64,000 bases of DNA from Actinomycetota bacterium (GTDB lineage Bacteria > Actinomycetota > Actinomycetes > Streptosporangiales > Streptosporangiaceae), in NCBI GenBank assembly GCA_019240215.1, contig JAFAYQ010000020.1:1-64000 (forward strand), written 5' to 3'. Under the pieces are notes generated by a model. It saw only the letters and a program-made list of their open reading frames with translations, did no database searches and was not told the origin of the DNA. The translations under genes and the position numbers were made by a program. This document shows positions 1 through 64,000 of this stretch, piece after piece; the first letter of the stretch is position 1, and each line of letters opens with the position of its first letter.

Positions 1-150
1 CGCTGCCGCCCGCGTACCGGGCTCACGCTGCCGCCCGCGTACCGGGCTCACGCTGCCGCCCGCGTACCGGGCTCACGCTGCCGCCCGCGTACCGGGCTCA
101 CGCTGCCGCCCGCGTACCGGGCTCACGCTCCCGCCCGCGTACCGGGCTCA
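1..150. repeat. 25-bp tandem repeat, 6 copies (cgctSccgcccgcgtaccgggctca), touching the window edge
   Basis: Direct reading: copies start at 1, 26, 51, 76, 101 and 126; the last has a g->c change. Array may continue upstream of the window. Confidence 0.95.
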
Positions 151-217
151 CGCTCCCGCCGCGTCCCGCGCCTCGCGCGCCCCGGCGTCCGCCGCGCCGC
201 CTCTCACTCTTATCTCC

Positions 218-248
218 CGTGACCGGCCAGTATCCCGCCGTACTCCGG
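218..248. repeat. 31-bp dispersed non-coding block, copy A (cgtgaccggccagtatcccgccgtactccgg)
   Basis: 30/31 identical to 57291-57321. Confidence 0.85.
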
Positions 249-422
249 CCCCCGTTCCGGTCCCGGTCCTGCTCATCCCGGCCCCTCATCACCGCTTCCC
301 GCCTCCGGCGGGACCTTTCCGGCTCCGGGATGGCCCAGCTCGCCCGCAGTACGCGCGACGCACCCCGCTCAACTCCCAAATAACACGAGCCCCACGCGCC
401 TCAGCCCTGTGTGTGTACTTTC

Positions 423-471
423 GGTTCGGGAAGACTTTTGTGCAAATGCTACATAAAAGTCTTCCCGAACC
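423..471. repeat. 49-nt palindromic element, copy A (17-bp perfect arms, 15-nt spacer)
   Basis: ggttcgggaagactttt - gtgcaaatgctacat - aaaagtcttcccgaacc. Related to 57448-57496 in inverse orientation. Confidence 0.9.
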
Positions 472-600
472 CGGAGATCCCGGGAGGCGCCGACTGCATG
501 GATCACCTGAGGCTCTAAAGGCCACTTGTGTCACACTCACGCTTGCCCCATCAGGCCCGCCGGGCTCAGGAGTCACGCCAGCCCGGTCGGCACCAGCTTC

Positions 601-1521
601 CTAGTTGGAGAAGTCCTGGGTGAGCCAGACGGTGCCCTTGCTGTCCCGGTACACCGCGATGCCGATGTGGGTGTACGAGGTGGACAGGATGTTCAGCCGG
701 TGGCCGTCGTTGGGGGGCTGCTCGTTGAGCATGTCCTGGGTCAGGGCGACCCCGGCCTGGGCGATGGCGGCGGTGGTGTCGGAGACCGGGCCTTCCTCGC
801 CGATGTTCTCGCCCGCCGCGGTCCAGTGCACTCCGGCCGCGGTCTCGCGGTCACCGATGGCGGGCTCGCCCGGGCACTGGTGGGACAGGCCGCAGCCGGC
901 CGCCATGGTCGAGTTGTGCTGGGAGGCGCTCTGGTCGAGGCCGGCCGAGAACGTCAGCGCGGGCAGGCCGTTCTGGCTGCGGGCCTGGTTGATCAGCGCC
1001 AGCACCTCGTCGGCCGGTTCGCCCTGCTGGGCGCCGCCGCCCGCGCCACTCCCGCCCGACGGGGCGCCGGCCGAACCCGAGGCCGAGGCTGAGGCCGACG
1101 GCATCGAGCCTGGGGCGGACGCCGAAGCCGAAGCCGACGCGGACGACGCCGATGCCTTCGGGTGCGGCCGCCCGGAGCCGCCGCCGGGGAGGTGGGCGAT
1201 GCCCGCGGCCCCGACCGAGCAGGCCGCCGACGTGCCCGATCCGGTGCTGGCGGCGCCTTCGACGCTGCACCGGGACGAGACCTGGACGTCGGTCGCCGAG
1301 TTGGGCGCGGCTGTCGCCGAATGGGACGGGTGCACGGTTGTCACCCGCTCCTGGGCCTGGGTGGCGGCGCCGCCGCCGCTGGGGGCCACCGCCACGTACA
1401 GGCCGGCCCCGGCCACCACCGGCACCGCCGCCAGCGCCCACCAGTAGCGGGACCGCGCGAGCAGCCCCCGCGAGTTGTCACGCGGTTTCGGGCTGCGGTG
1501 CAGCGAATGTCCCGTCGGCAT
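601..1521 (-). CDS. Secreted/membrane-anchored CAP (SCP/YkwD-like) domain protein with low-complexity Ser/Ala/Gly linker
   Basis: N-terminal TM segment; C-terminal LALINQARSQNGLPALTFSAGLDQSASQHN...GENIGEE...HRLNILSTSYTHIGIAVY typical of the CAP superfamily. Start chosen at MPTGHSL. Confidence 0.8.
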   Translation of the reverse strand: MPTGHSLHRSPKPRDNSRGLLARSRYWWALAAVPVVAGAGLYVAVAPSGGGAATQAQERVTTVHPSHSATAAPNSATDVQVSSRCSVEGAASTGSGTSAACSVGAAGIAHLPGGGSGRPHPKASASSASASASASAPGSMPSASASASGSAGAPSGGSGAGGGAQQGEPADEVLALINQARSQNGLPALTFSAGLDQSASQHNSTMAAGCGLSHQCPGEPAIGDRETAAGVHWTAAGENIGEEGPVSDTTAAIAQAGVALTQDMLNEQPPNDGHRLNILSTSYTHIGIAVYRDSKGTVWLTQDFSN

Positions 1522-1714
1522 AGCCCCTACCTCGTATCGTCGTTCGGTCGACGATCCGTGGCCGTCCCGGGACGGCTGGGCCCGGCCCACTGCAGCAGCC
1601 ATGGCACAGCAACATCACGAGACACCTGGAAGCCCCGCGCTCACCACGTATCAGCAGATCACGATAGGGCATCGGCCCCATAAAGCGTCGTAGATCAAGA
1701 TATTCAGGGGAAAA

Positions 1715-1829
1715 CGGTCACGCGCGCCGCTCCGCACCGGTCACGCGCGCCGCTCCGCACCGGTCACGCCCGCCGCTCCGCACCGGTCACGCGCGCGGCC
1801 CGCAAACGGTCACGCCCGCCGCCCAGCGC
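1715..1829. repeat. 23-bp tandem repeat, 5 copies (cggtcacgcgcgccgctccgcac, last two degenerate)
   Basis: Copies start at 1715, 1738, 1761, 1784 and 1807. Confidence 0.9.
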
Positions 1830-1853
1830 AAACGCCGAGCACCGTGACGACCG

Positions 1854-3089
1854 TCAGCCTGCGTGCCCGGCGATGTCCCGGCGCCGCCCGGCCGGCACCG
1901 CCGACCCGGTCAGGAACGCCTGAATCGGCAGCGTCGCCGCTCCCCGCGCGACCGCGTCCGGCCCGATCCGGCCGACCGTGATCGTGGTCTCCGCGAATGC
2001 GTGGCTGAGGGCGTGCTCGTGGGCCGAGGACCGGATCGCGGGCAGCAGCCGCCGGCCGAGCAGGAGCCCGGCCCAGCCGCCGAGGATGATCTGGTCGGGG
2101 CCGAACAGGTTGATCAGGTCGGCGATGCCCGCCCCCAGGTAGAGCGCGGTCTCATCGAGCACGTGGGCCGCCTCGGGCACCGTCTCGGCCAGCTCCACCA
2201 GCGCGGCCAGCGCCGTTTCCTCGTCGCCGTCGGGCAGGGCCGGGCCGCCGGACTGGGCGTAACGGTCGAGGATGGCCTCGGCCCCCACGTACGCCTCCAG
2301 GCAACCGAGCGACCCGCAGCGGCAGTCGCGGCCACCGACCATGATCGTGGTGTGGCCCCACTCGGTGGCGGCCGAGCTGCCGGACCGTTCGGCCACGCCG
2401 TGGCCGATGATCGACGCGCCCACCCCGGAACCGATCAGGCAGACCACCCCGTGCCGGGTGCCCTGGCCCGCGCCGAACCACAGCTCGGCCTGGCCCAGCG
2501 TGTTGGCGCCGTTCTCGATGAACAGTGGCAGGTCGGTGCCGGCCCGCAGCAGCCGCTCGAGCGGCACCGCGTCCCAGCCGTAGGTCTGCGCGAACAGCAG
2601 CGCCTCGGGGCCGTGCTCGACCACCCCGGGGACACCGATCCCGACGCCGAGGATCGCCTCGGGCGGCACCCCGCTGTCGGCCAGCACCGTCCGCAGGCAG
2701 GCCAGGATGCGGTCGACGACCACGTCGACGCCGTGCTCGCGCGGCTCGAACGGGTAATCCGCGGTGGCCCGCAGGTTCATGGTGAGGTCGAACAGCTCGG
2801 CCCGGACCCGGGTCTCGCCGACGTCGATGCCGATCACGTAGCCGTAGTCGGGGTTGGTCTCCAGCAGCACCCGTGGGCGCCCGCCGTCGGAGTCGACCGA
2901 ACCGGCCTCGACCACGATGCCCTCGGCGATCAGCTCCCGGATCACGTTGCTGACCGAGGCCGAGCTGAGCCCGGTCGTCTCGGACAGGTCCTGACGGCTG
3001 CAGGGCTGGTCGAAGTAGAGGGACCAGAGCAGCACCGACCGGTTGTCCCGTCGCAGGTCGCGTACTGTCCATCGCCGTCGTTCCGGCAT
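1854..3089 (-). CDS. ROK family transcriptional regulator
   Basis: N-terminal winged HTH (SRQDLSETTGLSSASVSNVIRELI) plus ROK kinase-like domain with CRCGSLGCLE zinc motif. Confidence 0.9.
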   Translation of the reverse strand: MPERRRWTVRDLRRDNRSVLLWSLYFDQPCSRQDLSETTGLSSASVSNVIRELIAEGIVVEAGSVDSDGGRPRVLLETNPDYGYVIGIDVGETRVRAELFDLTMNLRATADYPFEPREHGVDVVVDRILACLRTVLADSGVPPEAILGVGIGVPGVVEHGPEALLFAQTYGWDAVPLERLLRAGTDLPLFIENGANTLGQAELWFGAGQGTRHGVVCLIGSGVGASIIGHGVAERSGSSAATEWGHTTIMVGGRDCRCGSLGCLEAYVGAEAILDRYAQSGGPALPDGDEETALAALVELAETVPEAAHVLDETALYLGAGIADLINLFGPDQIILGGWAGLLLGRRLLPAIRSSAHEHALSHAFAETTITVGRIGPDAVARGAATLPIQAFLTGSAVPAGRRRDIAGHAG

Positions 3090-3171
3090 GGATCCCCCTT
3101 CGCTCAGGCCCAGGCCACCGCCTTCCCGGCTCATACATCTCTTATATTAAGTGCCCGCTTTAACGTAATGA

Positions 3172-4566
3172 TCAGCCGGTCAGCGGCTCCGCCTCCCGCC
3201 GGGTGGCCTCCGCCCGGAAGGCAGCCTGACGCTGCCCGGCGATGATCTCCGCGTAACGCCGCCCGCTGTCCTTCACCACCCGCTGCTGAGTCCCGTAATC
3301 CACGTACACCAGCCCGAACCGCGCGTCGTACCCGTAGTCCCACTCGAAGTTGTCCAGCAGCGACCAGGCGAAGTAGCCGGCCAGCGGCGCGCCCCGCTGG
3401 ACCGCCCGGCCGCAGGCGGCCAGGTGCTCCTCCAGATACCGGACCCGCCCGGGGTCGTGCACCTGCCCGTCCGGGCCGGGCTGGTCGGGCCAGGCCGACC
3501 CGTTCTCGGTGACGTACAGCTCGCGGGCGCCGTACTCCTCACTCAGCCGGACCAGCACCTGCTCCAGCCCGGCCGCCCGGATCTCCCAGCCCAGCATCGT
3601 CCGCGCCACCCCGTCCGGCGACACTCCGGCCTCGCGGGCGTACGGCACCGGCCCGCCCGGGTCGTCAGCGATCACCACGGGGGAGTAGTAGTTCGCCCCC
3701 AGGAAGTCCAGTGGGCTGGCGATCACCTCCAGATCGCCCGCCCGCTCCGGCAGGTCGATCCCGTACACCCGCTGCATGTCGGCCGGGAAACCGCGCCCGG
3801 CGATCGGATCGAGCCACCATCGGTTGACGTGCCCGTCGAACCGCGCGGTGGCGGCCACGTCCTCCGGCCGGTCCGACGCCGCCTCGCAGGTGTGCAGCAC
3901 GTTGACCAGCCCGACCCGGGCCCCGGGGACGGCCGCCCGGACCGCCTGGGTGGCCAGCCCGTGCCCGAGCAGCAGGTGGAACGAGGCAGGCACGGCGACA
4001 TCGATGTCAGCCAGGCCAGGCGCGTGCCGCCCTTCCAGGTGGCCGATCCAGGCCGCGCAGCGGGGCTCGTTGACCGTGACCCAGTTCGTCACCCGGTCGC
4101 CCAGCCGACCGGCCACCACCGCCGCGTAATCGGCCAGCGCGGCCGCGGTGTCGCGGGCGGCCCAGCCGCCCCGGTCCTGCAGGGCCTGCGGCAGGTCCCA
4201 GTGGAACAGGGTGGCGAACGGGCTGATCCCGGCGGCCAGCAGCGCGTCCACCAGCCGGTCGTAGTAGTCGAGCCCGGCCTGGTTGACCGGCCCGCGCCCG
4301 CCCGGCACCACCCGCGGCCAGGCGACCGAGAACCGGTAGGCGCCGACCCCGAGGTCCTTCATCAGCCCGAGGTCCTCGGGCCAGCGGTGGTAGCTGTCGC
4401 AGGCGACGTCGCCGGTGTCCCCGCCCGCCACCTTGCCGGGGGTGTGGGAGAACGTGTCCCAGATCGACGGGCTCCGGCCGTCCTCGGCCACCGCCCCCTC
4501 GATCTGGTACGCCGAGGTCGCGACACCCCAGGTGAAGCCGTCGGGGAGCATGCTGAGGTCGTCCAT
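3172..4566 (-). CDS. GH1 family beta-glucosidase
   Basis: [29 protein letters not shown] and LYVTENGSA catalytic motifs. Confidence 0.93.
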
Positions 4567-4628
4567 CGACCGCCCTTCTGCTGTGGCCGGCGGCCTTCGT
4601 GGGCGCCGCCGGCCGGGTTCAGTTCAGG

Positions 4629-5489
4629 TCACTTCACGGCGCCGGACGTCAGCCCGGCCACCAGGTACCGCTGCATGATCAGGAACCCCGCCACCACCGG
4701 CACACTCACGACCAGCGAGGCGGCCATGATCTGGTTCCAGTACACGTTGTTCTGGGTGGAGTAGTCCGCCAGCCCGACCGCCAGCGTGCGGGTCGTGTTG
4801 TTGGTCATCACCGAGGCGAACAGCACCTCGCCCCACGCGGTCATGAACGCGTAGATCGTCACCGCCACGATGCCGGGCAGCGCGGCCGGGATCACCACCC
4901 GGAACAGCGCCCGCACCGGCCCGCAGCCGTCGACCAGGGCCGCCTCGTCCAGCGCCTTCGGCACCGACTCGAAGTAGCTGGTCAGCATCCAGATCGCGAA
5001 CGGCAGCGAGAACGTCAGGTAGGTGATGATCAGGCCGCCGCGCGAGCCGAACAGCGGAATCCCGGTCGCGTTGCCGATGCTGACAAAGATCAGGAACAGC
5101 GGCAGCGCGAACAAGATCCCCGGGAACATCTGGGTCGACAGCACCGCGGTGGTGAAGATCCGCTTGCCCCGGAACCCGTACCGGCTGACCGCGTAGGCGG
5201 CGAACACCGCCACCGCCACCGACAGCACCGCGGCCGAGGCCGACACGATCAGCGAGTTCAGGAAGTAGCGGGCGAGCGGGACCGTGTACCAGATGTCGTG
5301 GTACGGGGCCAGCGTCAGCGGGGTCGGGATCCAGCGGAACGTGCTGGTCACGTCCTGCAGCGGCTTCACCGAGCTGCTGATCATCACGTACACCGGGACC
5401 AGCGCGAACAGCGCCAGCAGGGTCAGCACGATCCGCCGGGTCCACAAAAAGGACGGCGGCGGCGCCATCAGGCCGCGGCGCTTAGCCAT
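4629..5489 (-). CDS. Carbohydrate ABC transporter permease (MalG-like)
   Basis: Multiple TM segments; EAALVDGCGPVRALFRVVIPAALPG EAA loop. Confidence 0.9.
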   Translation of the reverse strand: MAKRRGLMAPPPSFLWTRRIVLTLLALFALVPVYVMISSSVKPLQDVTSTFRWIPTPLTLAPYHDIWYTVPLARYFLNSLIVSASAAVLSVAVAVFAAYAVSRYGFRGKRIFTTAVLSTQMFPGILFALPLFLIFVSIGNATGIPLFGSRGGLIITYLTFSLPFAIWMLTSYFESVPKALDEAALVDGCGPVRALFRVVIPAALPGIVAVTIYAFMTAWGEVLFASVMTNNTTRTLAVGLADYSTQNNVYWNQIMAASLVVSVPVVAGFLIMQRYLVAGLTSGAVK

Positions 5490-6483
5490 TGCTGCTCCTC
5501 CTCGACGTGACCAGCAGGTACGCGGCCGTCACCACCAGCAGGAACAGCAGCATCAGGACCGACATGGCCGAGCCCTCGCCGAAGTTCCAGGTGATGAACG
5601 AGGCCTGGTAGATGTGGATCGAGATAACGTCGGCCGGACTGGGCGCCGAGGATCCGAACAGCACGAACGGCGTGGTGAAGTCGTTGAACGTCCACAGGAA
5701 GAGCACCAGCACCAGCACCTGGTTGACCGCCCGCAGCGACGGCATGGTGATCTTCCTGATCTGCTGCCAGATCCCGGCCCCGTCGATGGCCGAGGCCTCG
5801 TACAGGTCGCGCGGGATGCCCTGCAGCCCGGCCATCACGCACAAGAACGCGAACGGCCAGTTGCGCCAGATCGAGATGATGACCAGCGCGAAGAAGCTGT
5901 TGTGGCCGATCAGCCAGAACGACGGCTTGCTGGTGATGCCCAGGGTGTTGTGCAGCAGCTGGTTCACCAGGCCGTTGTTGTACTGGAACATGAACGCCCA
6001 GACGATGACCGAGGCGTAGACCGGCAGCGCGAACGGCGTCAGGAAGATCGTCCGCAGCACCGCCCGACCCCGGAACGTGTCCTGGGTCAAGATCGCCGCC
6101 ACCGTCCCGAACAGCCAGGACAAGCCGACCGCGAGCACGGTGAACGCGCAGGTGACCCAGAACGAGTGCAGCAGCGCGCTGCCGATCGCCGCGTGGAAGT
6201 CGACCGCGACGTGGTAGTTGCTCCAGCCCGCCCAGGGCGCGCCCTGCCAGTTACGGATGAAGAACAGCGTCAGCTGCTTGAAGCTGATCAGGATCCCGAA
6301 GATCATCGGGATGAAGTGGATGAGCAGCTCGAGGAGCAGCGCGGGCAGCAGGAACAGATACGGCAGGCCACCCTTGCGGACCCGCTGCCACAGCCGGCTG
6401 GAACGCCGCCCGGGGTCGGGCGCGCGCCCCCGGCCGGTGTCGGAACCGGCCGAGGGCGCGTCGTGGCGGATACTGACCGTCAC
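5482..6483 (-). CDS. Carbohydrate ABC transporter permease (MalF-like)
   Basis: TM segments; EASAIDGAGIWQQIRKITMPSL EAA loop; overlaps the downstream permease start. Confidence 0.9.
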   Translation of the reverse strand: MTVSIRHDAPSAGSDTGRGRAPDPGRRSSRLWQRVRKGGLPYLFLLPALLLELLIHFIPMIFGILISFKQLTLFFIRNWQGAPWAGWSNYHVAVDFHAAIGSALLHSFWVTCAFTVLAVGLSWLFGTVAAILTQDTFRGRAVLRTIFLTPFALPVYASVIVWAFMFQYNNGLVNQLLHNTLGITSKPSFWLIGHNSFFALVIISIWRNWPFAFLCVMAGLQGIPRDLYEASAIDGAGIWQQIRKITMPSLRAVNQVLVLVLFLWTFNDFTTPFVLFGSSAPSPADVISIHIYQASFITWNFGEGSAMSVLMLLFLLVVTAAYLLVTSRRSSNG

Positions 6484-6492
6484 GTAACCCGC

Positions 6493-7818
6493 CTAGCCCG
6501 CCATCTGCGCCTGGGCGCTGGCCAGCTGCTGCTTGACCGTGGCCGCGCTGACCGGCTTACCGGCCGCCGCGTCCGCGAACAGGTTCTTCACGGCCGCCCC
6601 GACCGTGGTCTCGAACTGGGCTTCCTTGGGGACCTGGGGGAGGGCCACCGCGCTGTTGCTGAGCACGTCGCGCAGCACGGTCTGCTCCTGGTTGGCGGGC
6701 GGGGTGGCCGCCAGCGCCGCCTTGACCGGCGGAATCGAGCCGTACTTGCCGTTCAGCACGGTCGACTCGGACTGGCTGGTCATGAACTTGACGAACTTGA
6801 GCGCGGCCGCCTGGTTCTTGGACCCCTTGAACACCGCGATGTTGATCCCGGCCACCATCGAGTCCGGATTGGACGCGCTCGGCGTGCCCGACTCGACCGG
6901 CGGGGCCGCCACCCCGTAGGCGTCCGGCGCCATCCCGTCCGCCTTGAGCGTGGTGCCGGCCGCCTGCCACAGCAGCATGGCCGCCTTGCCCTTGGCGAAG
7001 TCCGACAGCGACTGGTTCTGGTCGTACTCGGCGTCCCCGGGGTTCACGATCTTGTCGGTCGCCATGAAGTTGACCCACTGCTGCACGGCCGCCACGTTGG
7101 CGGCGGTGGTGAACGTCGGATTGCCCGAGGCGTCGAAGAAGCTGCCGCCCTTCTGCTTGGACAAGATGAACACGTTGTGGATGTTCTCCGACGGGTTGGC
7201 GCCCTCGATGGCCAGCCCGTAGTTCCCGCCCTTGGTGAGCTTCTTGCCGTCGGCCACCATCTCGTCCCAGGTGGCGGGCGGATTGGCGATGCCGGCCGCC
7301 TTGAACTCGGCCTTGTTGTAGTAAAGGCCGTAGGCCAGCGAGTAGATCGGCACCGCTGTCGGGGTCTGGCCGGCCGCGCCGGTCGAGCCCATCGCCGAGG
7401 CCAGGAAGTGGCTGGTCCCGCCGACCTGGCTGATCGTGTTGCTGTCGAACGGCAGGAACGCCCCGGTCGCCTGCAACGACGCCGACCAGGTGTTGCCGAT
7501 GTTGACCACGTCCGGGCCCTGGCCCGAGGTGGTCGCCGCCAGGATCCGGTTGAGCAGGTCGGCCCAGCCGATGACCTGCAGTTTCACCGTGATCCCGGTC
7601 TGCTGCTTGAACTTCTTGAGCTCCGGGTTGAGCGTGTTGTAGTCGGCCTGCAGGCTGGCGCCCTGGTTGCTGGCCCAGTAGGTGATGGTGGCGTTCTTGG
7701 TCGAGCCGGCCGAACCGCCACCGCTTCCGCCGGACGACGATCCACCACCGCAGGCGGCCGCGAGCACGCACACGGAGGCGGCGGCCGCGGCAACGGCGGA
7801 GACACGGGTAATACGCAC
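6493..7818 (-). CDS. Sugar ABC transporter substrate-binding lipoprotein
   Basis: Lipobox-like VCVLAAACGGG; family 1 solute-binding features (ITYWASNQGAS..., WDEMVADGKKLTKGG). Confidence 0.9.
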   Translation of the reverse strand: MRITRVSAVAAAAASVCVLAAACGGGSSSGGSGGGSAGSTKNATITYWASNQGASLQADYNTLNPELKKFKQQTGITVKLQVIGWADLLNRILAATTSGQGPDVVNIGNTWSASLQATGAFLPFDSNTISQVGGTSHFLASAMGSTGAAGQTPTAVPIYSLAYGLYYNKAEFKAAGIANPPATWDEMVADGKKLTKGGNYGLAIEGANPSENIHNVFILSKQKGGSFFDASGNPTFTTAANVAAVQQWVNFMATDKIVNPGDAEYDQNQSLSDFAKGKAAMLLWQAAGTTLKADGMAPDAYGVAAPPVESGTPSASNPDSMVAGINIAVFKGSKNQAAALKFVKFMTSQSESTVLNGKYGSIPPVKAALAATPPANQEQTVLRDVLSNSAVALPQVPKEAQFETTVGAAVKNLFADAAAGKPVSAATVKQQLASAQAQMAG

Positions 7819-7882
7819 GGGCAGAACCTCTTCTGTGAGGCGTTTCCTCTAAATTTATGGTCTGATTTAAGGCGTGTCGTAA

Positions 7883-10956
<3,074 letters not shown>

Positions 10957-11082
10957 GCTACCGGCCGTGGTCTCGTACGTGCACCCCGCACCGGCGAAAA
11001 ATGTTATTGCCCTACGGAATTGCGTGGGCGGTCAACGCCAGGTCCGGGGCCCGCCCGCCGGCCGCCGTGTCACCCTGGAACC

Positions 11083-11871
11083 ATGCCACCGACCGCCGCC
11101 CGTCCGCCCGCCGCGGCGCCGGCCAGCGCCGCCCCGGCCAAAGCGGCCGCCGCCAGCACCGCCGCGGCCGACCAGATCACGGCCGAGCTGCGCGCGGCCG
11201 GCCAGCCCGGACGGGCCGTCGCCGAGAAGGCCTACCTGAAAAGCGAGCTGGACTTCTTCGGCGCCGGGGTCCCGGCCGCCCGCGCCATCGTCCGCGGCTG
11301 GGGCCGGGCCCACCCCGACCTCGGCCACGACGAGCTGACCGCGCTGGCCGCCGCCCTGTGGGCCCGCCCGCACTACGAGTGCCGGATGGCGGCCCAGATG
11401 CTGCTGATCCAGCACCCGGACCTGCTCGGGCCGGCCGACGTTCCCCAGCTCGAGCGGATCCTCCGCCAGGCCGGCGGCTGGGCGCTGGTCGACAGCCTGG
11501 CCAGCGACCTGATGGGACCCCTGGTCGAGCGCTACCCGGAGCTGAACGAGGTGCTCGACCGGTGGGCGGCCGACCCCGACTTCTGGATCCGCCGCTCGGC
11601 CCTGCTCGCGCTGATGGTGGCGCTGCGCCGGGGCGAGGGTGACTTCGGCCGGTTCGCCCGCTACGCCGACCAGATGCTGGACGAGAAGGAGTTCTTCATC
11701 CGCAAGGCCATCGGCTGGGTGCTGCGCGAGACCGGCAAGAAACGCCCGGACCTGGTGGCCAGCTGGCTGGAGCCGCGCGTCGCCCGGCTGTCCGGCGTCA
11801 CCCTGCGGGAGGCGCTCAAGCCGCTGCCCGAACCCGTCCGCGCTGCTCTGCAGGGCCGCCGCTCCCAGTGA
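11083..11871 (+). CDS. DNA alkylation repair protein (AlkD-like HEAT-repeat)
   Basis: EKAYLKSELDFFGAGVP, ASDLMGPLVERYPEL, DFWIRRSALLALMVALRRGEGD, FFIRKAIGWVLRETGKKRPDLV. Confidence 0.88.
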   Translation: MPPTAARPPAAAPASAAPAKAAAASTAAADQITAELRAAGQPGRAVAEKAYLKSELDFFGAGVPAARAIVRGWGRAHPDLGHDELTALAAALWARPHYECRMAAQMLLIQHPDLLGPADVPQLERILRQAGGWALVDSLASDLMGPLVERYPELNEVLDRWAADPDFWIRRSALLALMVALRRGEGDFGRFARYADQMLDEKEFFIRKAIGWVLRETGKKRPDLVASWLEPRVARLSGVTLREALKPLPEPVRAALQGRRSQ

Positions 11872-11907
11872 GCAGCCCAGTGAGCAGCCCAGTGAGCAGC
11901 CCAGGGA
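11866..11907. repeat. 12-bp tandem repeat (about 3.5 copies of cagtgagcagcc) spanning a stop/start overlap
   Basis: Direct reading of ccagtgagcagcccagtgagcagcccagtgagcagcccagggag. Confidence 0.85.
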
Positions 11908-12959
11908 GTAGCACTGCGAGCGGGCTGGCGGCCGCGGCTGAACTGGTCCGCGCCCGCGGCGTGCCCGCCCAGCTCTGCGTGATCGAGGACGACCGGATCG
12001 TCCTCGACCTGGCCGTTAACTGCCGCCCGGACGACCTGTTCTGGCTGTTCTCGGCCAGCAAGCCGTTCGTCGCGCTGCTGGTGCACCGGCTGGCCGCCCA
12101 CGGCGCGGTCAGCCTCGACCGGCCGGTGGCCGCCTACTGGCCCGAGTTCGGTCAGCACGGCAAGGCCGAGATCACCGTCCGCCACGTGCTCCAGCACCGG
12201 TCCGGGCTGCCGGTCATCCACGGAGCCCTCGGCGACGCGCTGACCATGAGCAGCTGGCGCCGCTCGGTCCGCGCCATCGAGCGGGCCAGGCCCCGCCATC
12301 CGGCCGGCGGCGGTCCCGCCTACCACTTCGTCAGCTACGGCTTCATTCTCGGCGAACTCGTCCAGCGGGTCACCGGCCGCCCGCTGCCCGCGGTGCTCGA
12401 TCAGGCTTTCCTGACGCCGCTCGGCCTGGCCGACACCCACCTGGGCCTGCCGTCCCGGCTTTGGGCCCGGCACGTCGGCGTCCGCGGGGACGGGGCGCCC
12501 GGGCGGCTCACCCAGGCGGTGGCCAACCGGCGGATCACCCGGCAGGCGGTCATCCCGGCCGCCGGCATCTCGGCCACCGCCCGCGACGTGGCCCGCTTCT
12601 ATCAGGCGCTGCTGCACGACGGGGAACTGGACGGCGCCCGGGTGCTGCGTCCCGGCACCCTCGCCGAGGCCACCCGGCCCTCCAGCGAGGGCGAGCTCGA
12701 CCAGTTCCTCAAGCTCCGTATCCGCTGGTCACACGGTTTCCAGCTCGGTGGCCCGGTGCCCGGCCGGGCCACCAGCCACCCGATGGGGGACCGCAGCAGC
12801 CGGCTGACGTTCGGCCACAACGGCAGCAACGCCTGCGTGGCCTGGGCCGACCCCACCCGGCGGCTGGCCGTCGCCTATCTGACCGGCCGTCTCCCGGCCG
12901 GCCTGGACCGCGCCCGCCACCCCAGCCAGGTCAGTGACGCGATCCTCGCCGCTTCCTGA
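11868..12959 (+). CDS. Serine hydrolase (beta-lactamase class C / PBP4-like)
   Basis: SASKPF (SxxK), VLQHRSGLP, SYGFILGELVQRVTG. Confidence 0.85.
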   Translation: MSSPVSSPVSSPGSSTASGLAAAAELVRARGVPAQLCVIEDDRIVLDLAVNCRPDDLFWLFSASKPFVALLVHRLAAHGAVSLDRPVAAYWPEFGQHGKAEITVRHVLQHRSGLPVIHGALGDALTMSSWRRSVRAIERARPRHPAGGGPAYHFVSYGFILGELVQRVTGRPLPAVLDQAFLTPLGLADTHLGLPSRLWARHVGVRGDGAPGRLTQAVANRRITRQAVIPAAGISATARDVARFYQALLHDGELDGARVLRPGTLAEATRPSSEGELDQFLKLRIRWSHGFQLGGPVPGRATSHPMGDRSSRLTFGHNGSNACVAWADPTRRLAVAYLTGRLPAGLDRARHPSQVSDAILAAS

Positions 12960-13102
12960 CCGGCCGGCCAACCGGCACCTCTTTAACGATGTCATCAAGG
13001 ATCGGGAGGCGTCAGCAGCCCCGGGTGACCAGGAATAGTGTGCTAACCCTCAGCTATCTGTGACCGTCGGCCGGACCGGCCGGTCAGACCGGAAGGACCG
13101 CC

Positions 13103-13687
13103 GTGCCCGAGGATTTGCGCCCCGTGCTCTATCTCGTCGCGTGCGGCGCCTACCCGGCCGGCCAGCTGCCCGAGTTCGTGCGCGACGCCCAGGCCCAGGG
13201 CTGGGACGTGTGCGTGATCGCCACTCCCGACGGGGCCAAGTTCATCGACGCCGGGAACCTGTCCGGGCTGACCGGCCACCCGGTCCGCACCCGCTACAAG
13301 CGCCCGGATGAGCCCGACGTCCTGCCGCCACCGGACGCGCTGGTCATCGCGCCGGCCACGTTCAACACGGTCAACAAGTGGGCCCAGGGCATCAGCGACA
13401 CGCTCGCGCTCGGCCTGCTCAACGAGGCGATCGGGCTGGGCCTGCCGATGATCGCCGTCCCCTGGCCGAACGCGGCGCTGGCCTCCCACCCGGTGTTCGT
13501 CCGCAGCATCGGCGCGCTGCGCGAGTGGGGCGTGACCCTGCTGTTCGACCCGAACCAGCTGCCGTCGGCCTCCGGCCAGCCGCGCGGGGACGCCCCGGCC
13601 CCGCCCCCGGCCCAGTTCCCCTGGGACCAGCTGCGGGCGCTGCTGCCCGGCCTGCGCCCCCAGTACCCGGCCGCCCAGAACTGCTGA
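13103..13687 (+). CDS. Flavoprotein (phosphopantothenoylcysteine decarboxylase-like fold)
   Basis: DALVIAPATFNTVNKWAQGISDTLALGLLNEAIGLGLPMIAVPWPN. Confidence 0.85.
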   Translation: MPEDLRPVLYLVACGAYPAGQLPEFVRDAQAQGWDVCVIATPDGAKFIDAGNLSGLTGHPVRTRYKRPDEPDVLPPPDALVIAPATFNTVNKWAQGISDTLALGLLNEAIGLGLPMIAVPWPNAALASHPVFVRSIGALREWGVTLLFDPNQLPSASGQPRGDAPAPPPAQFPWDQLRALLPGLRPQYPAAQNC

Positions 13688-13715
13688 GCTGCGCCCCCGA
13701 AAACCCAGGCCGGGA

Positions 13716-14372
13716 TTATGGGCAGACCCAGCTGACGGTGGCGTCCAGCGAGTGGTCTCCGGTGCCGGTGGTGTTGATGGTGAACGTGCCGCCGTTTCCG
13801 GTCAGCGTCACCGCCGGGTCGGCCACCCCCGTCAGCGCGACCACCGGGCCCTGGGCGCCGCTGACGGTGGCGCTCAGCGTGCCGCGGTAGCGGCCGGGCC
13901 CGTGGTAGCCGGCCACCCGCACTGTGAACGAGTGGCTGTACCCACCCGTCTCGGCCTTGCTGACCAGCGCCACGTACACCGAACTGGACGTCTGGCAGGT
14001 CACCGCGGCCGCCGCGGTGCCGTGCGCCAGCACCGGCCGGGCCTCGGCCACCGTCACCGAGCCCCGGTGGGCCGGGGCGGCCGCCGCCGCGCTCCCGCCC
14101 GCCGCCGCCGGCCTCCCGCTGGCCGCCGTCCCGGCCGGCGTGGGGGCCGCTGCGGGCGCGGTGCTCGCGGAAGCGGACCCGGTCCCGGTCCCGGTCCCGC
14201 CGCCCGCCGTCGCCGCTGATGGCGCGGCCGCCTTTGGTGCCCCGGCCGAGGTCGAGAGCGGGTGACGCGGCGAACTGCACCCCGCCAGCACGGCCAGCGC
14301 CAACGGCACCGCCAGCGGGATCAGCGCCACCCTGGTCGCGAACGTGGCCGCGCGGGTCGGCGCACTACGCAT
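13716..14372 (-). CDS. Putative secreted lipoprotein, function unknown
   Basis: Signal peptide with lipobox LAGCSS, Ala/Thr-rich linker, C-terminal beta-rich region. Confidence 0.65.
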   Translation of the reverse strand: MRSAPTRAATFATRVALIPLAVPLALAVLAGCSSPRHPLSTSAGAPKAAAPSAATAGGGTGTGTGSASASTAPAAAPTPAGTAASGRPAAAGGSAAAAAPAHRGSVTVAEARPVLAHGTAAAAVTCQTSSSVYVALVSKAETGGYSHSFTVRVAGYHGPGRYRGTLSATVSGAQGPVVALTGVADPAVTLTGNGGTFTINTTGTGDHSLDATVSWVCP

Positions 14373-14492
14373 GGTTGGGCTCCTGTATGAAATTGGTGGA
14401 ACGTGACGAGTGGGCGTGAAGTGACTCGTATTGAACCGGCTCGGCTGGCCCGGAACGCCGGAATCGGAAAAAAACCTGGCTAAAGTCGTGCC

Positions 14493-15200
14493 GTGAATGC
14501 TGACCTGGCGCAGGTGCGAGCCGCCCTCGGCGAGCTCGGCCGGTTCCGCTTCGGCGAGATGCGGATCGAGGACGCGCTGCATGAGATCGTGCGCACCACC
14601 CACACCATGTTCGACGTGGATGGCGCGGGCCTCATGCTGGCCGACTCCGAGCAGCTGCTGCGCAGCGTGGCCGCCTCCGACGAGCGGCTCGCACACCTGG
14701 AGGAGCTGCAGATCGAGCACTCCGAGGGCCCGTGTATCGCCGCCTACGAGGACAAGCAGCTGGTCGGGGCCGAGGACCTGACCGCCGACCACCGCTGGCC
14801 CAAATTCAGCGGGGCGGCGGTGTCCCGCCGGGTCCGGGCGGTGCTGGCCAGCCCGCTGCCCTACAACCAGGACGCGGTGGGCGTCGTGGCCGTGGTCTCC
14901 GAGAAGTCCCGCCCCTGGTCAGCCGAGGGCGAGCTGGCCCTGCTGGCCTTTACCGACCTGGCCGCGCTGCTGATCGCGAGCATGATGCAGGGCCAGCAGC
15001 AGTCTGAGCTGGCCACCCAGCTGCAGGGCGCGCTCGACTCCCGGCAGATCATCGAGCAGGCCAAGGGCGTGCTGGTCGGGCGGCACGGGATCACCCCCCG
15101 GGCCGCGTTCGAGCAGCTGCGGGCCCAGGCCCGGTCCGAGCGGCGCAAGCTCGCGGTCCTGTGTGCCGAGGTCGTGCAGAGCGCCACCCGCCCTTCTTGA
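14493..15200 (+). CDS. GAF and ANTAR domain-containing protein
   Basis: GAF-like N-terminus; C-terminal DSRQIIEQAKGVLVGRHGITPRAAFEQLRAQAR ANTAR signature. Confidence 0.92.
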   Translation: MNADLAQVRAALGELGRFRFGEMRIEDALHEIVRTTHTMFDVDGAGLMLADSEQLLRSVAASDERLAHLEELQIEHSEGPCIAAYEDKQLVGAEDLTADHRWPKFSGAAVSRRVRAVLASPLPYNQDAVGVVAVVSEKSRPWSAEGELALLAFTDLAALLIASMMQGQQQSELATQLQGALDSRQIIEQAKGVLVGRHGITPRAAFEQLRAQARSERRKLAVLCAEVVQSATRPS

Positions 15201-15397
15201 CCGCATCTCGACCCCCGATTTGCCTGAGCGCTGACCTGGCGCATACTGGAGGAAGCCGTCACCGCCGCCCAGACTCCAGCGGCCCTTCAGAAAAGTCGAT
15301 GCGCACTCCCGCGTTTCCCTTCGATTTCACCGGGAACACGCCTTCTGGCACGCAATCGACTGTGATTGTGAAAGTGCCCGAGGCGACAGGAGTTATC

Positions 15398-15553
15398 ATG
15401 ATCATTCTGGGACTCATCATCCTGATAGTGGGCTTCTTGCTCAAGATCGCGATTCTGTGGACGATCGGCATCATCATCTTGGTGATCGGCCTGATCCTCC
15501 TGCTACTGGGAGCGCTTGGCCACGCAGTGGGTGGTCGCAGGCACTATTGGTAG
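15398..15553 (+). CDS. Small hydrophobic membrane protein (DUF6131-like)
   Basis: MIILGLIILIVGFLLKIAILWTIGIIILVIGLILLLLGALGHAVGGRRHYW. Confidence 0.8.
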   Translation: MIILGLIILIVGFLLKIAILWTIGIIILVIGLILLLLGALGHAVGGRRHYW

Positions 15554-15685
15554 CCGCGTTCGAGTGACAGCCGCGTGCGGCGGGACCTCGGCGCCTGACG
15601 GCGCGCCGGGGCCCGCCTGGCGGTCAGCAAAGCCGGCCCTGCCCTTGGGGCGCTGACGGCTTCGACGATCGATTCTGACGCCCCC

Positions 15686-15711
15686 GAAGGCCGGGCCCAT
15701 GCCCGGCCTTC
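15686..15711. terminator. Rho-independent-like hairpin
   Basis: gaaggccggg-cccatg-cccggccttc followed by a short T stretch. Confidence 0.55.
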
Positions 15712-15984
15712 CGGCTTTTCCCCGGAAACCCGGTCCGTGTTTCAGCGCCGGTACCGGGAGCGGTCGCCCGGACCCTTTCGGGCCTTTTAGCAAATCGATA
15801 ATTATTTTTCTGATTAGTTCATTCGATTCTGGGTAATTTGCCCCTTTTACCTCCGGGGTCGGCCGAGTCGTGCCGAGTTCCGACGCCGGATCGTGATCCA
15901 GCCCCTCGCTACGCTTCGTATCTAACCCCGGCGCATTCCGCTACTCTCCGTACTCCGGTGAAGGCCTTTTTCCTGGGGGATGAG

Positions 15985-17388
15985 ATGCGTCTGGTGCGAA
16001 CGGCCGGCGTGGCCGCGGGGGTGTGCGCGCTCACCGCCGTCGCGCTCACCGCGGCCAGCGGGACCGCCGCCACCGGCCCGGCCCGCCCGGTGACCGCGAT
16101 GGCTCGCGCCCGCACCGTGCACCGCAGCAGCGCCCCGCCCACCACCGCCTTCTGCCAGCAGAACTACCGCGTCGCCTGCTACCAGCCACGCCAGCTGGAG
16201 ACCGCCTACGGGCTGCCTGCCCTGTACCGGGGCGGCGTGCAGGGCCAGGGCACCACGATCGCCATCGTCGACTCGTTCGGCTCGCCCACCATCGGCCGCG
16301 ACCTGGCCACCTTCGACCGCGAGGCCGGGCTGCCGGGCCCGCCGTCGCTGCGCATCATCCAGCCGGCCGGCCGGGTGCCGCCGTACCACCAGGCCAGCGC
16401 CCAGATGGTCGGCTGGGCGGCCGAGACCACCCTGGACGTCGAGTACGCCCACGTGGTCGCCCCCCGCGCCCGCCTGCTGCTGGTCGAGACGCCGGTGGCC
16501 GAGTCCGAGGGCGAGACCGGGTTCCCGCAGATTACCCGGGCCGAGAACTACGTGATCGACCACCACCTGGCCGGGGTGATCAGCCAGAGCTTCGGCGCCA
16601 CCGAGCAGACGTTCCCCGGCCGGGCCGCCATCGACTCGCTGCGGTCCGCCTTCGAGAACGCCGAGCTGCACCATGTGACGGTGCTGTCGGCGGCCGGCGA
16701 CGCCGGCGCGGCCGACGTCGGCCTCAACCAGTCGACCTACTACCCGTACCCGGTGACGTCCTGGCCGGCCAGCGACCCGCTGGTCACCGCGGTCGGCGGG
16801 ACCCAGCTGCACCTGGACGCCAGCGGCGCCCGGACCGCACCCGACTCGGTCTGGAACGACACCTACAACCGGAGCGCCAACGAGTACCTGGACGGCGACG
16901 CGGGCCCCAACCCGCTGGCGGGCGGGGGCGGCGAGTCGGTCTACTTCGGCCGTCCGGCCTACCAGGGCGGCGTGTCCAACGTGGTCGGCGACCACCGCGG
17001 CGTGCCCGACATCTCGATGAGCGCCGCCTGCAACGGCGCCGTCGACGTCTACAGCAGCTTCCCTGGCCAGGCGGCCGGCTGGTACCCGACCTGCGGCACC
17101 AGCGAGGCAACGCCGCTGTTCGCCGGGGTGGTGGCGCTGGCCGGCCAGGTGGCCGGGCACTCCCTCGGCGTGATCAACCCGCTGATCTACCAGCTGGAAG
17201 CGCAGCACGCCCGCGGCATCGTCGATGTCACCGCGGGCAACAACACGGTCTCCTACACCCAGGGTCACGCCCTGCACACGGTGACCGGGTTCAAGGCCAG
17301 GCCCGGCTACGACCTGGCCTCGGGGGTCGGCACGGTCGACGCACAGTACTTCGTGCCCGAGCTGGCCGCTCTCGGAAAATATTGGTAA
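15985..17388 (+). CDS. S53 (sedolisin)-family secreted peptidase, copy 1
   Basis: Signal peptide; ETTLDVEYAH (E/D), GDAGAADVG, CGTSEATPLFAG (Ser) motifs. Confidence 0.82.
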   Translation: MRLVRTAGVAAGVCALTAVALTAASGTAATGPARPVTAMARARTVHRSSAPPTTAFCQQNYRVACYQPRQLETAYGLPALYRGGVQGQGTTIAIVDSFGSPTIGRDLATFDREAGLPGPPSLRIIQPAGRVPPYHQASAQMVGWAAETTLDVEYAHVVAPRARLLLVETPVAESEGETGFPQITRAENYVIDHHLAGVISQSFGATEQTFPGRAAIDSLRSAFENAELHHVTVLSAAGDAGAADVGLNQSTYYPYPVTSWPASDPLVTAVGGTQLHLDASGARTAPDSVWNDTYNRSANEYLDGDAGPNPLAGGGGESVYFGRPAYQGGVSNVVGDHRGVPDISMSAACNGAVDVYSSFPGQAAGWYPTCGTSEATPLFAGVVALAGQVAGHSLGVINPLIYQLEAQHARGIVDVTAGNNTVSYTQGHALHTVTGFKARPGYDLASGVGTVDAQYFVPELAALGKYW

Positions 17389-17482
17389 AGCAAACAAATT
17401 TCGCGTCATGACACCTTGATCGCAGTTCATTACTGAGTGCTAGTGTCGTGCCGCAACCGTACATAACTGTTGGGGGAGAGGC

Positions 17483-18925
17483 ATGCCCAAGGCACGGAGA
17501 GTCTCGGCGGCGGTAGGCGCGTTCGCCTTGACCGCCGCCGTAGCCGGCGTGTCCGCCGGAACGGCGGTCGCGTCGACCAGTTCGGCCAGCACGACTCAGG
17601 CCAGCCACACCAGCCAGGCTTTGAGTTCGCTCGTGCCCGGGCTGCTGCACGCGAAGCACGTGACCAGCCAGCCGCCGACCACCGCGGTCTGCGAAGCGTC
17701 GTTCTCGATCGCCTGTTACGAGCCCAGCCAGATCCAGGCCGCCTACAACCTGGACCCGCTGTACCAGCGGGGCGTGACCGGGCGCGGCCAGACGATCGCG
17801 ATCGTCGACTCGTTCGGGTCACCGACGATCAAGGCCGACCTGGCCACGTTCGACAAGACGTTCAGCCTGCCGGCGCCCCCCTCCTTCAACGTGATCCAGC
17901 CCGCGGGCAAGGTGCCGCCGTACGACCCCAACAACGCGGACATGGTCGGCTGGGCCGGTGAGACCACGCTGGACGTGGAGTACGCGCACACGATCGCCCC
18001 CGGCGCCAACATCCTGCTGGTCGAGACCCCGGTCTCGGAGACCGAGGGCACGGTTGGCTTCCCGCAGATCGTCACGGCCGAGAACTACGTGATCGACCAC
18101 CACCTGGCCAACGTGATCAGCCAGAGCTTCAGCGCCACCGAGCAGACGTTCGGCCACTACAAGACGCTGGCCCCGCTGCGCGCCGCCTTCGAGAACGCGG
18201 CGGCCCACCACGTGACGGTGACGTCCGCCACCGGTGACTCCGGCGCGGCCAACACCGAGAACGACGGCTCCACCTATTACCTGTACCCGACCAGCGAATG
18301 GCCGCCGACCGACCCGCTGGTCACCGCGGTCGGCGGCACCCAGCTGCACCTGAACGCGGCCGGCCAGCGCACCTCGCCCGACACGGTCTGGAACGACACC
18401 TACAGCGTCGCCACCAACCAGTTCATCTTCGGTGACAACGGCCCCAACCCGCTGGCCGGCGGGGGCGGCAAGTCGATCTTCTTCGCCCGCCCGTCCTACC
18501 AGGACGGCGTGAAGAACGTGACCGGCGCCACCCGCGGCGTGCCCGACATCTCGATGAGCGGGGCCTGCAACGGCGCGGTTGACGTCTACCAGAGCTTCGG
18601 CGGCCAGCCCGCCGGCTGGTACCCGACCTGCGGCACCAGCGAGGCCACCCCGCTGTTCTCGGCCGTGGTGACCCTGGCCGACCAGGTGGCCGGCCACGGG
18701 CTCGGCGTGGTCAACCCGGCCCTGTACGCGCTGTCGGCCGCCCACGCGCCCGGCATCGTGGACGTGACCTCCGGCAACAACACCGTCTCGTTCACTCAGA
18801 ACGGGAAGCTGTACACGGTCAAGGGCTACCGCGCGGGCAAGGGCTACGACCTCGCCTCCGGGGTGGGCACGGTCAACGGCGCCTACTTCGTGCCCGAGCT
18901 GGCCGCCGCCGCCAGCCGCTGGTAA
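17483..18925 (+). CDS. S53 (sedolisin)-family secreted peptidase, copy 2
   Basis: Same motif set as copy 1 (ETTLDVEYAH, TGDSGA, CGTSEATPLFS); same strand, adjacent. Confidence 0.82.
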   Translation: MPKARRVSAAVGAFALTAAVAGVSAGTAVASTSSASTTQASHTSQALSSLVPGLLHAKHVTSQPPTTAVCEASFSIACYEPSQIQAAYNLDPLYQRGVTGRGQTIAIVDSFGSPTIKADLATFDKTFSLPAPPSFNVIQPAGKVPPYDPNNADMVGWAGETTLDVEYAHTIAPGANILLVETPVSETEGTVGFPQIVTAENYVIDHHLANVISQSFSATEQTFGHYKTLAPLRAAFENAAAHHVTVTSATGDSGAANTENDGSTYYLYPTSEWPPTDPLVTAVGGTQLHLNAAGQRTSPDTVWNDTYSVATNQFIFGDNGPNPLAGGGGKSIFFARPSYQDGVKNVTGATRGVPDISMSGACNGAVDVYQSFGGQPAGWYPTCGTSEATPLFSAVVTLADQVAGHGLGVVNPALYALSAAHAPGIVDVTSGNNTVSFTQNGKLYTVKGYRAGKGYDLASGVGTVNGAYFVPELAAAASRW

Positions 18926-18940
18926 CCAACTGCGCGACCC

Positions 18941-18976
18941 AGGAAGGGCCCGCCCCCGACGGGGCGGGCCCTTCTG
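18941..18976 (+). terminator. Rho-independent-like terminator after the S53 pair
   Basis: aagggcccgcccc / ggggcgggccctt, 13-bp stem, then ctgttt. Confidence 0.65.
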
Positions 18977-18990
18977 TTTAAGGTGGTCGG

Positions 18991-19890
18991 GTGCCACTGA
19001 TCCAGACCCCGGTCGCTGACCTCGAGTACCTGGAGGACGGCGACCCGGCCGGGTCCCCGGTGGTGCTGGTGCACGGTTTCCCCGACATTCCCGCCACCTG
19101 GGAGCAGGTCGTGCCCCGGCTGCCCCCCGGACTGCGCATCGTCCGCCCGTACCTGCGCGGTTACGGCGGCAGCCGGGTCCGCCCGGAGGCCTGGGACGAG
19201 GCGGGCGGGGCCCAGGTCGCTGCGCTCGCCACCGACCTGCTCGAGCTGCTGGACGGGCTCGGGCTGGACCGGGTGGTGCTGGCCGGCCACGACTGGGGCG
19301 CCCGCACCGTGCACGCGGCCGCGGTGCTGGCCCCCGAGCGGGTAACGGCCCTGGTCACGATGGCCACCGCCTACGGCCCGCTGCACCACCTGAACGCGGC
19401 CGAGCGGTTCACCGAGGCCGAACGGGCCTGGTACCGGTACTGGCTGTGCACCGACGCGGGAGCCGAGCGGTTCGCCATGCACCCGGCCGCGTTCATCCGC
19501 CGCTGCTGGGCCGACTGGTCACCGTCGCTCGTGCTGCCGGAGACCGACCTGCGGGCGGTGCTCCGCGCCACCACCGAGAACGCCCAGTTCATCGAGGCGG
19601 TCGTGCACTATTACCGGCACGGCACCGGCGCCGCCCCTGGCCGCCCGCGCTACGCCGCCGCCCAGGCCCGGCTCGACCAGTGGCCCCGCATCGAGGTCCC
19701 CGCCACCTTCCTGTACGGCCTCGACGACGGCTGCGAGATCGCGGCCGCCAGCCGCGGCAACGCCGACATGTTCGCCGCCGCCTACGACCGCGTCGAACTC
19801 CCCGGCACCGGCCACTTCATCCCCCGCGAACGCCCGGACGCGGTCGCCGACGCCATCAGCCGCTACCTGCCGGGCCCCTCAGTCGACTAG
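18991..19890 (+). CDS. Alpha/beta hydrolase
   Basis: VVLVHGFPDIPATWEQV, LAGHDWGART, PGTGHFIPRERPD. Confidence 0.92.
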   Translation: MPLIQTPVADLEYLEDGDPAGSPVVLVHGFPDIPATWEQVVPRLPPGLRIVRPYLRGYGGSRVRPEAWDEAGGAQVAALATDLLELLDGLGLDRVVLAGHDWGARTVHAAAVLAPERVTALVTMATAYGPLHHLNAAERFTEAERAWYRYWLCTDAGAERFAMHPAAFIRRCWADWSPSLVLPETDLRAVLRATTENAQFIEAVVHYYRHGTGAAPGRPRYAAAQARLDQWPRIEVPATFLYGLDDGCEIAAASRGNADMFAAAYDRVELPGTGHFIPRERPDAVADAISRYLPGPSVD

Positions 19891-20472
19891 CCGCAGCGCC
19901 ACCCGGCGCTCGCCGCCGTGCTGCTGCACCAGCGCGAACCACACCGGCATCAGGCCGTTCACGGTGCCGGTGGCGTCCGCGTCGCCCACGTAGGCGGGCT
20001 CCAGGCCGACCGCGGTGATCAGCTCCTCGGCGGCCTCGCGCGCGGCCGGATCGGCGGCGAAGAACAACGTGGTGCCGGGCCGGGGGTCGGCGAAGTTCTC
20101 CCAGCCGTAGATGTTGAACGCCCGCACGTACTGCACCCGCGGCCCGCACGTCCTGATCGCTTCCTGGCTGTCGGTGTGGCTCGCCCCCATCCGATTGGCC
20201 GCGTCCACCACCACCTTGCCATCCAGCGCCGTCCCATGCTCGGCCACCACCGAGGTCACCGCTTGGCCGGGTATCGCCAGCACCACCACGTCGGCGTCGG
20301 CCACGGCCGCACCGATGCTCCGCAGCGGCGCCCCGCCCGGCCCTTCCTGCGGTGCACCCGCGCCGTCCCCGCCGGCCTGGCGCGAGCCGTACGTCACCTC
20401 GTGCCCGGCCGCCTGCCACTTGGCCCCCAGCGTCCCGCCGATGTTCCCGGTCCCGATCACTGCGATCTTCAT
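19879..20472 (-). CDS. NADPH-dependent F420 reductase-like / NAD(P)-binding protein
   Basis: MKIAVIGTGNIGGTLGAKWQAAGHEVTYGSR Rossmann motif. Confidence 0.85.
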   Translation of the reverse strand: MKIAVIGTGNIGGTLGAKWQAAGHEVTYGSRQAGGDGAGAPQEGPGGAPLRSIGAAVADADVVVLAIPGQAVTSVVAEHGTALDGKVVVDAANRMGASHTDSQEAIRTCGPRVQYVRAFNIYGWENFADPRPGTTLFFAADPAAREAAEELITAVGLEPAYVGDADATGTVNGLMPVWFALVQQHGGERRVALRLVD

Positions 20473-20473
20473 G

Positions 20474-21139
20474 TCAGGCCTCCCGCTGCTTCGTTGCCGC
20501 GCCGTCCAGGCGCTCGATCAGCCCGGCCTTGACGCCAGGCCACTCGTCGGTCAGCACACTGAACACCACCAGGTCCCGGAACGTTCCGTCCTCGCGTTTG
20601 CTGTGGCGCCGGAGCACCCCCTCGCGCTGGGCGCCGAGCTTGGCGATGGCCGCTTGCGACCGCCCGTTCAGCCGGTCGGTCTGGATCTTGACCCGGCCGT
20701 ACCCGAGGTCCTCGAAGCAGTGCCCGAGCAGCAGCAGCTTGGCCTCGGCGTTGACCGGGGTACCCCACCAGCGCGACCCGTACAGGGTGGCCCCGACGTG
20801 GGTGCTCTCGTTGTGCACGTCCGCTTCCAGCAGCGAGGAGGTACCGACCAGGGTGCCGGCCGGGCCCAGCTCGCTGTCGCCCGCCAGCCGGATCGCGTAG
20901 GCGGTGCGCCCGCCGCCCCGGCCGTCGGCCTCACCCTGCCCGCGCAGGAACATCCGGCGGCCCAGGTCGCGGCCGTCGTCCAGCGATTCCGGCCGGTGGT
21001 GCATGACGTAGCCCTGCCGGTAGACCTCGGGGTCGGCCAGCACCGGGTAGAGCTCGTCGAGGTCGTCTTCGGTCAGCGGTTCGAGCCGCAGCCAGCGGCC
21101 GGTCAGCGGCCGGCCGTCCGGCACCAGGGGAGTGGGCAT
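20474..21139 (-). CDS. GNAT family N-acetyltransferase (RimJ/RimL-like)
   Basis: LRLEPLTEDDLDEL, AKLLLLGHCFEDLGYGRVKIQTDRLNGRSQAAIAKLGAQREGVLRRH. Confidence 0.9.
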   Translation of the reverse strand: MPTPLVPDGRPLTGRWLRLEPLTEDDLDELYPVLADPEVYRQGYVMHHRPESLDDGRDLGRRMFLRGQGEADGRGGGRTAYAIRLAGDSELGPAGTLVGTSSLLEADVHNESTHVGATLYGSRWWGTPVNAEAKLLLLGHCFEDLGYGRVKIQTDRLNGRSQAAIAKLGAQREGVLRRHSKREDGTFRDLVVFSVLTDEWPGVKAGLIERLDGAATKQREA

Positions 21140-21225
21140 GGGTTGACGCTACCGGTGCGCCCGGGAGTGAATAACAAGGTGGCCGGCAGCGGCGCCTGCG
21201 CCCCGGAAGCGAGCGGGAGACCCCG

Positions 21226-22704
21226 ATGACAGAGCAGCTTGAGCAGTTCCGGATGCTGATCGAGGGGAAGGCGGTCGACGCCATCTCCGGGCGCACGTTC
21301 GAATCGGAGAACCCGTTCACCGGTCAGCCGTGGGCACTGATCCCCGACGGCGGCCCCGAGGACGTCGACGCCGCCGTGCAGGCCGCCCGGGGCGCCCTCG
21401 ACGGCGAGTGGGGGACGATGACCGGGTTCGGCCGGGCCCGCCTGATGCGGCTGCTGGGCGACCTGATCACGGTCAACGCCGACCGGCTGGCCCGGCTCGA
21501 GGTGAACGACTCGGGCAAGCTCTACCGGGAGATGATCGGCCAGCTCAACGGGCTGGGCGGCTGGTACCAGTACTACGCCGGCCTGGCCGACAAGCTCGAA
21601 GGCCGCCAGATCCCGTCGCCCAATCCCAACTACCTGGTCTACACCCGGCGCGAGCCGGTCGGGGTGGTGGCCGCGATCACCCCCTGGAACTCCCCGCTGC
21701 TGCTGATGACCTGGAAGCTGGCTCCCGCCCTGGCGGCCGGCTGCACGGTGGTGATCAAGCCGTCCGAGCACGCGCCCGCCTCCACCCTCGGCTTCGCCGA
21801 GCTGATCGAGCAGGCCGGCTTCCCGCCCGGCGTGGTCAACGTGGTGACCGGGTCGTCCCGCGAGACCGGGGCGGCGCTGGCCGGCCACCCGGGGGTGGAC
21901 AAGGTGGCGTTCACCGGCTCGACCGCCACCGGCCGGGCGGTCGCCCACGCCGCCGCCGAGAACCTCAACCCGGTCACCCTCGAGCTGGGCGGCAAATCCC
22001 CCCAGGTGGTGTTCGCCGACGCCGACCTCGCGGCCGCCGCCAACGGCGTGGTGGCCGGGGTGTTCGCCGCCACCGGGCAGACCTGCATGGCCGGCTCCCG
22101 GCTGGTGGTGCACGCCGACGTGCACGACGAACTGGTCCGGCTGGTGGCCGAGCGGGCGTCCCGGATCAAGCTCGGCGACCCCAACGACCCGGAGACCGAG
22201 ATGGGCCCGGTCGCCAACGGCCCCCAGTACCGCAAGGTGCTGGGTTACCTCGAAACGGCCAAGGCCGAGGGCGCCACCGTCGCCTACGGCGGGGTGGCCG
22301 ACTCCGGCCTGGGCGGCTACTTCGTGCAGCCCACGGTGCTGACCGGGGTCGGCCCGGCCTCGACCGTGGTCCGCGAGGAGGTGTTCGGGCCGGTGCTGTC
22401 GGCCTACACGTTCACCACCGAGGACGAGGCGGTCAAGCTGGCCAACGACCCCCCCTACGGGCTGGCCGGCTCGGTCTGGACCAACGACGTGCGCCGGGCC
22501 CACCGGGTCGCGGCCCGGATCAAGGCGGGCACCGTCTGGATCAACGCCTACCGGGTGGTCGCCCCCAGCGTCCCGTTCGGCGGCTACAAGTCCTCCGGCC
22601 TCGGCCGCGAGAACGGCGTCGACGCGGTCAACGCCTACACCGAGAACAAGTCGGTCTGGGTCGAGCTCAGCGGCCAGACCCGCGACCCCTTCACCCTGGG
22701 GTGA
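21226..22704 (+). CDS. Aldehyde dehydrogenase
   Basis: ITPWNSPLLLMTWKLAPALAAGCTVVIKPSE, FTGSTATG, LELGGKSPQVVF, GQTCMAGSR. Confidence 0.95.
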   Translation: MTEQLEQFRMLIEGKAVDAISGRTFESENPFTGQPWALIPDGGPEDVDAAVQAARGALDGEWGTMTGFGRARLMRLLGDLITVNADRLARLEVNDSGKLYREMIGQLNGLGGWYQYYAGLADKLEGRQIPSPNPNYLVYTRREPVGVVAAITPWNSPLLLMTWKLAPALAAGCTVVIKPSEHAPASTLGFAELIEQAGFPPGVVNVVTGSSRETGAALAGHPGVDKVAFTGSTATGRAVAHAAAENLNPVTLELGGKSPQVVFADADLAAAANGVVAGVFAATGQTCMAGSRLVVHADVHDELVRLVAERASRIKLGDPNDPETEMGPVANGPQYRKVLGYLETAKAEGATVAYGGVADSGLGGYFVQPTVLTGVGPASTVVREEVFGPVLSAYTFTTEDEAVKLANDPPYGLAGSVWTNDVRRAHRVAARIKAGTVWINAYRVVAPSVPFGGYKSSGLGRENGVDAVNAYTENKSVWVELSGQTRDPFTLG

Positions 22705-23146
22705 GGTTGGCGATACAGCTCCGCAGGCCGGCCACCAGCTGATCACGCTGGGCCGGGCTCAGCCCGGCCAGCATCCGTTCCTCGACCGCGTCCACCGCCT
22801 GCTGGCCGCCGCCCAGCGCCTGGCGGCCGTCTCCGGTCAGCTCGGCCTGCCGGATCCGCCCGTGCTCCGGGTGCGGATGCCGGCTGACCCAGCCCCGGTG
22901 CTCCAGCTCCCGCAGCACCTGGTTCATGGTCTGCGGGGTGACGAACGTGCGCCGGGCCAGGTCGGCGTTGGACAGCCCCGGCTGCTCGGCCAGCGCGGTC
23001 AGCACCGCGTATTCGGGCAGCGTGGCCCCGTGCTCGCGCAGCGCCGCCGTCATCGCCGCGTTGAGCGCGTCCTGCGCCCGCTTCAGCAGCCACCCCGGCC
23101 GCTCGGTGCTGTCGGTCACGCTGTCCTCCCTTACTTGAGCGGTCAT
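22691..23146 (-). CDS. MarR family transcriptional regulator
   Basis: LSNADLARRTFVTPQTMNQVLRELEHRGWVSRHPHPEHGR winged HTH. Confidence 0.9.
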   Translation of the reverse strand: MTAQVREDSVTDSTERPGWLLKRAQDALNAAMTAALREHGATLPEYAVLTALAEQPGLSNADLARRTFVTPQTMNQVLRELEHRGWVSRHPHPEHGRIRQAELTGDGRQALGGGQQAVDAVEERMLAGLSPAQRDQLVAGLRSCIANLTPG

Positions 23147-23240
23147 TCAGGCCACCCACGCCAACCCCTGGTTGACAATATCAGTCTGCCTGATATGTTG
23201 TAAGCCTACCTGATATTCATTTTAAAAGGGGAGACACGCC

Positions 23241-23597
23241 ATGGCTGTCACCGGACCGGACTTCGTCGCGCTCCAGGTACGGGACCTGGAGACCTCCGCC
23301 CGTTTCTACACCGAACGGCTCGGGCTGACCCGGGCGTCGGCTTCGCCGCCCGGAGCAGTGGTGTTCACCACCGAGCCGATACCGTTCGCCATCCGCGAGC
23401 CCGTAGTGGACCTGGACGCCACCAGCCGGCCCGGCTGGGGGGTTGCCCTGTGGCTCAAGGCCGAAGATGTCGACCAACTGCACGACGACCTGGTCAAACA
23501 CGAGGTACCTATCGTCACCGCGCCGTTTGACGGCCCCTTCGGCCGGACGTTCGCCTTCGCCGACCCGGACGGCTACGTCGTCACCCTGCACGGCTGA
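23241..23597 (+). CDS. VOC family (glyoxalase-like) protein
   Basis: FVALQVRDLETSARFYTERLGLTR, GRTFAFADPDGYVVTLHG. Confidence 0.9.
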   Translation: MAVTGPDFVALQVRDLETSARFYTERLGLTRASASPPGAVVFTTEPIPFAIREPVVDLDATSRPGWGVALWLKAEDVDQLHDDLVKHEVPIVTAPFDGPFGRTFAFADPDGYVVTLHG

Positions 23598-23607
23598 GGA
23601 CCCGGTC

Positions 23608-24519
23608 GTGACCGCGTTCCGGCTGACCGCCCAGGGGCCGTTCTCCCTGGCCGCCAGCACCCGGTTCCTGGAGGGCTTCACCCCGGCCGGGTACACCGCG
23701 ACCGCGGACGAGCCGCTGGAGCTGGCGTTCCCGGTCGAGGGGAGCTGGACCACGGCCGGGATCCGGGTCGACGGGACCCCGGGCGGTGTGACCGGCGAGA
23801 TTCTCTGGCCGGCCGATCCTTCCCCGGAGCTGACCGCGGCGATCCGGGCCCAGGTGCAGCGGATCTTGTCCCTGGACGTGGACGGGTCCGGCTTCGCGGC
23901 GGTGGGGGAGCGGGACCCGGTGGTGGCCGGCCTGCAGCGCCGCTACCCCGGTCTGCGCCCGGTCGGTTTCTGGTCCCCCTACGAGGCGGCGGCCTGGGCC
24001 ATCATCGGCCAGCGCCTCCGCATTCGCCAGGCCTCCGCGATCAAGGCCCGGCTGGCCGAACGGCTCGGGCAGGCGGTCTCGTTCGGCGATCACACCGTGC
24101 CGGCGTTCCCGGCCCCGGACCGGCTGGCCACCCTGGCTGAATTTCCCGGGCTGTCCGGCCGCAAGCCCGAGTGGCTCCGGTCGCTGGCCCGGGCCGCCCT
24201 GGACGGCCGGCTCGACGCCGCGCACCTGCGGGCCCAGCCGTACGACGAGGCGCTGGCCGGGCTGACCGCGCTGCCCGGTATCGGCCCGTTCGCCGCCGAG
24301 CTGACCCTGCTGCGCGGCGCCGGTGAGCCCGACCGCATTCCCCGCAACGAGACCCGGCTGGCCCGCGCGGTGACTCTGGCCTACGGGCTGCCCGCGCCAC
24401 CGTCAGCTTCTGACCTGGAAAAACTCAGCCAGAACTGGGCGCCCTACCGGACCTGGGTCACGCTCCTGCTGCGCGCCCAGCTGGAGGACGAAACCGGCGA
24501 GATCCGCGGGAATACCTGA
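23608..24519 (+). CDS. DNA-3-methyladenine glycosylase 2-like (AlkA/HhH-GPD)
   Basis: YEAAAWAIIGQRLRIRQASAIKARLAERLG, LTALPGIGPFAAELTLLRGAGEPDRIPRNE HhH-GPD motif. Confidence 0.85.
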   Translation: MTAFRLTAQGPFSLAASTRFLEGFTPAGYTATADEPLELAFPVEGSWTTAGIRVDGTPGGVTGEILWPADPSPELTAAIRAQVQRILSLDVDGSGFAAVGERDPVVAGLQRRYPGLRPVGFWSPYEAAAWAIIGQRLRIRQASAIKARLAERLGQAVSFGDHTVPAFPAPDRLATLAEFPGLSGRKPEWLRSLARAALDGRLDAAHLRAQPYDEALAGLTALPGIGPFAAELTLLRGAGEPDRIPRNETRLARAVTLAYGLPAPPSASDLEKLSQNWAPYRTWVTLLLRAQLEDETGEIRGNT

Positions 24520-24572
24520 CCCGTCGGCGTGCTGTACGAGGGAACGAAGAACCACTGCTCTGAGGTCCCCGA

Positions 24573-24689
24573 ATGTACGACGGTTACTGTTTCCGGTGCG
24601 GCGCCTACACCACGATCAACCAGGTGACGAAGATGTGCCGCCCCTGCTTCAACCACTGGTGCGCCATCCCTCGACGACGCCCCAGCTGA
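24573..24689 (+). CDS. 38-aa small protein with two CxxC pairs (zinc-ribbon-like)
   Basis: MYDGYCFRCGAYTTINQVTKMCRPCFNHWCAIPRRRPS; below the ORF-track cutoff; followed by a terminator-like hairpin. Confidence 0.55.
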   Translation: MYDGYCFRCGAYTTINQVTKMCRPCFNHWCAIPRRRPS

Positions 24690-24745
24690 CCCATACAGCG
24701 CCCCCTCGGGGGTCAAGCCCCCCAGACCCCCCAACGCTTCGCCAA

Positions 24746-24783
24746 GCAAAGGCGGATGGTGATCCTCGCCATCCGCCTTTTGC
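24746..24783 (+). terminator. Rho-independent-like terminator
   Basis: gcaaaggcggatgg-tgatcctcg-ccatccgccttttgc, stem of about 14 bp. Confidence 0.7.
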
Positions 24784-24833
24784 TGTCACCGGTAGGCGAT
24801 AACGTCAGTGGTTTGAGTCCGGGGGAGGAGAAC

Positions 24834-26048
24834 GTGACCGACGACGGCCTGGTCCAGCAGGGGCTCGATGATCTGGCGGGCGAGGCAGCCGTGCTGCGGG
24901 TCTACCGGCAGGCGTTCGCGGTGCTGGCCCGCGAGGCCGAGAAGATGATCCTGTCCCCGCAGCTGCTGGACGTGGACGAGGCGATCTTGTCCGCGTTCGC
25001 CGCCTCCGGCAGCGACGGGCTGACCGAGGAACAGGTCCGCAACGCCTGCCGGGCGTTCCCGGAGCCGACCGTCAGCCGCCGGTTCGAGGTGCTCAAGGGC
25101 TACGGCGCCGTCACCAAGGTGTTCGAGCGGCCCAACGAGCGCTACTACCGGGCCGCCTTCGCGCCCTACATCATGCTGCTGTTCCTGCGCCGCATCGCCG
25201 AGCGCGGCGGCCAGTCCGAGCTTCACCAGCTGCTGTCGCTGGAGCACGAGAGCGTGTCGGCCGCCACCGCCACCGACGCCGACGGCCGCGCCTCGGTCGA
25301 ACGGCTCACCCAGGTGTTCCGGCTCATCGCCAACGAGCTGTCGATCATGTCGCTCGGCGCCGACGTCGTCCAGCTGCGGGAGAACGCCCAGCTCCTGTGG
25401 GGCAACGAGGCGCTCATCAGGCGGGCCGAGAAGGTGCACGCGACCGTGCTGGAGCGCTGGCCGTCGCTCGACCGCGAGTGCCAGTGGCTGCGGGCCGGGC
25501 TGGCCGCCTACCGGGACGCGATCGACGCCGCTGCCGCCCGCCTGATCGAGCGGGCCGGTACGACCCGGGCGCTGGGTCTGCTGCCGGCCGAGGAGTGGCG
25601 CACGTTCGCCCGCACCGCCGACACCGAGCGGCTCGGCGCGGTGCTGGACGGGTTCGTGTTCGACGCCCCCGCCCCCTGGTTCGACCCTCAGGTGATGACC
25701 GAGGCGGTCGAGACCGGCGGCCGCCCCGACACCGCCCGGATGCCGCCCCCGCGCCCGGTCGGCGACGCTGATCCGACCGAGACCAGCCCCGCCACCGACC
25801 AGGACACGATCCGCGCCACCGTCGAAGACCTGCTCGCCACCCGAGACTTCGTGGAGGTCAACGAGGTGCTGCGGATGGCTCCCGACTGGGCGGCCGCCCG
25901 CCGCCTGCTCGCCCAGCTGACCGCCGCCCACCACGACCCGGCCCTGCCCTACGCCCTGACCTGGGCCGAGGGTCTGGACGTGGCCGAGGCCGCCAGCCCC
26001 GCCTGGGTCACCCCCGGCCGCCTCACCCGCACCGAGACCCAGCCATGA
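24834..26048 (+). CDS. SMC-associated operon gene 1: winged-helix/helical protein, candidate kleisin-type (JetA/MksF-like) subunit
   Basis: GTG start after gggggaggag; wHTH-like LTEEQVRNACRAFPEPTVSRRFEVLKGYGAVTKVFER; 4-nt overlap with gene 2; co-directional with SMC-like gene. Confidence 0.55.
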   Translation: MTDDGLVQQGLDDLAGEAAVLRVYRQAFAVLAREAEKMILSPQLLDVDEAILSAFAASGSDGLTEEQVRNACRAFPEPTVSRRFEVLKGYGAVTKVFERPNERYYRAAFAPYIMLLFLRRIAERGGQSELHQLLSLEHESVSAATATDADGRASVERLTQVFRLIANELSIMSLGADVVQLRENAQLLWGNEALIRRAEKVHATVLERWPSLDRECQWLRAGLAAYRDAIDAAAARLIERAGTTRALGLLPAEEWRTFARTADTERLGAVLDGFVFDAPAPWFDPQVMTEAVETGGRPDTARMPPPRPVGDADPTETSPATDQDTIRATVEDLLATRDFVEVNEVLRMAPDWAAARRLLAQLTAAHHDPALPYALTWAEGLDVAEAASPAWVTPGRLTRTETQP

Positions 26049-26599
26049 CCGGCCCCGACGAGACCGCGCTGGCCTGGGCGCGGGCCCGGGCCGGCGGCCC
26101 GCTCCGGGTCCCGGTCGGTACCCCCGCCCCGGCCGGCATGCTGCGCCTGCCGGAACCGTCCGGCGACGGCGCCTGGCTGGTGCCGCAGGTGCCGGAGACC
26201 GCCGACGCCCGCGTGCTGGCCGAGATGGGCCTGGCCGGCCCGCTGCTGGAACAGCCCAACGACACCGCCCGGCTGCTGGCCGCGGTGCTGCGCTGCTGCT
26301 GGCCGGACCCGCTGGCCCCGATCTGGCCGGGCGTGACCGCCGGGTCGGCGCCCGTGCTGGCCGTGTTCGGCGAGCTGACCGGCCCCCGCGATGAGATGGC
26401 GCACCGGCGCTCGGCGGTCGCCGCCCTGCGCCGCCTGGACCAGGCCGGCTGGCTGCTGTGGGACGAGACGGCCGACACCATCCGGCTCGGGCCCCGGGTC
26501 GCGCTCTGGAGCGGCAGCGACCTGAGCACCCTCCGCCAGCTCTGGCGCACCATGCCCGGCCCGCAGCCGGCCCCGCCGGCCCCGGAGGCCGCCCCATGA
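26045..26599 (+). CDS. SMC-associated operon gene 2: small winged-helix-like protein
   Basis: ATGA overlaps on both sides; AVAALRRLDQAGWLLWDETADTIRLGPRVALW wing-like segment. Confidence 0.55.
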   Translation: MTGPDETALAWARARAGGPLRVPVGTPAPAGMLRLPEPSGDGAWLVPQVPETADARVLAEMGLAGPLLEQPNDTARLLAAVLRCCWPDPLAPIWPGVTAGSAPVLAVFGELTGPRDEMAHRRSAVAALRRLDQAGWLLWDETADTIRLGPRVALWSGSDLSTLRQLWRTMPGPQPAPPAPEAAP

Positions 26600-27261
26600 C
26601 CTCGATCTTCGAACCGGTCCTGGCCGACCTGGGGGAGCGGCAGCGGGACGAGATCCTGGCCGCGTTCGCCGCCGTCGAGCACAGCCCCGAACCGGTGCCG
26701 GAAGCGGTCGCGGCCGGCCTGCGAGACGCAACGTTGCGTCGCAGCGTGGCCGAGATGCTCCACCTGATCGGCCGGACCCTGGTCCGGGCCGGCCCCGGCC
26801 AGTGGACGTCCGGCTACCGCGACGACGTGGCCGAACGGCTGACCGCCGACGGTGGCAACCCGCTGCCGCTGGCCGACCGGGCGGTGCTCACGCTGGTGCT
26901 GATCCACTCGGTGGCGATCCCGCGCACCGAGGGCACGCTGTCCGGCGACTCCTGGGTGGACGGCACCCCGACCCCGATCGAGGAACTGCAGCGCCGCACC
27001 CAGCTGCCCCGCGGCGAGCTGCGGCAGAGCCTCGGCCGGCTGCGGGCGGCCGGCCTGGTCCGGGTGGTGCCGGCCCGGCTGCGGCCCGGGACCGTCCCGC
27101 AGAACACCGCCTACCTGCCCGGGCCGCAGTTCCACCGGCTGACCGAGACCGCCCGGCGCCGCCTGCAGGAGGAGCTGATCCTGGCGGCCGGGCCGGACAC
27201 CCCGCTGGCGGCCGCGATCCGCCGCCGCCGGGCCCCCGCCGCTGAGAAGGAGACATCGTGA
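26596..27261 (+). CDS. SMC-associated operon gene 3: winged-helix protein, candidate KITE-type (JetB/MksE-like) subunit
   Basis: TPIEELQRRTQLPRGELRQSLGRLRAAGLVRVVPARLRPG winged HTH; GTGA overlap with the SMC-like gene. Confidence 0.55.
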   Translation: MTSIFEPVLADLGERQRDEILAAFAAVEHSPEPVPEAVAAGLRDATLRRSVAEMLHLIGRTLVRAGPGQWTSGYRDDVAERLTADGGNPLPLADRAVLTLVLIHSVAIPRTEGTLSGDSWVDGTPTPIEELQRRTQLPRGELRQSLGRLRAAGLVRVVPARLRPGTVPQNTAYLPGPQFHRLTETARRRLQEELILAAGPDTPLAAAIRRRRAPAAEKETS

Positions 27262-30200
27262 CCGAGGACGCCCCCCGCTTCAGCGGCGACGGGCCCGCGA
27301 CCAGCCCCGGCGACAGCACCGACGTGGTGGGCGGCCGGGTGCTGACCGGCATCCAGCTGATCAACATCTCCCGGCTGTCCGCGCACCCGGTCCCGATGGT
27401 CTCCGGCGGCCTGGTCACCGTGGCCGGGCAGGGCCCCAAGGACTCCAACGGGGCCGGCAAGTCCTCGTTCATCGCCGGCATCAGCCTGCTGTCCGGCGAC
27501 GAGCAGTGGCGCTGGAGCAGCGGCGCCCCGGACGCGGCCGAGCTGCTGTTCACCGCCGAGATCGCCGCCGCCGACGGGCGCTGGGGCAACGCCGACCACG
27601 GCTACGTGATCGGCGTGTTCACCGAGCACGGGGCGGCCACCCCGGAGGCGCTGGCGACCTCGGCCCTGACCGTGTGGCTGCGGATCAACCGCAAGGCCCC
27701 CTACATCGACCTGCGCTGGGCCGGCGAGCTGTACGTGCCCGCCGCCGCCAGCGACGCCGACCGGGTGGCGGCCGCCGACGGGATGTGGGCCGAGCTGCCC
27801 CGCCGCAACGGCCGTCACGACATCCACGCCAACCGGCTGGGCGAGGTCCTCTACGGGCGGCACGTGCGCTGCGTGTCGTTCCTGTCCACCTCGGTGCGGG
27901 CCAGCGCCACCGCCAACCTGCTGGCCCAGCCGCTGAACGAGCTCAGCCCGGCCCGGATCTTCGACGCGATCGCCGCTCTGACCGGCGTCGACCGGGAGAT
28001 GGAACAGGAACGGGCGTCCCGCACCACCGAGCACGCCCGGCGCGAGGAGGAACAGCGGGCCCGGGCCGACCTGGAGCAGTGGGAGGGCGAGACCCGCATC
28101 ATCGAGGCCGGCATCGCCCAGCGGGCCGGGGCCCGGGCTGCGATCGAGCGGGCCGGTGCCCTCTGGCAGGGCCGCTGCGCCCGGCTGGTGGTCGACGGCG
28201 AGCACGAGCTGGCCAGCCTCGGCAGCGAGATCAGCCGCCTGGCGGCCGAGTGGGAGGAACGGGCGGCCGAGGCCGGCCGGCTGCGCGAGCAGCTCCGCGA
28301 CCTGCAGAACGACGAGGCGTTCCAGAGCTACTGCACCGCCGCCGAACGTAAGTGGAAGGAGATGTCGGAGCGCGACCGGGCCCTCGAGGTCGAGGAACGG
28401 ACCACCGTCCGCGACGTCGAGGACAAGACCCGCCAGCGCACCGCTCTGCTTGAAGAGGCCCGGGCGGCCGACGGCCGCGACCCGGCCCAGGCCGCTGCCG
28501 AGGAGAACGCCGCCAACACCAGGCTGGAGGAGGCGCTGCAGGCCTGCGGCGCCCGCCAGCACGAGCTGACCGACGCCGCGGGTGCCCTGGCCGGCGCCGA
28601 GCAGGGCGACGACCTGGCCGCCGGCCAGCTGCAGCGGCTGCGCGCGGCCGGCCTGCGGGCGGTCCCGCTGCTGGACAGCGTGGTGCTCGAGCCCGACCAG
28701 CGGCCCGCCTGGGAGCCACGCCTGCACCCCTACCGCGAAGCGGTGGTGGTCCCCGCCGCCGACGCCGCCCAGGCCCGCGACCTGCTGGCCGGCCTGCCGG
28801 GCTCGACCCTGGTCCTGGCCGACCCCGCCGCCTCCCAAAAATCACGCGCCTCAAAAACCACCAAAACCTCCTCTACCACAGCCCCGCCAGCCCCGCCAGC
28901 GAGCGGCCTGCCCGCCAGCAGCGTCGAGGACCTGCCGGTCGCCGGCTTCCTGGCCAGTCTGGCCGAGCGGGCGGGCGACCCGGCCGAGGCGACCGACACC
29001 GCCGCCCGGGTCTGGGTCGCGGGCGGGTTCGCCAGCCCGCTGACCGGCCACGCGGCCCGGGTCGAAAAGGCCCGCGACCGCGTCAACTCCGCCACCGCCC
29101 GCCTGCGCGAGGCCGAGGAATCCGTCCAGCACGCCCGCAGCCAGCTCACGGTCGCCCGCGCCCGGGTTACCGCTGCCGGTGCCGCCCAGCGGGCCGAAGC
29201 CCTGTGGGAGGACATCGGCGGCCTGCGCGAGAGCCTCGGCGACCTGGCCGCCCAGCGAGCCGAGCTGGAGCCGGCCGTGCGCGCCGCCCGCCAGCAGCAC
29301 GCCGAGATGCTGGCCGCCGTGCAGACCCGCACCCAGCAGGCCGAGCGGTTGCGGGCCGACGCCGACCGGCTCGAGGACCGGCAGCAGCGCAACGCCACCG
29401 CCCGGGCCGACCTCACCACCCGGCAGGCCGCGATCGACCTGCCGGCCCGGCTGACCGCGTTCGGCGGCCGCGCCGACGAGGCCCGCGCCCACCTGCTGGC
29501 GCTGCCCGGCGACGAGGGCCGCTGGAGCGAGCAGGAGTGGACCTCGACCTGCTGCGCCGAGCTCGACGACGTACTGACCCGCTGCTTCCCGCGCGGCACG
29601 CCCGAGGACGAGATCCCCCGCGAGATCGCCGGGCTGCGGTCCGACGTGCGCTGGAGCCGCGGTCTGGCCGGTCAGGGCGAGGCGTTCCCGGTGCTGCACC
29701 GGTCGCTGCGCACCTACCTGGCCCAGACCGAGCAGGAGGACGAGTACCAGCGGCAGCGGATCACCCGCCAGCGGGCCGAGCGCAGTGCCGACCTGGAGGC
29801 GGCCCGCAAGGGCCTGCGCGAGGCCGCCCAGGCGGCCGCCGCCCACCGCGCCTCGGTCGCCGAGGGCATCAAGGCCAAGCTCAAGAAGGTCGCGACCCAG
29901 TTCGACCGGCTCGACCAGGAGTACGGCGGCTACGGGGCGACGCTCGACTTCCCCGAGCCGGAGCCGCCCGCCGAGCCCGACAAGCCGTGGCGCTGGACCG
30001 TCACCCCCAAGTGGCGGCGGGCCGAGGGCCAGCGGATGTCGCCGTACAACCTGCGCGGCAACACCGCCCAGATGGACGAGAAGGCGGTCAAGCTGGTGTG
30101 CGCGGCCGCGCTGGCGGGCGGCACCGACCGGCCGCTGCTGCTGGTCCTCGACGAGCTCGGCCGCAACCTCGGCAAGCAGCACCGCACCGAGGCGGTGGCG

Positions 30201-30515
30201 CTGTTCGAGCGGATCGGCCGGGACCGCAACATCACCGTGATCGGGGCGCTCCAGGACGACATGGAGCGCTACGCGATCGACGCCTCAGGGCTGTACGTGA
30301 AGCTGCGCCGCAGCTCCGACGCCAGCCCCTACAACTCGGCCCCGATCGTCACCGGCCACGACGACAACCAGGCGCGGCTGGCCCTGCTGCGCGACTGGCT
30401 GGCGGGCCACTACCCGCCGCTGCTGTCGGCCGGCTCCGGCGAGGACCCCTCGGACCCCTCCGGCTCCTCGGAGTCGTCGCTGGGCGCGCCGACCAGCAGC
30501 GGGGTCATGGTGTAG
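27258..30515 (+). CDS. SMC/MukB/JetC-like coiled-coil ATPase
   Basis: Walker A GPKDSNGAGKSS near the N-terminus, long Glu/Ala/Arg-rich coiled-coil arms, central globular region, C-terminal Walker B RPLLLVLDELGRNL. Confidence 0.8.
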   Translation: MTEDAPRFSGDGPATSPGDSTDVVGGRVLTGIQLINISRLSAHPVPMVSGGLVTVAGQGPKDSNGAGKSSFIAGISLLSGDEQWRWSSGAPDAAELLFTAEIAAADGRWGNADHGYVIGVFTEHGAATPEALATSALTVWLRINRKAPYIDLRWAGELYVPAAASDADRVAAADGMWAELPRRNGRHDIHANRLGEVLYGRHVRCVSFLSTSVRASATANLLAQPLNELSPARIFDAIAALTGVDREMEQERASRTTEHARREEEQRARADLEQWEGETRIIEAGIAQRAGARAAIERAGALWQGRCARLVVDGEHELASLGSEISRLAAEWEERAAEAGRLREQLRDLQNDEAFQSYCTAAERKWKEMSERDRALEVEERTTVRDVEDKTRQRTALLEEARAADGRDPAQAAAEENAANTRLEEALQACGARQHELTDAAGALAGAEQGDDLAAGQLQRLRAAGLRAVPLLDSVVLEPDQRPAWEPRLHPYREAVVVPAADAAQARDLLAGLPGSTLVLADPAASQKSRASKTTKTSSTTAPPAPPASGLPASSVEDLPVAGFLASLAERAGDPAEATDTAARVWVAGGFASPLTGHAARVEKARDRVNSATARLREAEESVQHARSQLTVARARVTAAGAAQRAEALWEDIGGLRESLGDLAAQRAELEPAVRAARQQHAEMLAAVQTRTQQAERLRADADRLEDRQQRNATARADLTTRQAAIDLPARLTAFGGRADEARAHLLALPGDEGRWSEQEWTSTCCAELDDVLTRCFPRGTPEDEIPREIAGLRSDVRWSRGLAGQGEAFPVLHRSLRTYLAQTEQEDEYQRQRITRQRAERSADLEAARKGLREAAQAAAAHRASVAEGIKAKLKKVATQFDRLDQEYGGYGATLDFPEPEPPAEPDKPWRWTVTPKWRRAEGQRMSPYNLRGNTAQMDEKAVKLVCAAALAGGTDRPLLLVLDELGRNLGKQHRTEAVALFERIGRDRNITVIGALQDDMERYAIDASGLYVKLRRSSDASPYNSAPIVTGHDDNQARLALLRDWLAGHYPPLLSAGSGEDPSDPSGSSESSLGAPTSSGVMV

Positions 30516-31114
30516 AGCTTGTCCAGGCCGAGCTGCTGGGCGTCGGCCGACACCACGCTCTCCTGCTTCTGTGCCTTCTCGGCGGTCTGCTTGGCCAGCT
30601 CGGAGGCGAGCGCTCCGAGCTGGCGGACGCCGGCCCCGTCGACCAGGATGTGGCTGGCCGACAGCACGGTGACGCCCCGCACCTCGCGGTCGCCCTGCTC
30701 GGGGTCGGCCAGCACCGCGCCCACCCGGGCCTCCAGGAACGGGTTGGTGGGGTGGCGGCCGAGGATGTTGCGCTCGTTCTCCAGCCACTCGTGGAACTTC
30801 AGCACCTGGCCTTCGAGCGGCAGCGCCTTCACGTCGTCCAGGGTCAGCCCGAACTTCTTGCCCTTGGCGAACGACCGGTCGTAGGCGGTCAGCGCGGCCG
30901 ACCAGAGCGCCTGCGGGATCACCGGGTCCCGCTCTGCTTCCGGGCTGGACAGCTCCGACAGCAGGCGTTTGCAGCACTCCATGACGAACTGCAGGTCCTG
31001 AATGGTGGCGATCTGGTCGGCCAGCACCTGTGCCGAAGGCAGCTCCAGTCCCACGGTCAGTGTCTGCTCACCCGGGTGCTGCGCGTCCTGAGCCTGTTCG
31101 TCCGTCATAGACAC
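30410..31114 (-). CDS. Hypothetical protein with HEPN-like R-N-x4-H motif
   Basis: LWSAALTAYDRSFAKGKKFGL...VLKFHEWLENERNILGRHPTNPFLEARVGAVL; 3' end overlaps the SMC-like gene by 106 bp. Confidence 0.65.
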   Translation of the reverse strand: MSMTDEQAQDAQHPGEQTLTVGLELPSAQVLADQIATIQDLQFVMECCKRLLSELSSPEAERDPVIPQALWSAALTAYDRSFAKGKKFGLTLDDVKALPLEGQVLKFHEWLENERNILGRHPTNPFLEARVGAVLADPEQGDREVRGVTVLSASHILVDGAGVRQLGALASELAKQTAEKAQKQESVVSADAQQLGLDKLYTMTPLLVGAPSDDSEEPEGSEGSSPEPADSSGG

Positions 31115-31379
31115 CCACCCTGGCCCGTTGGCCGCCCCGCCCAGGTCTCAATTCGAGCCAATTCCGGGCCGTCCGGCATGACCCGCACAGAGGCTCGCCG
31201 GCTGCCTGAGGGTTGCTTCTGAGCCCACCCAGCGTCGCCTCTGCCCGCGCCCGGCCGCCGGGAAATCCTCCGCCGACCTGCATCTTCGCGAGAAAAGGAT
31301 GAGAACTGGCGCGGCTAACTTCGCATCTGCCAGGCCGGAAGGACCGGCCGGCCGCACCACATATTTAAAGGGGTATTAC

Positions 31380-31487
31380 ATGAGCTTCCGCCCGCCCGTC
31401 CCGCAGCCTCGCAAGAAGCCGGCCCCCAAGAAGGCGCAGCAGCCGCAGCTGACCAGGAAGACGACCCCGAAGAAGCCCTGCCAGTAA
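31380..31487 (+). CDS. 35-aa Lys/Pro-rich basic small protein
   Basis: MSFRPPVPQPRKKPAPKKAQQPQLTRKTTPKKPCQ; aaagggg upstream; terminator-like hairpin downstream. Confidence 0.5.
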   Translation: MSFRPPVPQPRKKPAPKKAQQPQLTRKTTPKKPCQ

Positions 31488-31509
31488 CGCCGCGCCCCTG
31501 ACCCGACCG

Positions 31510-31544
31510 AGAAGCCCCGGCCCCTGATGGGCTGGGGCTTCTCG
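31510..31544. terminator. Rho-independent-like hairpin between the small ORF and tetR (convergent)
   Basis: gagaagcccc ... ggggcttctc inverted repeat. Confidence 0.6.
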
Positions 31545-31552
31545 GCGCCCGT

Positions 31553-32221
31553 TCACTTGGCCCTGGCCTTGATCCCGCTGAGGAAAATGTCGACGCCGGC
31601 CAGAAACTGGTGCCGGTCGTCGTGATCGCGAAGCTCGGCTGCTGCTTCGCGGACGATGTGGCCAGCGTCCTGTTCCGTCCAGGCGGTCGCCAATGCGTCC
31701 AGGTAGCGCCGGCGCTCGGCCTGGTTGCGTGCTCGGCGCGCCCCGGCCGCGAACTGGGCCGCCGACCCGAAGATGTAGTTCGCCAAGGCGCCTCCGGCGT
31801 CCGCCGTCGCTGAACCCCTGACCCCGAGCTCCCACAGTTGCACGCCGATGCACTTCCAGATCCGCAGCACGGCCGGCTGGAGGGGTTCACGAGCGAGCTG
31901 GGAGCCGACCCACGGGTGGGCGTCGATCGCGTCGAAGATGCCGAGCGAGAGGCTGCGGAGCGCCGAATCAGGGTCGCCATCGCCGGCCGCTCGATCGGTT
32001 ACGGCCCGGATGACCTCGTCCGCGGCCGCGGCCAAGAGGTCATCCATACCCGCGACGCGATAGTAGATCGCGCCCCGGCCGGTCGAGAGATGGCTGGTCA
32101 AGGCCCGGACGGTAAGCGCCTGCTCGCCGCTGCGGTCCAGGATCTCGATCGCGGCCTCGACGATCCGCTCCCGCGACAACGCGTCTGCCCGCCGCGGCCG
32201 GTGCGTTGCCGGGGTCGTCAT
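31553..32221 (-). CDS. TetR/AcrR family transcriptional regulator
   Basis: SRERIVEAAIEILDRSGEQALTVRALTSHLSTGRGAIYYRVAGMDDLLAAA. Confidence 0.92.
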   Translation of the reverse strand: MTTPATHRPRRADALSRERIVEAAIEILDRSGEQALTVRALTSHLSTGRGAIYYRVAGMDDLLAAAADEVIRAVTDRAAGDGDPDSALRSLSLGIFDAIDAHPWVGSQLAREPLQPAVLRIWKCIGVQLWELGVRGSATADAGGALANYIFGSAAQFAAGARRARNQAERRRYLDALATAWTEQDAGHIVREAAAELRDHDDRHQFLAGVDIFLSGIKARAK

Positions 32222-32238
32222 GGAGCCATTTTGACATG

Positions 32239-32287
32239 TTTGGACCATCGGTCCAAACTGATCCCGTGATTGGACCACCGGTCCATA
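32239..32287. promoter_or_regulatory. Paired TetR-type operators (TTTGGACCATCGGTCCAAA and ATTGGACCACCGGTCCATA)
   Basis: Two palindromes, 32239-32257 and 32269-32287, in the tetR/monooxygenase divergent intergenic region. Confidence 0.85.
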
Positions 32288-32303
32288 GTTCAGGAGGCAT
32301 TCC

Positions 32304-33422
32304 ATGACGGCTTCGGTCACCATCGTCGGCGCCGGCCTGGGCGGGCTGACCCTGGCCCGCGTGCTGCAGCTGCACCACGTCCCCGTCACCGTCTACGAGG
32401 CGGAGGCATCGGCCACGACCCGGACCCAGGGTGGCCAGCTCGACCTGCACGAGCACAACGGGCAGCTGGCCATCCAGCTGGCCGGCCTGGAAAAGGAGTA
32501 CCGGTCCATCCTTCACCACGGTGGTGCCGCGCAGCGGGTGGCCGACCGGCACGCGGTGATTCTCGGCGAAGTGCCCGACGACGGATCGATGGCGAAGCCG
32601 GAGGCGCTGCGCGGCGACATCCGCCGGGTCCTGCTCGACTCGCTGCCCGCGGGCACGGTGCAGTGGGGGAAGAAGGTGGCCGCTGCGACCGTGGCCGGCG
32701 ACGGCAGGCACGAACTCACGTTCGCCGACGGTTCGGCCGTCGCCACCGAACTGCTGGTCGGCGCGGACGGCACCTGGTCCAGGGTCCGGCCGCTGGTCTC
32801 GGGCCAGGAGCCGGCCTACGCGGGGATGACCTATATCGACACCTACCTGCAGGACGTAGACCGCCGGCACCCCGCATCGGCCGCCGTGGTCGGAGACGGC
32901 GCGCTGTACGCCCTGGAGCCCGGGAAGGGCTTCCTCGCCCACCGCGAGGCCGGCCACGTCATCCACTCCTACGTCGTCGTGCCCCGGCCGGCCGAATGGT
33001 TCGACCGCATCGGCTTCACCGACGCCGACGCCACCCGGGCCGTCATCGCCGCCGAGTTCGACGGCTGGGCACCCGAGCTCACCGCGCTCATCGCCCACAG
33101 CGACACCGCGCCGGTCCTGCGCAGCATTTACCAGCTTCCCACCGGGCACCGGTGGCCCCGGGTTCCCGGGGTGACCCTCATCGGCGACGCCGGACACGTC
33201 ACCGTTCCCGGTGGTGAAGGCGCCAACCTCGCCATGCTCGACGGCGCCGAACTCGCCCAGGCGATCGCCGCCCACCCCGGCGACACCGAAGCGGCGCTCG
33301 CCGCCTACGAGACGGTGATGTTCCCGCGAAGTCACGCCGAAGCGATCGCGGCCCGCGAGACCGTCGAGCTCATCTTCGGCGCCGGCGCCCCCCACGCGCT
33401 CGCGGACCTTTTCAACGGTTGA
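32304..33422 (+). CDS. FAD-dependent monooxygenase, Tet(X)-like
   Basis: SVTIVGAGLGGLTLARVLQ (GxGxxG), TQGGQLDLHEHNGQLAI, LIGDAGHVTVPGGEGANLAMLDGAEL. Confidence 0.88.
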   Translation: MTASVTIVGAGLGGLTLARVLQLHHVPVTVYEAEASATTRTQGGQLDLHEHNGQLAIQLAGLEKEYRSILHHGGAAQRVADRHAVILGEVPDDGSMAKPEALRGDIRRVLLDSLPAGTVQWGKKVAAATVAGDGRHELTFADGSAVATELLVGADGTWSRVRPLVSGQEPAYAGMTYIDTYLQDVDRRHPASAAVVGDGALYALEPGKGFLAHREAGHVIHSYVVVPRPAEWFDRIGFTDADATRAVIAAEFDGWAPELTALIAHSDTAPVLRSIYQLPTGHRWPRVPGVTLIGDAGHVTVPGGEGANLAMLDGAELAQAIAAHPGDTEAALAAYETVMFPRSHAEAIAARETVELIFGAGAPHALADLFNG

Positions 33423-33446
33423 CGGCCGCCCTGGCACAATAAGGGG

Positions 33447-33896
33447 ATGCTGCCCGAGCGGTTTGCGGCCCGCGTCATCCTGCTCGACCCGGACTGCCGG
33501 GTACTGCTCATGCGCTACGACGACGAGCCGCCTAACGGCAGCCACTGGGCCACCCCCGGCGGCGGGCTCAACGAGGGCGAGGACTTCCGGGCTGGCGCCC
33601 TGCGCGAGCTGGCCGAGGAGACCGGCTGGACCGACATCCCGCTGCTCGACGAGGTGACCCGGCGGGAGCTGACGATGGAGTACGGCGGCCGCCTGGTCCG
33701 CCAGCGCGAACGGCTCTACCTGGCCCGGACCAGCCCGCCCGAGCGGGAGATCCGCGGCGTCGAGGCCATGCACGCCAGCGACCACATCGCCGCCTGGCGC
33801 TGGTGGCCGCTGGCGGAGCTGGACACCACCACCGAGAAGGTGTGGCCCCGCGGCCTGGCCGGCCTGGTCCGCGAGGCGCTGGCCGCCTCCGCCTGA
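33447..33896 (+). CDS. NUDIX hydrolase
   Basis: GGGLNEGEDFRAGALRELAEETGW Nudix box. Confidence 0.93.
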   Translation: MLPERFAARVILLDPDCRVLLMRYDDEPPNGSHWATPGGGLNEGEDFRAGALRELAEETGWTDIPLLDEVTRRELTMEYGGRLVRQRERLYLARTSPPEREIRGVEAMHASDHIAAWRWWPLAELDTTTEKVWPRGLAGLVREALAASA

Positions 33897-33899
33897 CCG

Positions 33900-34412
33900 C
33901 TACTCGCCGAGCGGGCCGCCCGAGATCTCGCTCACGATGTCGAGCTGGCCCACGTGCCGGGCGTACTCCTGCAGCAGGTGGAACAGCACCCGCTCGAGCG
34001 TCGGCGGCTTGTTGCCGTCGCCCCACCGTTCCCCGGGCTGGCCGACGTCCTCCAGGTCGTGACGGCCGACCAGCGCCCGGGTCCGCTCGCCCTGGGCCAG
34101 CAGGGCCGCGCTCAGGTCGCCCAGCGACTCATCGGGGCCGACGTGCCAGCGCCCGTCCTGCCGCTCACCCCACACGTCGGCGATGTCGCGGCCCTCGAAA
34201 CCCCACTCCAGCCAGCGCATCTCCGTGTACCGGAGGTGTTTGAGCAGCTCGATCGGGGCCCACCCGGACATCAGCCGGCTCTCGTACAGCTCGGTCGGCG
34301 GCAGCCCGCGCAGCTTGCCGATCGCCCGGTCGCGGAAGAAGTCCAGGTAACGCAGGAACACCTCGGCCCGCGACGCGGCCAGGTCGGTCGGCTCCGGGAA
34401 CGGGGTGCTCAC
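33900..34412 (-). CDS. DinB-like (DUF664) protein
   Basis: FFRDRAIGKLRGLPPTELYESRLMSGWAPIELLKHLRYTEMRWLEWGF, LLQEYARHVGQLDIVSE. Confidence 0.8.
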   Translation of the reverse strand: MSTPFPEPTDLAASRAEVFLRYLDFFRDRAIGKLRGLPPTELYESRLMSGWAPIELLKHLRYTEMRWLEWGFEGRDIADVWGERQDGRWHVGPDESLGDLSAALLAQGERTRALVGRHDLEDVGQPGERWGDGNKPPTLERVLFHLLQEYARHVGQLDIVSEISGGPLGE

Positions 34413-34456
34413 CCGCCCAGGCTACGCCGAGCCGCCCCCGGCCGCCCCAGGCCGCC

Positions 34457-36109
34457 TCAGGCTGCGTCCGGCCGCGGCGTCCGGGTCCGGTTGGAGTGCC
34501 CGGCGTTCCCGCGCCGGGGTCCGCGATGACCGGCGCCGCCGGCCTCACCGGCCCGCGGCCGCCGCGACCCCTGGCCGCGCTGCCCATTTCCGCGCGGCCC
34601 GCGCCCCGGCCGCCCCGAGCCAGAGCCCGACCCGCCGGACCCAGACCCGCCCCGGGCCGAAGCCGGGGGAGCGGGCGGCGCAGGCGGCACCGGCGTACCG
34701 GTCGTCGCGATCTCCTCGACCAGCTGGTGACGGGCGTCCACGTAGTGACGGCTGGCGGTCACGTCGGCCGCCCGGTGCATGAGCTGCAGCTCGCGCAGCT
34801 GGCTCTCGTCGGCCAGCGTCACCACCAGGCCGGAGGCCCCGGCCCGGGCGGTCCGCCCGGACCGGTGCAGGTAGTCCTTGTGGTCGTTGGGCGGGTCGAA
34901 GTGCACGACCAGCTCGACGTCGTCCACGTGGATGCCGCGGGCGGCCACGTCGGTGGCGACCAGCACCCGCGGGTGGCCGAGGGCGAACGCGTCCAGCGCC
35001 CGCTGCCGCTGCTTCTGGGTGCGGTTGCCGTGGATGGCCTCGGCCGCCACCCCGGCCCGGGTCAGCTGCCGGGCCAGCCGGTCAGCCCCGTGCTTGGTGC
35101 GGACGAAGAACAGCGTCCGGGCCGGGCGGCTGGCCAGCCTGATCGCGACCGCCAGCTTCTCCTCGTGGCTGGGGAGTACCAGCACCCGGTGCTCGGCCAG
35201 CGTGGCCGTCTCCTGCCGGGGCGCGACCGCGTGCAGGGCCGGCTCGCTCAGGTACTTGGTCACCAGCTGGCCGACGCGGCGGTCGAGGGTGGCCGAGAAC
35301 AGCATCCGCTGCCCGCCCGCCGGGGTCGCGTCCAGGATCCGGGTCACCGCGGGCAGGAACCCGAGGTCGGCCATGTGGTCGGCCTCGTCCAGCACGGTGA
35401 TCTCGATCTCGTCGAGCGTGCAGGCGTGCTGGTCGAGCAGGTCGATGAGGCGGCCGGGGGTGGCCACCACCAGGTCGACGCCGTCCCGCAGGCGGCTGAT
35501 CTGCCGGGTGTAGGTGACGCCGCCGTAGACGGTCATCACCGTCACCCCGATGGCCCGGCCGAGCGGCCCGAGCACGTCCGCCACCTGCTGGGCCAGCTCG
35601 CGGGTGGGCACCAGCACCAGCGCGCGGGGCGCCTTCGGCCGGCGCCGCCCGCTCCCCTCGTGGTCGCCCGCCAGCCGGGTCAGCAGCGGCAGGCCGAACG
35701 CCAGCGTCTTGCCCGAGCCGGTCTGGGCGCGGCCGAGCACGTCCCGGCCGGCCAGCGCGTCCGGCAGCGCCCGGCGCTGGATCGCGAACGGGGCCTCGAT
35801 CTCGCGGGCCGCCAGCTCAGCGATCAGCCGCTCGGGCAGGCCCAGGGCGGCGAAGTCCTGGGTGGCGGGCTCGGGCAGCGCGGCCGCGTCGGACAGCGCC
35901 TGGTCAAGCTCGGCGTACGGTTCGGGCTGGGCCGGGCGGACCGGCCGCGGGGTACGCGGACGGCGGGGGCCGTTGCGGCGGCCCGGTTGGCCGCCGCCCC
36001 GGCGGCCGCCAGCCTCGGACCCGCCTCGGCGACCCTCCTGCCCGCGCCCGGCGGGCGACGGGGAGGGCTGGTGGGCAGGCGCGCGCCGGCGGCGTGCATT
36101 GTCAGGCAT
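34457..36109 (-). CDS. DEAD/DEAH-box RNA helicase with Gly/Arg-rich C-terminal tail
   Basis: RAQTGSGKTLAFGLPLL, VLDEADHMADLGF, SATL, HRSGRTARAG. Confidence 0.95.
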   Translation of the reverse strand: MPDNARRRRAPAHQPSPSPAGRGQEGRRGGSEAGGRRGGGQPGRRNGPRRPRTPRPVRPAQPEPYAELDQALSDAAALPEPATQDFAALGLPERLIAELAAREIEAPFAIQRRALPDALAGRDVLGRAQTGSGKTLAFGLPLLTRLAGDHEGSGRRRPKAPRALVLVPTRELAQQVADVLGPLGRAIGVTVMTVYGGVTYTRQISRLRDGVDLVVATPGRLIDLLDQHACTLDEIEITVLDEADHMADLGFLPAVTRILDATPAGGQRMLFSATLDRRVGQLVTKYLSEPALHAVAPRQETATLAEHRVLVLPSHEEKLAVAIRLASRPARTLFFVRTKHGADRLARQLTRAGVAAEAIHGNRTQKQRQRALDAFALGHPRVLVATDVAARGIHVDDVELVVHFDPPNDHKDYLHRSGRTARAGASGLVVTLADESQLRELQLMHRAADVTASRHYVDARHQLVEEIATTGTPVPPAPPAPPASARGGSGSGGSGSGSGRPGRGPRGNGQRGQGSRRPRAGEAGGAGHRGPRRGNAGHSNRTRTPRPDAA

Positions 36110-36427
36110 GCATGAACTCCATCGCTGATTCGGGGGCCGCGTCATGTCAGAGACGTCGACGACTGGGGCGAACCGGAGGTTCGCCCATCAGCGGACTGCT
36201 CACACAAGCGACCGGCGGGCACGAGTCCCGCGGACAGGCAGCATCAGTGCCGCCTCGATCAGCAACGCTAGCAGCCGCCGCCGTGTTCCCCGGCCGCAAC
36301 CCCGGCGGCCGGAAAATAATCCTGACCGGGTGTCGATCTGACCCCGCCCCGTTCGACGCATGGGCAAGGAAGCCGGACCACGAGGCCGGACCACGTGGCC
36401 GAGCCACACCATCACAAGGAGCGCAGC

Positions 36428-36766
36428 ATGAAGTTTCTCGGATACACCCTGGGCGACCCGAACGCGCCGATGGCCCCGCCCACCCAGGAAGAGTTCGCCC
36501 AGATGGGCGAGCTCATCGAGGAGGCCACCAAGGCGGGCGTGATTCTGGCCACCGGCGGGGTCGGCCCGCTCAACGACGGGGTCAAGGTGCAGTACGACGG
36601 CACCGACTTCACCGTCCTCGATGGCCCGTTCACCGAGGCCAAGGAGCTGATCGGCGGCTGGGCGCTGCTGGAGTGCCGGGATCGGGCCGAGGCGGTCGAG
36701 TGGACCAAGCGGTTCCTGGCCCTGGCCGGGCCGGGCGAGACCACCATCCGCACCGTCCTCGGCTGA
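36428..36766 (+). CDS. YCII/DGPF family protein
   Basis: VLDGPFTEAKELIGGWALLECRDRAEAVEWTKRF (DGPF motif). Confidence 0.9.
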   Translation: MKFLGYTLGDPNAPMAPPTQEEFAQMGELIEEATKAGVILATGGVGPLNDGVKVQYDGTDFTVLDGPFTEAKELIGGWALLECRDRAEAVEWTKRFLALAGPGETTIRTVLG

Positions 36767-36788
36767 CCCGCCCCGCGCACGACGGGGG

Positions 36789-36830
36789 CCACCCCGGCCA
36801 GCCGGGTTGCTCGGGCGCTGGCCGGGGTGG
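36789..36830. other. 14-bp-stem hairpin between yciI-like and ECF sigma genes
   Basis: ccaccccggccagc (36789-36802) / gctggccggggtgg (36817-36830). Confidence 0.8.
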
Positions 36831-36842
36831 TGTCATCGGGGC

Positions 36843-38162
36843 GTGCCCGCTGCCCGTCCCCGCCCCGATCACCACGCCGTTGACACCGTGGTCCGGATGG
36901 AATGGGCCCGGGTGGTGGCCACCCTGGCCCGCTATACCGGCGACGTCGGCCTGGCCGAGGAGCTGGCCCAGGACGCCGTGGTCGCGGCGCTGGAACAGTG
37001 GCCCCGGGACGGGGTGCCGGCCCGGCCCGGCGCCTGGCTGACCACGGTGGCCAAGCGCCGGGCGATCGACTTGTTCCGGCGCAACCGCGAACTCGAGCAG
37101 CGCTACGCCCAGCTCGGCCGCGAGCTGGAGACGGCCGGCCCGCCCACCGGGCCCGATCCCGAGCTGGCGGCCGGCGACGAGATCGACGACGACATGCTGC
37201 GGCTGATCTTCACCGCCTGCCACCCGGTGCTGGCGGTACCCGCCCGGGTGGCGCTGACGCTGCGGCTGCTGGGCGGGCTGACCACGGCCGAGATCGCCCG
37301 CGCCTACCTGGTGCCGGAGCCGACCATCGCCCAGCGCGTCGTCCGCGCCAAAAAGACCCTGGCCGAGGCCCGGGTGCCGTTCGCGACCCCGGACCGCCGC
37401 CAGCGCCCGGCCCGGCTGTCGTCGGTGCTGGAGGCGCTCTACCTGATCTTCAACGAGGGCTACTCGGCCACCGCGGGCACCGACTGGACCCGGCCCGACC
37501 TGTGTCACGAAGCGCTCCGGCTGGGCCGGTTGCTGGCTCAGCTGGCCCCGGCCGAGGCCGAGGTGCACGGCCTGGTGGCGCTGATGGAGATCCAGTCCTC
37601 GCGGCTGGCCGCCCGCACCGGCCCCGGCGGCCGGCCGGTGCTGCTGCTCGACCAGGACCGCAACCGCTGGGACCGGCTGCTGATCAGCCGCGGCCTGGCC
37701 GCCCTGGCCCGCGCCGACCAGCTCACCGCCGCCGCCGGCCCCGCTGAAGCCGGCCCCGCCGAGGCGACCCCCGGCCCCTACGCCCTGCAGGCCGCCATCG
37801 CCGCCTGCCACGCCCGCGCGTTCCACGCCGACGACACCGACTGGGTCCAGATCACCGACCTCTACACCACCCTCGCCCAGGTCATGCCCTCCCCGGTGGT
37901 GGAGCTGAACCGGGCGGTGGCGCTGTCGATGGCGGCCGGCCCGCAGGCCGGGCTGGACCTGGCCGACCAGCTCGCGTCCGAACCGTCGCTGCGCGACTAT
38001 CACCTGCTGGCCAGCGTGCGCGGCGACCTGCTGATGAAGCTGAACCGGCCCGCCGAGGCCCAGGCCGCGTTCGAGCGCGCCGCCGAACTGACCCGCAACG
38101 GCCCCGAACGTGACCTGGTCCTCCGCCGCGCCCGCGAAGCCGCCCAGGCCACCCGGGCCTGA
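36843..38162 (+). CDS. ECF RNA polymerase sigma factor, ECF42-like with extended C-terminal domain
   Basis: LARYTGDVGLAEELAQDAVVAALEQWPRDGVP, TTVAKRRAIDLFRR, long C-terminal extension; adjacent DGPF gene. GTG start assumed. Confidence 0.88.
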   Translation: MPAARPRPDHHAVDTVVRMEWARVVATLARYTGDVGLAEELAQDAVVAALEQWPRDGVPARPGAWLTTVAKRRAIDLFRRNRELEQRYAQLGRELETAGPPTGPDPELAAGDEIDDDMLRLIFTACHPVLAVPARVALTLRLLGGLTTAEIARAYLVPEPTIAQRVVRAKKTLAEARVPFATPDRRQRPARLSSVLEALYLIFNEGYSATAGTDWTRPDLCHEALRLGRLLAQLAPAEAEVHGLVALMEIQSSRLAARTGPGGRPVLLLDQDRNRWDRLLISRGLAALARADQLTAAAGPAEAGPAEATPGPYALQAAIAACHARAFHADDTDWVQITDLYTTLAQVMPSPVVELNRAVALSMAAGPQAGLDLADQLASEPSLRDYHLLASVRGDLLMKLNRPAEAQAAFERAAELTRNGPERDLVLRRAREAAQATRA

Positions 38163-38175
38163 GCTGCCTACCGCC

Positions 38176-39810
38176 TCAGGCTCGGTCGTTGATGATCAGC
38201 CGCGATGGCCGGTCGGGGGTGTGCCAGATCCGGTTGCTGGCCTGCACGCCCTCGGTCTCGGTGTACATGTCCCCGCCGGTGCCCAGGTTGACGTCGAACT
38301 TGGGGAACGCCGACGACGCGACCTCGACCCGGACCCGGTGCCCGGCCTCCAGCCGGACGCAGGTGTCCCACATGACCACCCGCACCTCGTAGACCTCGCC
38401 CGGCGTCACCGGCTCGGCTTTTTCAGGCCCGTGCCGGAAACGCAGCCGGATCAGGCCGTCGCACAGCCGCTGCGCGAATCCGCTCGGGTGCACGTCGATC
38501 AGTTTGGCGGTGATGTCGGTGTCGGCCGCCGAGGTGGCCACGTGCGCCACCAGCGTGACCGGCCCGATCAGCTCGAGCCCGCTGGTCAGCGGTTCGGTGC
38601 TGTAGACGAGCACGTCGCCGCGGCCCTCGACCCCCAGGTAGTCGTCGGGGCCGCCGATCTGGCCGCTGCCCTCGCCGGTGATGAACGGCACCGGCCGGTC
38701 CGGGTCGTGCCCCCACTCGTCCGGCGGCTGTTCCTCGGTGACCGGCCCGGTCTGCAGCCGCCCGTCCCCGAACCGGCTGTTGGCCCGCCCGTCGCTGGCC
38801 AGGTGGAACACGTGGGTGGCAGCGCTCGCGGGCGGCCAGGCGGTCTCGTCCCGCCACTCGCCGGCCCCCATCACGAAGATCCGCACCGGATCGGGGACCC
38901 TTTCAGGTTTTTCCCCGCGCACATGCTCATCCAGGAACGCCAGCACGTAGGCGTCCAGGTCGATCAGCGCGTCCGGCCCGAAGTCGATGTCGCCGAGCTG
39001 ACGGGTGGTGTTGACCGCGTGCCCCCACGGCCCCATCAGCAGCCGCTGGCCCGCCCGCCCGGCCGCCGTCAGCGCCGCGAAGTTGGCCGGGGTCCCGATC
39101 TCCTCGTCGTCGTACCAGCCGGAGATGTGCAGCACCGGGACGTCGACCTCACCGATCCGGTGCTGGTAGCGCAGCGGCTCCCACCACTCGTCGAGGGTGG
39201 TGTGCCGGACCTCCTCGCGCCAGTTGGCCGAGACGAACCCGGCCGCCTCGTCCATCGTCAGCAGCGGCCGGTGCGCGTACACCTTCATCCAGTCGGTGTC
39301 GGCGGTGTACTGGACGGCCCGGCCGTCGGTCATCCGGAACCAGTGGATGTGCATCAGGTCGGGCACCCCGGTCGGCCACTCCACGAACGGATCGCTGGGG
39401 GTGACCAGGCACACCATCGCCGCCAGCGCGGGCGGCTGGTGCAGCGCGGTCAGCCACTGGATCCGGCCCGGGTAGCTGCCGCCGAAGGTGGCCACCGCCC
39501 CGTCGCACCAGTCCTGGGCCGCGATCCAGCCGATGACGTCGGCCCCGTCCGGCCCGTCGTTGCGGTACGGCTCGAACCGGCCGTCGGAGTCGCCGCGGCC
39601 GCGCACGTCCATGGTGACGAACGCGTAGCCGGCCTTGGCGAAGTACTCGGCCCGCTTGGCCTGCCGTTCGCCGCCCCGCCCGTAGGGGGTGCGCATCAGC
39701 ACGGCGGGCGCGGGCGGCTGGGCGGGCCGCACCACGTCGGCCGCCAGCGTCACTCCGTCCCGCAGCGGAACCCGGACGTTGAATCGGCGAGTGATCCCAG
39801 CTTCAGCCAT
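38176..39810 (-). CDS. CocE/NonD family hydrolase (X-Pro dipeptidyl-peptidase S15-like)
   Basis: VRVPLRDGVTLAADVVRP, MDVRGRGDSDG, VATFGGSYPGRIQW. Confidence 0.92.
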   Translation of the reverse strand: MAEAGITRRFNVRVPLRDGVTLAADVVRPAQPPAPAVLMRTPYGRGGERQAKRAEYFAKAGYAFVTMDVRGRGDSDGRFEPYRNDGPDGADVIGWIAAQDWCDGAVATFGGSYPGRIQWLTALHQPPALAAMVCLVTPSDPFVEWPTGVPDLMHIHWFRMTDGRAVQYTADTDWMKVYAHRPLLTMDEAAGFVSANWREEVRHTTLDEWWEPLRYQHRIGEVDVPVLHISGWYDDEEIGTPANFAALTAAGRAGQRLLMGPWGHAVNTTRQLGDIDFGPDALIDLDAYVLAFLDEHVRGEKPERVPDPVRIFVMGAGEWRDETAWPPASAATHVFHLASDGRANSRFGDGRLQTGPVTEEQPPDEWGHDPDRPVPFITGEGSGQIGGPDDYLGVEGRGDVLVYSTEPLTSGLELIGPVTLVAHVATSAADTDITAKLIDVHPSGFAQRLCDGLIRLRFRHGPEKAEPVTPGEVYEVRVVMWDTCVRLEAGHRVRVEVASSAFPKFDVNLGTGGDMYTETEGVQASNRIWHTPDRPSRLIINDRA

Positions 39811-39855
39811 GGCTCCCGATGCTACTCAGCCAGGTTGGTGAGCCAAGCTATATAA

Positions 39856-41622
39856 ATGACCACCTCCGCCGGGCCCGCCGACGAGGCCGCTCCGCCCGGG
39901 AGCCGCCAGTCGGGGGCGCTGCCCGGGGCGCTGGCCGGCCTGCTGGCGGCGGCCGCCGCGATCGGCGTCGCCCAGTTCGCGGCCGGTCTGGGAGTTCCCC
40001 AGAGCTCGCCGGTGATCGCGGTCGGGCAGGCCGCCATCGATCTGGCGCCCGCCGGGGTCAAGGAGTTCGCGATCAGCGCCTTCGGCGCGGACGACAAGAC
40101 CGTGCTCGTCGGCGGCATCCTGGTGCTGCTGGCCCTGTACGCGGCGGCCGCCGGGGTCCTGGCCGCCCGCCGCCTGGCGGCCGGCCTGGCGGCGCTGGCC
40201 GTGTTCGCCGGGGTTGGCCTGGCCGCCGCCCTGACCCGGCCCACCGCCACCGTCGGCTACGTGGTCCCGACGCTCGCGGGCGCCTTGGCCGGGGCGATCG
40301 CGCTGACCTTCCTGGCTCGCGCCACCGCCGCGCTCGGCCCCACCGGCTCGCCTCCCAGCCCTCCTGCCCCAGAAGCCCCGCACACCCCACAGGCCTCGGA
40401 TACCCCACAGGCCTCGGACACCCCGCAGGCCTCGGACACCCCGCAGGCCCCGGAAGCCCCAGACCAGTTCACCCCCCGGCCCGCCGTCCGTTCCGGCCCG
40501 GCCTACTTCGCGCCCGCCCCCGGCGCGGCCGCCGCCGAACGGTCCCGCTGGCCCGCGCGGCGCCGGTTTCTGGCCTACGGCGGCGTGACCGCCGGTATCG
40601 CGGCGGCCGGCGACCTGGCCGGCCGGAACCTGATCAACGAGCACAACATCGCCTCCGCCCGCGATGCGCTGCGGTTCCCCCGGCCCGCGATACCCGCGCC
40701 CCCGCTGCCAGCCGGCCGCAACCTGGGCGTGCCCGGTCTCAGCCCGTTTGTCACCCCCGACCGCACGTTCTACCGGGTCGATACCACCCTGGTCGCCCCG
40801 CAGCTCGCACCGGCCGACTGGCGCCTGCGGATCCACGGGCTGGTAGGCCGTGAGGTGGTGCTCACCTTCGCCGACCTGCTGCGGCGCCCGCTGACTGAGG
40901 CGTGGATCACACTAACCTGCGTTTCCAATCCGGTCGGGGGACCGTACGTGGGGAACGCCCGCTGGCTGGGCGCCGACCTGGCCGCCTTGATCCGGCTGGC
41001 CCGCCCGCAGGCCGGCGCCGACCAGTTGCTGTGCACGTCGGTGGACGGGTTCACCTCGGGCACCCCGCTGACGGTCGTCCTCGACGGCCGCGACGCGCTG
41101 CTGGCGGTGGCCATGAACGGTTCGCCGCTGCCCGTCGAGCACGGTTTCCCGGCCCGGCTGGTGGTGCCCGGGCTGTACGGATACGTGTCCGCCACCAAGT
41201 GGGTCACCGACATCGAGGTGACCACGTTCGCCGCGGCCCGGGCCTTCTGGGTGCAGCGCGGCTGGGCCCAGCAGGCCCCGATCAAGACCGAGTCCCGGAT
41301 CGACGTGCCGGCCGCCGGGGCGTCGCTGCGGCCCGGCCGGACCGCGGTCGCCGGGGTGGCGTGGGCCCAGCACAAGGGCATCGCCGCCGTCGAGGTCCGG
41401 GTCGACGGCGGTCCCTGGCAGCAGGCCCGGCTGGCCGCCGTGCCCGGCATCGACACCTGGCGGCAGTGGCGGTGGGAGTGGGACGCGCTCCCCGGCCCGC
41501 ACGGGCTCGAGGCCCGCGCCACCGACGCGACCGGCTACACCCAGACCGCCGTCCAGGCCGACACCATCCCCAACGGCGCCTCCGGCTATCCGTCCGCCCA
41601 GGTCACCGTGCGGAACTCGTGA
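39856..41622 (+). CDS. Membrane-anchored molybdopterin-dependent oxidoreductase (sulfite oxidase-like)
   Basis: N-terminal TM segments; LTFADLLRRPLTEAWITLTCVSNPVGG, EHGFPARLVVPGLYGYVSATKWVTDIEV. Confidence 0.9.
   Translation: MTTSAGPADEAAPPGSRQSGALPGALAGLLAAAAAIGVAQFAAGLGVPQSSPVIAVGQAAIDLAPAGVKEFAISAFGADDKTVLVGGILVLLALYAAAAGVLAARRLAAGLAALAVFAGVGLAAALTRPTATVGYVVPTLAGALAGAIALTFLARATAALGPTGSPPSPPAPEAPHTPQASDTPQASDTPQASDTPQAPEAPDQFTPRPAVRSGPAYFAPAPGAAAAERSRWPARRRFLAYGGVTAGIAAAGDLAGRNLINEHNIASARDALRFPRPAIPAPPLPAGRNLGVPGLSPFVTPDRTFYRVDTTLVAPQLAPADWRLRIHGLVGREVVLTFADLLRRPLTEAWITLTCVSNPVGGPYVGNARWLGADLAALIRLARPQAGADQLLCTSVDGFTSGTPLTVVLDGRDALLAVAMNGSPLPVEHGFPARLVVPGLYGYVSATKWVTDIEVTTFAAARAFWVQRGWAQQAPIKTESRIDVPAAGASLRPGRTAVAGVAWAQHKGIAAVEVRVDGGPWQQARLAAVPGIDTWRQWRWEWDALPGPHGLEARATDATGYTQTAVQADTIPNGASGYPSAQVTVRNS
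40384..40455. repeat. 18-bp in-frame tandem repeat, 4 copies (encodes TPQASD repeats)
   Basis: Copies start at 40384, 40402, 40420 and 40438. Confidence 0.9.
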
Positions 41623-42292
41623 CCGGCGGGCCGGCTGGCGGGCTGGCCGGCTGCGGGAACCGGCTCCCGGCCCGCATCCGGGCCACGATCGCGGGCGGCG
41701 CGGTCCGCGGCGAACCGGCCGTGTACGGCGGCTGCGGGTCGTACTCCAGCATCAGCTGGGTGGCCTGCGCGACCTCGTCGCCCGCCAGCCGCCCGGCCAA
41801 GGTCAGCGCCATGTCGATCCCGGCCGAGACGCCCGCCGCGGTCACGTACTTGCCGTCGAACACCACCCGCTCGCTGGCCGCCACCGCCCCCAGCTGGGCC
41901 AGCTGCTCCAGCGCGAGCCAGTGCGAGGTGGCCCGCCGCCCGGTCAGCAGCCCGGCCGCCGCCAGCACCAGCGACCCGGTGCAGACCGAGGTGGTCCAGG
42001 TCGTGGTCTGGTCCACCGCCCGCAGCCAGTCGCCGGCCGCCTGCGCACTGGCGGAGTCGCCCACCAGGGCGTCGCTGCCCGGCCCGCCCGGCACCAGCAC
42101 CACGTCCGGCCGGGTCACCTCGGCCAGGGCCGCGTCGGCCACCAGGCCGAGGTCGCCGGTCTCGTCCCGGACCGGCCCGGCCTGCTCGGCCACGAACACC
42201 ACCTCGGCCCCGGGCAGGTGGTTCAGCACCTGGTAGGGCCCGATGGCGTCGAGCACGGTGATCTTGGGGAACAGCACGATCGCGATCTGCAT
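41603..42292 (-). CDS. DJ-1/PfpI family protein
   Basis: DVVLVPGGPGSDALVGD, TTSVCTGSLVLAAAGLLTGRRATSHW. Confidence 0.9.
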   Translation of the reverse strand: MQIAIVLFPKITVLDAIGPYQVLNHLPGAEVVFVAEQAGPVRDETGDLGLVADAALAEVTRPDVVLVPGGPGSDALVGDSASAQAAGDWLRAVDQTTTWTTSVCTGSLVLAAAGLLTGRRATSHWLALEQLAQLGAVAASERVVFDGKYVTAAGVSAGIDMALTLAGRLAGDEVAQATQLMLEYDPQPPYTAGSPRTAPPAIVARMRAGSRFPQPASPPAGPPVTSSAR

Positions 42293-42304
42293 GGGGGACC
42301 CTTT

Positions 42305-43258
42305 CTAAAAGCGTCGCCGGTACTCGGCCGGGGACACGTGCAGCGCCTGCTGGAACGCCCGGCGCATGGTTTCGGGGCTGCGGTAGCCGCAGGCCCGCGA
42401 GATCTGCTCGATCCCGTCGCGGCTGTCCTCGAGCAGCCGCCGGGCGGCCTCCAGCCGCACCCGGTCCACGTAGCGGCCCGGCGGCATGCCGGTCTCGGCC
42501 GCGAACGCCCGCGCGAACTGCCGCGGCGACAGCCGCACCCGCTCGGCCAGCACGTCGACCGACAGGTCGGCGCCCGGGTGCTCGGCGATCCAGTGCTGCA
42601 CGTCGCGCAGCGGCTGGCGCTGGGCCAGCTGGGCGTGCAGGTGGGCGCTGAACTGGGTCTGGTTGCCCGGCCGCCGCAGGAACACGACCAGGTGGCGCGC
42701 GACCGCCAGCGCCGTGTCCCGGCCGTGGTCGTCCTCGACCAGCGTCAGCGCCAGGTCGATGCCCGCGGTGACCCCGGCCGAGGTGGCCACGTTCCCGTCG
42801 CGGACGAAGATCGGCTCCGGCCGCACGGTCACGTCCGGGTACCGCTCGGCCAGCCGCGCGCAGTTGGCCCAGTGGGTGGTCGCCTGGCGGCCGGCCAGCA
42901 GTCCCGCCTCGGCCAGCCGGAACGCCCCGGTGCAGACCGACACGATCCGGTCGGCCGCCGCCCCGGTCGCGCGCAGCCAGTCCACCAGCTCCGGCGCCGG
43001 TTCCCGGGTGCCGGGCCCGCCCGGCACGATCAGCGTGTGCGGGGCCGGGAGGCCGGCCAGGTCGAGGTCGGGCGCGATCCGCAGCCCGCTCCCGGTCCGG
43101 ACCGGACCGCCGCCCACGCTGGCCGTCCTGATCTCGTAGGCGGTACCGTCGCCGGCCGGGCCGACCACGCTGTTCGCGCCCGCGAACACCTCCAGCGGCC
43201 CGGTCACGTCCAGGCTCTGCACCTGGTCGAACAGGACGATCAGCACGTCGCGGCTCAT
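42305..43258 (-). CDS. GlxA-type AraC regulator (DJ-1/PfpI domain + HTH)
   Basis: IVSVCTGAFRLAEAGLLAGRQATTHW plus C-terminal AraC HTH (ISRACGYRSPETMRRAFQQALHVSPAEYRRRF). Confidence 0.93.
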   Translation of the reverse strand: MSRDVLIVLFDQVQSLDVTGPLEVFAGANSVVGPAGDGTAYEIRTASVGGGPVRTGSGLRIAPDLDLAGLPAPHTLIVPGGPGTREPAPELVDWLRATGAAADRIVSVCTGAFRLAEAGLLAGRQATTHWANCARLAERYPDVTVRPEPIFVRDGNVATSAGVTAGIDLALTLVEDDHGRDTALAVARHLVVFLRRPGNQTQFSAHLHAQLAQRQPLRDVQHWIAEHPGADLSVDVLAERVRLSPRQFARAFAAETGMPPGRYVDRVRLEAARRLLEDSRDGIEQISRACGYRSPETMRRAFQQALHVSPAEYRRRF

Positions 43259-43362
43259 CACCCTGGCTATGCTGCCGCGCTCGCCACGTGACCGCAATGA
43301 CAAATTTCCCACCTTTTCTGCCATGGATAAAGGGCTGCCACCGCCGGCCGTATCCTCGCCGC

Positions 43363-43941
43363 ATGGAGCACGGGGTGGTGTGGGTGGTGGCCGGCCCGCC
43401 GGGCGCGGGCAAGACCGCGGTCGCCCGGCTGCTGCTGGCCCGGCTCCGGCCGGTCCCGGCGCTGCTGGACAAGGACACGATGTACGGGCCGTTCGTGGCC
43501 GCCACCTTGGCCGCCGGCCGCCGCCCGCCCGGGGAACGCGAGGGCCCGTGGTACGACGATCACGTCAAGCGGCACGAGTACGACGGCATGACCGCCACCG
43601 CCCGGGAGATCCGCTCGTTCGGCTGCCCGGTGCTGCTGTCGGGCCCGTTCACCCAGCAGATCCACGACGCCGCCCGCTGGCAGGATTGGGTCCGGGACCT
43701 GGGCGGGGACCCGGTCCGCCTGCTCTGGGTCCGCGCCGACGCCGAGACCCTGCGCCAGCGCCTGGCCGGCCGCGCCTCGCCCCGCGACACCGGGAAGATC
43801 GCCGACTTCGCCGCGTTCGCCGCCCGCATGCACCTGGACCGCGAACCGCGGGCCCCGCACCACACCGTCGACAACCGGCTGACCGCCCCGGCCGGCCTCG
43901 GCCAGCAGCTGACCGCGATACTGGCCAGATGCCCCAACTGA
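43363..43941 (+). CDS. P-loop AAA/kinase-like ATPase
   Basis: VVAGPPGAGKTAVARLLL Walker A. Confidence 0.85.
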   Translation: MEHGVVWVVAGPPGAGKTAVARLLLARLRPVPALLDKDTMYGPFVAATLAAGRRPPGEREGPWYDDHVKRHEYDGMTATAREIRSFGCPVLLSGPFTQQIHDAARWQDWVRDLGGDPVRLLWVRADAETLRQRLAGRASPRDTGKIADFAAFAARMHLDREPRAPHHTVDNRLTAPAGLGQQLTAILARCPN

Positions 43942-44291
43942 TTGACGGCCCGAGCCGGGTCACCGCGGCCGGGGAGCCGCCCAAGCTCATCGACGAGTTC
44001 GCCGGCCGGGTGAACACCGGCGAGGCCGGGGTCAGCATCGCCCACATGCGCAGCCCGTCCGGCTGGTCCGAGCCCGGCCAGCGCCCCGAGTTCGACGAGT
44101 ACACGATCGTCCTGCACGGCGCCGTCGTCGTCGACTATGAGGGCGGCCAGCTCACCGTCCAGGCCGATCAGGGCGTCCTCACCCGCGCGGGGGAGTGGGT
44201 CCGCTACAGCACCCCCGGCCCCGACGGCGCGGACTACATCTCGGTCTGCCTGCCCGCGTTCGCCCCCGGCACGGTCCACCGCGATGAGTAA
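43929..44291 (+). CDS. Cupin domain protein
   Basis: EFDEYTIVLHGAVVVDYEGGQLTVQADQGVLTRAGEWVRYSTP. Confidence 0.8.
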   Translation: MPQLIDGPSRVTAAGEPPKLIDEFAGRVNTGEAGVSIAHMRSPSGWSEPGQRPEFDEYTIVLHGAVVVDYEGGQLTVQADQGVLTRAGEWVRYSTPGPDGADYISVCLPAFAPGTVHRDE

Positions 44292-44796
44292 CCGCAACTG
44301 GCGCGACCCCGCCTCCTGGGCCGCCCTGGCCGGCGTCTACGCCGCGGCCCAGGGCGCGTCGGCCTGGGCTGGCCAGCGCGTCGCCCGGCGCGGCCCCCGG
44401 GACCAGTACCGGGAGTTCCGCCAGCCTGCGTTTGCCCCGCCCGGCCCGGTCTTCCCGGTGGTGTGGACCGGCCTGAACCTGACCACCGCCACCTCGGCCT
44501 GGCGCCTGTGGCGAACCCGGCGCGTCGCTGGCCCCGAGGTCCCGCACGCCCAGAGCGCGCTGGCCTGGTGGGCGCTGGCGGTGCTGCTGCGCAGCGGCTA
44601 TGTCCCGCTCGAGTTCGGCGCCCGCCGCTACTGGGCCGCCACCCTCAACTCGGCCCTGCTCTGCGCGGTCATGGCCCGTTACGCCACCGTCGCCCGCCGC
44701 GCCGACCCAACCGCCGCCGCCCTGGCCACCCCCGAGATCGCCTGGACCGCCTTCGCCACCATCCTCAGCGCCGCCATCGCCACCCAGAACAGTTGA
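44284..44796 (+). CDS. TspO/MBR family protein
   Basis: QPAFAPPGPVFPVVWTGLNLTTATSAWRLW; multiple TM segments. Confidence 0.82.
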   Translation: MSNRNWRDPASWAALAGVYAAAQGASAWAGQRVARRGPRDQYREFRQPAFAPPGPVFPVVWTGLNLTTATSAWRLWRTRRVAGPEVPHAQSALAWWALAVLLRSGYVPLEFGARRYWAATLNSALLCAVMARYATVARRADPTAAALATPEIAWTAFATILSAAIATQNS

Positions 44797-44804
44797 CCCG
44801 CCGA

Positions 44805-45269
44805 TCAGTTCCGCGGTGGCGGCAGTACCAGCGTGTTCTGCCCGGCCGCCAGCCACCAGTCCCCATCCCGGTGGACCAGAACATAGAGGGCCATCTCCGA
44901 GAACGTCCCGCTCCCGTCGGCCGCGGGCGGCTGGGGCGGGACCGGCTCGCCGCCGGGGCCGATCGCCACCCGCCGCACCTGGGTCACGATCACGTCGGGG
45001 GCGGGGGAGACGATCGACGCGACCTCGTACCGGGAAGACGGCCCGCCGCGCTGCTTCGCGTTCAGCCGCTGATGGATGGAGTGCAGGGTCTGGTAACCCT
45101 CGACCGTCGCCCCGAACGGGCTGCCCCACAGGATGTCGGCCGCGAAATGCCGGTTGTAGACGCCGGCGTCGCGGGCGTCCAGCCCTTCCTGCAGCTCCGC
45201 GACCAGCGCCGCCACCGCGACGGCGGCGTCCTCCTCGGAAACGCCCTTGTCCGCCAGGGCCGGCCTCAT
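44805..45269 (-). CDS. SgcJ/EcaC-like (NTF2/SnoaL fold) protein
   Basis: LVAELQEGLDARDAGVYNRHFAADILWGSPFGATVEGYQTLHSIHQRL. Confidence 0.8.
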   Translation of the reverse strand: MRPALADKGVSEEDAAVAVAALVAELQEGLDARDAGVYNRHFAADILWGSPFGATVEGYQTLHSIHQRLNAKQRGGPSSRYEVASIVSPAPDVIVTQVRRVAIGPGGEPVPPQPPAADGSGTFSEMALYVLVHRDGDWWLAAGQNTLVLPPPRN

Positions 45270-46282
45270 GCCGCCTCCTCGTCGATGATCAGCAACGTCT
45301 TGCCGACCGCGGTCCGGGCCTCCAGGCCGCGGTGCGCGTCGGCCGCCTGCGCCAGCGGGTAGGTCTGGCCGATGACCGGCCGCAGCCGGCCGGCCGCCAC
45401 CTCGGCCAGCGCCTGGGCGGTGAGCTTTTCGTGCACCCCGGGCGGGAACTGCACCTGCTCGATGCCCTGCACGGTGATGCCCCGGCGAGCAGCATCGCCC
45501 CGGTCGACCGGGGCGAACCCGCCGCTCGGGGCCCCGTGGGCCGAGAACCGGCCGCCGCCCGCGGTGATCGCGAACGCGGCCACCCCGAGCGAGCCGCCGA
45601 CACCGTCGAACACCACTGCCGGCCCGCATCCGCCGGTCACCGCGGTCACCCGCCCGGCCCAGCCGGGGTCGGAGTAGTCGATCACGGCCTCGGCCCCGGC
45701 CGCCCGGACCCGGGCCGCCTTCTGCTCGGCCGCCGTCGCCCCCGACAGCCGCAGCGCCGCCACCACGTGGCCGCCCGCCGCCCGGGCGAGCTGGGTCAGC
45801 AGCAGCCCGAGGCCTCCGGCCGCCCCCAGGACCAGTACCCAGTCACCGGGCCGCACCCCGGTGGCGGCCATCAGGCCGAGCGCGGTCGCCCCGTCGCTCT
45901 TCACCCCGATCGCGTCGGCCAGGCTGACCCCGTCCGGCACCGGCACCAGCTGCCCGGCCGTCACCACCGCCCGCTCGGCGTAGCCACCGGTGCCGCCCCC
46001 GCCCCCGGTCTGGGCCACCACCCGCTGCCCGATCAGGCTGGCGTCCACCTCGGGCCCCGCCGCCCGCACGGTCCCGGCCACCGCGGTGCCGGGCACGTAG
46101 GGCGGCCGGACCGGGAACCACTGGGTGGCCCGGCCGGCCCGGATCGCGGTGTCGATGAACAGCACGTCGGCGACGGCGGCGGCCACCACCACCGAGTCCG
46201 GCCCCGGCTCCGGGTCCGGTACCTCGGCCGGCCGCAGCACCTCCGGCCCGCCGAACTCCCGCACCTCGATGACGCCGCTCAT
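45266..46282 (-). CDS. Zinc-binding dehydrogenase / quinone oxidoreductase
   Basis: PYVPGTAVAGTVRAAGPEV, GDWVLVLGAAGGLGLLLTQLARAAGGHVVA. Confidence 0.92.
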   Translation of the reverse strand: MSGVIEVREFGGPEVLRPAEVPDPEPGPDSVVVAAAVADVLFIDTAIRAGRATQWFPVRPPYVPGTAVAGTVRAAGPEVDASLIGQRVVAQTGGGGGTGGYAERAVVTAGQLVPVPDGVSLADAIGVKSDGATALGLMAATGVRPGDWVLVLGAAGGLGLLLTQLARAAGGHVVAALRLSGATAAEQKAARVRAAGAEAVIDYSDPGWAGRVTAVTGGCGPAVVFDGVGGSLGVAAFAITAGGGRFSAHGAPSGGFAPVDRGDAARRGITVQGIEQVQFPPGVHEKLTAQALAEVAAGRLRPVIGQTYPLAQAADAHRGLEARTAVGKTLLIIDEEAA

Positions 46283-46689
46283 CAGACCACCGCCTCCATG
46301 TCGCGGACCTGCAGGCCGGGCCGGCCGGGGTCGAGGTTGAGCCCGAGCACCCGCCGTGGGTGGATACGGATGAGCTCGGCCGCCCCGCCCGGGAACGGCG
46401 GCGCCCCGCCGGTCACGGTCTCCGCCACCCCGCGGATCTCCAGGAACTGCGCCTCGGCCCCGTAACCGGCCGGGTTGTCCACTTCCAGCGCCACCAGCGG
46501 CTGGCGCCCCACGTTGCGGTACTTGGCGCTCTGGGCCATGTTGAAGCCGTAGATGTCGATCGTGCCGAGCTCGTCGTTGTAGGCGAACCCGACCGGTTTG
46601 ACCTGGGGGCCGCCGTCGGGGCCGACCGTGGCCAGCCGCCCGAGGTGGTACGTGGCCAGGAACTTCTGCTCCGCCTGGTTCAGTGCCAT
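46282..46689 (-). CDS. PPOX class F420-dependent oxidoreductase
   Basis: FLATYHLGRLATVGPDGGPQVKPVGFAYNDELGTIDIYGFNMAQSAKYRNV. Confidence 0.85.
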   Translation of the reverse strand: MALNQAEQKFLATYHLGRLATVGPDGGPQVKPVGFAYNDELGTIDIYGFNMAQSAKYRNVGRQPLVALEVDNPAGYGAEAQFLEIRGVAETVTGGAPPFPGGAAELIRIHPRRVLGLNLDPGRPGLQVRDMEAVV

Positions 46690-46705
46690 GCCGATCACCG
46701 TAAAA

Positions 46706-46723
46706 CCTCAACTAATGTTGAGG
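46706..46723. promoter_or_regulatory. SoxR box (CCTCAACTAATGTTGAGG)
   Basis: 18-bp near-perfect palindrome between the SoxR gene and the divergent oxidoreductase operon. Confidence 0.8.
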
Positions 46724-46764
46724 TCAAGCCGGGCGGCGGGCGCCCAGGGCCGCCAGGGGGCGCC

Positions 46765-47211
46765 GTGACTCAGATCCCGACCAGGACCCGCGAGCTGACC
46801 GCGGGGCAGCTGGCCGAGCGCAGCGGGGTGGCCATCTCCGCGCTGCACTTCTACGAGGCCCAGGGCCTGATCATGGCCCGCCGGACCACTGGCAACCAGC
46901 GCCGCTACAAGCGTGAGATGCTGCGCCGGGTCGCGTTCATCCGCGCCTCCCAGCGGGTCGGCATCCCGCTCGCCAAGATCAGGGGCGCGCTGGCCACGCT
47001 GCCGGCCGGCCGCACGCCGACCCCGGCCGACTGGGCCCGGCTGTCGGCCGCCTGGCGCGACGACCTCGACGACCGCATCCGCCAGCTGCAGAACCTGCGC
47101 GACAAGCTGACCGGCTGCATCGGCTGCGGCTGCCTGTCGATCGGCAGCTGCCAGCTCGCCAACCCGGGCGACGTGCTCGGCAACGAGGGCCCCGGCCCCC
47201 GCAACCTGTGA
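46765..47211 (+). CDS. soxR: Redox-sensitive MerR-family activator SoxR
   Basis: MerR HTH plus CIGCGCLSIGSC [2Fe-2S] cysteine motif. Confidence 0.93.
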   Translation: MTQIPTRTRELTAGQLAERSGVAISALHFYEAQGLIMARRTTGNQRRYKREMLRRVAFIRASQRVGIPLAKIRGALATLPAGRTPTPADWARLSAAWRDDLDDRIRQLQNLRDKLTGCIGCGCLSIGSCQLANPGDVLGNEGPGPRNL

Positions 47212-47262
47212 CCCAGCCTCCGCAACTTGTGACCCAGCCTCCGCAACCTGTGACCCGGCCCC
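47200..47262. repeat. 21-bp tandem repeat, 3 copies, spanning the soxR stop codon
   Basis: cgcaacctgtgacccagcctc at 47200, 47221 and 47242 (each copy carries cgcaacytgTGA). Confidence 0.9.
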
Positions 47263-47275
47263 CAAGATAGGGACC

Positions 47276-48034
47276 ATGCAGATCGCCGATTCGGTGGCCC
47301 TGGTGACCGGGGCCGGACGTGGCCTGGGTCAGGTGTTCGTCCAGGAGCTGACCCGCCGGGGTGCGAAGACCGTCTACGCCGCCGCCCGCGACCCGGCCCG
47401 GCTCGACGGATCCGGGATCGCGGTCGGGCTCGACATCACCAAGCCGGAGCAGGTGGCGGCGGCCGCCGAACGTTGCGCCGACGTGAACCTGCTGATCAAC
47501 AACGCCGGCGTGATGACCAGCAGCCCGTTCCTGGCCGCGCCGACCATGGACGGTGCCCGGCTGGAGATCGAGACCAACTACCTGGGCACGCTGGCCATGT
47601 GCCGGGCGTTCGCGCCGGCCCTGGCGGCCAACCACGGCGGCGCGATCGTCAACCTGCTGTCGGTGACCAGCTTCTTCACCAACCCCGACAACGGCAGCTA
47701 CGGCGCATCCAAGGCGGCCGAATGGTCGCTGACCAACGGGGTCCGCATCGAACTGGCCCACCAGGGCACGCTGGTGGTCGGGGTGCACGCCGGGTTCATC
47801 GACACCGAGATGGTGACCGAGCTGGCCCGTGGCCTGCCCAAGCTGGACCCGCTGGACGTGGTCCGGCAGATCCTCGACGCGGTCGAGGCGAACCAGGTCG
47901 AAGTGCTGGCCGGCGAGCGGACCCGGCGGGTCAAGAGCCAGCTGCCGGACGACCACGAGAAGATCTACCCCGCGATCCAGGCCCGCTGGGACGCCGAGCA
48001 CTGGCCCGCCCAGGACCCCGGCGCAGCAAATTGA
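47276..48034 (+). CDS. SDR family oxidoreductase
   Basis: VALVTGAGRGLGQVFVQELTRRGAKTVYAAARDP, LINNAGVM, YGASKAAEW. Confidence 0.93.
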   Translation: MQIADSVALVTGAGRGLGQVFVQELTRRGAKTVYAAARDPARLDGSGIAVGLDITKPEQVAAAAERCADVNLLINNAGVMTSSPFLAAPTMDGARLEIETNYLGTLAMCRAFAPALAANHGGAIVNLLSVTSFFTNPDNGSYGASKAAEWSLTNGVRIELAHQGTLVVGVHAGFIDTEMVTELARGLPKLDPLDVVRQILDAVEANQVEVLAGERTRRVKSQLPDDHEKIYPAIQARWDAEHWPAQDPGAAN

Positions 48035-48071
48035 GACACGTGACTCCGGCCATCCCGGTTACCGTGCCCCC

Positions 48072-48329
48072 GTGCTCGACGGACTGAGTTACGACGACAG
48101 CGAGCCGCCTTCGATCGGCCTGGTGCCGCCCGGCACCAGCTGGGAGGAGGTGCACGATCACATCAAGATCTCGCACAACTTCCTGCTGGTCGAGACCGAG
48201 CCGGACGGCGAGTACGCGGGCGCCTACTGGACCGGCACCGAGATGGTGGTGCTGGACGACCTCGGGCCGGACCAGGACGAGGCGCTGGACGACTTCCGCG
48301 AGCAGCTCCGCCAACGCGGCGAGCTCTAG
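48072..48329 (+). CDS. Hypothetical acidic small protein
   Basis: VLDGLSYDDSEPPSIGLVPPGTSWEEVHDHIKISHNFLLVETEPDGEYAG...; GTG start assumed. Confidence 0.5.
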   Translation: MLDGLSYDDSEPPSIGLVPPGTSWEEVHDHIKISHNFLLVETEPDGEYAGAYWTGTEMVVLDDLGPDQDEALDDFREQLRQRGEL

Positions 48330-49594
48330 TCCACTATCGCCTGGTAGACCAGCTGCCGCAGCTGCGACCGGATCGGGTAGGCGTTCGAGGGCATCAGCTG
48401 GGTGAAGAACGACGCGGTCAGCTCCTCGGCCGGGTCGACCCAGAACGCGGTGCTGGCCGCTCCGCCCCAGGACAGCTCGCCCGCCGAGGTCGGCACCTTG
48501 CCGCCCACCGGGTCGAGGTTGACCGCCAGCCCGAGCCCGAAGCCGGTGCCCCGGAACGGGGTCTCGGCGTACAGCGGCCGCCCGAACAGCTCCAGGTCCT
48601 GGTTCCCGGGCAGATGGTTGCGGCTCATGTAGGCGACCGTGCGCGGGCCCAGCAGCCGCACCCCGTCCAGCTCCCCGCCCGGGCTGCCCGGCCGGTTCAG
48701 CAGCATCTGGGTGAACCGGTCGTAGTCGGCCGCGGTCGACACCAGCCCGCCGCCCCCGCTGTGCAGGCTCGGCTCGGTCAGCGCGGCCGCCCCCATCGCG
48801 CCGATCTCGGCCAGCTGGCCGTCCCCGCCCAGCGCGTACAGGGTGGCCAGCCGGCCGGCGTCGCTGGTGTGGAACGCGGTGTCGGTCATGCCCAGCGGGC
48901 CGAACACCCGGTCGGCCAGGAACTCGTCCAGCCGCTGGCCCGACACCACCTCGACCACCCGGCCGAGCACGTCGGTCGACACCGAGTAGTTCCACTCCGA
49001 ACCGGGCTGGAACAGCAGCGGCATGCCGGCCCAGGCGTCGCAGGCGGTGGCCAGGTCGGTCCCGGGCGGCCAGGCCCACTCGTAGCCGCGGGCCCGGTAG
49101 ATCCCGTCGACCGGGTGCGAGCGCAGGAACCCGTAGGTGAGCCCGGAGGTGTGGGTGAGCAGGTGCCAGATCCGCATCGGCTCGGCCGCGGGCACGGTGA
49201 CGTTGCGGACGTCGGTCCCGCCGGTGAACACCCGGACGTCGGCGAACGACGGGATCAGGGTGGCGACCGGGTCGTTCAGCTCGAAACCGCCCTCCTCCCA
49301 CAGGATCATCGCGGCCACCGCGGTGATCGGCTTGCTCATCGAATAAATGCGCCACACGGTGTCGGTCTCGACCGGCCGGCCGGCGGCCAGGTCGCGGACC
49401 CCGGACCGGGCCACGTAGGCGAGCCGCCCGCGCCGGTTGACCGTGATCAGCCAGCCGGCCAGCCGCTCGTCGTCCACGTAGCGCCCGAAGTGGCGCCCGA
49501 TCCGGTCCAGCCGGTCCGGGTCCAGCCCCACCTCGGCCGGGTCCACCTCCACCTTGAGTTCACCCACTGCAGCTCCTGCCCACGGCATCGACAA
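48326..49594 (-). CDS. Serine hydrolase / beta-lactamase family protein
   Basis: YSMSKPITAVAAM (SxxK), YSVSTDVLGRVVEVVSGQ (YxN-like). Confidence 0.9.
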   Translation of the reverse strand: MSMPWAGAAVGELKVEVDPAEVGLDPDRLDRIGRHFGRYVDDERLAGWLITVNRRGRLAYVARSGVRDLAAGRPVETDTVWRIYSMSKPITAVAAMILWEEGGFELNDPVATLIPSFADVRVFTGGTDVRNVTVPAAEPMRIWHLLTHTSGLTYGFLRSHPVDGIYRARGYEWAWPPGTDLATACDAWAGMPLLFQPGSEWNYSVSTDVLGRVVEVVSGQRLDEFLADRVFGPLGMTDTAFHTSDAGRLATLYALGGDGQLAEIGAMGAAALTEPSLHSGGGGLVSTAADYDRFTQMLLNRPGSPGGELDGVRLLGPRTVAYMSRNHLPGNQDLELFGRPLYAETPFRGTGFGLGLAVNLDPVGGKVPTSAGELSWGGAASTAFWVDPAEELTASFFTQLMPSNAYPIRSQLRQLVYQAIVD

Positions 49595-49637
49595 ATGAGG
49601 TTGACGTTGACGTTACGTCAACTCCTATCGTCGGCCC

Positions 49638-50393
49638 ATGGCCTGGTCGATCGCTGAGGTGGCCCGGATGTCCGGCGTCACCACCCGCACCCTGCGGCAC
49701 TACGACGCGATTGGCCTGCTGACCCCGGCCTACGTGCACGACAACGGTCACCGGTACTACGAGACGGCCCAGTTGCTGCGGCTCCAGCAAATTCTGCTGC
49801 TGCGCGAGCTGGGGGTCGGCCTGCCGGACATCGCCACCGCGATCGGGTCCGGCCCGGACACGGTGACTGCCCTGCGCCGGCACCGGGCCCGGCTGCTGGC
49901 CGAAAGCAGGCGGCTGGCCGGGCTGGCCGCCACCGTGGCCCGCACCATCACCGAACTGGAAGGGAACTCATCGATGAGCCCGCCGATCAACCGCCCGGAG
50001 AACCTGTTCGCAGGCCTCAACCCGGCCGACTACGACGACGAGGCCCGCGCGCGCTGGCCCGACCAGTACGAGCAGGCCCAGCCGGTGGTGCGGGGCCGGA
50101 CAGCGGAGCAGCAGGAGGCCGAGCAGCAGGAGCTGACCGCCCAGATGATCCGGATGGCCGAGCTGATGACGGCGGGTAAGGCGGCCGCTGACCCCGAGGT
50201 CCAGGCCGAGGTCGACCGGCACTACCGCTGGGTGGCTCGCTACTGGACCCCGAACGCCGCCGCCTACCGCAACCTCGGCCAGCTGTACGTCGACGACGAG
50301 CGGTTCCGGGCCAACTACGACAAGATCACGCCCGGCCTGGCCGCCTACCAGCGCGACGCGATGGCGATCTACGCAGGCGAGCGCCTCCCCTGA
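49638..50393 (+). CDS. MerR family regulator with TipAS-like antibiotic-recognition domain
   Basis: SIAEVARMSGVTTRTLRHYDAIGLL; C-terminal ARWPDQYEQAQ...HYRWVARYWTPNAAAYRNLGQLYVDDERFRANYD. Confidence 0.9.
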   Translation: MAWSIAEVARMSGVTTRTLRHYDAIGLLTPAYVHDNGHRYYETAQLLRLQQILLLRELGVGLPDIATAIGSGPDTVTALRRHRARLLAESRRLAGLAATVARTITELEGNSSMSPPINRPENLFAGLNPADYDDEARARWPDQYEQAQPVVRGRTAEQQEAEQQELTAQMIRMAELMTAGKAAADPEVQAEVDRHYRWVARYWTPNAAAYRNLGQLYVDDERFRANYDKITPGLAAYQRDAMAIYAGERLP

Positions 50394-50587
50394 CCGTCGA
50401 GCTGCTGGCCAGCACCGTCTTGGCCGTCCAGCTCGGCCACCCGCTCGTGCAGCCGGGCGCGGATCTCGTCCGGGCTGTAGGCCCGGCGGCGCCGCTCGGC
50501 CCGGACCACCACCACCCCGGTGGCGGCCACGCCCGCGAAACCGGCCAGGCCCAGGATCTTCCAGGTACGTCCGCTCGACCACTGCAC
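50369..50587 (-). CDS. Small single-TM hypothetical protein
   Basis: TWKILGLAGFAGVAATGVVVVRAERRRRAYSPDEIRARLHERVAE; 3' end overlaps the tipA-like gene. Confidence 0.55.
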   Translation of the reverse strand: MQWSSGRTWKILGLAGFAGVAATGVVVVRAERRRRAYSPDEIRARLHERVAELDGQDGAGQQLDGQGRRSPA

Positions 50588-50604
50588 CCGCCTAGGCTAC
50601 GACC

Positions 50605-51303
50605 GTGCCGAACAAGATCACGCCGGACCGGGCCGTAACCCTCGACGACGCGGCCGGTTTCACCCGCACCGGCGACCTGTGGCTGTTCCGCGGGCACAAG
50701 CCGGCCGACCGGGCCATCCAGGTCGCCACCAACAGCCCGGTCAACCACGTCGGCATGGCGGTGGTGCTGGAGGACCTGCCGCCGCTGCTGTGGCACGCCG
50801 AGCTGGGCCGGTCGCTGCCCGACGTGTGGTCGGGCGACCGCCACCGCGGCGTCCAGCTGCACGACCTGCGGGCGGCGGTGACCGTGTGGGCCCAGCGCTA
50901 CGGCCAGCGGGCCTGGCTGCGGCAGCTGGAACCGCCGACCGGCCCGGAGGCCGAGGACGGGGTGCTGCGCACGATCGCCCGGCTCGACGGCACCCCGTTC
51001 CCGTCCACCGCCGCCCTCGCCTCCCGTTGGCTGCGCGGCCGGGTGCCCGTCCGGCTGGCCCTAACTCGGCTAGCACTGACCCCGTCCGAGCTGGAGAGCG
51101 CCTACTGCGCCGAGGTGCTGGCCGTCACCTACCAGGCCATGGGCCTGCTGGACGGCCGCCACCAGACCAGCTGGTACGACCCCGGCCGGTTCTGGAGCGG
51201 CGACGACCTTCCCCTGGCCGGCGGCCACCACCTCGGCGGCGAGATCCCGGTCTCCGTCCCAACACTTGTCGCACGGCAAAACAGCGGTACCCCATCCGCA
51301 TGA
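50605..51303 (+). CDS. Permuted papain-like (YiiX/NlpC-type) hypothetical protein
   Basis: NHVGMAVVLEDLPPLLWHAELG (His) and ESAYCAEVLAVTYQAMGLL (Cys) arrangement. Confidence 0.65.
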   Translation: MPNKITPDRAVTLDDAAGFTRTGDLWLFRGHKPADRAIQVATNSPVNHVGMAVVLEDLPPLLWHAELGRSLPDVWSGDRHRGVQLHDLRAAVTVWAQRYGQRAWLRQLEPPTGPEAEDGVLRTIARLDGTPFPSTAALASRWLRGRVPVRLALTRLALTPSELESAYCAEVLAVTYQAMGLLDGRHQTSWYDPGRFWSGDDLPLAGGHHLGGEIPVSVPTLVARQNSGTPSA

Positions 51304-51331
51304 AGACCCCAAAGAGGGGCAAAGAGCCGGT

Positions 51332-51529
51332 ATGGGTGCATTCGACAAGCTCAAGAACAAGCTGCAGGTAGGTAAGGGCAAGGCCAAGGAAGGGGCGGGC
51401 CGGGCCACCGACAACCCGCGGCTGGAGGCCGAAGGCCGCGGCGACCGCGTGGCCGGCAACACCAAGCAGGTCGGCGAGCAGGTCAAGGACGCCGGCAAGA
51501 ACGTCAAGGACGCGTTCAAGAACCCCTGA
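51332..51529 (+). CDS. CsbD family stress protein
   Basis: MGAFDKLKNKLQVGKGKAKEGAGRATDNPRLEAEGRGDRVAGNTKQVGEQVKDAGKNVKDAF. Confidence 0.85.
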   Translation: MGAFDKLKNKLQVGKGKAKEGAGRATDNPRLEAEGRGDRVAGNTKQVGEQVKDAGKNVKDAFKNP

Positions 51530-51603
51530 TCGGCCCGGGATCTCCGTCCGCTGTGGGCGGAGATGCCCGAGCCAAGTAGCGAGCTGGCCTGCCGACCGGC
51601 AGG

Positions 51604-53160
51604 CTAGTCGCCGTGAACTCGTACAACGACTTCTTCGCGGGCTCGGCGACCGTGGCCGGTGCCCTCATCGGCCTGCTGTTCGTGGCCCTGTCGATCCAGC
51701 CCGAGCGCAACCGGGACGAGCGCTCGGTCGAGCACCGGGCGGTGGCCGGCACCGCCTTCACCGCGCTCCTCGACGCCCTGTTCGTCTCGCTCATCGGCCT
51801 CCAGCCGGGCGCCGGCCTGCAGTACGGTGCGGTCATCTTCGGCGCGCTCGGCCTGATCAGCAGCGTCAACCTGTCCCGCCGGATCTGGCTGGTCCGGGGC
51901 CAGGTCGAGCTGTCCCGGCGCTGGTCCACGTTCATGGGCTTCATCATCGTCATGTACGCGGCCCAGCTGATCGTCGGGCTGTGGCCGCACATGAGCACCG
52001 CCAGCCAGTCCAGCTACACCGCCGCCTTCATCTACGCGATGTTCAGCGTGGGCATCGGCCGGTCCTGGGAGCTGCTGGGCATGCAGCGCGACCGCAGCCT
52101 GATCGACCAGGTGCGCGAGGCACTCGTCCACAACCTCACCCATACCGAGACCCCGCCGAACCCGGCCGGCCCGGCCAGCCCGGCCAGCCCGGCCGACGAC
52201 CCGCCGCCCGCGTCCTGAGCGCAGGTCGGCCAGAGCCAGCGACGTGGCCGCCGCCAGCAGCAGCACCCCGCCGCAAAAGCTGGCCACTGTGACGGGCTCG
52301 CCGAACAGCACCACCCCCAGCCCGGCCGCGCTGACCGGCTCGATCAGCATGATCACGGACGCAGTGGCCGCCCGTACGGTGGCCGCCCCGGCGAAGTAGA
52401 GCGGGTAGGCCAGCGCGGTCGGCACCGCCGCCAGGTACCCGAGCACCGTCAGCACCGCGACCGGGTGCGCGGAGTGCGGCAGCAGCCCGGTCGCCAGCGC
52501 GAGCGGCAGCAGCAGGACCGCGCCGATCCCGAACGCCCAGGCGGTGACCGTCACCGGGTCGTCGCCGCCGGTGCGGCCGGCCCAGCGGGCGACCAGCGAG
52601 GCCCCCGCGTAGCCGGCCGCCGACAGCAGCGCCAGCAGCACGCCGAGCGGGCGCACCGCCCCGGCCGGGTTGCCGAGCACCAGCACCATCAGGCCGCCCA
52701 GCGCGGCCGCCATCGCGGTCACGCCCCCCCGGGGCAGCCGTTCGTGCAGCAGCAGCCGGGCCCCGGCCGCGATCAGCAGCGGGCCCGCCCCCAAGGTGAC
52801 CACGGTGCCGATCGCCAGCCCGGTGACCTGGACGGCGCCGAAGTAGGCGGTCTGGAACACGGCCAGCCCGAACCCGGTCGCCAGCCGGACCAGCAGTTCC
52901 CGCCGCCGGAGCCCGCGCAGCCCCAGGCCTCGCCGGCGGGCCAGCTGGAACAGCGTCAGCAGGACCAGGCCGGCGGCGTTCCGCCAGAACGAGACGCTGA
53001 TCGCCCCGAGATCGCTGAATTGGTAGATGAGCCCGGCCGCCGCCCCGGCGGTACCCCAGGCGACCCCGGCCACCGCCAGGCAGAAAAGGCCACGCCCGGC
53101 AGGCAGGCCAGCCGAAACAGAAACAGAAGAAGAAGAAGACGACACGACAGTTCTCCGCAC
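51604..53160 (-). CDS. EamA/DMT family transporter (domain about 52220-53160); ORF lacks a stop at the expected domain end and reads antisense through the adjacent gene
   Basis: EamA-like TM domain ([35 protein letters not shown]...); remainder is low-complexity antisense of 51613-52218. Confidence 0.75.
51613..52218 (+). CDS. Hypothetical membrane protein
   Basis: TM segments ([39 protein letters not shown]). Confidence 0.75.
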
Positions 53161-53515
53161 ACCGAGTGCTGATGGGACCCGTATGCGGGCGGCAACACCA
53201 GCACCACCGCAGGCGGCGGGGCGTCAGCTCCCGGCGCGGCGGTGTTCGGTACGGCCCGCCTAAGCGGCGGGCGGAGAGATAACCGGCGTGATGTGCACAA
53301 TCGGTCACCTTAACAGGCCTGTCGCGACCCGGCGAACCGGGCGCACCATGACCGGGGAGGACCACTGCCCCCGGTGAGCAGGCCCGTTACGCGACTAGCG
53401 GAAATCACGGGGGGACATTCCACCCAGCGGGAACCTACGATGTCTGCATGCGCCCTGAACGGGGGTTCCGTGCGCCGAAACCTCCGCCTGGACCAGCCGA
53501 CCTTACGGAGCATTC

Positions 53516-55207
53516 ATGCCCTTGACCGCGCCCAACGCCCCGACCGAGAACGCGCGGACCGCGATCATCACCGTCGACGACGACCCCGACGTTTCCCGGG
53601 CGGTCGCCCGCGACCTGCGGCGCAAGTACGCCGGCGAGTACCGCATCGTCCGCGCCGAGTCCGGCCAGTCCGCCCTGGAGGCGCTGCGTGAGCTGAAGCT
53701 CCGCGGCGACCAGGTCGCGGTGATCCTGGCCGACTACCGGATGCCCAACATGAACGGCGTCGAGTTCCTCGAGCAGGCCATGGACATCTACCCCGGCGCC
53801 CGCCGGGTGCTGCTCACCGCCTACGCCGACACCAGCGCCGCCATCGACGCGATCAACGTCGTCGACCTCGATCACTACCTGCTCAAGCCCTGGGACCCGC
53901 CCGAGGAGAAGCTCTACCCGGTGGTCGACACGCTGCTCGACACCTGGAAGACCTCCGACCACCACCTGGTGCCGGAGATCAAGGTCATCGGCCACCGCTG
54001 GAACGCGCGCTCGTCCGAGGTGCGCGAGTTCCTGGCCCGCAACCAGGTCCCCTACCGCTGGTACTCCACCGACGAGCCCGAGGGCAAGCGGATGCTGGAG
54101 GCGGCCGACCAGGACGGCCTGCAGCTGCCGGTCGTCATCACCCTCGAGCACGAGGTGCTGGTCGCCCCGACCGACGCCGAGCTGGCCAGCAAGGTCGGCC
54201 TCGCCACCGACCCGTCGACCGACTTCTACGACCTGATCGTGGTCGGCGGCGGCCCGGCCGGCCTCGGCGCTGCCCTCTACGGGGCCTCCGAGGGTCTGCG
54301 GACGGTGCTGCTGGAGCGGACCGCGACCGGCGGGCAGGCCGGGCAGAGCTCCCGCATCGAGAACTACCTGGGCTTCCCCGACGGCGTGTCCGGAGCCCAG
54401 CTCACCACCCGGGCCCGGCTGCAGGCGGCCAAGTTCGGGGCCGAGGTGCTGACCACCCGCGAGGTGACCGGGCTGGAGATCAACGGCTCGGCCCGCACGG
54501 TCAAGTTCTCCGACGGCTCCAAGCTCGACGCCCACAGCGTCATCCTCACCACCGGGGTCACCTACCGGCAGCTCAGGGCGCCCGGCCTGGAGGAGTTCAC
54601 CGGGGCCGGCGTCTACTACGGCTCGGCCCTGACCGAGGCGGCCGCCTGCGCCGACAACGACGTCTACATCGTCGGCGGGGCCAACTCGGCCGGCCAGGCC
54701 GCGGTCTACCTGGCCCGCGGGGCCAAGTCGGTGACGTTGCTGGTCCGCGGCCCGTCGCTGGAAAAGTCGATGTCGCACTACCTGATCGAACAGGTTGACA
54801 ACGTCCCCAACATCACCGTCCGCACCTGCACCGAGGTCATCGGCGCCCGCGGCGACGGCCACCTGGAGGGCCTCACCCTGCGCGACGCCAACACCGGCGA
54901 GACCGAGGACGTGCCCGCCCAGCACCTGTTCGTGTTCATCGGCGCCGCCCCGCTGACCAGCTGGCTGGACGGCGTGCTGGAACGCGACAACCACGGGTTC
55001 GTGCTCACCGGCCCGGACCTGACGGTGGACGGCGAGCCGCCCACGGAATGGCCGCTCGACCGAATGCCTTATCACCTAGAGGCCAGCGTGCCCGGCGTGT
55101 TCGTGGCCGGCGACGTGCGCTCCGAATCCGCCAAGCGGGTCGCCTCCGCCGTCGGCGAGGGCGCCATGGCCGTCATGCTGGTGCACCGTTATCTGGAGAA
55201 GCTGTGA
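53516..55207 (+). CDS. Fused response-regulator receiver / thioredoxin-reductase-like FAD oxidoreductase
   Basis: REC domain (ILADYRMPNMNGVEFLEQ) then VVGGGPAGLGAALYGASEGLRTVLLER and GVFVAGDVR. Confidence 0.92.
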   Translation: MPLTAPNAPTENARTAIITVDDDPDVSRAVARDLRRKYAGEYRIVRAESGQSALEALRELKLRGDQVAVILADYRMPNMNGVEFLEQAMDIYPGARRVLLTAYADTSAAIDAINVVDLDHYLLKPWDPPEEKLYPVVDTLLDTWKTSDHHLVPEIKVIGHRWNARSSEVREFLARNQVPYRWYSTDEPEGKRMLEAADQDGLQLPVVITLEHEVLVAPTDAELASKVGLATDPSTDFYDLIVVGGGPAGLGAALYGASEGLRTVLLERTATGGQAGQSSRIENYLGFPDGVSGAQLTTRARLQAAKFGAEVLTTREVTGLEINGSARTVKFSDGSKLDAHSVILTTGVTYRQLRAPGLEEFTGAGVYYGSALTEAAACADNDVYIVGGANSAGQAAVYLARGAKSVTLLVRGPSLEKSMSHYLIEQVDNVPNITVRTCTEVIGARGDGHLEGLTLRDANTGETEDVPAQHLFVFIGAAPLTSWLDGVLERDNHGFVLTGPDLTVDGEPPTEWPLDRMPYHLEASVPGVFVAGDVRSESAKRVASAVGEGAMAVMLVHRYLEKL

Positions 55208-56754
55208 CCGAGACCAGTGCCAACGAGAGCAGTGCCAACGAGACCGGTGCGACCGAGACCACGACCTGCGACCCGGCCGAACTGAAGACCCTGTTCCTGT
55301 TCGAGAAGCTCAACGACGACCAGCTCGGCTGGCTGTGCCGCGAAGGCCGCATTGAGACCTACCAGCCGGGCCCGGTCTACACCGAAGGTGACCCCGCCAC
55401 CTGCTTCTACGTGCTGCTCGAGGGCACCCTGGTGATGTACCGCCGGGTCGGCGCGGACGACATCGAGGTGAACCGCACCTCCAACCGGGGCGTGTACGCG
55501 GGCGCGTTCCAGTCCTACCTGGGGGAGCGGGCGGCCAAGACCTACAACAGCTCGCTGCGGGTCACGGTGCCGTCCCGGTTCTTCGTGCTCGGGGCTGAGT
55601 GCTTCGCCGAGATGATGACCACCTGGTTCCCGATGGCGGTGCACCTCCTGGAGGGGGCGTTCTTCGGGGTCAGTGCGACCCAGCGGGCGATCAGCCAGCG
55701 CGAGCGGCTGCTGGCCCTCGGCTCGCTGTCGGCCGGCCTGACCCACGAGCTCAACAACCCGGCCGCGGCCGCCGTCCGCGCCACCTCCTCGCTGCGCGAC
55801 CGGGTGGCCGGGATGCGCCACAAGCTCACCAAGATCTCCAAGCACCCCTACCAGGGCGACGTGCTCGAGGGCCTGATGGAGCTGCAGGAGCGGGCGGTCG
55901 AGCGGGTGGCCAAGGCGCCGGTGCTGGGCCCGATGGAGGCTTCCGACGCCGAGGACGCGGTGGCCGACTGGCTGGACGGCTACGGGGTGAGCGGCCCCTA
56001 CGACCTGGCCCCGACGCTGGTCCAGGCCGGTCTCGACACCGCCTGGCTGGACCAGGTGGCCGACATCGTCGAGGCCGACGACATGGACGGCGCCATCCGC
56101 TGGCTGACCTACACGGTCGAGACCGAGCTGCTGATGAACGAGATCCAGGACTCGACCGGCCGGATCATGCACCTGGTGGGCGCGGCCAAGCAGTACTCCC
56201 AGCTCGACCGGGCCCCCTACCAGGAGGTCGACGTGCACGACCTGCTGGACAGCACGCTGGTCATGCTGGCCGCCAAGATCGGCCCCGACATCACCATCGT
56301 CAAGGACTACGACCGCACGCTGCCCACGATCCCGGCCTACGCGGCCGAGCTCAACCAGGTGTGGACGAACCTGATCGACAACGCGGTGTCGGCCATGGAC
56401 CACCACGGCACCCTCACCATCCGCACCGCCCACGACCGCGACCAGCTGCTGGTCGAGTTCGGCGACACCGGGTCGGGTATCCCCAAGGAGATCCAGGGGC
56501 GTATCTTCGACCCGTTCTTCACCACCAAGCCGGTCGGCGAGGGCACCGGGCTGGGGCTCGACATCTCCTGGCGGATCGTGGTCAAGAAGCACCACGGCGA
56601 GATCAACCTGACCTCCGAGCCCGGTGACACCAAGTTCAAGGTCTGGCTGCCGCTCACCGCCCAGAACCCCGACGACAGCCCGGTCGCGGCGCCGGGGGAG
56701 TCCCGCCCCGAGACCGGCCGGCCAGGCGACAACCAGGAGCAGGAGAGCACATGA
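55204..56754 (+). CDS. Cyclic-nucleotide-binding-like domain + histidine kinase
   Basis: CNB-like LFEKLNDDQLGWLCREGRIETYQPGPVYTEGDPATCFYVLLEGTL; HisKA-like LTHELNNPAAAAVRAT; HATPase VWTNLIDNAVSAM, GDTGSGIPKEI, GTGLGLDIS. Confidence 0.92.
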   Translation: MTETSANESSANETGATETTTCDPAELKTLFLFEKLNDDQLGWLCREGRIETYQPGPVYTEGDPATCFYVLLEGTLVMYRRVGADDIEVNRTSNRGVYAGAFQSYLGERAAKTYNSSLRVTVPSRFFVLGAECFAEMMTTWFPMAVHLLEGAFFGVSATQRAISQRERLLALGSLSAGLTHELNNPAAAAVRATSSLRDRVAGMRHKLTKISKHPYQGDVLEGLMELQERAVERVAKAPVLGPMEASDAEDAVADWLDGYGVSGPYDLAPTLVQAGLDTAWLDQVADIVEADDMDGAIRWLTYTVETELLMNEIQDSTGRIMHLVGAAKQYSQLDRAPYQEVDVHDLLDSTLVMLAAKIGPDITIVKDYDRTLPTIPAYAAELNQVWTNLIDNAVSAMDHHGTLTIRTAHDRDQLLVEFGDTGSGIPKEIQGRIFDPFFTTKPVGEGTGLGLDISWRIVVKKHHGEINLTSEPGDTKFKVWLPLTAQNPDDSPVAAPGESRPETGRPGDNQEQEST

Positions 56755-57104
56755 GCGAGATCCCCGGCGTCGACCCGTCGGTTGCCCCCAGCGGCCCCGG
56801 CTGCGCCGAATGCGACGCTGCCGGTGGCTGGTGGTTCCACCTGCGCCGCTGCGCCCAGTGCGGCCACGTCGGCTGCTGCGACTCCTCCCCGGCCCAGCAC
56901 GCCAGCCACCACGCCAAGGACACCGGCCACCCGGTCATCCAGAGCTTCGAGCCGCACGAGTCCTGGTTCTGGAGCTACCCCGACAACCAGCTCTACGAGC
57001 GCGGCCCCGAGCTGGCCGCCCCCGACCACCACCCGCTCGACCAGACCACCCCCGGCCCCGAGGACCGCGTCCCGGCCGACTGGCAGTCCCACCTGCACTA
57101 CTAG
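56751..57104 (+). CDS. UBP-type zinc finger protein
   Basis: CAECDAAGGWWFHLRRCAQCGHVGCCDSSPAQHASHHAKDTGHPVIQSFEPHESWFWSY; ATGA overlap with upstream kinase. Confidence 0.9.
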   Translation: MSEIPGVDPSVAPSGPGCAECDAAGGWWFHLRRCAQCGHVGCCDSSPAQHASHHAKDTGHPVIQSFEPHESWFWSYPDNQLYERGPELAAPDHHPLDQTTPGPEDRVPADWQSHLHY

Positions 57105-57152
57105 CCGACCGGCGAGGCCCGGGGGCTCTCCTCACCACGGAGTGCCCCCCGG

Positions 57153-57276
57153 CCCTCGACGTTCCGGTGAGGCCCGCACACCCCCGCCACCACAAGCTGC
57201 GCCCGGGCCCTCGACGTTCCGGCGAGGACCGCACACCCCCGCCACCACAAGGTGCGCCCGGGTCCTCGACGTTCCG
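57153..57276. repeat. 55-bp tandem repeat (2 full copies + partial)
   Basis: Copies start at 57153, 57208 and 57263 (ccctcgacgttccgg...gcgcccggg). Confidence 0.9.
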
Positions 57277-57290
57277 TTGGTTTTCCTCAC

Positions 57291-57321
57291 CGTGACCGGC
57301 CAGCATCCCGCCGTACTCCGG
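57291..57321. repeat. 31-bp dispersed non-coding block, copy B
   Basis: 30/31 identical to 218-248. Confidence 0.85.
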
Positions 57322-57447
57322 TTGCCCCTCCGCGCCCGGCCCGCGCATCACCGCGCCGCATCACCGCCGCCCGCCGTGTGCGACGCGCGCCCCCTTGCCC
57401 CCTGAGTCACACGCGCCCCGTGTGGCCCTGCAGCTTGTGCGGCTCCC

Positions 57448-57496
57448 GATTCGGGAAGCCTTTTAGGCAGCATTTGTAAAAAAGTCTTCCCGAATC
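57448..57496. repeat. 49-nt palindromic element, copy B (16/17-bp arms, 15-nt spacer)
   Basis: gattcgggaagcctttt - aggcagcatttgtaa - aaaagtcttcccgaatc. Confidence 0.9.
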
Positions 57497-57522
57497 TATG
57501 GCTCGTCCCTTAGGCGGCGGGC

Positions 57523-58023
57523 CTACCAGGCCTGGCTCTTGGACGTGAAGTGGGTCAGCGTGTCGAGGTCGTCGGCCTGGTAGACGTGCCGCGGCGGGGT
57601 CTCGAAGGTGGCGTAGGGGATGATCCGCAGCACCACCCGCTTCTCCTCGGCGCACATCTTCTGGATCGCGGGGTACTTCTCGTCCGGCATCGGCTGGCCC
57701 GCCATCAGCTCGGTGACCTTCCGCATCAGCTGGCTGGCGTGCTCGGGGTCGGGATCCAGCTCGGCCGTGCCGTAGACCTGCAGGTAGGTGAGGGGCCAGT
57801 TCTCGTCGAGCACGCACAGGCTGACGTGCGGATCGCGCTGCACCGCCTTGGCCTTGGCCCGGTCGGCCATCGTCGAAACCAGCAGTTCGTCGCCGTCGAC
57901 GATGTAGTACACGACGGTCATGGCGGGCCCGTCGTTCTTCCGGTTGTAGCCGAAGATGCAGGTCCGGTGGTCCCGGACGAACTGCCGTCGTTCCTCGCGA
58001 TCCATGGTGGCCTTCCTGAGCAT
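57523..58023 (-). CDS. Pyridoxamine 5'-phosphate oxidase / PPOX family protein
   Basis: GPAMTVVYYIVDGDELLVSTMADRAKAKAVQRDPHVSLCVLDENWPLTYLQVYGTAEL. Confidence 0.88.
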   Translation of the reverse strand: MLRKATMDREERRQFVRDHRTCIFGYNRKNDGPAMTVVYYIVDGDELLVSTMADRAKAKAVQRDPHVSLCVLDENWPLTYLQVYGTAELDPDPEHASQLMRKVTELMAGQPMPDEKYPAIQKMCAEEKRVVLRIIPYATFETPPRHVYQADDLDTLTHFTSKSQAW

Positions 58024-58132
58024 GAGTGCGATGAGGCCGTTTCCCCCGGCCCGACAAATGCGAACGATTGTTGCAGACCAGTCTGCCCCCCGCGGCGGTG
58101 GCCGTCAGCTGCCGTGGCCGTAACGTGGCCTC

Positions 58133-59134
58133 ATGCGCGCATGGGTAGTGGCCAAGCCCGGGCCGATCACCGAGGGGCCGCTGGAACTGACCGACGACCG
58201 GCCGGTACCCGAGCCCGGCCCCGGTCAGCTGCAGCTCAAGCTGATCGCCTGCGGGGTGTGCCGCACCGACCTGCACCTGGCCGAGGGCGACCTGCCGCCG
58301 CATCACCCGCGGACCACGCCCGGTCACGAGATCGTGGGCCGGGTCACCGCCACCGGCCCCGGCACCACCCGGTTCAGCGTGGGTGACCGGGTCGGGGCGG
58401 CCTGGCTGGCCGGCGTCGACGGGTCCTGCAAGTTCTGCCGCCGGGGCCAGGAGAACCTCTGTCCCGGCTCGACCTACACCGGCTGGGACATCAACGGCGG
58501 CTACGCCGACTACGTGATCGTGGCCGACGCCTTCGCCCACCCGCTGCCGGACGGGTTCAGCGACACCGAGGTCGCCCCGCTGCTGTGCGCGGGCATCATC
58601 GGCTACCGGGCGCTGGTCCGGGCCGAGGTCCCGCCGGGCGGCACCCTCGGCATCTGGGGGTTCGGCGGGTCGGCCCACCTGGCCGCCCAGGTCGCGATCG
58701 CCCAGGGCGCCCAGGTGCACGTGTTCACCCGCGGCGGGTCCGCCCGCGAGCTGGCCCGCAGCCTGGGCGCCGCGTCGGTCCAGCACTCCTTCGACCCGGC
58801 CCCGGTGCCGCTCGACTCGGCCATCCTGTTCGCCCCGGTGGGGGAGATGGTCCCGGCCGCGCTGGCCGCCCTCGACCGGAACGGCACCCTGTCGGTGGCC
58901 GGCATCTACCTGAGCGACATCCCGTCCCTGAACTACGAAAAGCACCTGTTCCAGGAGCGCAACCTGCGCAGCGTCACCGCCAACACCCGCGGCGACGCCC
59001 AGGAGTTCCTGACCCTCGCCGAACGGCTCAAGCTCAAGGTCACCACCACCCCGTACCCCTTCACCGAGGCCGACCAGGCCCTCGCCGACCTCAAGGCCGG
59101 CCGCGTGGACGGCGCCGCCGTCCTCCAGTTCTGA
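58133..59134 (+). CDS. Zinc-dependent alcohol dehydrogenase family protein
   Basis: [37 protein letters not shown] zinc motifs. Confidence 0.93.
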
Positions 59135-59355
59135 CCCGCCCGCCGAGCCCCGGGGCCCGAGCCACCTCAGCCCTGTCGGCCGCCCGGCCCTGCGAGCCCG
59201 CCCAGCCCGCGCGAACCCCAGACACCCCCTCACCTCGTCACATCTGGCCTTGATCGTGTTGCCGTTGGTATGGTCGGCCCAGAACCATTGCGGTCAGCGG
59301 GGCTCTCCCCAGTGCGCGCTCGCGCATCCAGGACGTTCGTGCCTTCGAGAAACAG

Positions 59356-60414
59356 GTGAACATGGTCAAGCGACCCGACTCCGTCGTCACCTTGCAAACG
59401 ATCGCGGATCAGGCCGGGGTCCACCCGTCCACGGTATCGCGTTCGTTGCAGCAGCGGCCGGATGAGCGCCGGGTCAGCGCCCAAGCCATGCGCATCCGCC
59501 GGATCGCGGCCGAGCTCGGCTACGTGCCCGACCGCAACGCGGCCGCCCTGCGCACCGCCCGCAGCAGCACGATCGGGGTGCTGGTGCCCCGGCTGACCGA
59601 CATCGTGCTGGCCGAGATGTACGACGCGATCGAGGAAGAAGCCAGCCGCTCGGGCCTCGACACGTTTGTGGCCAACACCCACGATGACCCGGCCGAGCAG
59701 CTGCTGCGGGTCCGGTCGCTGATCGCCCGACGGGTCAACGGGCTGATCCTGGGCGACGCCCACGTCGACGGCACCGGCCTCGAGCAGATCAAGGCGTTCA
59801 ACGTCCCGCTGGTGTTGGTCAACCGCCGGAGCGACGGTTACCCGTCCTCGACCTGCGACGACCGTCTGGGCGGCCACATGGTCGGCATGCACCTGGGCCA
59901 GCTCGGCCATACCGACGTCGGCATCGTGGCGGGCGAGATGCACGCCAGCACCGCCCTCGACCGGGTCACCGGCTGCCGCCAGGGCCTGCGCCAGCTGGGC
60001 ATCGAGGTGCCCGCCCAGCGGGTGGTGCAGACCGGGTTCGACGTCGAGGGCGGCCGCCGGGGGGCGACCATGCTGCTGGACAGCCGCCGCCCGCCGACCG
60101 CCATCTTCGCCACCAACGACTTCGCCGCCATCGGGGTGCTGGGGGTGCTACGCGACCGCGGCCTGCGGGTCGGCCACGACATCGCGGTGGTCGGCTTCAA
60201 CGACATCCCGCTCTGCCGTGACCTGCAGGTTCCGCTGACCAGCGTGCGCAGCCCGCACACGCTGATCGGCCGCACCGCCGTCGACATGCTCAAGAAGATC
60301 CAGAACGGCGACGAGTGCCACTCGATCCGGCACGCGCCGGAGTTCATGGCCCGTGAGTCTTCCAACCCGGCCGCGGTCACCTATATCGGCAAACCACGAG
60401 CCCCCCGCCGCTGA
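59356..60414 (+). CDS. LacI family transcriptional regulator
   Basis: SVVTLQTIADQAGVHPSTVSRSLQQ HTH plus periplasmic-binding-like domain. Confidence 0.93.
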   Translation: MNMVKRPDSVVTLQTIADQAGVHPSTVSRSLQQRPDERRVSAQAMRIRRIAAELGYVPDRNAAALRTARSSTIGVLVPRLTDIVLAEMYDAIEEEASRSGLDTFVANTHDDPAEQLLRVRSLIARRVNGLILGDAHVDGTGLEQIKAFNVPLVLVNRRSDGYPSSTCDDRLGGHMVGMHLGQLGHTDVGIVAGEMHASTALDRVTGCRQGLRQLGIEVPAQRVVQTGFDVEGGRRGATMLLDSRRPPTAIFATNDFAAIGVLGVLRDRGLRVGHDIAVVGFNDIPLCRDLQVPLTSVRSPHTLIGRTAVDMLKKIQNGDECHSIRHAPEFMARESSNPAAVTYIGKPRAPRR

Positions 60415-60454
60415 CCGCCCCGGCCGGCCCGGTCGGCCCGGAAACGATTGCAGC

Positions 60455-61900
60455 TCAGACGGCGGTGCCGGTGACCTCGGCTTCTACCGCCAGCGGCGGG
60501 CCCGCCTGGGCGCGGACCGGCACGTCGAGGATGATCTCGTCGTCGCCCGGCAGCCCCAGCAGGTCGACGCCGCAGGGGTAGCGGCCGTCGGTCGCCAGCG
60601 GCAGGCTGAGCGCCGGAGCCCCGGTCATGCTGGCCATCACGGTCAGCCGCTGGGTGCGCAGCCGCAGCTGGTCCTTGGCCGCCCGCGGCAGCCGGGCCGG
60701 CGGCGCCACCCCGAAGGTGGACGGGTAGGCCAGCAACGCGCCCGGCCGCAGCAGCGCCACCAGTGCCCGCCGGGCCTGGTCGCGGACGGTCTGGGCGCGG
60801 GCGACCTGCTCCGGCCCGATGGCCGCGGCGGCCGCGAAACGGGCGGCCACTCCGGGCCCCATCGTCGGCCGGGCCTGGCCGACCCAGTCGCCCAGCGCGG
60901 TCCACACCTCGGCCAGTTCGAGCACGTGGAAGCTGTCCCGCAGCGCGGCCGGGTCCAGCCGCGGGTCGAGCGGGGAAGTTTCCACCCGCAGCCCGGCCTG
61001 GCCGGCCAGGTCGCGCAGGGCTCGTTGGCTGCGGGTGGTCAGCTCGGGGTCGGCCTGCTGCCACAGCTGGGGGGTGATGATGACCGTGTCCGCGTCCCGG
61101 GTGGGGCCGGGGGCCGGGTAGCTGGCCACCCGCGCGTGCGCGTCCAGGACCAGCCAGGCGTCCCGCAGCAGGACCGGGTCGCGGGCCATCAGGCCGATCG
61201 TGTCGAAGCTGGGGGCCAGCGGCTCCATGCCCGCCACCGAGATCCGCCCGTGGGTCGGCCGGAAGCCGGCGATCCCGCAGTAGGAGGCGGGCACCCGGAT
61301 CGACCCGCCGGTGTCGGTCCCGAGCGCCAGGTCGCAGGCGCCGGAGGCCACCGCCGAAGCCGAGCCGCTGGACGACCCACCGGGGATGCGGCCGGGCGCC
61401 CGCGGGTTGGGCGGCGTGCCGTAATGCACGTTGGTGCCCGCCATGCTGAACGCGAACTCGTCCGACACGGTCTTGCCGACGAACGCCGCGCCCGCCTGCA
61501 GCAGCGCCCCGACCACGTCCGCGTGCTCACCTGCGGGGCGGGCGGCCGCCAGCCGGGCCGGATTTCCGCACCCGGTTCGCAACCCGGCCACGTCGAACAC
61601 ATCCTTGACCGCCAGCCGGACACTCCGCAGCGGCCCGAACGCCCGCCTGGGCACTGCCACCTCGGTGCCGAGCACGAACGCAGGCCCAGTCGGCGGCCCG
61701 GGCTCGATCTCCTCGGCCAGGCCGGTTCCCTCGGCCGACGCGATAGCCCCAGCCAACCCGGAATTCCCGTTCACGCCGGAGCTCCCGCGCCACTCAGTGC
61801 TTCCACGGCCCCCGGAACTCCCGCCCGGTTCGGCCCGGCCGTCGGGCCCAGAACCCCCCTCAGGGTCGGTCGAACTCGCAAACGTTTGCGTTACGGACAT
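60455..61900 (-). CDS. Amidase (amidase signature family)
   Basis: RIPGGSSSGSASAVASGACDLALGTDTGGSIRVPASYCGIAGFRPTHGRI. Confidence 0.93.
   Translation of the reverse strand: MSVTQTFASSTDPEGGSGPDGRAEPGGSSGGRGSTEWRGSSGVNGNSGLAGAIASAEGTGLAEEIEPGPPTGPAFVLGTEVAVPRRAFGPLRSVRLAVKDVFDVAGLRTGCGNPARLAAARPAGEHADVVGALLQAGAAFVGKTVSDEFAFSMAGTNVHYGTPPNPRAPGRIPGGSSSGSASAVASGACDLALGTDTGGSIRVPASYCGIAGFRPTHGRISVAGMEPLAPSFDTIGLMARDPVLLRDAWLVLDAHARVASYPAPGPTRDADTVIITPQLWQQADPELTTRSQRALRDLAGQAGLRVETSPLDPRLDPAALRDSFHVLELAEVWTALGDWVGQARPTMGPGVAARFAAAAAIGPEQVARAQTVRDQARRALVALLRPGALLAYPSTFGVAPPARLPRAAKDQLRLRTQRLTVMASMTGAPALSLPLATDGRYPCGVDLLGLPGDDEIILDVPVRAQAGPPLAVEAEVTGTAV
61877..61890. promoter_or_regulatory. LacI-type operator 1 (CGCAAACGTTTGCG)
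   Basis: 14-bp perfect palindrome at the 5' end of the annotated amidase ORF. Confidence 0.75.
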
Positions 61901-62110
61901 CCGCAGCGCTCCCAGGGTCGGTAAAAGGAAAGGGGAAGCCTGACTCTCAGGGCCAGCTGGTGTGCCCGCAAATCCTTGGTATCACAGGCGCCCGAGATCT
62001 GGCCAGACCTTGAATACCTACATTAACGTGCAGATACTCCTAGTCAACGACGCCAAAGTCTTCGCCCGCGTCAAATTTTGGATGGTTTACGTGCTCGTTA
62101 CGTCGGCCTA

Positions 62111-62162
62111 TTGACAGCAACTTTTTTGCCAGGCACCATCGTCGCTACTGGCAAACGTTTGC
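62111..62162 (+). promoter_or_regulatory. Putative promoter (TTGACA at 62111) with LacI-type operator 2 (GCAAACGTTTGC, 62151-62162)
   Basis: Same 12-bp core as operator 1, upstream of the hpaB-like gene. Confidence 0.6.
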
Positions 62163-62209
62163 GAGTTTGTCACTTGAGCCGCCCACAATCGTCAAGGTTA
62201 GGAACCGCG

Positions 62210-63700
62210 ATGACCGCAACGATCGAGCCTGTGGACTCCACAACGCAGAGTCATCTGCGCGACGGCGCCCAGTACAAGAACGACCTGCGGGACAGCCGCA
62301 GCGTCTGGGTCGCCGACCACAAGGTCGCCGACGTGACCCAGGAGCCGACGCTCGGTCCGGGCATCGACCTGATGGGGACGATGTTCGACGACCAGTTCAA
62401 CCCCGAGTACCGCGACGTGCTCACGCTGACCGATCCCGAGACCGGGGAGCGCTACAGCCGCAGCTGGCAGATCCCGCGCACGCTCGCGGAGCTGCAGGAC
62501 CGCCGCCAGCTGATCGAGTACACCAGCTTCAAGACGGCCGGCACGTTCGGCCGCCCGCCGGACCTTTCCCCGCTGATCGCGCTGGGCATGTACTCCCGGT
62601 CGCCGCTGTTCAAGCGCTCGCCCGCCGCGTTCTCGAAGAACAACCACGACTTCGCCGAGAACATCGCGAAGTACATGAAGCACGGCCGCGACACCAACAT
62701 CATCGCCGCCGAGGTGCTGGCCGACCCGCAGAACGACCGGTCCGGCCCGTCCGGCGGCACCGCCGGCCTGCTGCGCATCGTCGGCCAGACCGACGACGGC
62801 ATCGTCGTGTCCGGCGCCAAGTCGGTCGGCTCGATCGCCGCCCAGGCCGACGAGATCCTGTTCACCAACCTGCTGCGCCCGGACCTGCCGCCCGAGGCCT
62901 GCGTGTGGGCCGCCACCCGGGTCGACAATCCCGGCGTCAAGCTGATCTGCCGGGAAGCGGTCTCCAGCCCCGGGGCCGACCCGTTCGACCACCCGCTCGG
63001 CTACAAGGGCGAGGAAGCCGACCAGTTCATCGTCTTCGACAACGCCTTCATCCCCAACGAGCGGGTGTTCAACGTCGGCGACACCGAGCTGCTCAAGCTG
63101 TACGGGCCCTGCTCGCAGTGGGGCCACTGGCACGTGCTGACCCGGATGTGGGTCAAGGCCGAGATCTTCGTGGGCGTGGCCCAGCTCATCACCGAGTTCC
63201 TCGGCACCACCAAGATCCCGCAGGTCCGCAACATGGTGACCGAGGTCATCGCCTACGCCCAGACGCTCAAGGCGTTCGTGCTGACCGCCGAGAACCAGGG
63301 TTACCTGACCGAAGGCGGCGTGTTCGGGGCCGACATCAACTTCCTCACCGCCGGCCGCCTGCACTCCATCGACCACTACCCGCGGATCATCCACATCCTC
63401 CAGGAGCTGTGCGGGCAGGGCCTGGTGATGCGGTTCCCGCGGGCCGCCTTCGACAGCGACGAGGTCGGCGAGTACCTGGAGCAGCTGCTGCCCGGGCACG
63501 GCGTCACCGCCCGCGACAAGAACCGGCTGATGAACTTCGTCTGGGACCTCACCGCTTCCTCGCTGGCTGGCCGCACGGCCGTGTTCGAGAACGTCAACTC
63601 CACGCCCGCGCCGTTCATCCGCGAGCGGCTGTACCGCGAGTTCGACCGTGACCGGATGGTGGGCATGGCGCGTGACCTGGCCGGCCTGCCCTACGAGTAA
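62210..63700 (+). CDS. 4-hydroxyphenylacetate 3-hydroxylase (HpaB)-family FADH2-dependent oxygenase
   Basis: RTLAELQDRRQLIEY, NNHDFAENIAKYMKHGRDTNIIAAEVLADPQNDR, VDNPGVKLICRE, LPGHGVTARDKNRLMNFVWDLTASSLAGR. Confidence 0.88.
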   Translation: MTATIEPVDSTTQSHLRDGAQYKNDLRDSRSVWVADHKVADVTQEPTLGPGIDLMGTMFDDQFNPEYRDVLTLTDPETGERYSRSWQIPRTLAELQDRRQLIEYTSFKTAGTFGRPPDLSPLIALGMYSRSPLFKRSPAAFSKNNHDFAENIAKYMKHGRDTNIIAAEVLADPQNDRSGPSGGTAGLLRIVGQTDDGIVVSGAKSVGSIAAQADEILFTNLLRPDLPPEACVWAATRVDNPGVKLICREAVSSPGADPFDHPLGYKGEEADQFIVFDNAFIPNERVFNVGDTELLKLYGPCSQWGHWHVLTRMWVKAEIFVGVAQLITEFLGTTKIPQVRNMVTEVIAYAQTLKAFVLTAENQGYLTEGGVFGADINFLTAGRLHSIDHYPRIIHILQELCGQGLVMRFPRAAFDSDEVGEYLEQLLPGHGVTARDKNRLMNFVWDLTASSLAGRTAVFENVNSTPAPFIRERLYREFDRDRMVGMARDLAGLPYE

Positions 63701-63746
63701 CCACCAGTAAGCCAAGTAAGCCAGAGGGAGTAGGGGAGCCAGCCGA

Positions 63747-64000
63747 ATGCAGACGACTCGCCCGACCCCGGCCGCCGCGGACGCGGCCGGGGTCAGCAGC
63801 CAAGTCTTCCGAGAAGTCATGAGCCACCTGGCCGGCGGCGTCGTGCTGGTCACCTCCCGCGTGGGCGGCCGGCCGTGGGGCCTGACCGTCACCGCCTGCT
63901 GCGCGATCTCGGCCGAGCCGCCGCTGGTCGCGGTCAGCATCCAGAGCCGCACGGTCACCGCCCGCTCGATCCTCGACCAGCAGGCGTTCGAGATCAACCT
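63747..64000 (+). CDS. Flavin reductase (HpaC-like), truncated by window end
   Basis: MSHLAGGVVLVTSRVGGRPWGLTVTACCAISAEPPLVAVSIQSRTVTARSILDQQAFEINL. Confidence 0.82.
   Translation, partial: MQTTRPTPAAADAAGVSSQVFREVMSHLAGGVVLVTSRVGGRPWGLTVTACCAISAEPPLVAVSIQSRTVTARSILDQQAFEIN

What the first reader, a model, noticed from the sequence alone, without database searches (positions are those of the whole stretch)
24834..30515. Four-gene SMC/condensin-like operon, Wadjet/MksBEF-like in layout but with no recognisable nuclease subunit
Seen directly: four co-directional genes (404, 184, 221 and 1085 aa) joined by 4-nt ATGA/ATGA/GTGA overlaps. The last encodes a protein with an N-terminal Walker A (GPKDSNGAGKSS, about 27440-27468), long coiled-coil arms, a central globular region and a C-terminal Walker B (RPLLLVLDEL, about 30129-30158). 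The first three look like winged-helix/helical proteins. Established: SMC-like ATPase plus kleisin plus winged-helix KITE subunits is the layout of MukBEF, MksBEF and Wadjet JetABC; Wadjet and MksBEFG add a TOPRIM/nuclease JetD/MksG. Inference: this is an SMC complex with two small winged-helix subunits and no JetD/MksG homologue among the flanking genes. It may be a divergent anti-plasmid/anti-phage or chromosome-maintenance system.
Basis: partly seen in the sequence, partly recalled or inferred. Interest (0 to 1): 0.82.

Follow-up and report, generated by a model that had tools for sequence, protein, structure and literature searches.

The report
Nuclease-free Wadjet-like SMC operon
This is a four-gene DNA-looping (SMC) machine of a type not recognised by the family libraries; its intact relatives elsewhere in the actinobacteria carry a DNA-cutting subunit like the anti-plasmid system Wadjet, but the lineage in this window has no such subunit beside it and inherits the machine vertically, as if it were a chromosome-care complex.

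Summary
In detail: four co-directional genes with 4-nt overlaps, the last encoding an SMC-type ATPase. Gene 1 is a kleisin (best fold matches MukF, also JetA). Genes 2-3 are KITE-like winged-helix proteins, naturally fused into one ~405-aa protein in many relatives; the fused fold resembles ScpB, MukE and Wadjet-II JetB. Pfam, NCBIfam and PADLOC do not recognise genes 1-3 and match gene 4 only weakly. Relatives form two clans. The sporadic B clan (Streptomyces, Nocardia, Amycolatopsis, Nocardiopsis and others) has a JetD-type TOPRIM nuclease directly beside the operon in 37 of 37 intact loci, so it looks like an undescribed Wadjet type. The window belongs to the A clan: 87 of 201 genomes of its order, none with JetD within 20 kb, 41 with no JetD-family gene detected. 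The A operon is under purifying selection; its tree and divergence track canonical SMC (7 of 10 splits shared, r=0.96); it lies near sbcCD in 25 of 34 genomes. Best explanation: a second, nuclease-free, MksBEF-like condensin for chromosome upkeep, sister to a defence system. Function is untested; whether JetD was lost in A or gained in B is unresolved.

The parts
24824..24830 (+). Shine-Dalgarno-like GGAGGAG before gene 1
   Evidence: sequence
24834..26048 (+). gene 1, 404 aa, kleisin (MukF/JetA-like): N-terminal winged helix, helical region, disordered linker, C-terminal winged helix
   Evidence: AlphaFold2 model (mean pLDDT 61); Foldseek top hits MukF 9gm7_C E=3.1e-5, 3euh, JetA 8q72_E/8as8_E
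26045..26599 (+). gene 2, 184 aa, KITE-like winged-helix subunit; equivalent to the N-terminal half of the natural g2-g3 fusion
   Evidence: alignments A3, A5; fold of the fused homologue
26596..27261 (+). gene 3, 221 aa, KITE-like tandem winged-helix subunit; equivalent to the C-terminal half of the natural fusion
   Evidence: alignments A3, A4; two winged helices in the model of the fused homologue; ScpB 2z99, MukE and JetB-II 9qe0_D matches
27258..30515 (+). gene 4, 1085 aa, SMC/JetC-like coiled-coil ABC ATPase
   Evidence: profile-profile match to JetC type I P=96%
27432..27467 (+). Walker A GPKDSNGAGKSS
   Evidence: core residues invariant in 13 sequences
28638..29117 (+). central region between the coiled-coil arms, candidate hinge (approximate limits)
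   Evidence: alignable stretch between coiled coils; structure not predicted
30060..30083 (+). ABC signature-like motif NTAQMDEK (NGAQVKVF in Nocardiopsis B-type)
30129..30158 (+). Walker B RPLLLVLDEL
   Evidence: DELG invariant in 13 sequences

Best explanation
The operon encodes a complete SMC-kleisin-KITE complex of the Wadjet/MksBEF class: g4 the SMC ATPase, g1 the kleisin, g2+g3 a split (elsewhere fused) KITE module, without the JetD nuclease. It most likely acts as a second condensin: the ATPase dimer, closed by the kleisin and the winged-helix subunits, captures and extrudes DNA loops, and in this clan this serves chromosome upkeep (organisation, segregation or repair-linked handling, perhaps alongside SbcCD) and not plasmid cutting. 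Its sister clan, with JetD next to the operon, is most likely an undescribed Wadjet-type anti-plasmid defence. Shown: gene content, homology, fold-level kleisin and KITE similarity, absence of adjacent JetD in A, presence in B, vertical inheritance and purifying selection in A. Inferred: complex assembly, loop extrusion, chromosomal role, and that A lost JetD (rather than B gaining it).
For: Kleisin fold; KITE-like fold; intact ATPase motifs. JetD adjacent in 37/37 intact B-type loci against 0 of 87 A-type genomes within 20 kb, and 41 A-type genomes with neither JetD_C nor DUF2399 detected. A-type presence is independent of DUF2399 in trans (42/87 vs 58/114, Fisher p=0.78). The A operon tree shares 7 of 10 splits with canonical SMC (label-permutation mean 0.35, max 4 in 5000) at the same divergence (mean identity 0.73 in both, r=0.96). 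Canonical SMC is present in all 16 near-complete genomes tested. dN/dS 0.11-0.43. Conserved location near sbcCD in 25/34. Precedent: P. aeruginosa MksBEF organises the chromosome (PMC7485682), whereas C. glutamicum MksBEFG with the nuclease acts on plasmids (PMC7083940).
Against: No experiment. The g1 model is of low confidence (pLDDT 61, low TM-scores) and the KITE fold hits are weak (best E=5e-3). A nuclease in trans cannot be excluded where JetD genes lie elsewhere, including a DUF2399 fragment in this 67%-complete genome. The A operon is not universal in its family (87/201). Vertical inheritance alone does not prove a housekeeping role. That test used 13 genomes and one comparison gene, and the window's own genome was not in it because no canonical SMC was recovered from it.
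Confidence: 0.6

Rival explanations
1. It is still an anti-plasmid or anti-phage system whose nuclease is supplied in trans (JetD-II from a Wadjet-II elsewhere, or the neighbouring SbcCD).
For: JetD-II (DUF2399) occurs somewhere in 42/87 A-type genomes; sbcCD, a nuclease complex, lies near the operon in 25/34; the sister clan is defence-like.
Against: 41 A-type genomes have no JetD-family gene detected; no association with DUF2399 (p=0.78); sbcCD is not on the part of the window's contig examined; inheritance tracks canonical SMC.
Confidence: 0.2
2. A plasmid- or phage-silencing complex that works without cutting, by compacting small circles or blocking their transcription, as proposed for eukaryotic Smc5/6.
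For: Two distinct KITE-like subunits recall Nse1-Nse3, which appears among the fold hits (7dg2_A, E=0.14); the sister clan is inferred to target plasmids.
Against: The Nse1-Nse3 match is weak; no direct evidence for silencing; vertical inheritance is more typical of housekeeping.
Confidence: 0.12
3. A decaying remnant of a JetD-bearing system, without function in the A clan.
For: JetD absent; one A-type genome (G192) has a broken g2-g3.
Against: Gene set retained in 33 of 34 loci, dN/dS 0.11-0.43, ATPase motifs invariant.
Confidence: 0.03

Closest known systems
Wadjet (JetABCD) types I-III
   Same: SMC + kleisin + KITE module in one operon; the B clan adds a JetD TOPRIM nuclease (JetD_C E=6e-18; profile match to JetD type I P=97.8% and type II P=94.9%).
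   Different: PADLOC gives only weak hits for the window proteins; g1-g3 have no significant profile match to type I/II JetA or JetB; KITE module split in two genes; the window clan lacks JetD.
MksBEF / MksBEFG
   Same: Accessory condensin beside canonical SMC, known with and without the nuclease MksG; B-clan JetD matches MksG 8b7f (E=0.005).
   Different: No sequence-level MksB/E/F match found in Pfam, NCBIfam or PDB searches; split or fused KITE-like pair.
MukBEF
   Same: Kleisin fold of g1 (MukF 9gm7_C, E=3.1e-5); MukE among the KITE hits.
   Different: Different phylum and gene set, present beside canonical SMC, two KITE-like genes, no significant sequence match.
Lamassu (LmuB)
   Same: SMC-like protein with weak PADLOC LmuB hits to g4.
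   Different: Has kleisin and KITE-like subunits, and no LmuA effector recognised.

Membership tests
SMC-kleisin-KITE complexes | coiled-coil ABC ATPase with Walker A and B | tested here: met
SMC-kleisin-KITE complexes | kleisin subunit | tested here: met
   Foldseek MukF E=3.1e-5 and JetA hits, though from a low-confidence model
SMC-kleisin-KITE complexes | KITE subunit(s) with tandem winged helices | tested here: inconclusive
   ScpB, JetB-II and MukE are among the fold hits but E>=5e-3
Wadjet | JetD nuclease in the operon (window clan) | tested here: not met
   0/87 A-type genomes within 20 kb; none in the 34 loci read
Wadjet | JetD nuclease in the operon (sister B clan) | tested here: met
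   37/37 intact loci
Wadjet types I-III | recognisable JetA/B/C of a described type | tested here: not met
   PADLOC and profile comparison with types I and II; type III tested by PADLOC models only
Wadjet | restriction of circular plasmids | not testable with these tools
   needs a transformation assay
MksBEF condensin | nuclease-free accessory condensin beside canonical SMC | tested here: met
   canonical SMC over cut-off in 16/16 near-complete genomes, 14 of them A-type; no linked JetD
MksBEF condensin | sequence membership in MksB/E/F | tested here: not met
   no significant family or PDB sequence match
MksBEF condensin | role in chromosome organisation | not testable with these tools
   needs deletion, Hi-C or imaging
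Lamassu | LmuB with LmuA effector, without kleisin/KITE | tested here: not met
   kleisin and KITE-like genes present; no LmuA hit

The most novel reading that the evidence does not exclude
An undescribed Wadjet type (split or fused KITE pair, JetD-bearing, spread over Actinomycetota) gave rise, by loss of its nuclease, to a vertically inherited chromosomal condensin in one bacterial family: a defence system turned into a housekeeping machine.
Probability: 0.4. Interest if true: 0.78.

Novelty: new variant of a known kind. Interest (0 to 1): 0.62.

Why it matters
How the same SMC motor serves chromosome care in one setting and DNA destruction in another is an open question. Here one homologous complex exists with JetD (sporadic, defence-like) and without it (vertical, tracking canonical SMC) inside one phylum, which makes a direct comparison and subunit swap possible. 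The JetD-bearing clan is also a candidate Wadjet type missed by the PADLOC models used here.

Tried and rejected
Two phylum-wide searches with the whole SMC protein failed on the server; a gene-3 profile was used instead, where apart from the window only two hits, in one other family (f50), were convincing and the rest look like generic winged helices. PDB sequence profiles for g1, g2, g3 found nothing meaningful; fold comparison was needed. The idea that g2+g3 is simply Wadjet-II JetB was tested by profile comparison and not supported at sequence level, only at fold level. The first species-tree comparison was invalid because reverse-strand loci were read on the wrong strand; it was redone. 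In one search the g2/g3 comparisons include natural fusions in both sets and are not used as evidence. Phage records gave no match and plasmid records one, an 11.85-Mb Nonomuraea gerenzanensis record that by its size is a chromosome. No 'type IV Wadjet' was found in the open papers searched; the most relevant ABC-ATPase classification paper, NAR gkaa726, was not held.

Full report
Observation. Four co-directional genes at 24834-30515 are joined by 4-nt overlaps. Gene 1 starts at GTG 24834 behind a GGAGGAG motif. Gene 4 carries Walker A at 27432-27467 and Walker B at 30129-30158; the core residues are invariant in 13 aligned sequences. Pfam, NCBIfam and PADLOC give no confident name to genes 1-3 and only weak hits to gene 4 (JetC2 E=7e-6, LmuB E=0.005).

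Subunits. The gene 1 model (pLDDT 61) has an N-terminal winged helix, a helical region, a disordered linker and a C-terminal winged helix; its best fold match is MukF (9gm7_C, E=3.1e-5), with JetA 8q72_E and 8as8_E also listed. In many relatives genes 2 and 3 are one ~405-aa protein. The model of such a fusion (pLDDT 81) matches ScpB (2z99, E=5e-3, prob 1.0), the JetB of Neobacillus vireti Wadjet-II over the whole length (9qe0_D; identity as JetB checked), MukE and Nse1-Nse3. These fold E-values are modest; KITE-like is a likely, not proven, assignment. Profile comparison links gene 4 to JetC type I (P=96%; coiled coils contribute) but gives no significant match of genes 1-3 to JetA or JetB of types I or II (the best is g1 to JetA type I, P=16%, E=0.0016).

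Two clans. A search of 201 genomes of the order with gene 1 found 93 with a match: 87 carry the A-type operon (the window's own genome, plus relatives at about 45-52% identity), and a few carry a divergent B type (25-28%), one of them beside an A-type. A scan of GTDB contigs with B-type SMC found 42 loci across Actinomycetota. A tree of genes 1+3+4 separates A (the window on the deepest branch) from B with 100% support and a branch of 1.1 substitutions per site; it is unrooted.

JetD. The protein next to the B operon in Nocardiopsis is JetD (JetD_C E=6e-18 in L048, DUF2399 E=1.5e-5 in L049); with it lie Gabija GajB and GajA (PADLOC E=3e-188, 4e-195). All 37 distinct intact B loci have JetD whose open frame lies within 14 bp of the frames of genes 1 or 4, as first gene, last gene or convergent. 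Of 87 A-type genomes none has JetD_C or DUF2399 within 20 kb; 41 have neither detected anywhere. In the same genome sample linked JetD occurs in 6/6 B-type against 0/87 A-type loci, Fisher p=1.3e-9; the loci are related by descent, so the p-value overstates independence. DUF2399 elsewhere in the genome is not associated with the A operon (p=0.78).

Inheritance. For 13 A-type genomes the operon tree shares 7 of 10 splits with canonical SMC (null mean 0.35, max 4 of 5000) and pairwise identities correlate at r=0.96 with equal means of 0.73. Canonical SMC is above cut-off in all 16 near-complete genomes tested. dN/dS is 0.11-0.43 for the close pairs tested. The operon lies near sbcC/sbcD (within the 10-20 kb read) in 25 of 34 genomes, on either side (counted by hand from that output); the window's contig shows no sbcCD in the part read. 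No other conserved partner gene was found beyond shared chromosomal neighbours.

Mechanism. By analogy with MukBEF, MksBEF and Wadjet, the SMC dimer with kleisin and winged-helix subunits should capture and extrude DNA. In the B clan JetD would cut small circles, as in Wadjet (PMC10586767). In the A clan there is no cutter beside the motor, and inheritance parallels canonical SMC, which favours a chromosomal role. Precedents on both sides exist: P. aeruginosa MksBEF in chromosome segregation (PMC7485682), C. glutamicum MksBEFG in plasmid control without chromosomal effect (PMC7083940). Complex formation, extrusion and role are inferred, not shown.

Membership. The window operon is an SMC-kleisin complex of the Wadjet/MksBEF class but not a Wadjet by definition, since JetD is absent. 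The B clan meets the JetD criterion but matches no described type by the models used here; type III was tested only with PADLOC profiles, and the open literature available here did not describe a fourth type, which does not exclude description elsewhere.

Noticed in passing
L144 7766-14951 (G000 contig C18): The same genome has a second JetABC operon of Wadjet-II type (DUF2397, DUF2398, SbcC_Walker_B protein) with no JetD gene next to it in the stretch read; a DUF2399 fragment sits at the very start of contig C4.
   Followed up: partly
L047-L049 (Nocardiopsis): B-type SMC operon convergent with JetD-GajB-GajA: a Wadjet-like and a Gabija module side by side in three of three genomes.
   Followed up: partly
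L074 and L098 (Streptomyces cyaneochromogenes): B-type copies about 26 kb from both ends of the chromosome record, in line with reported enrichment of Wadjet at Streptomyces chromosome ends (PMC10482375).
   Followed up: no
L037 8359-9278 (G192): The g2-g3 gene of one A-type genome is broken by a frame change or deletion.
   Followed up: no
window 30410-31114, minus strand: A 234-aa ORF without Pfam match overlaps the 3' end of gene 4 antisense by about 106 bp.
   Followed up: partly
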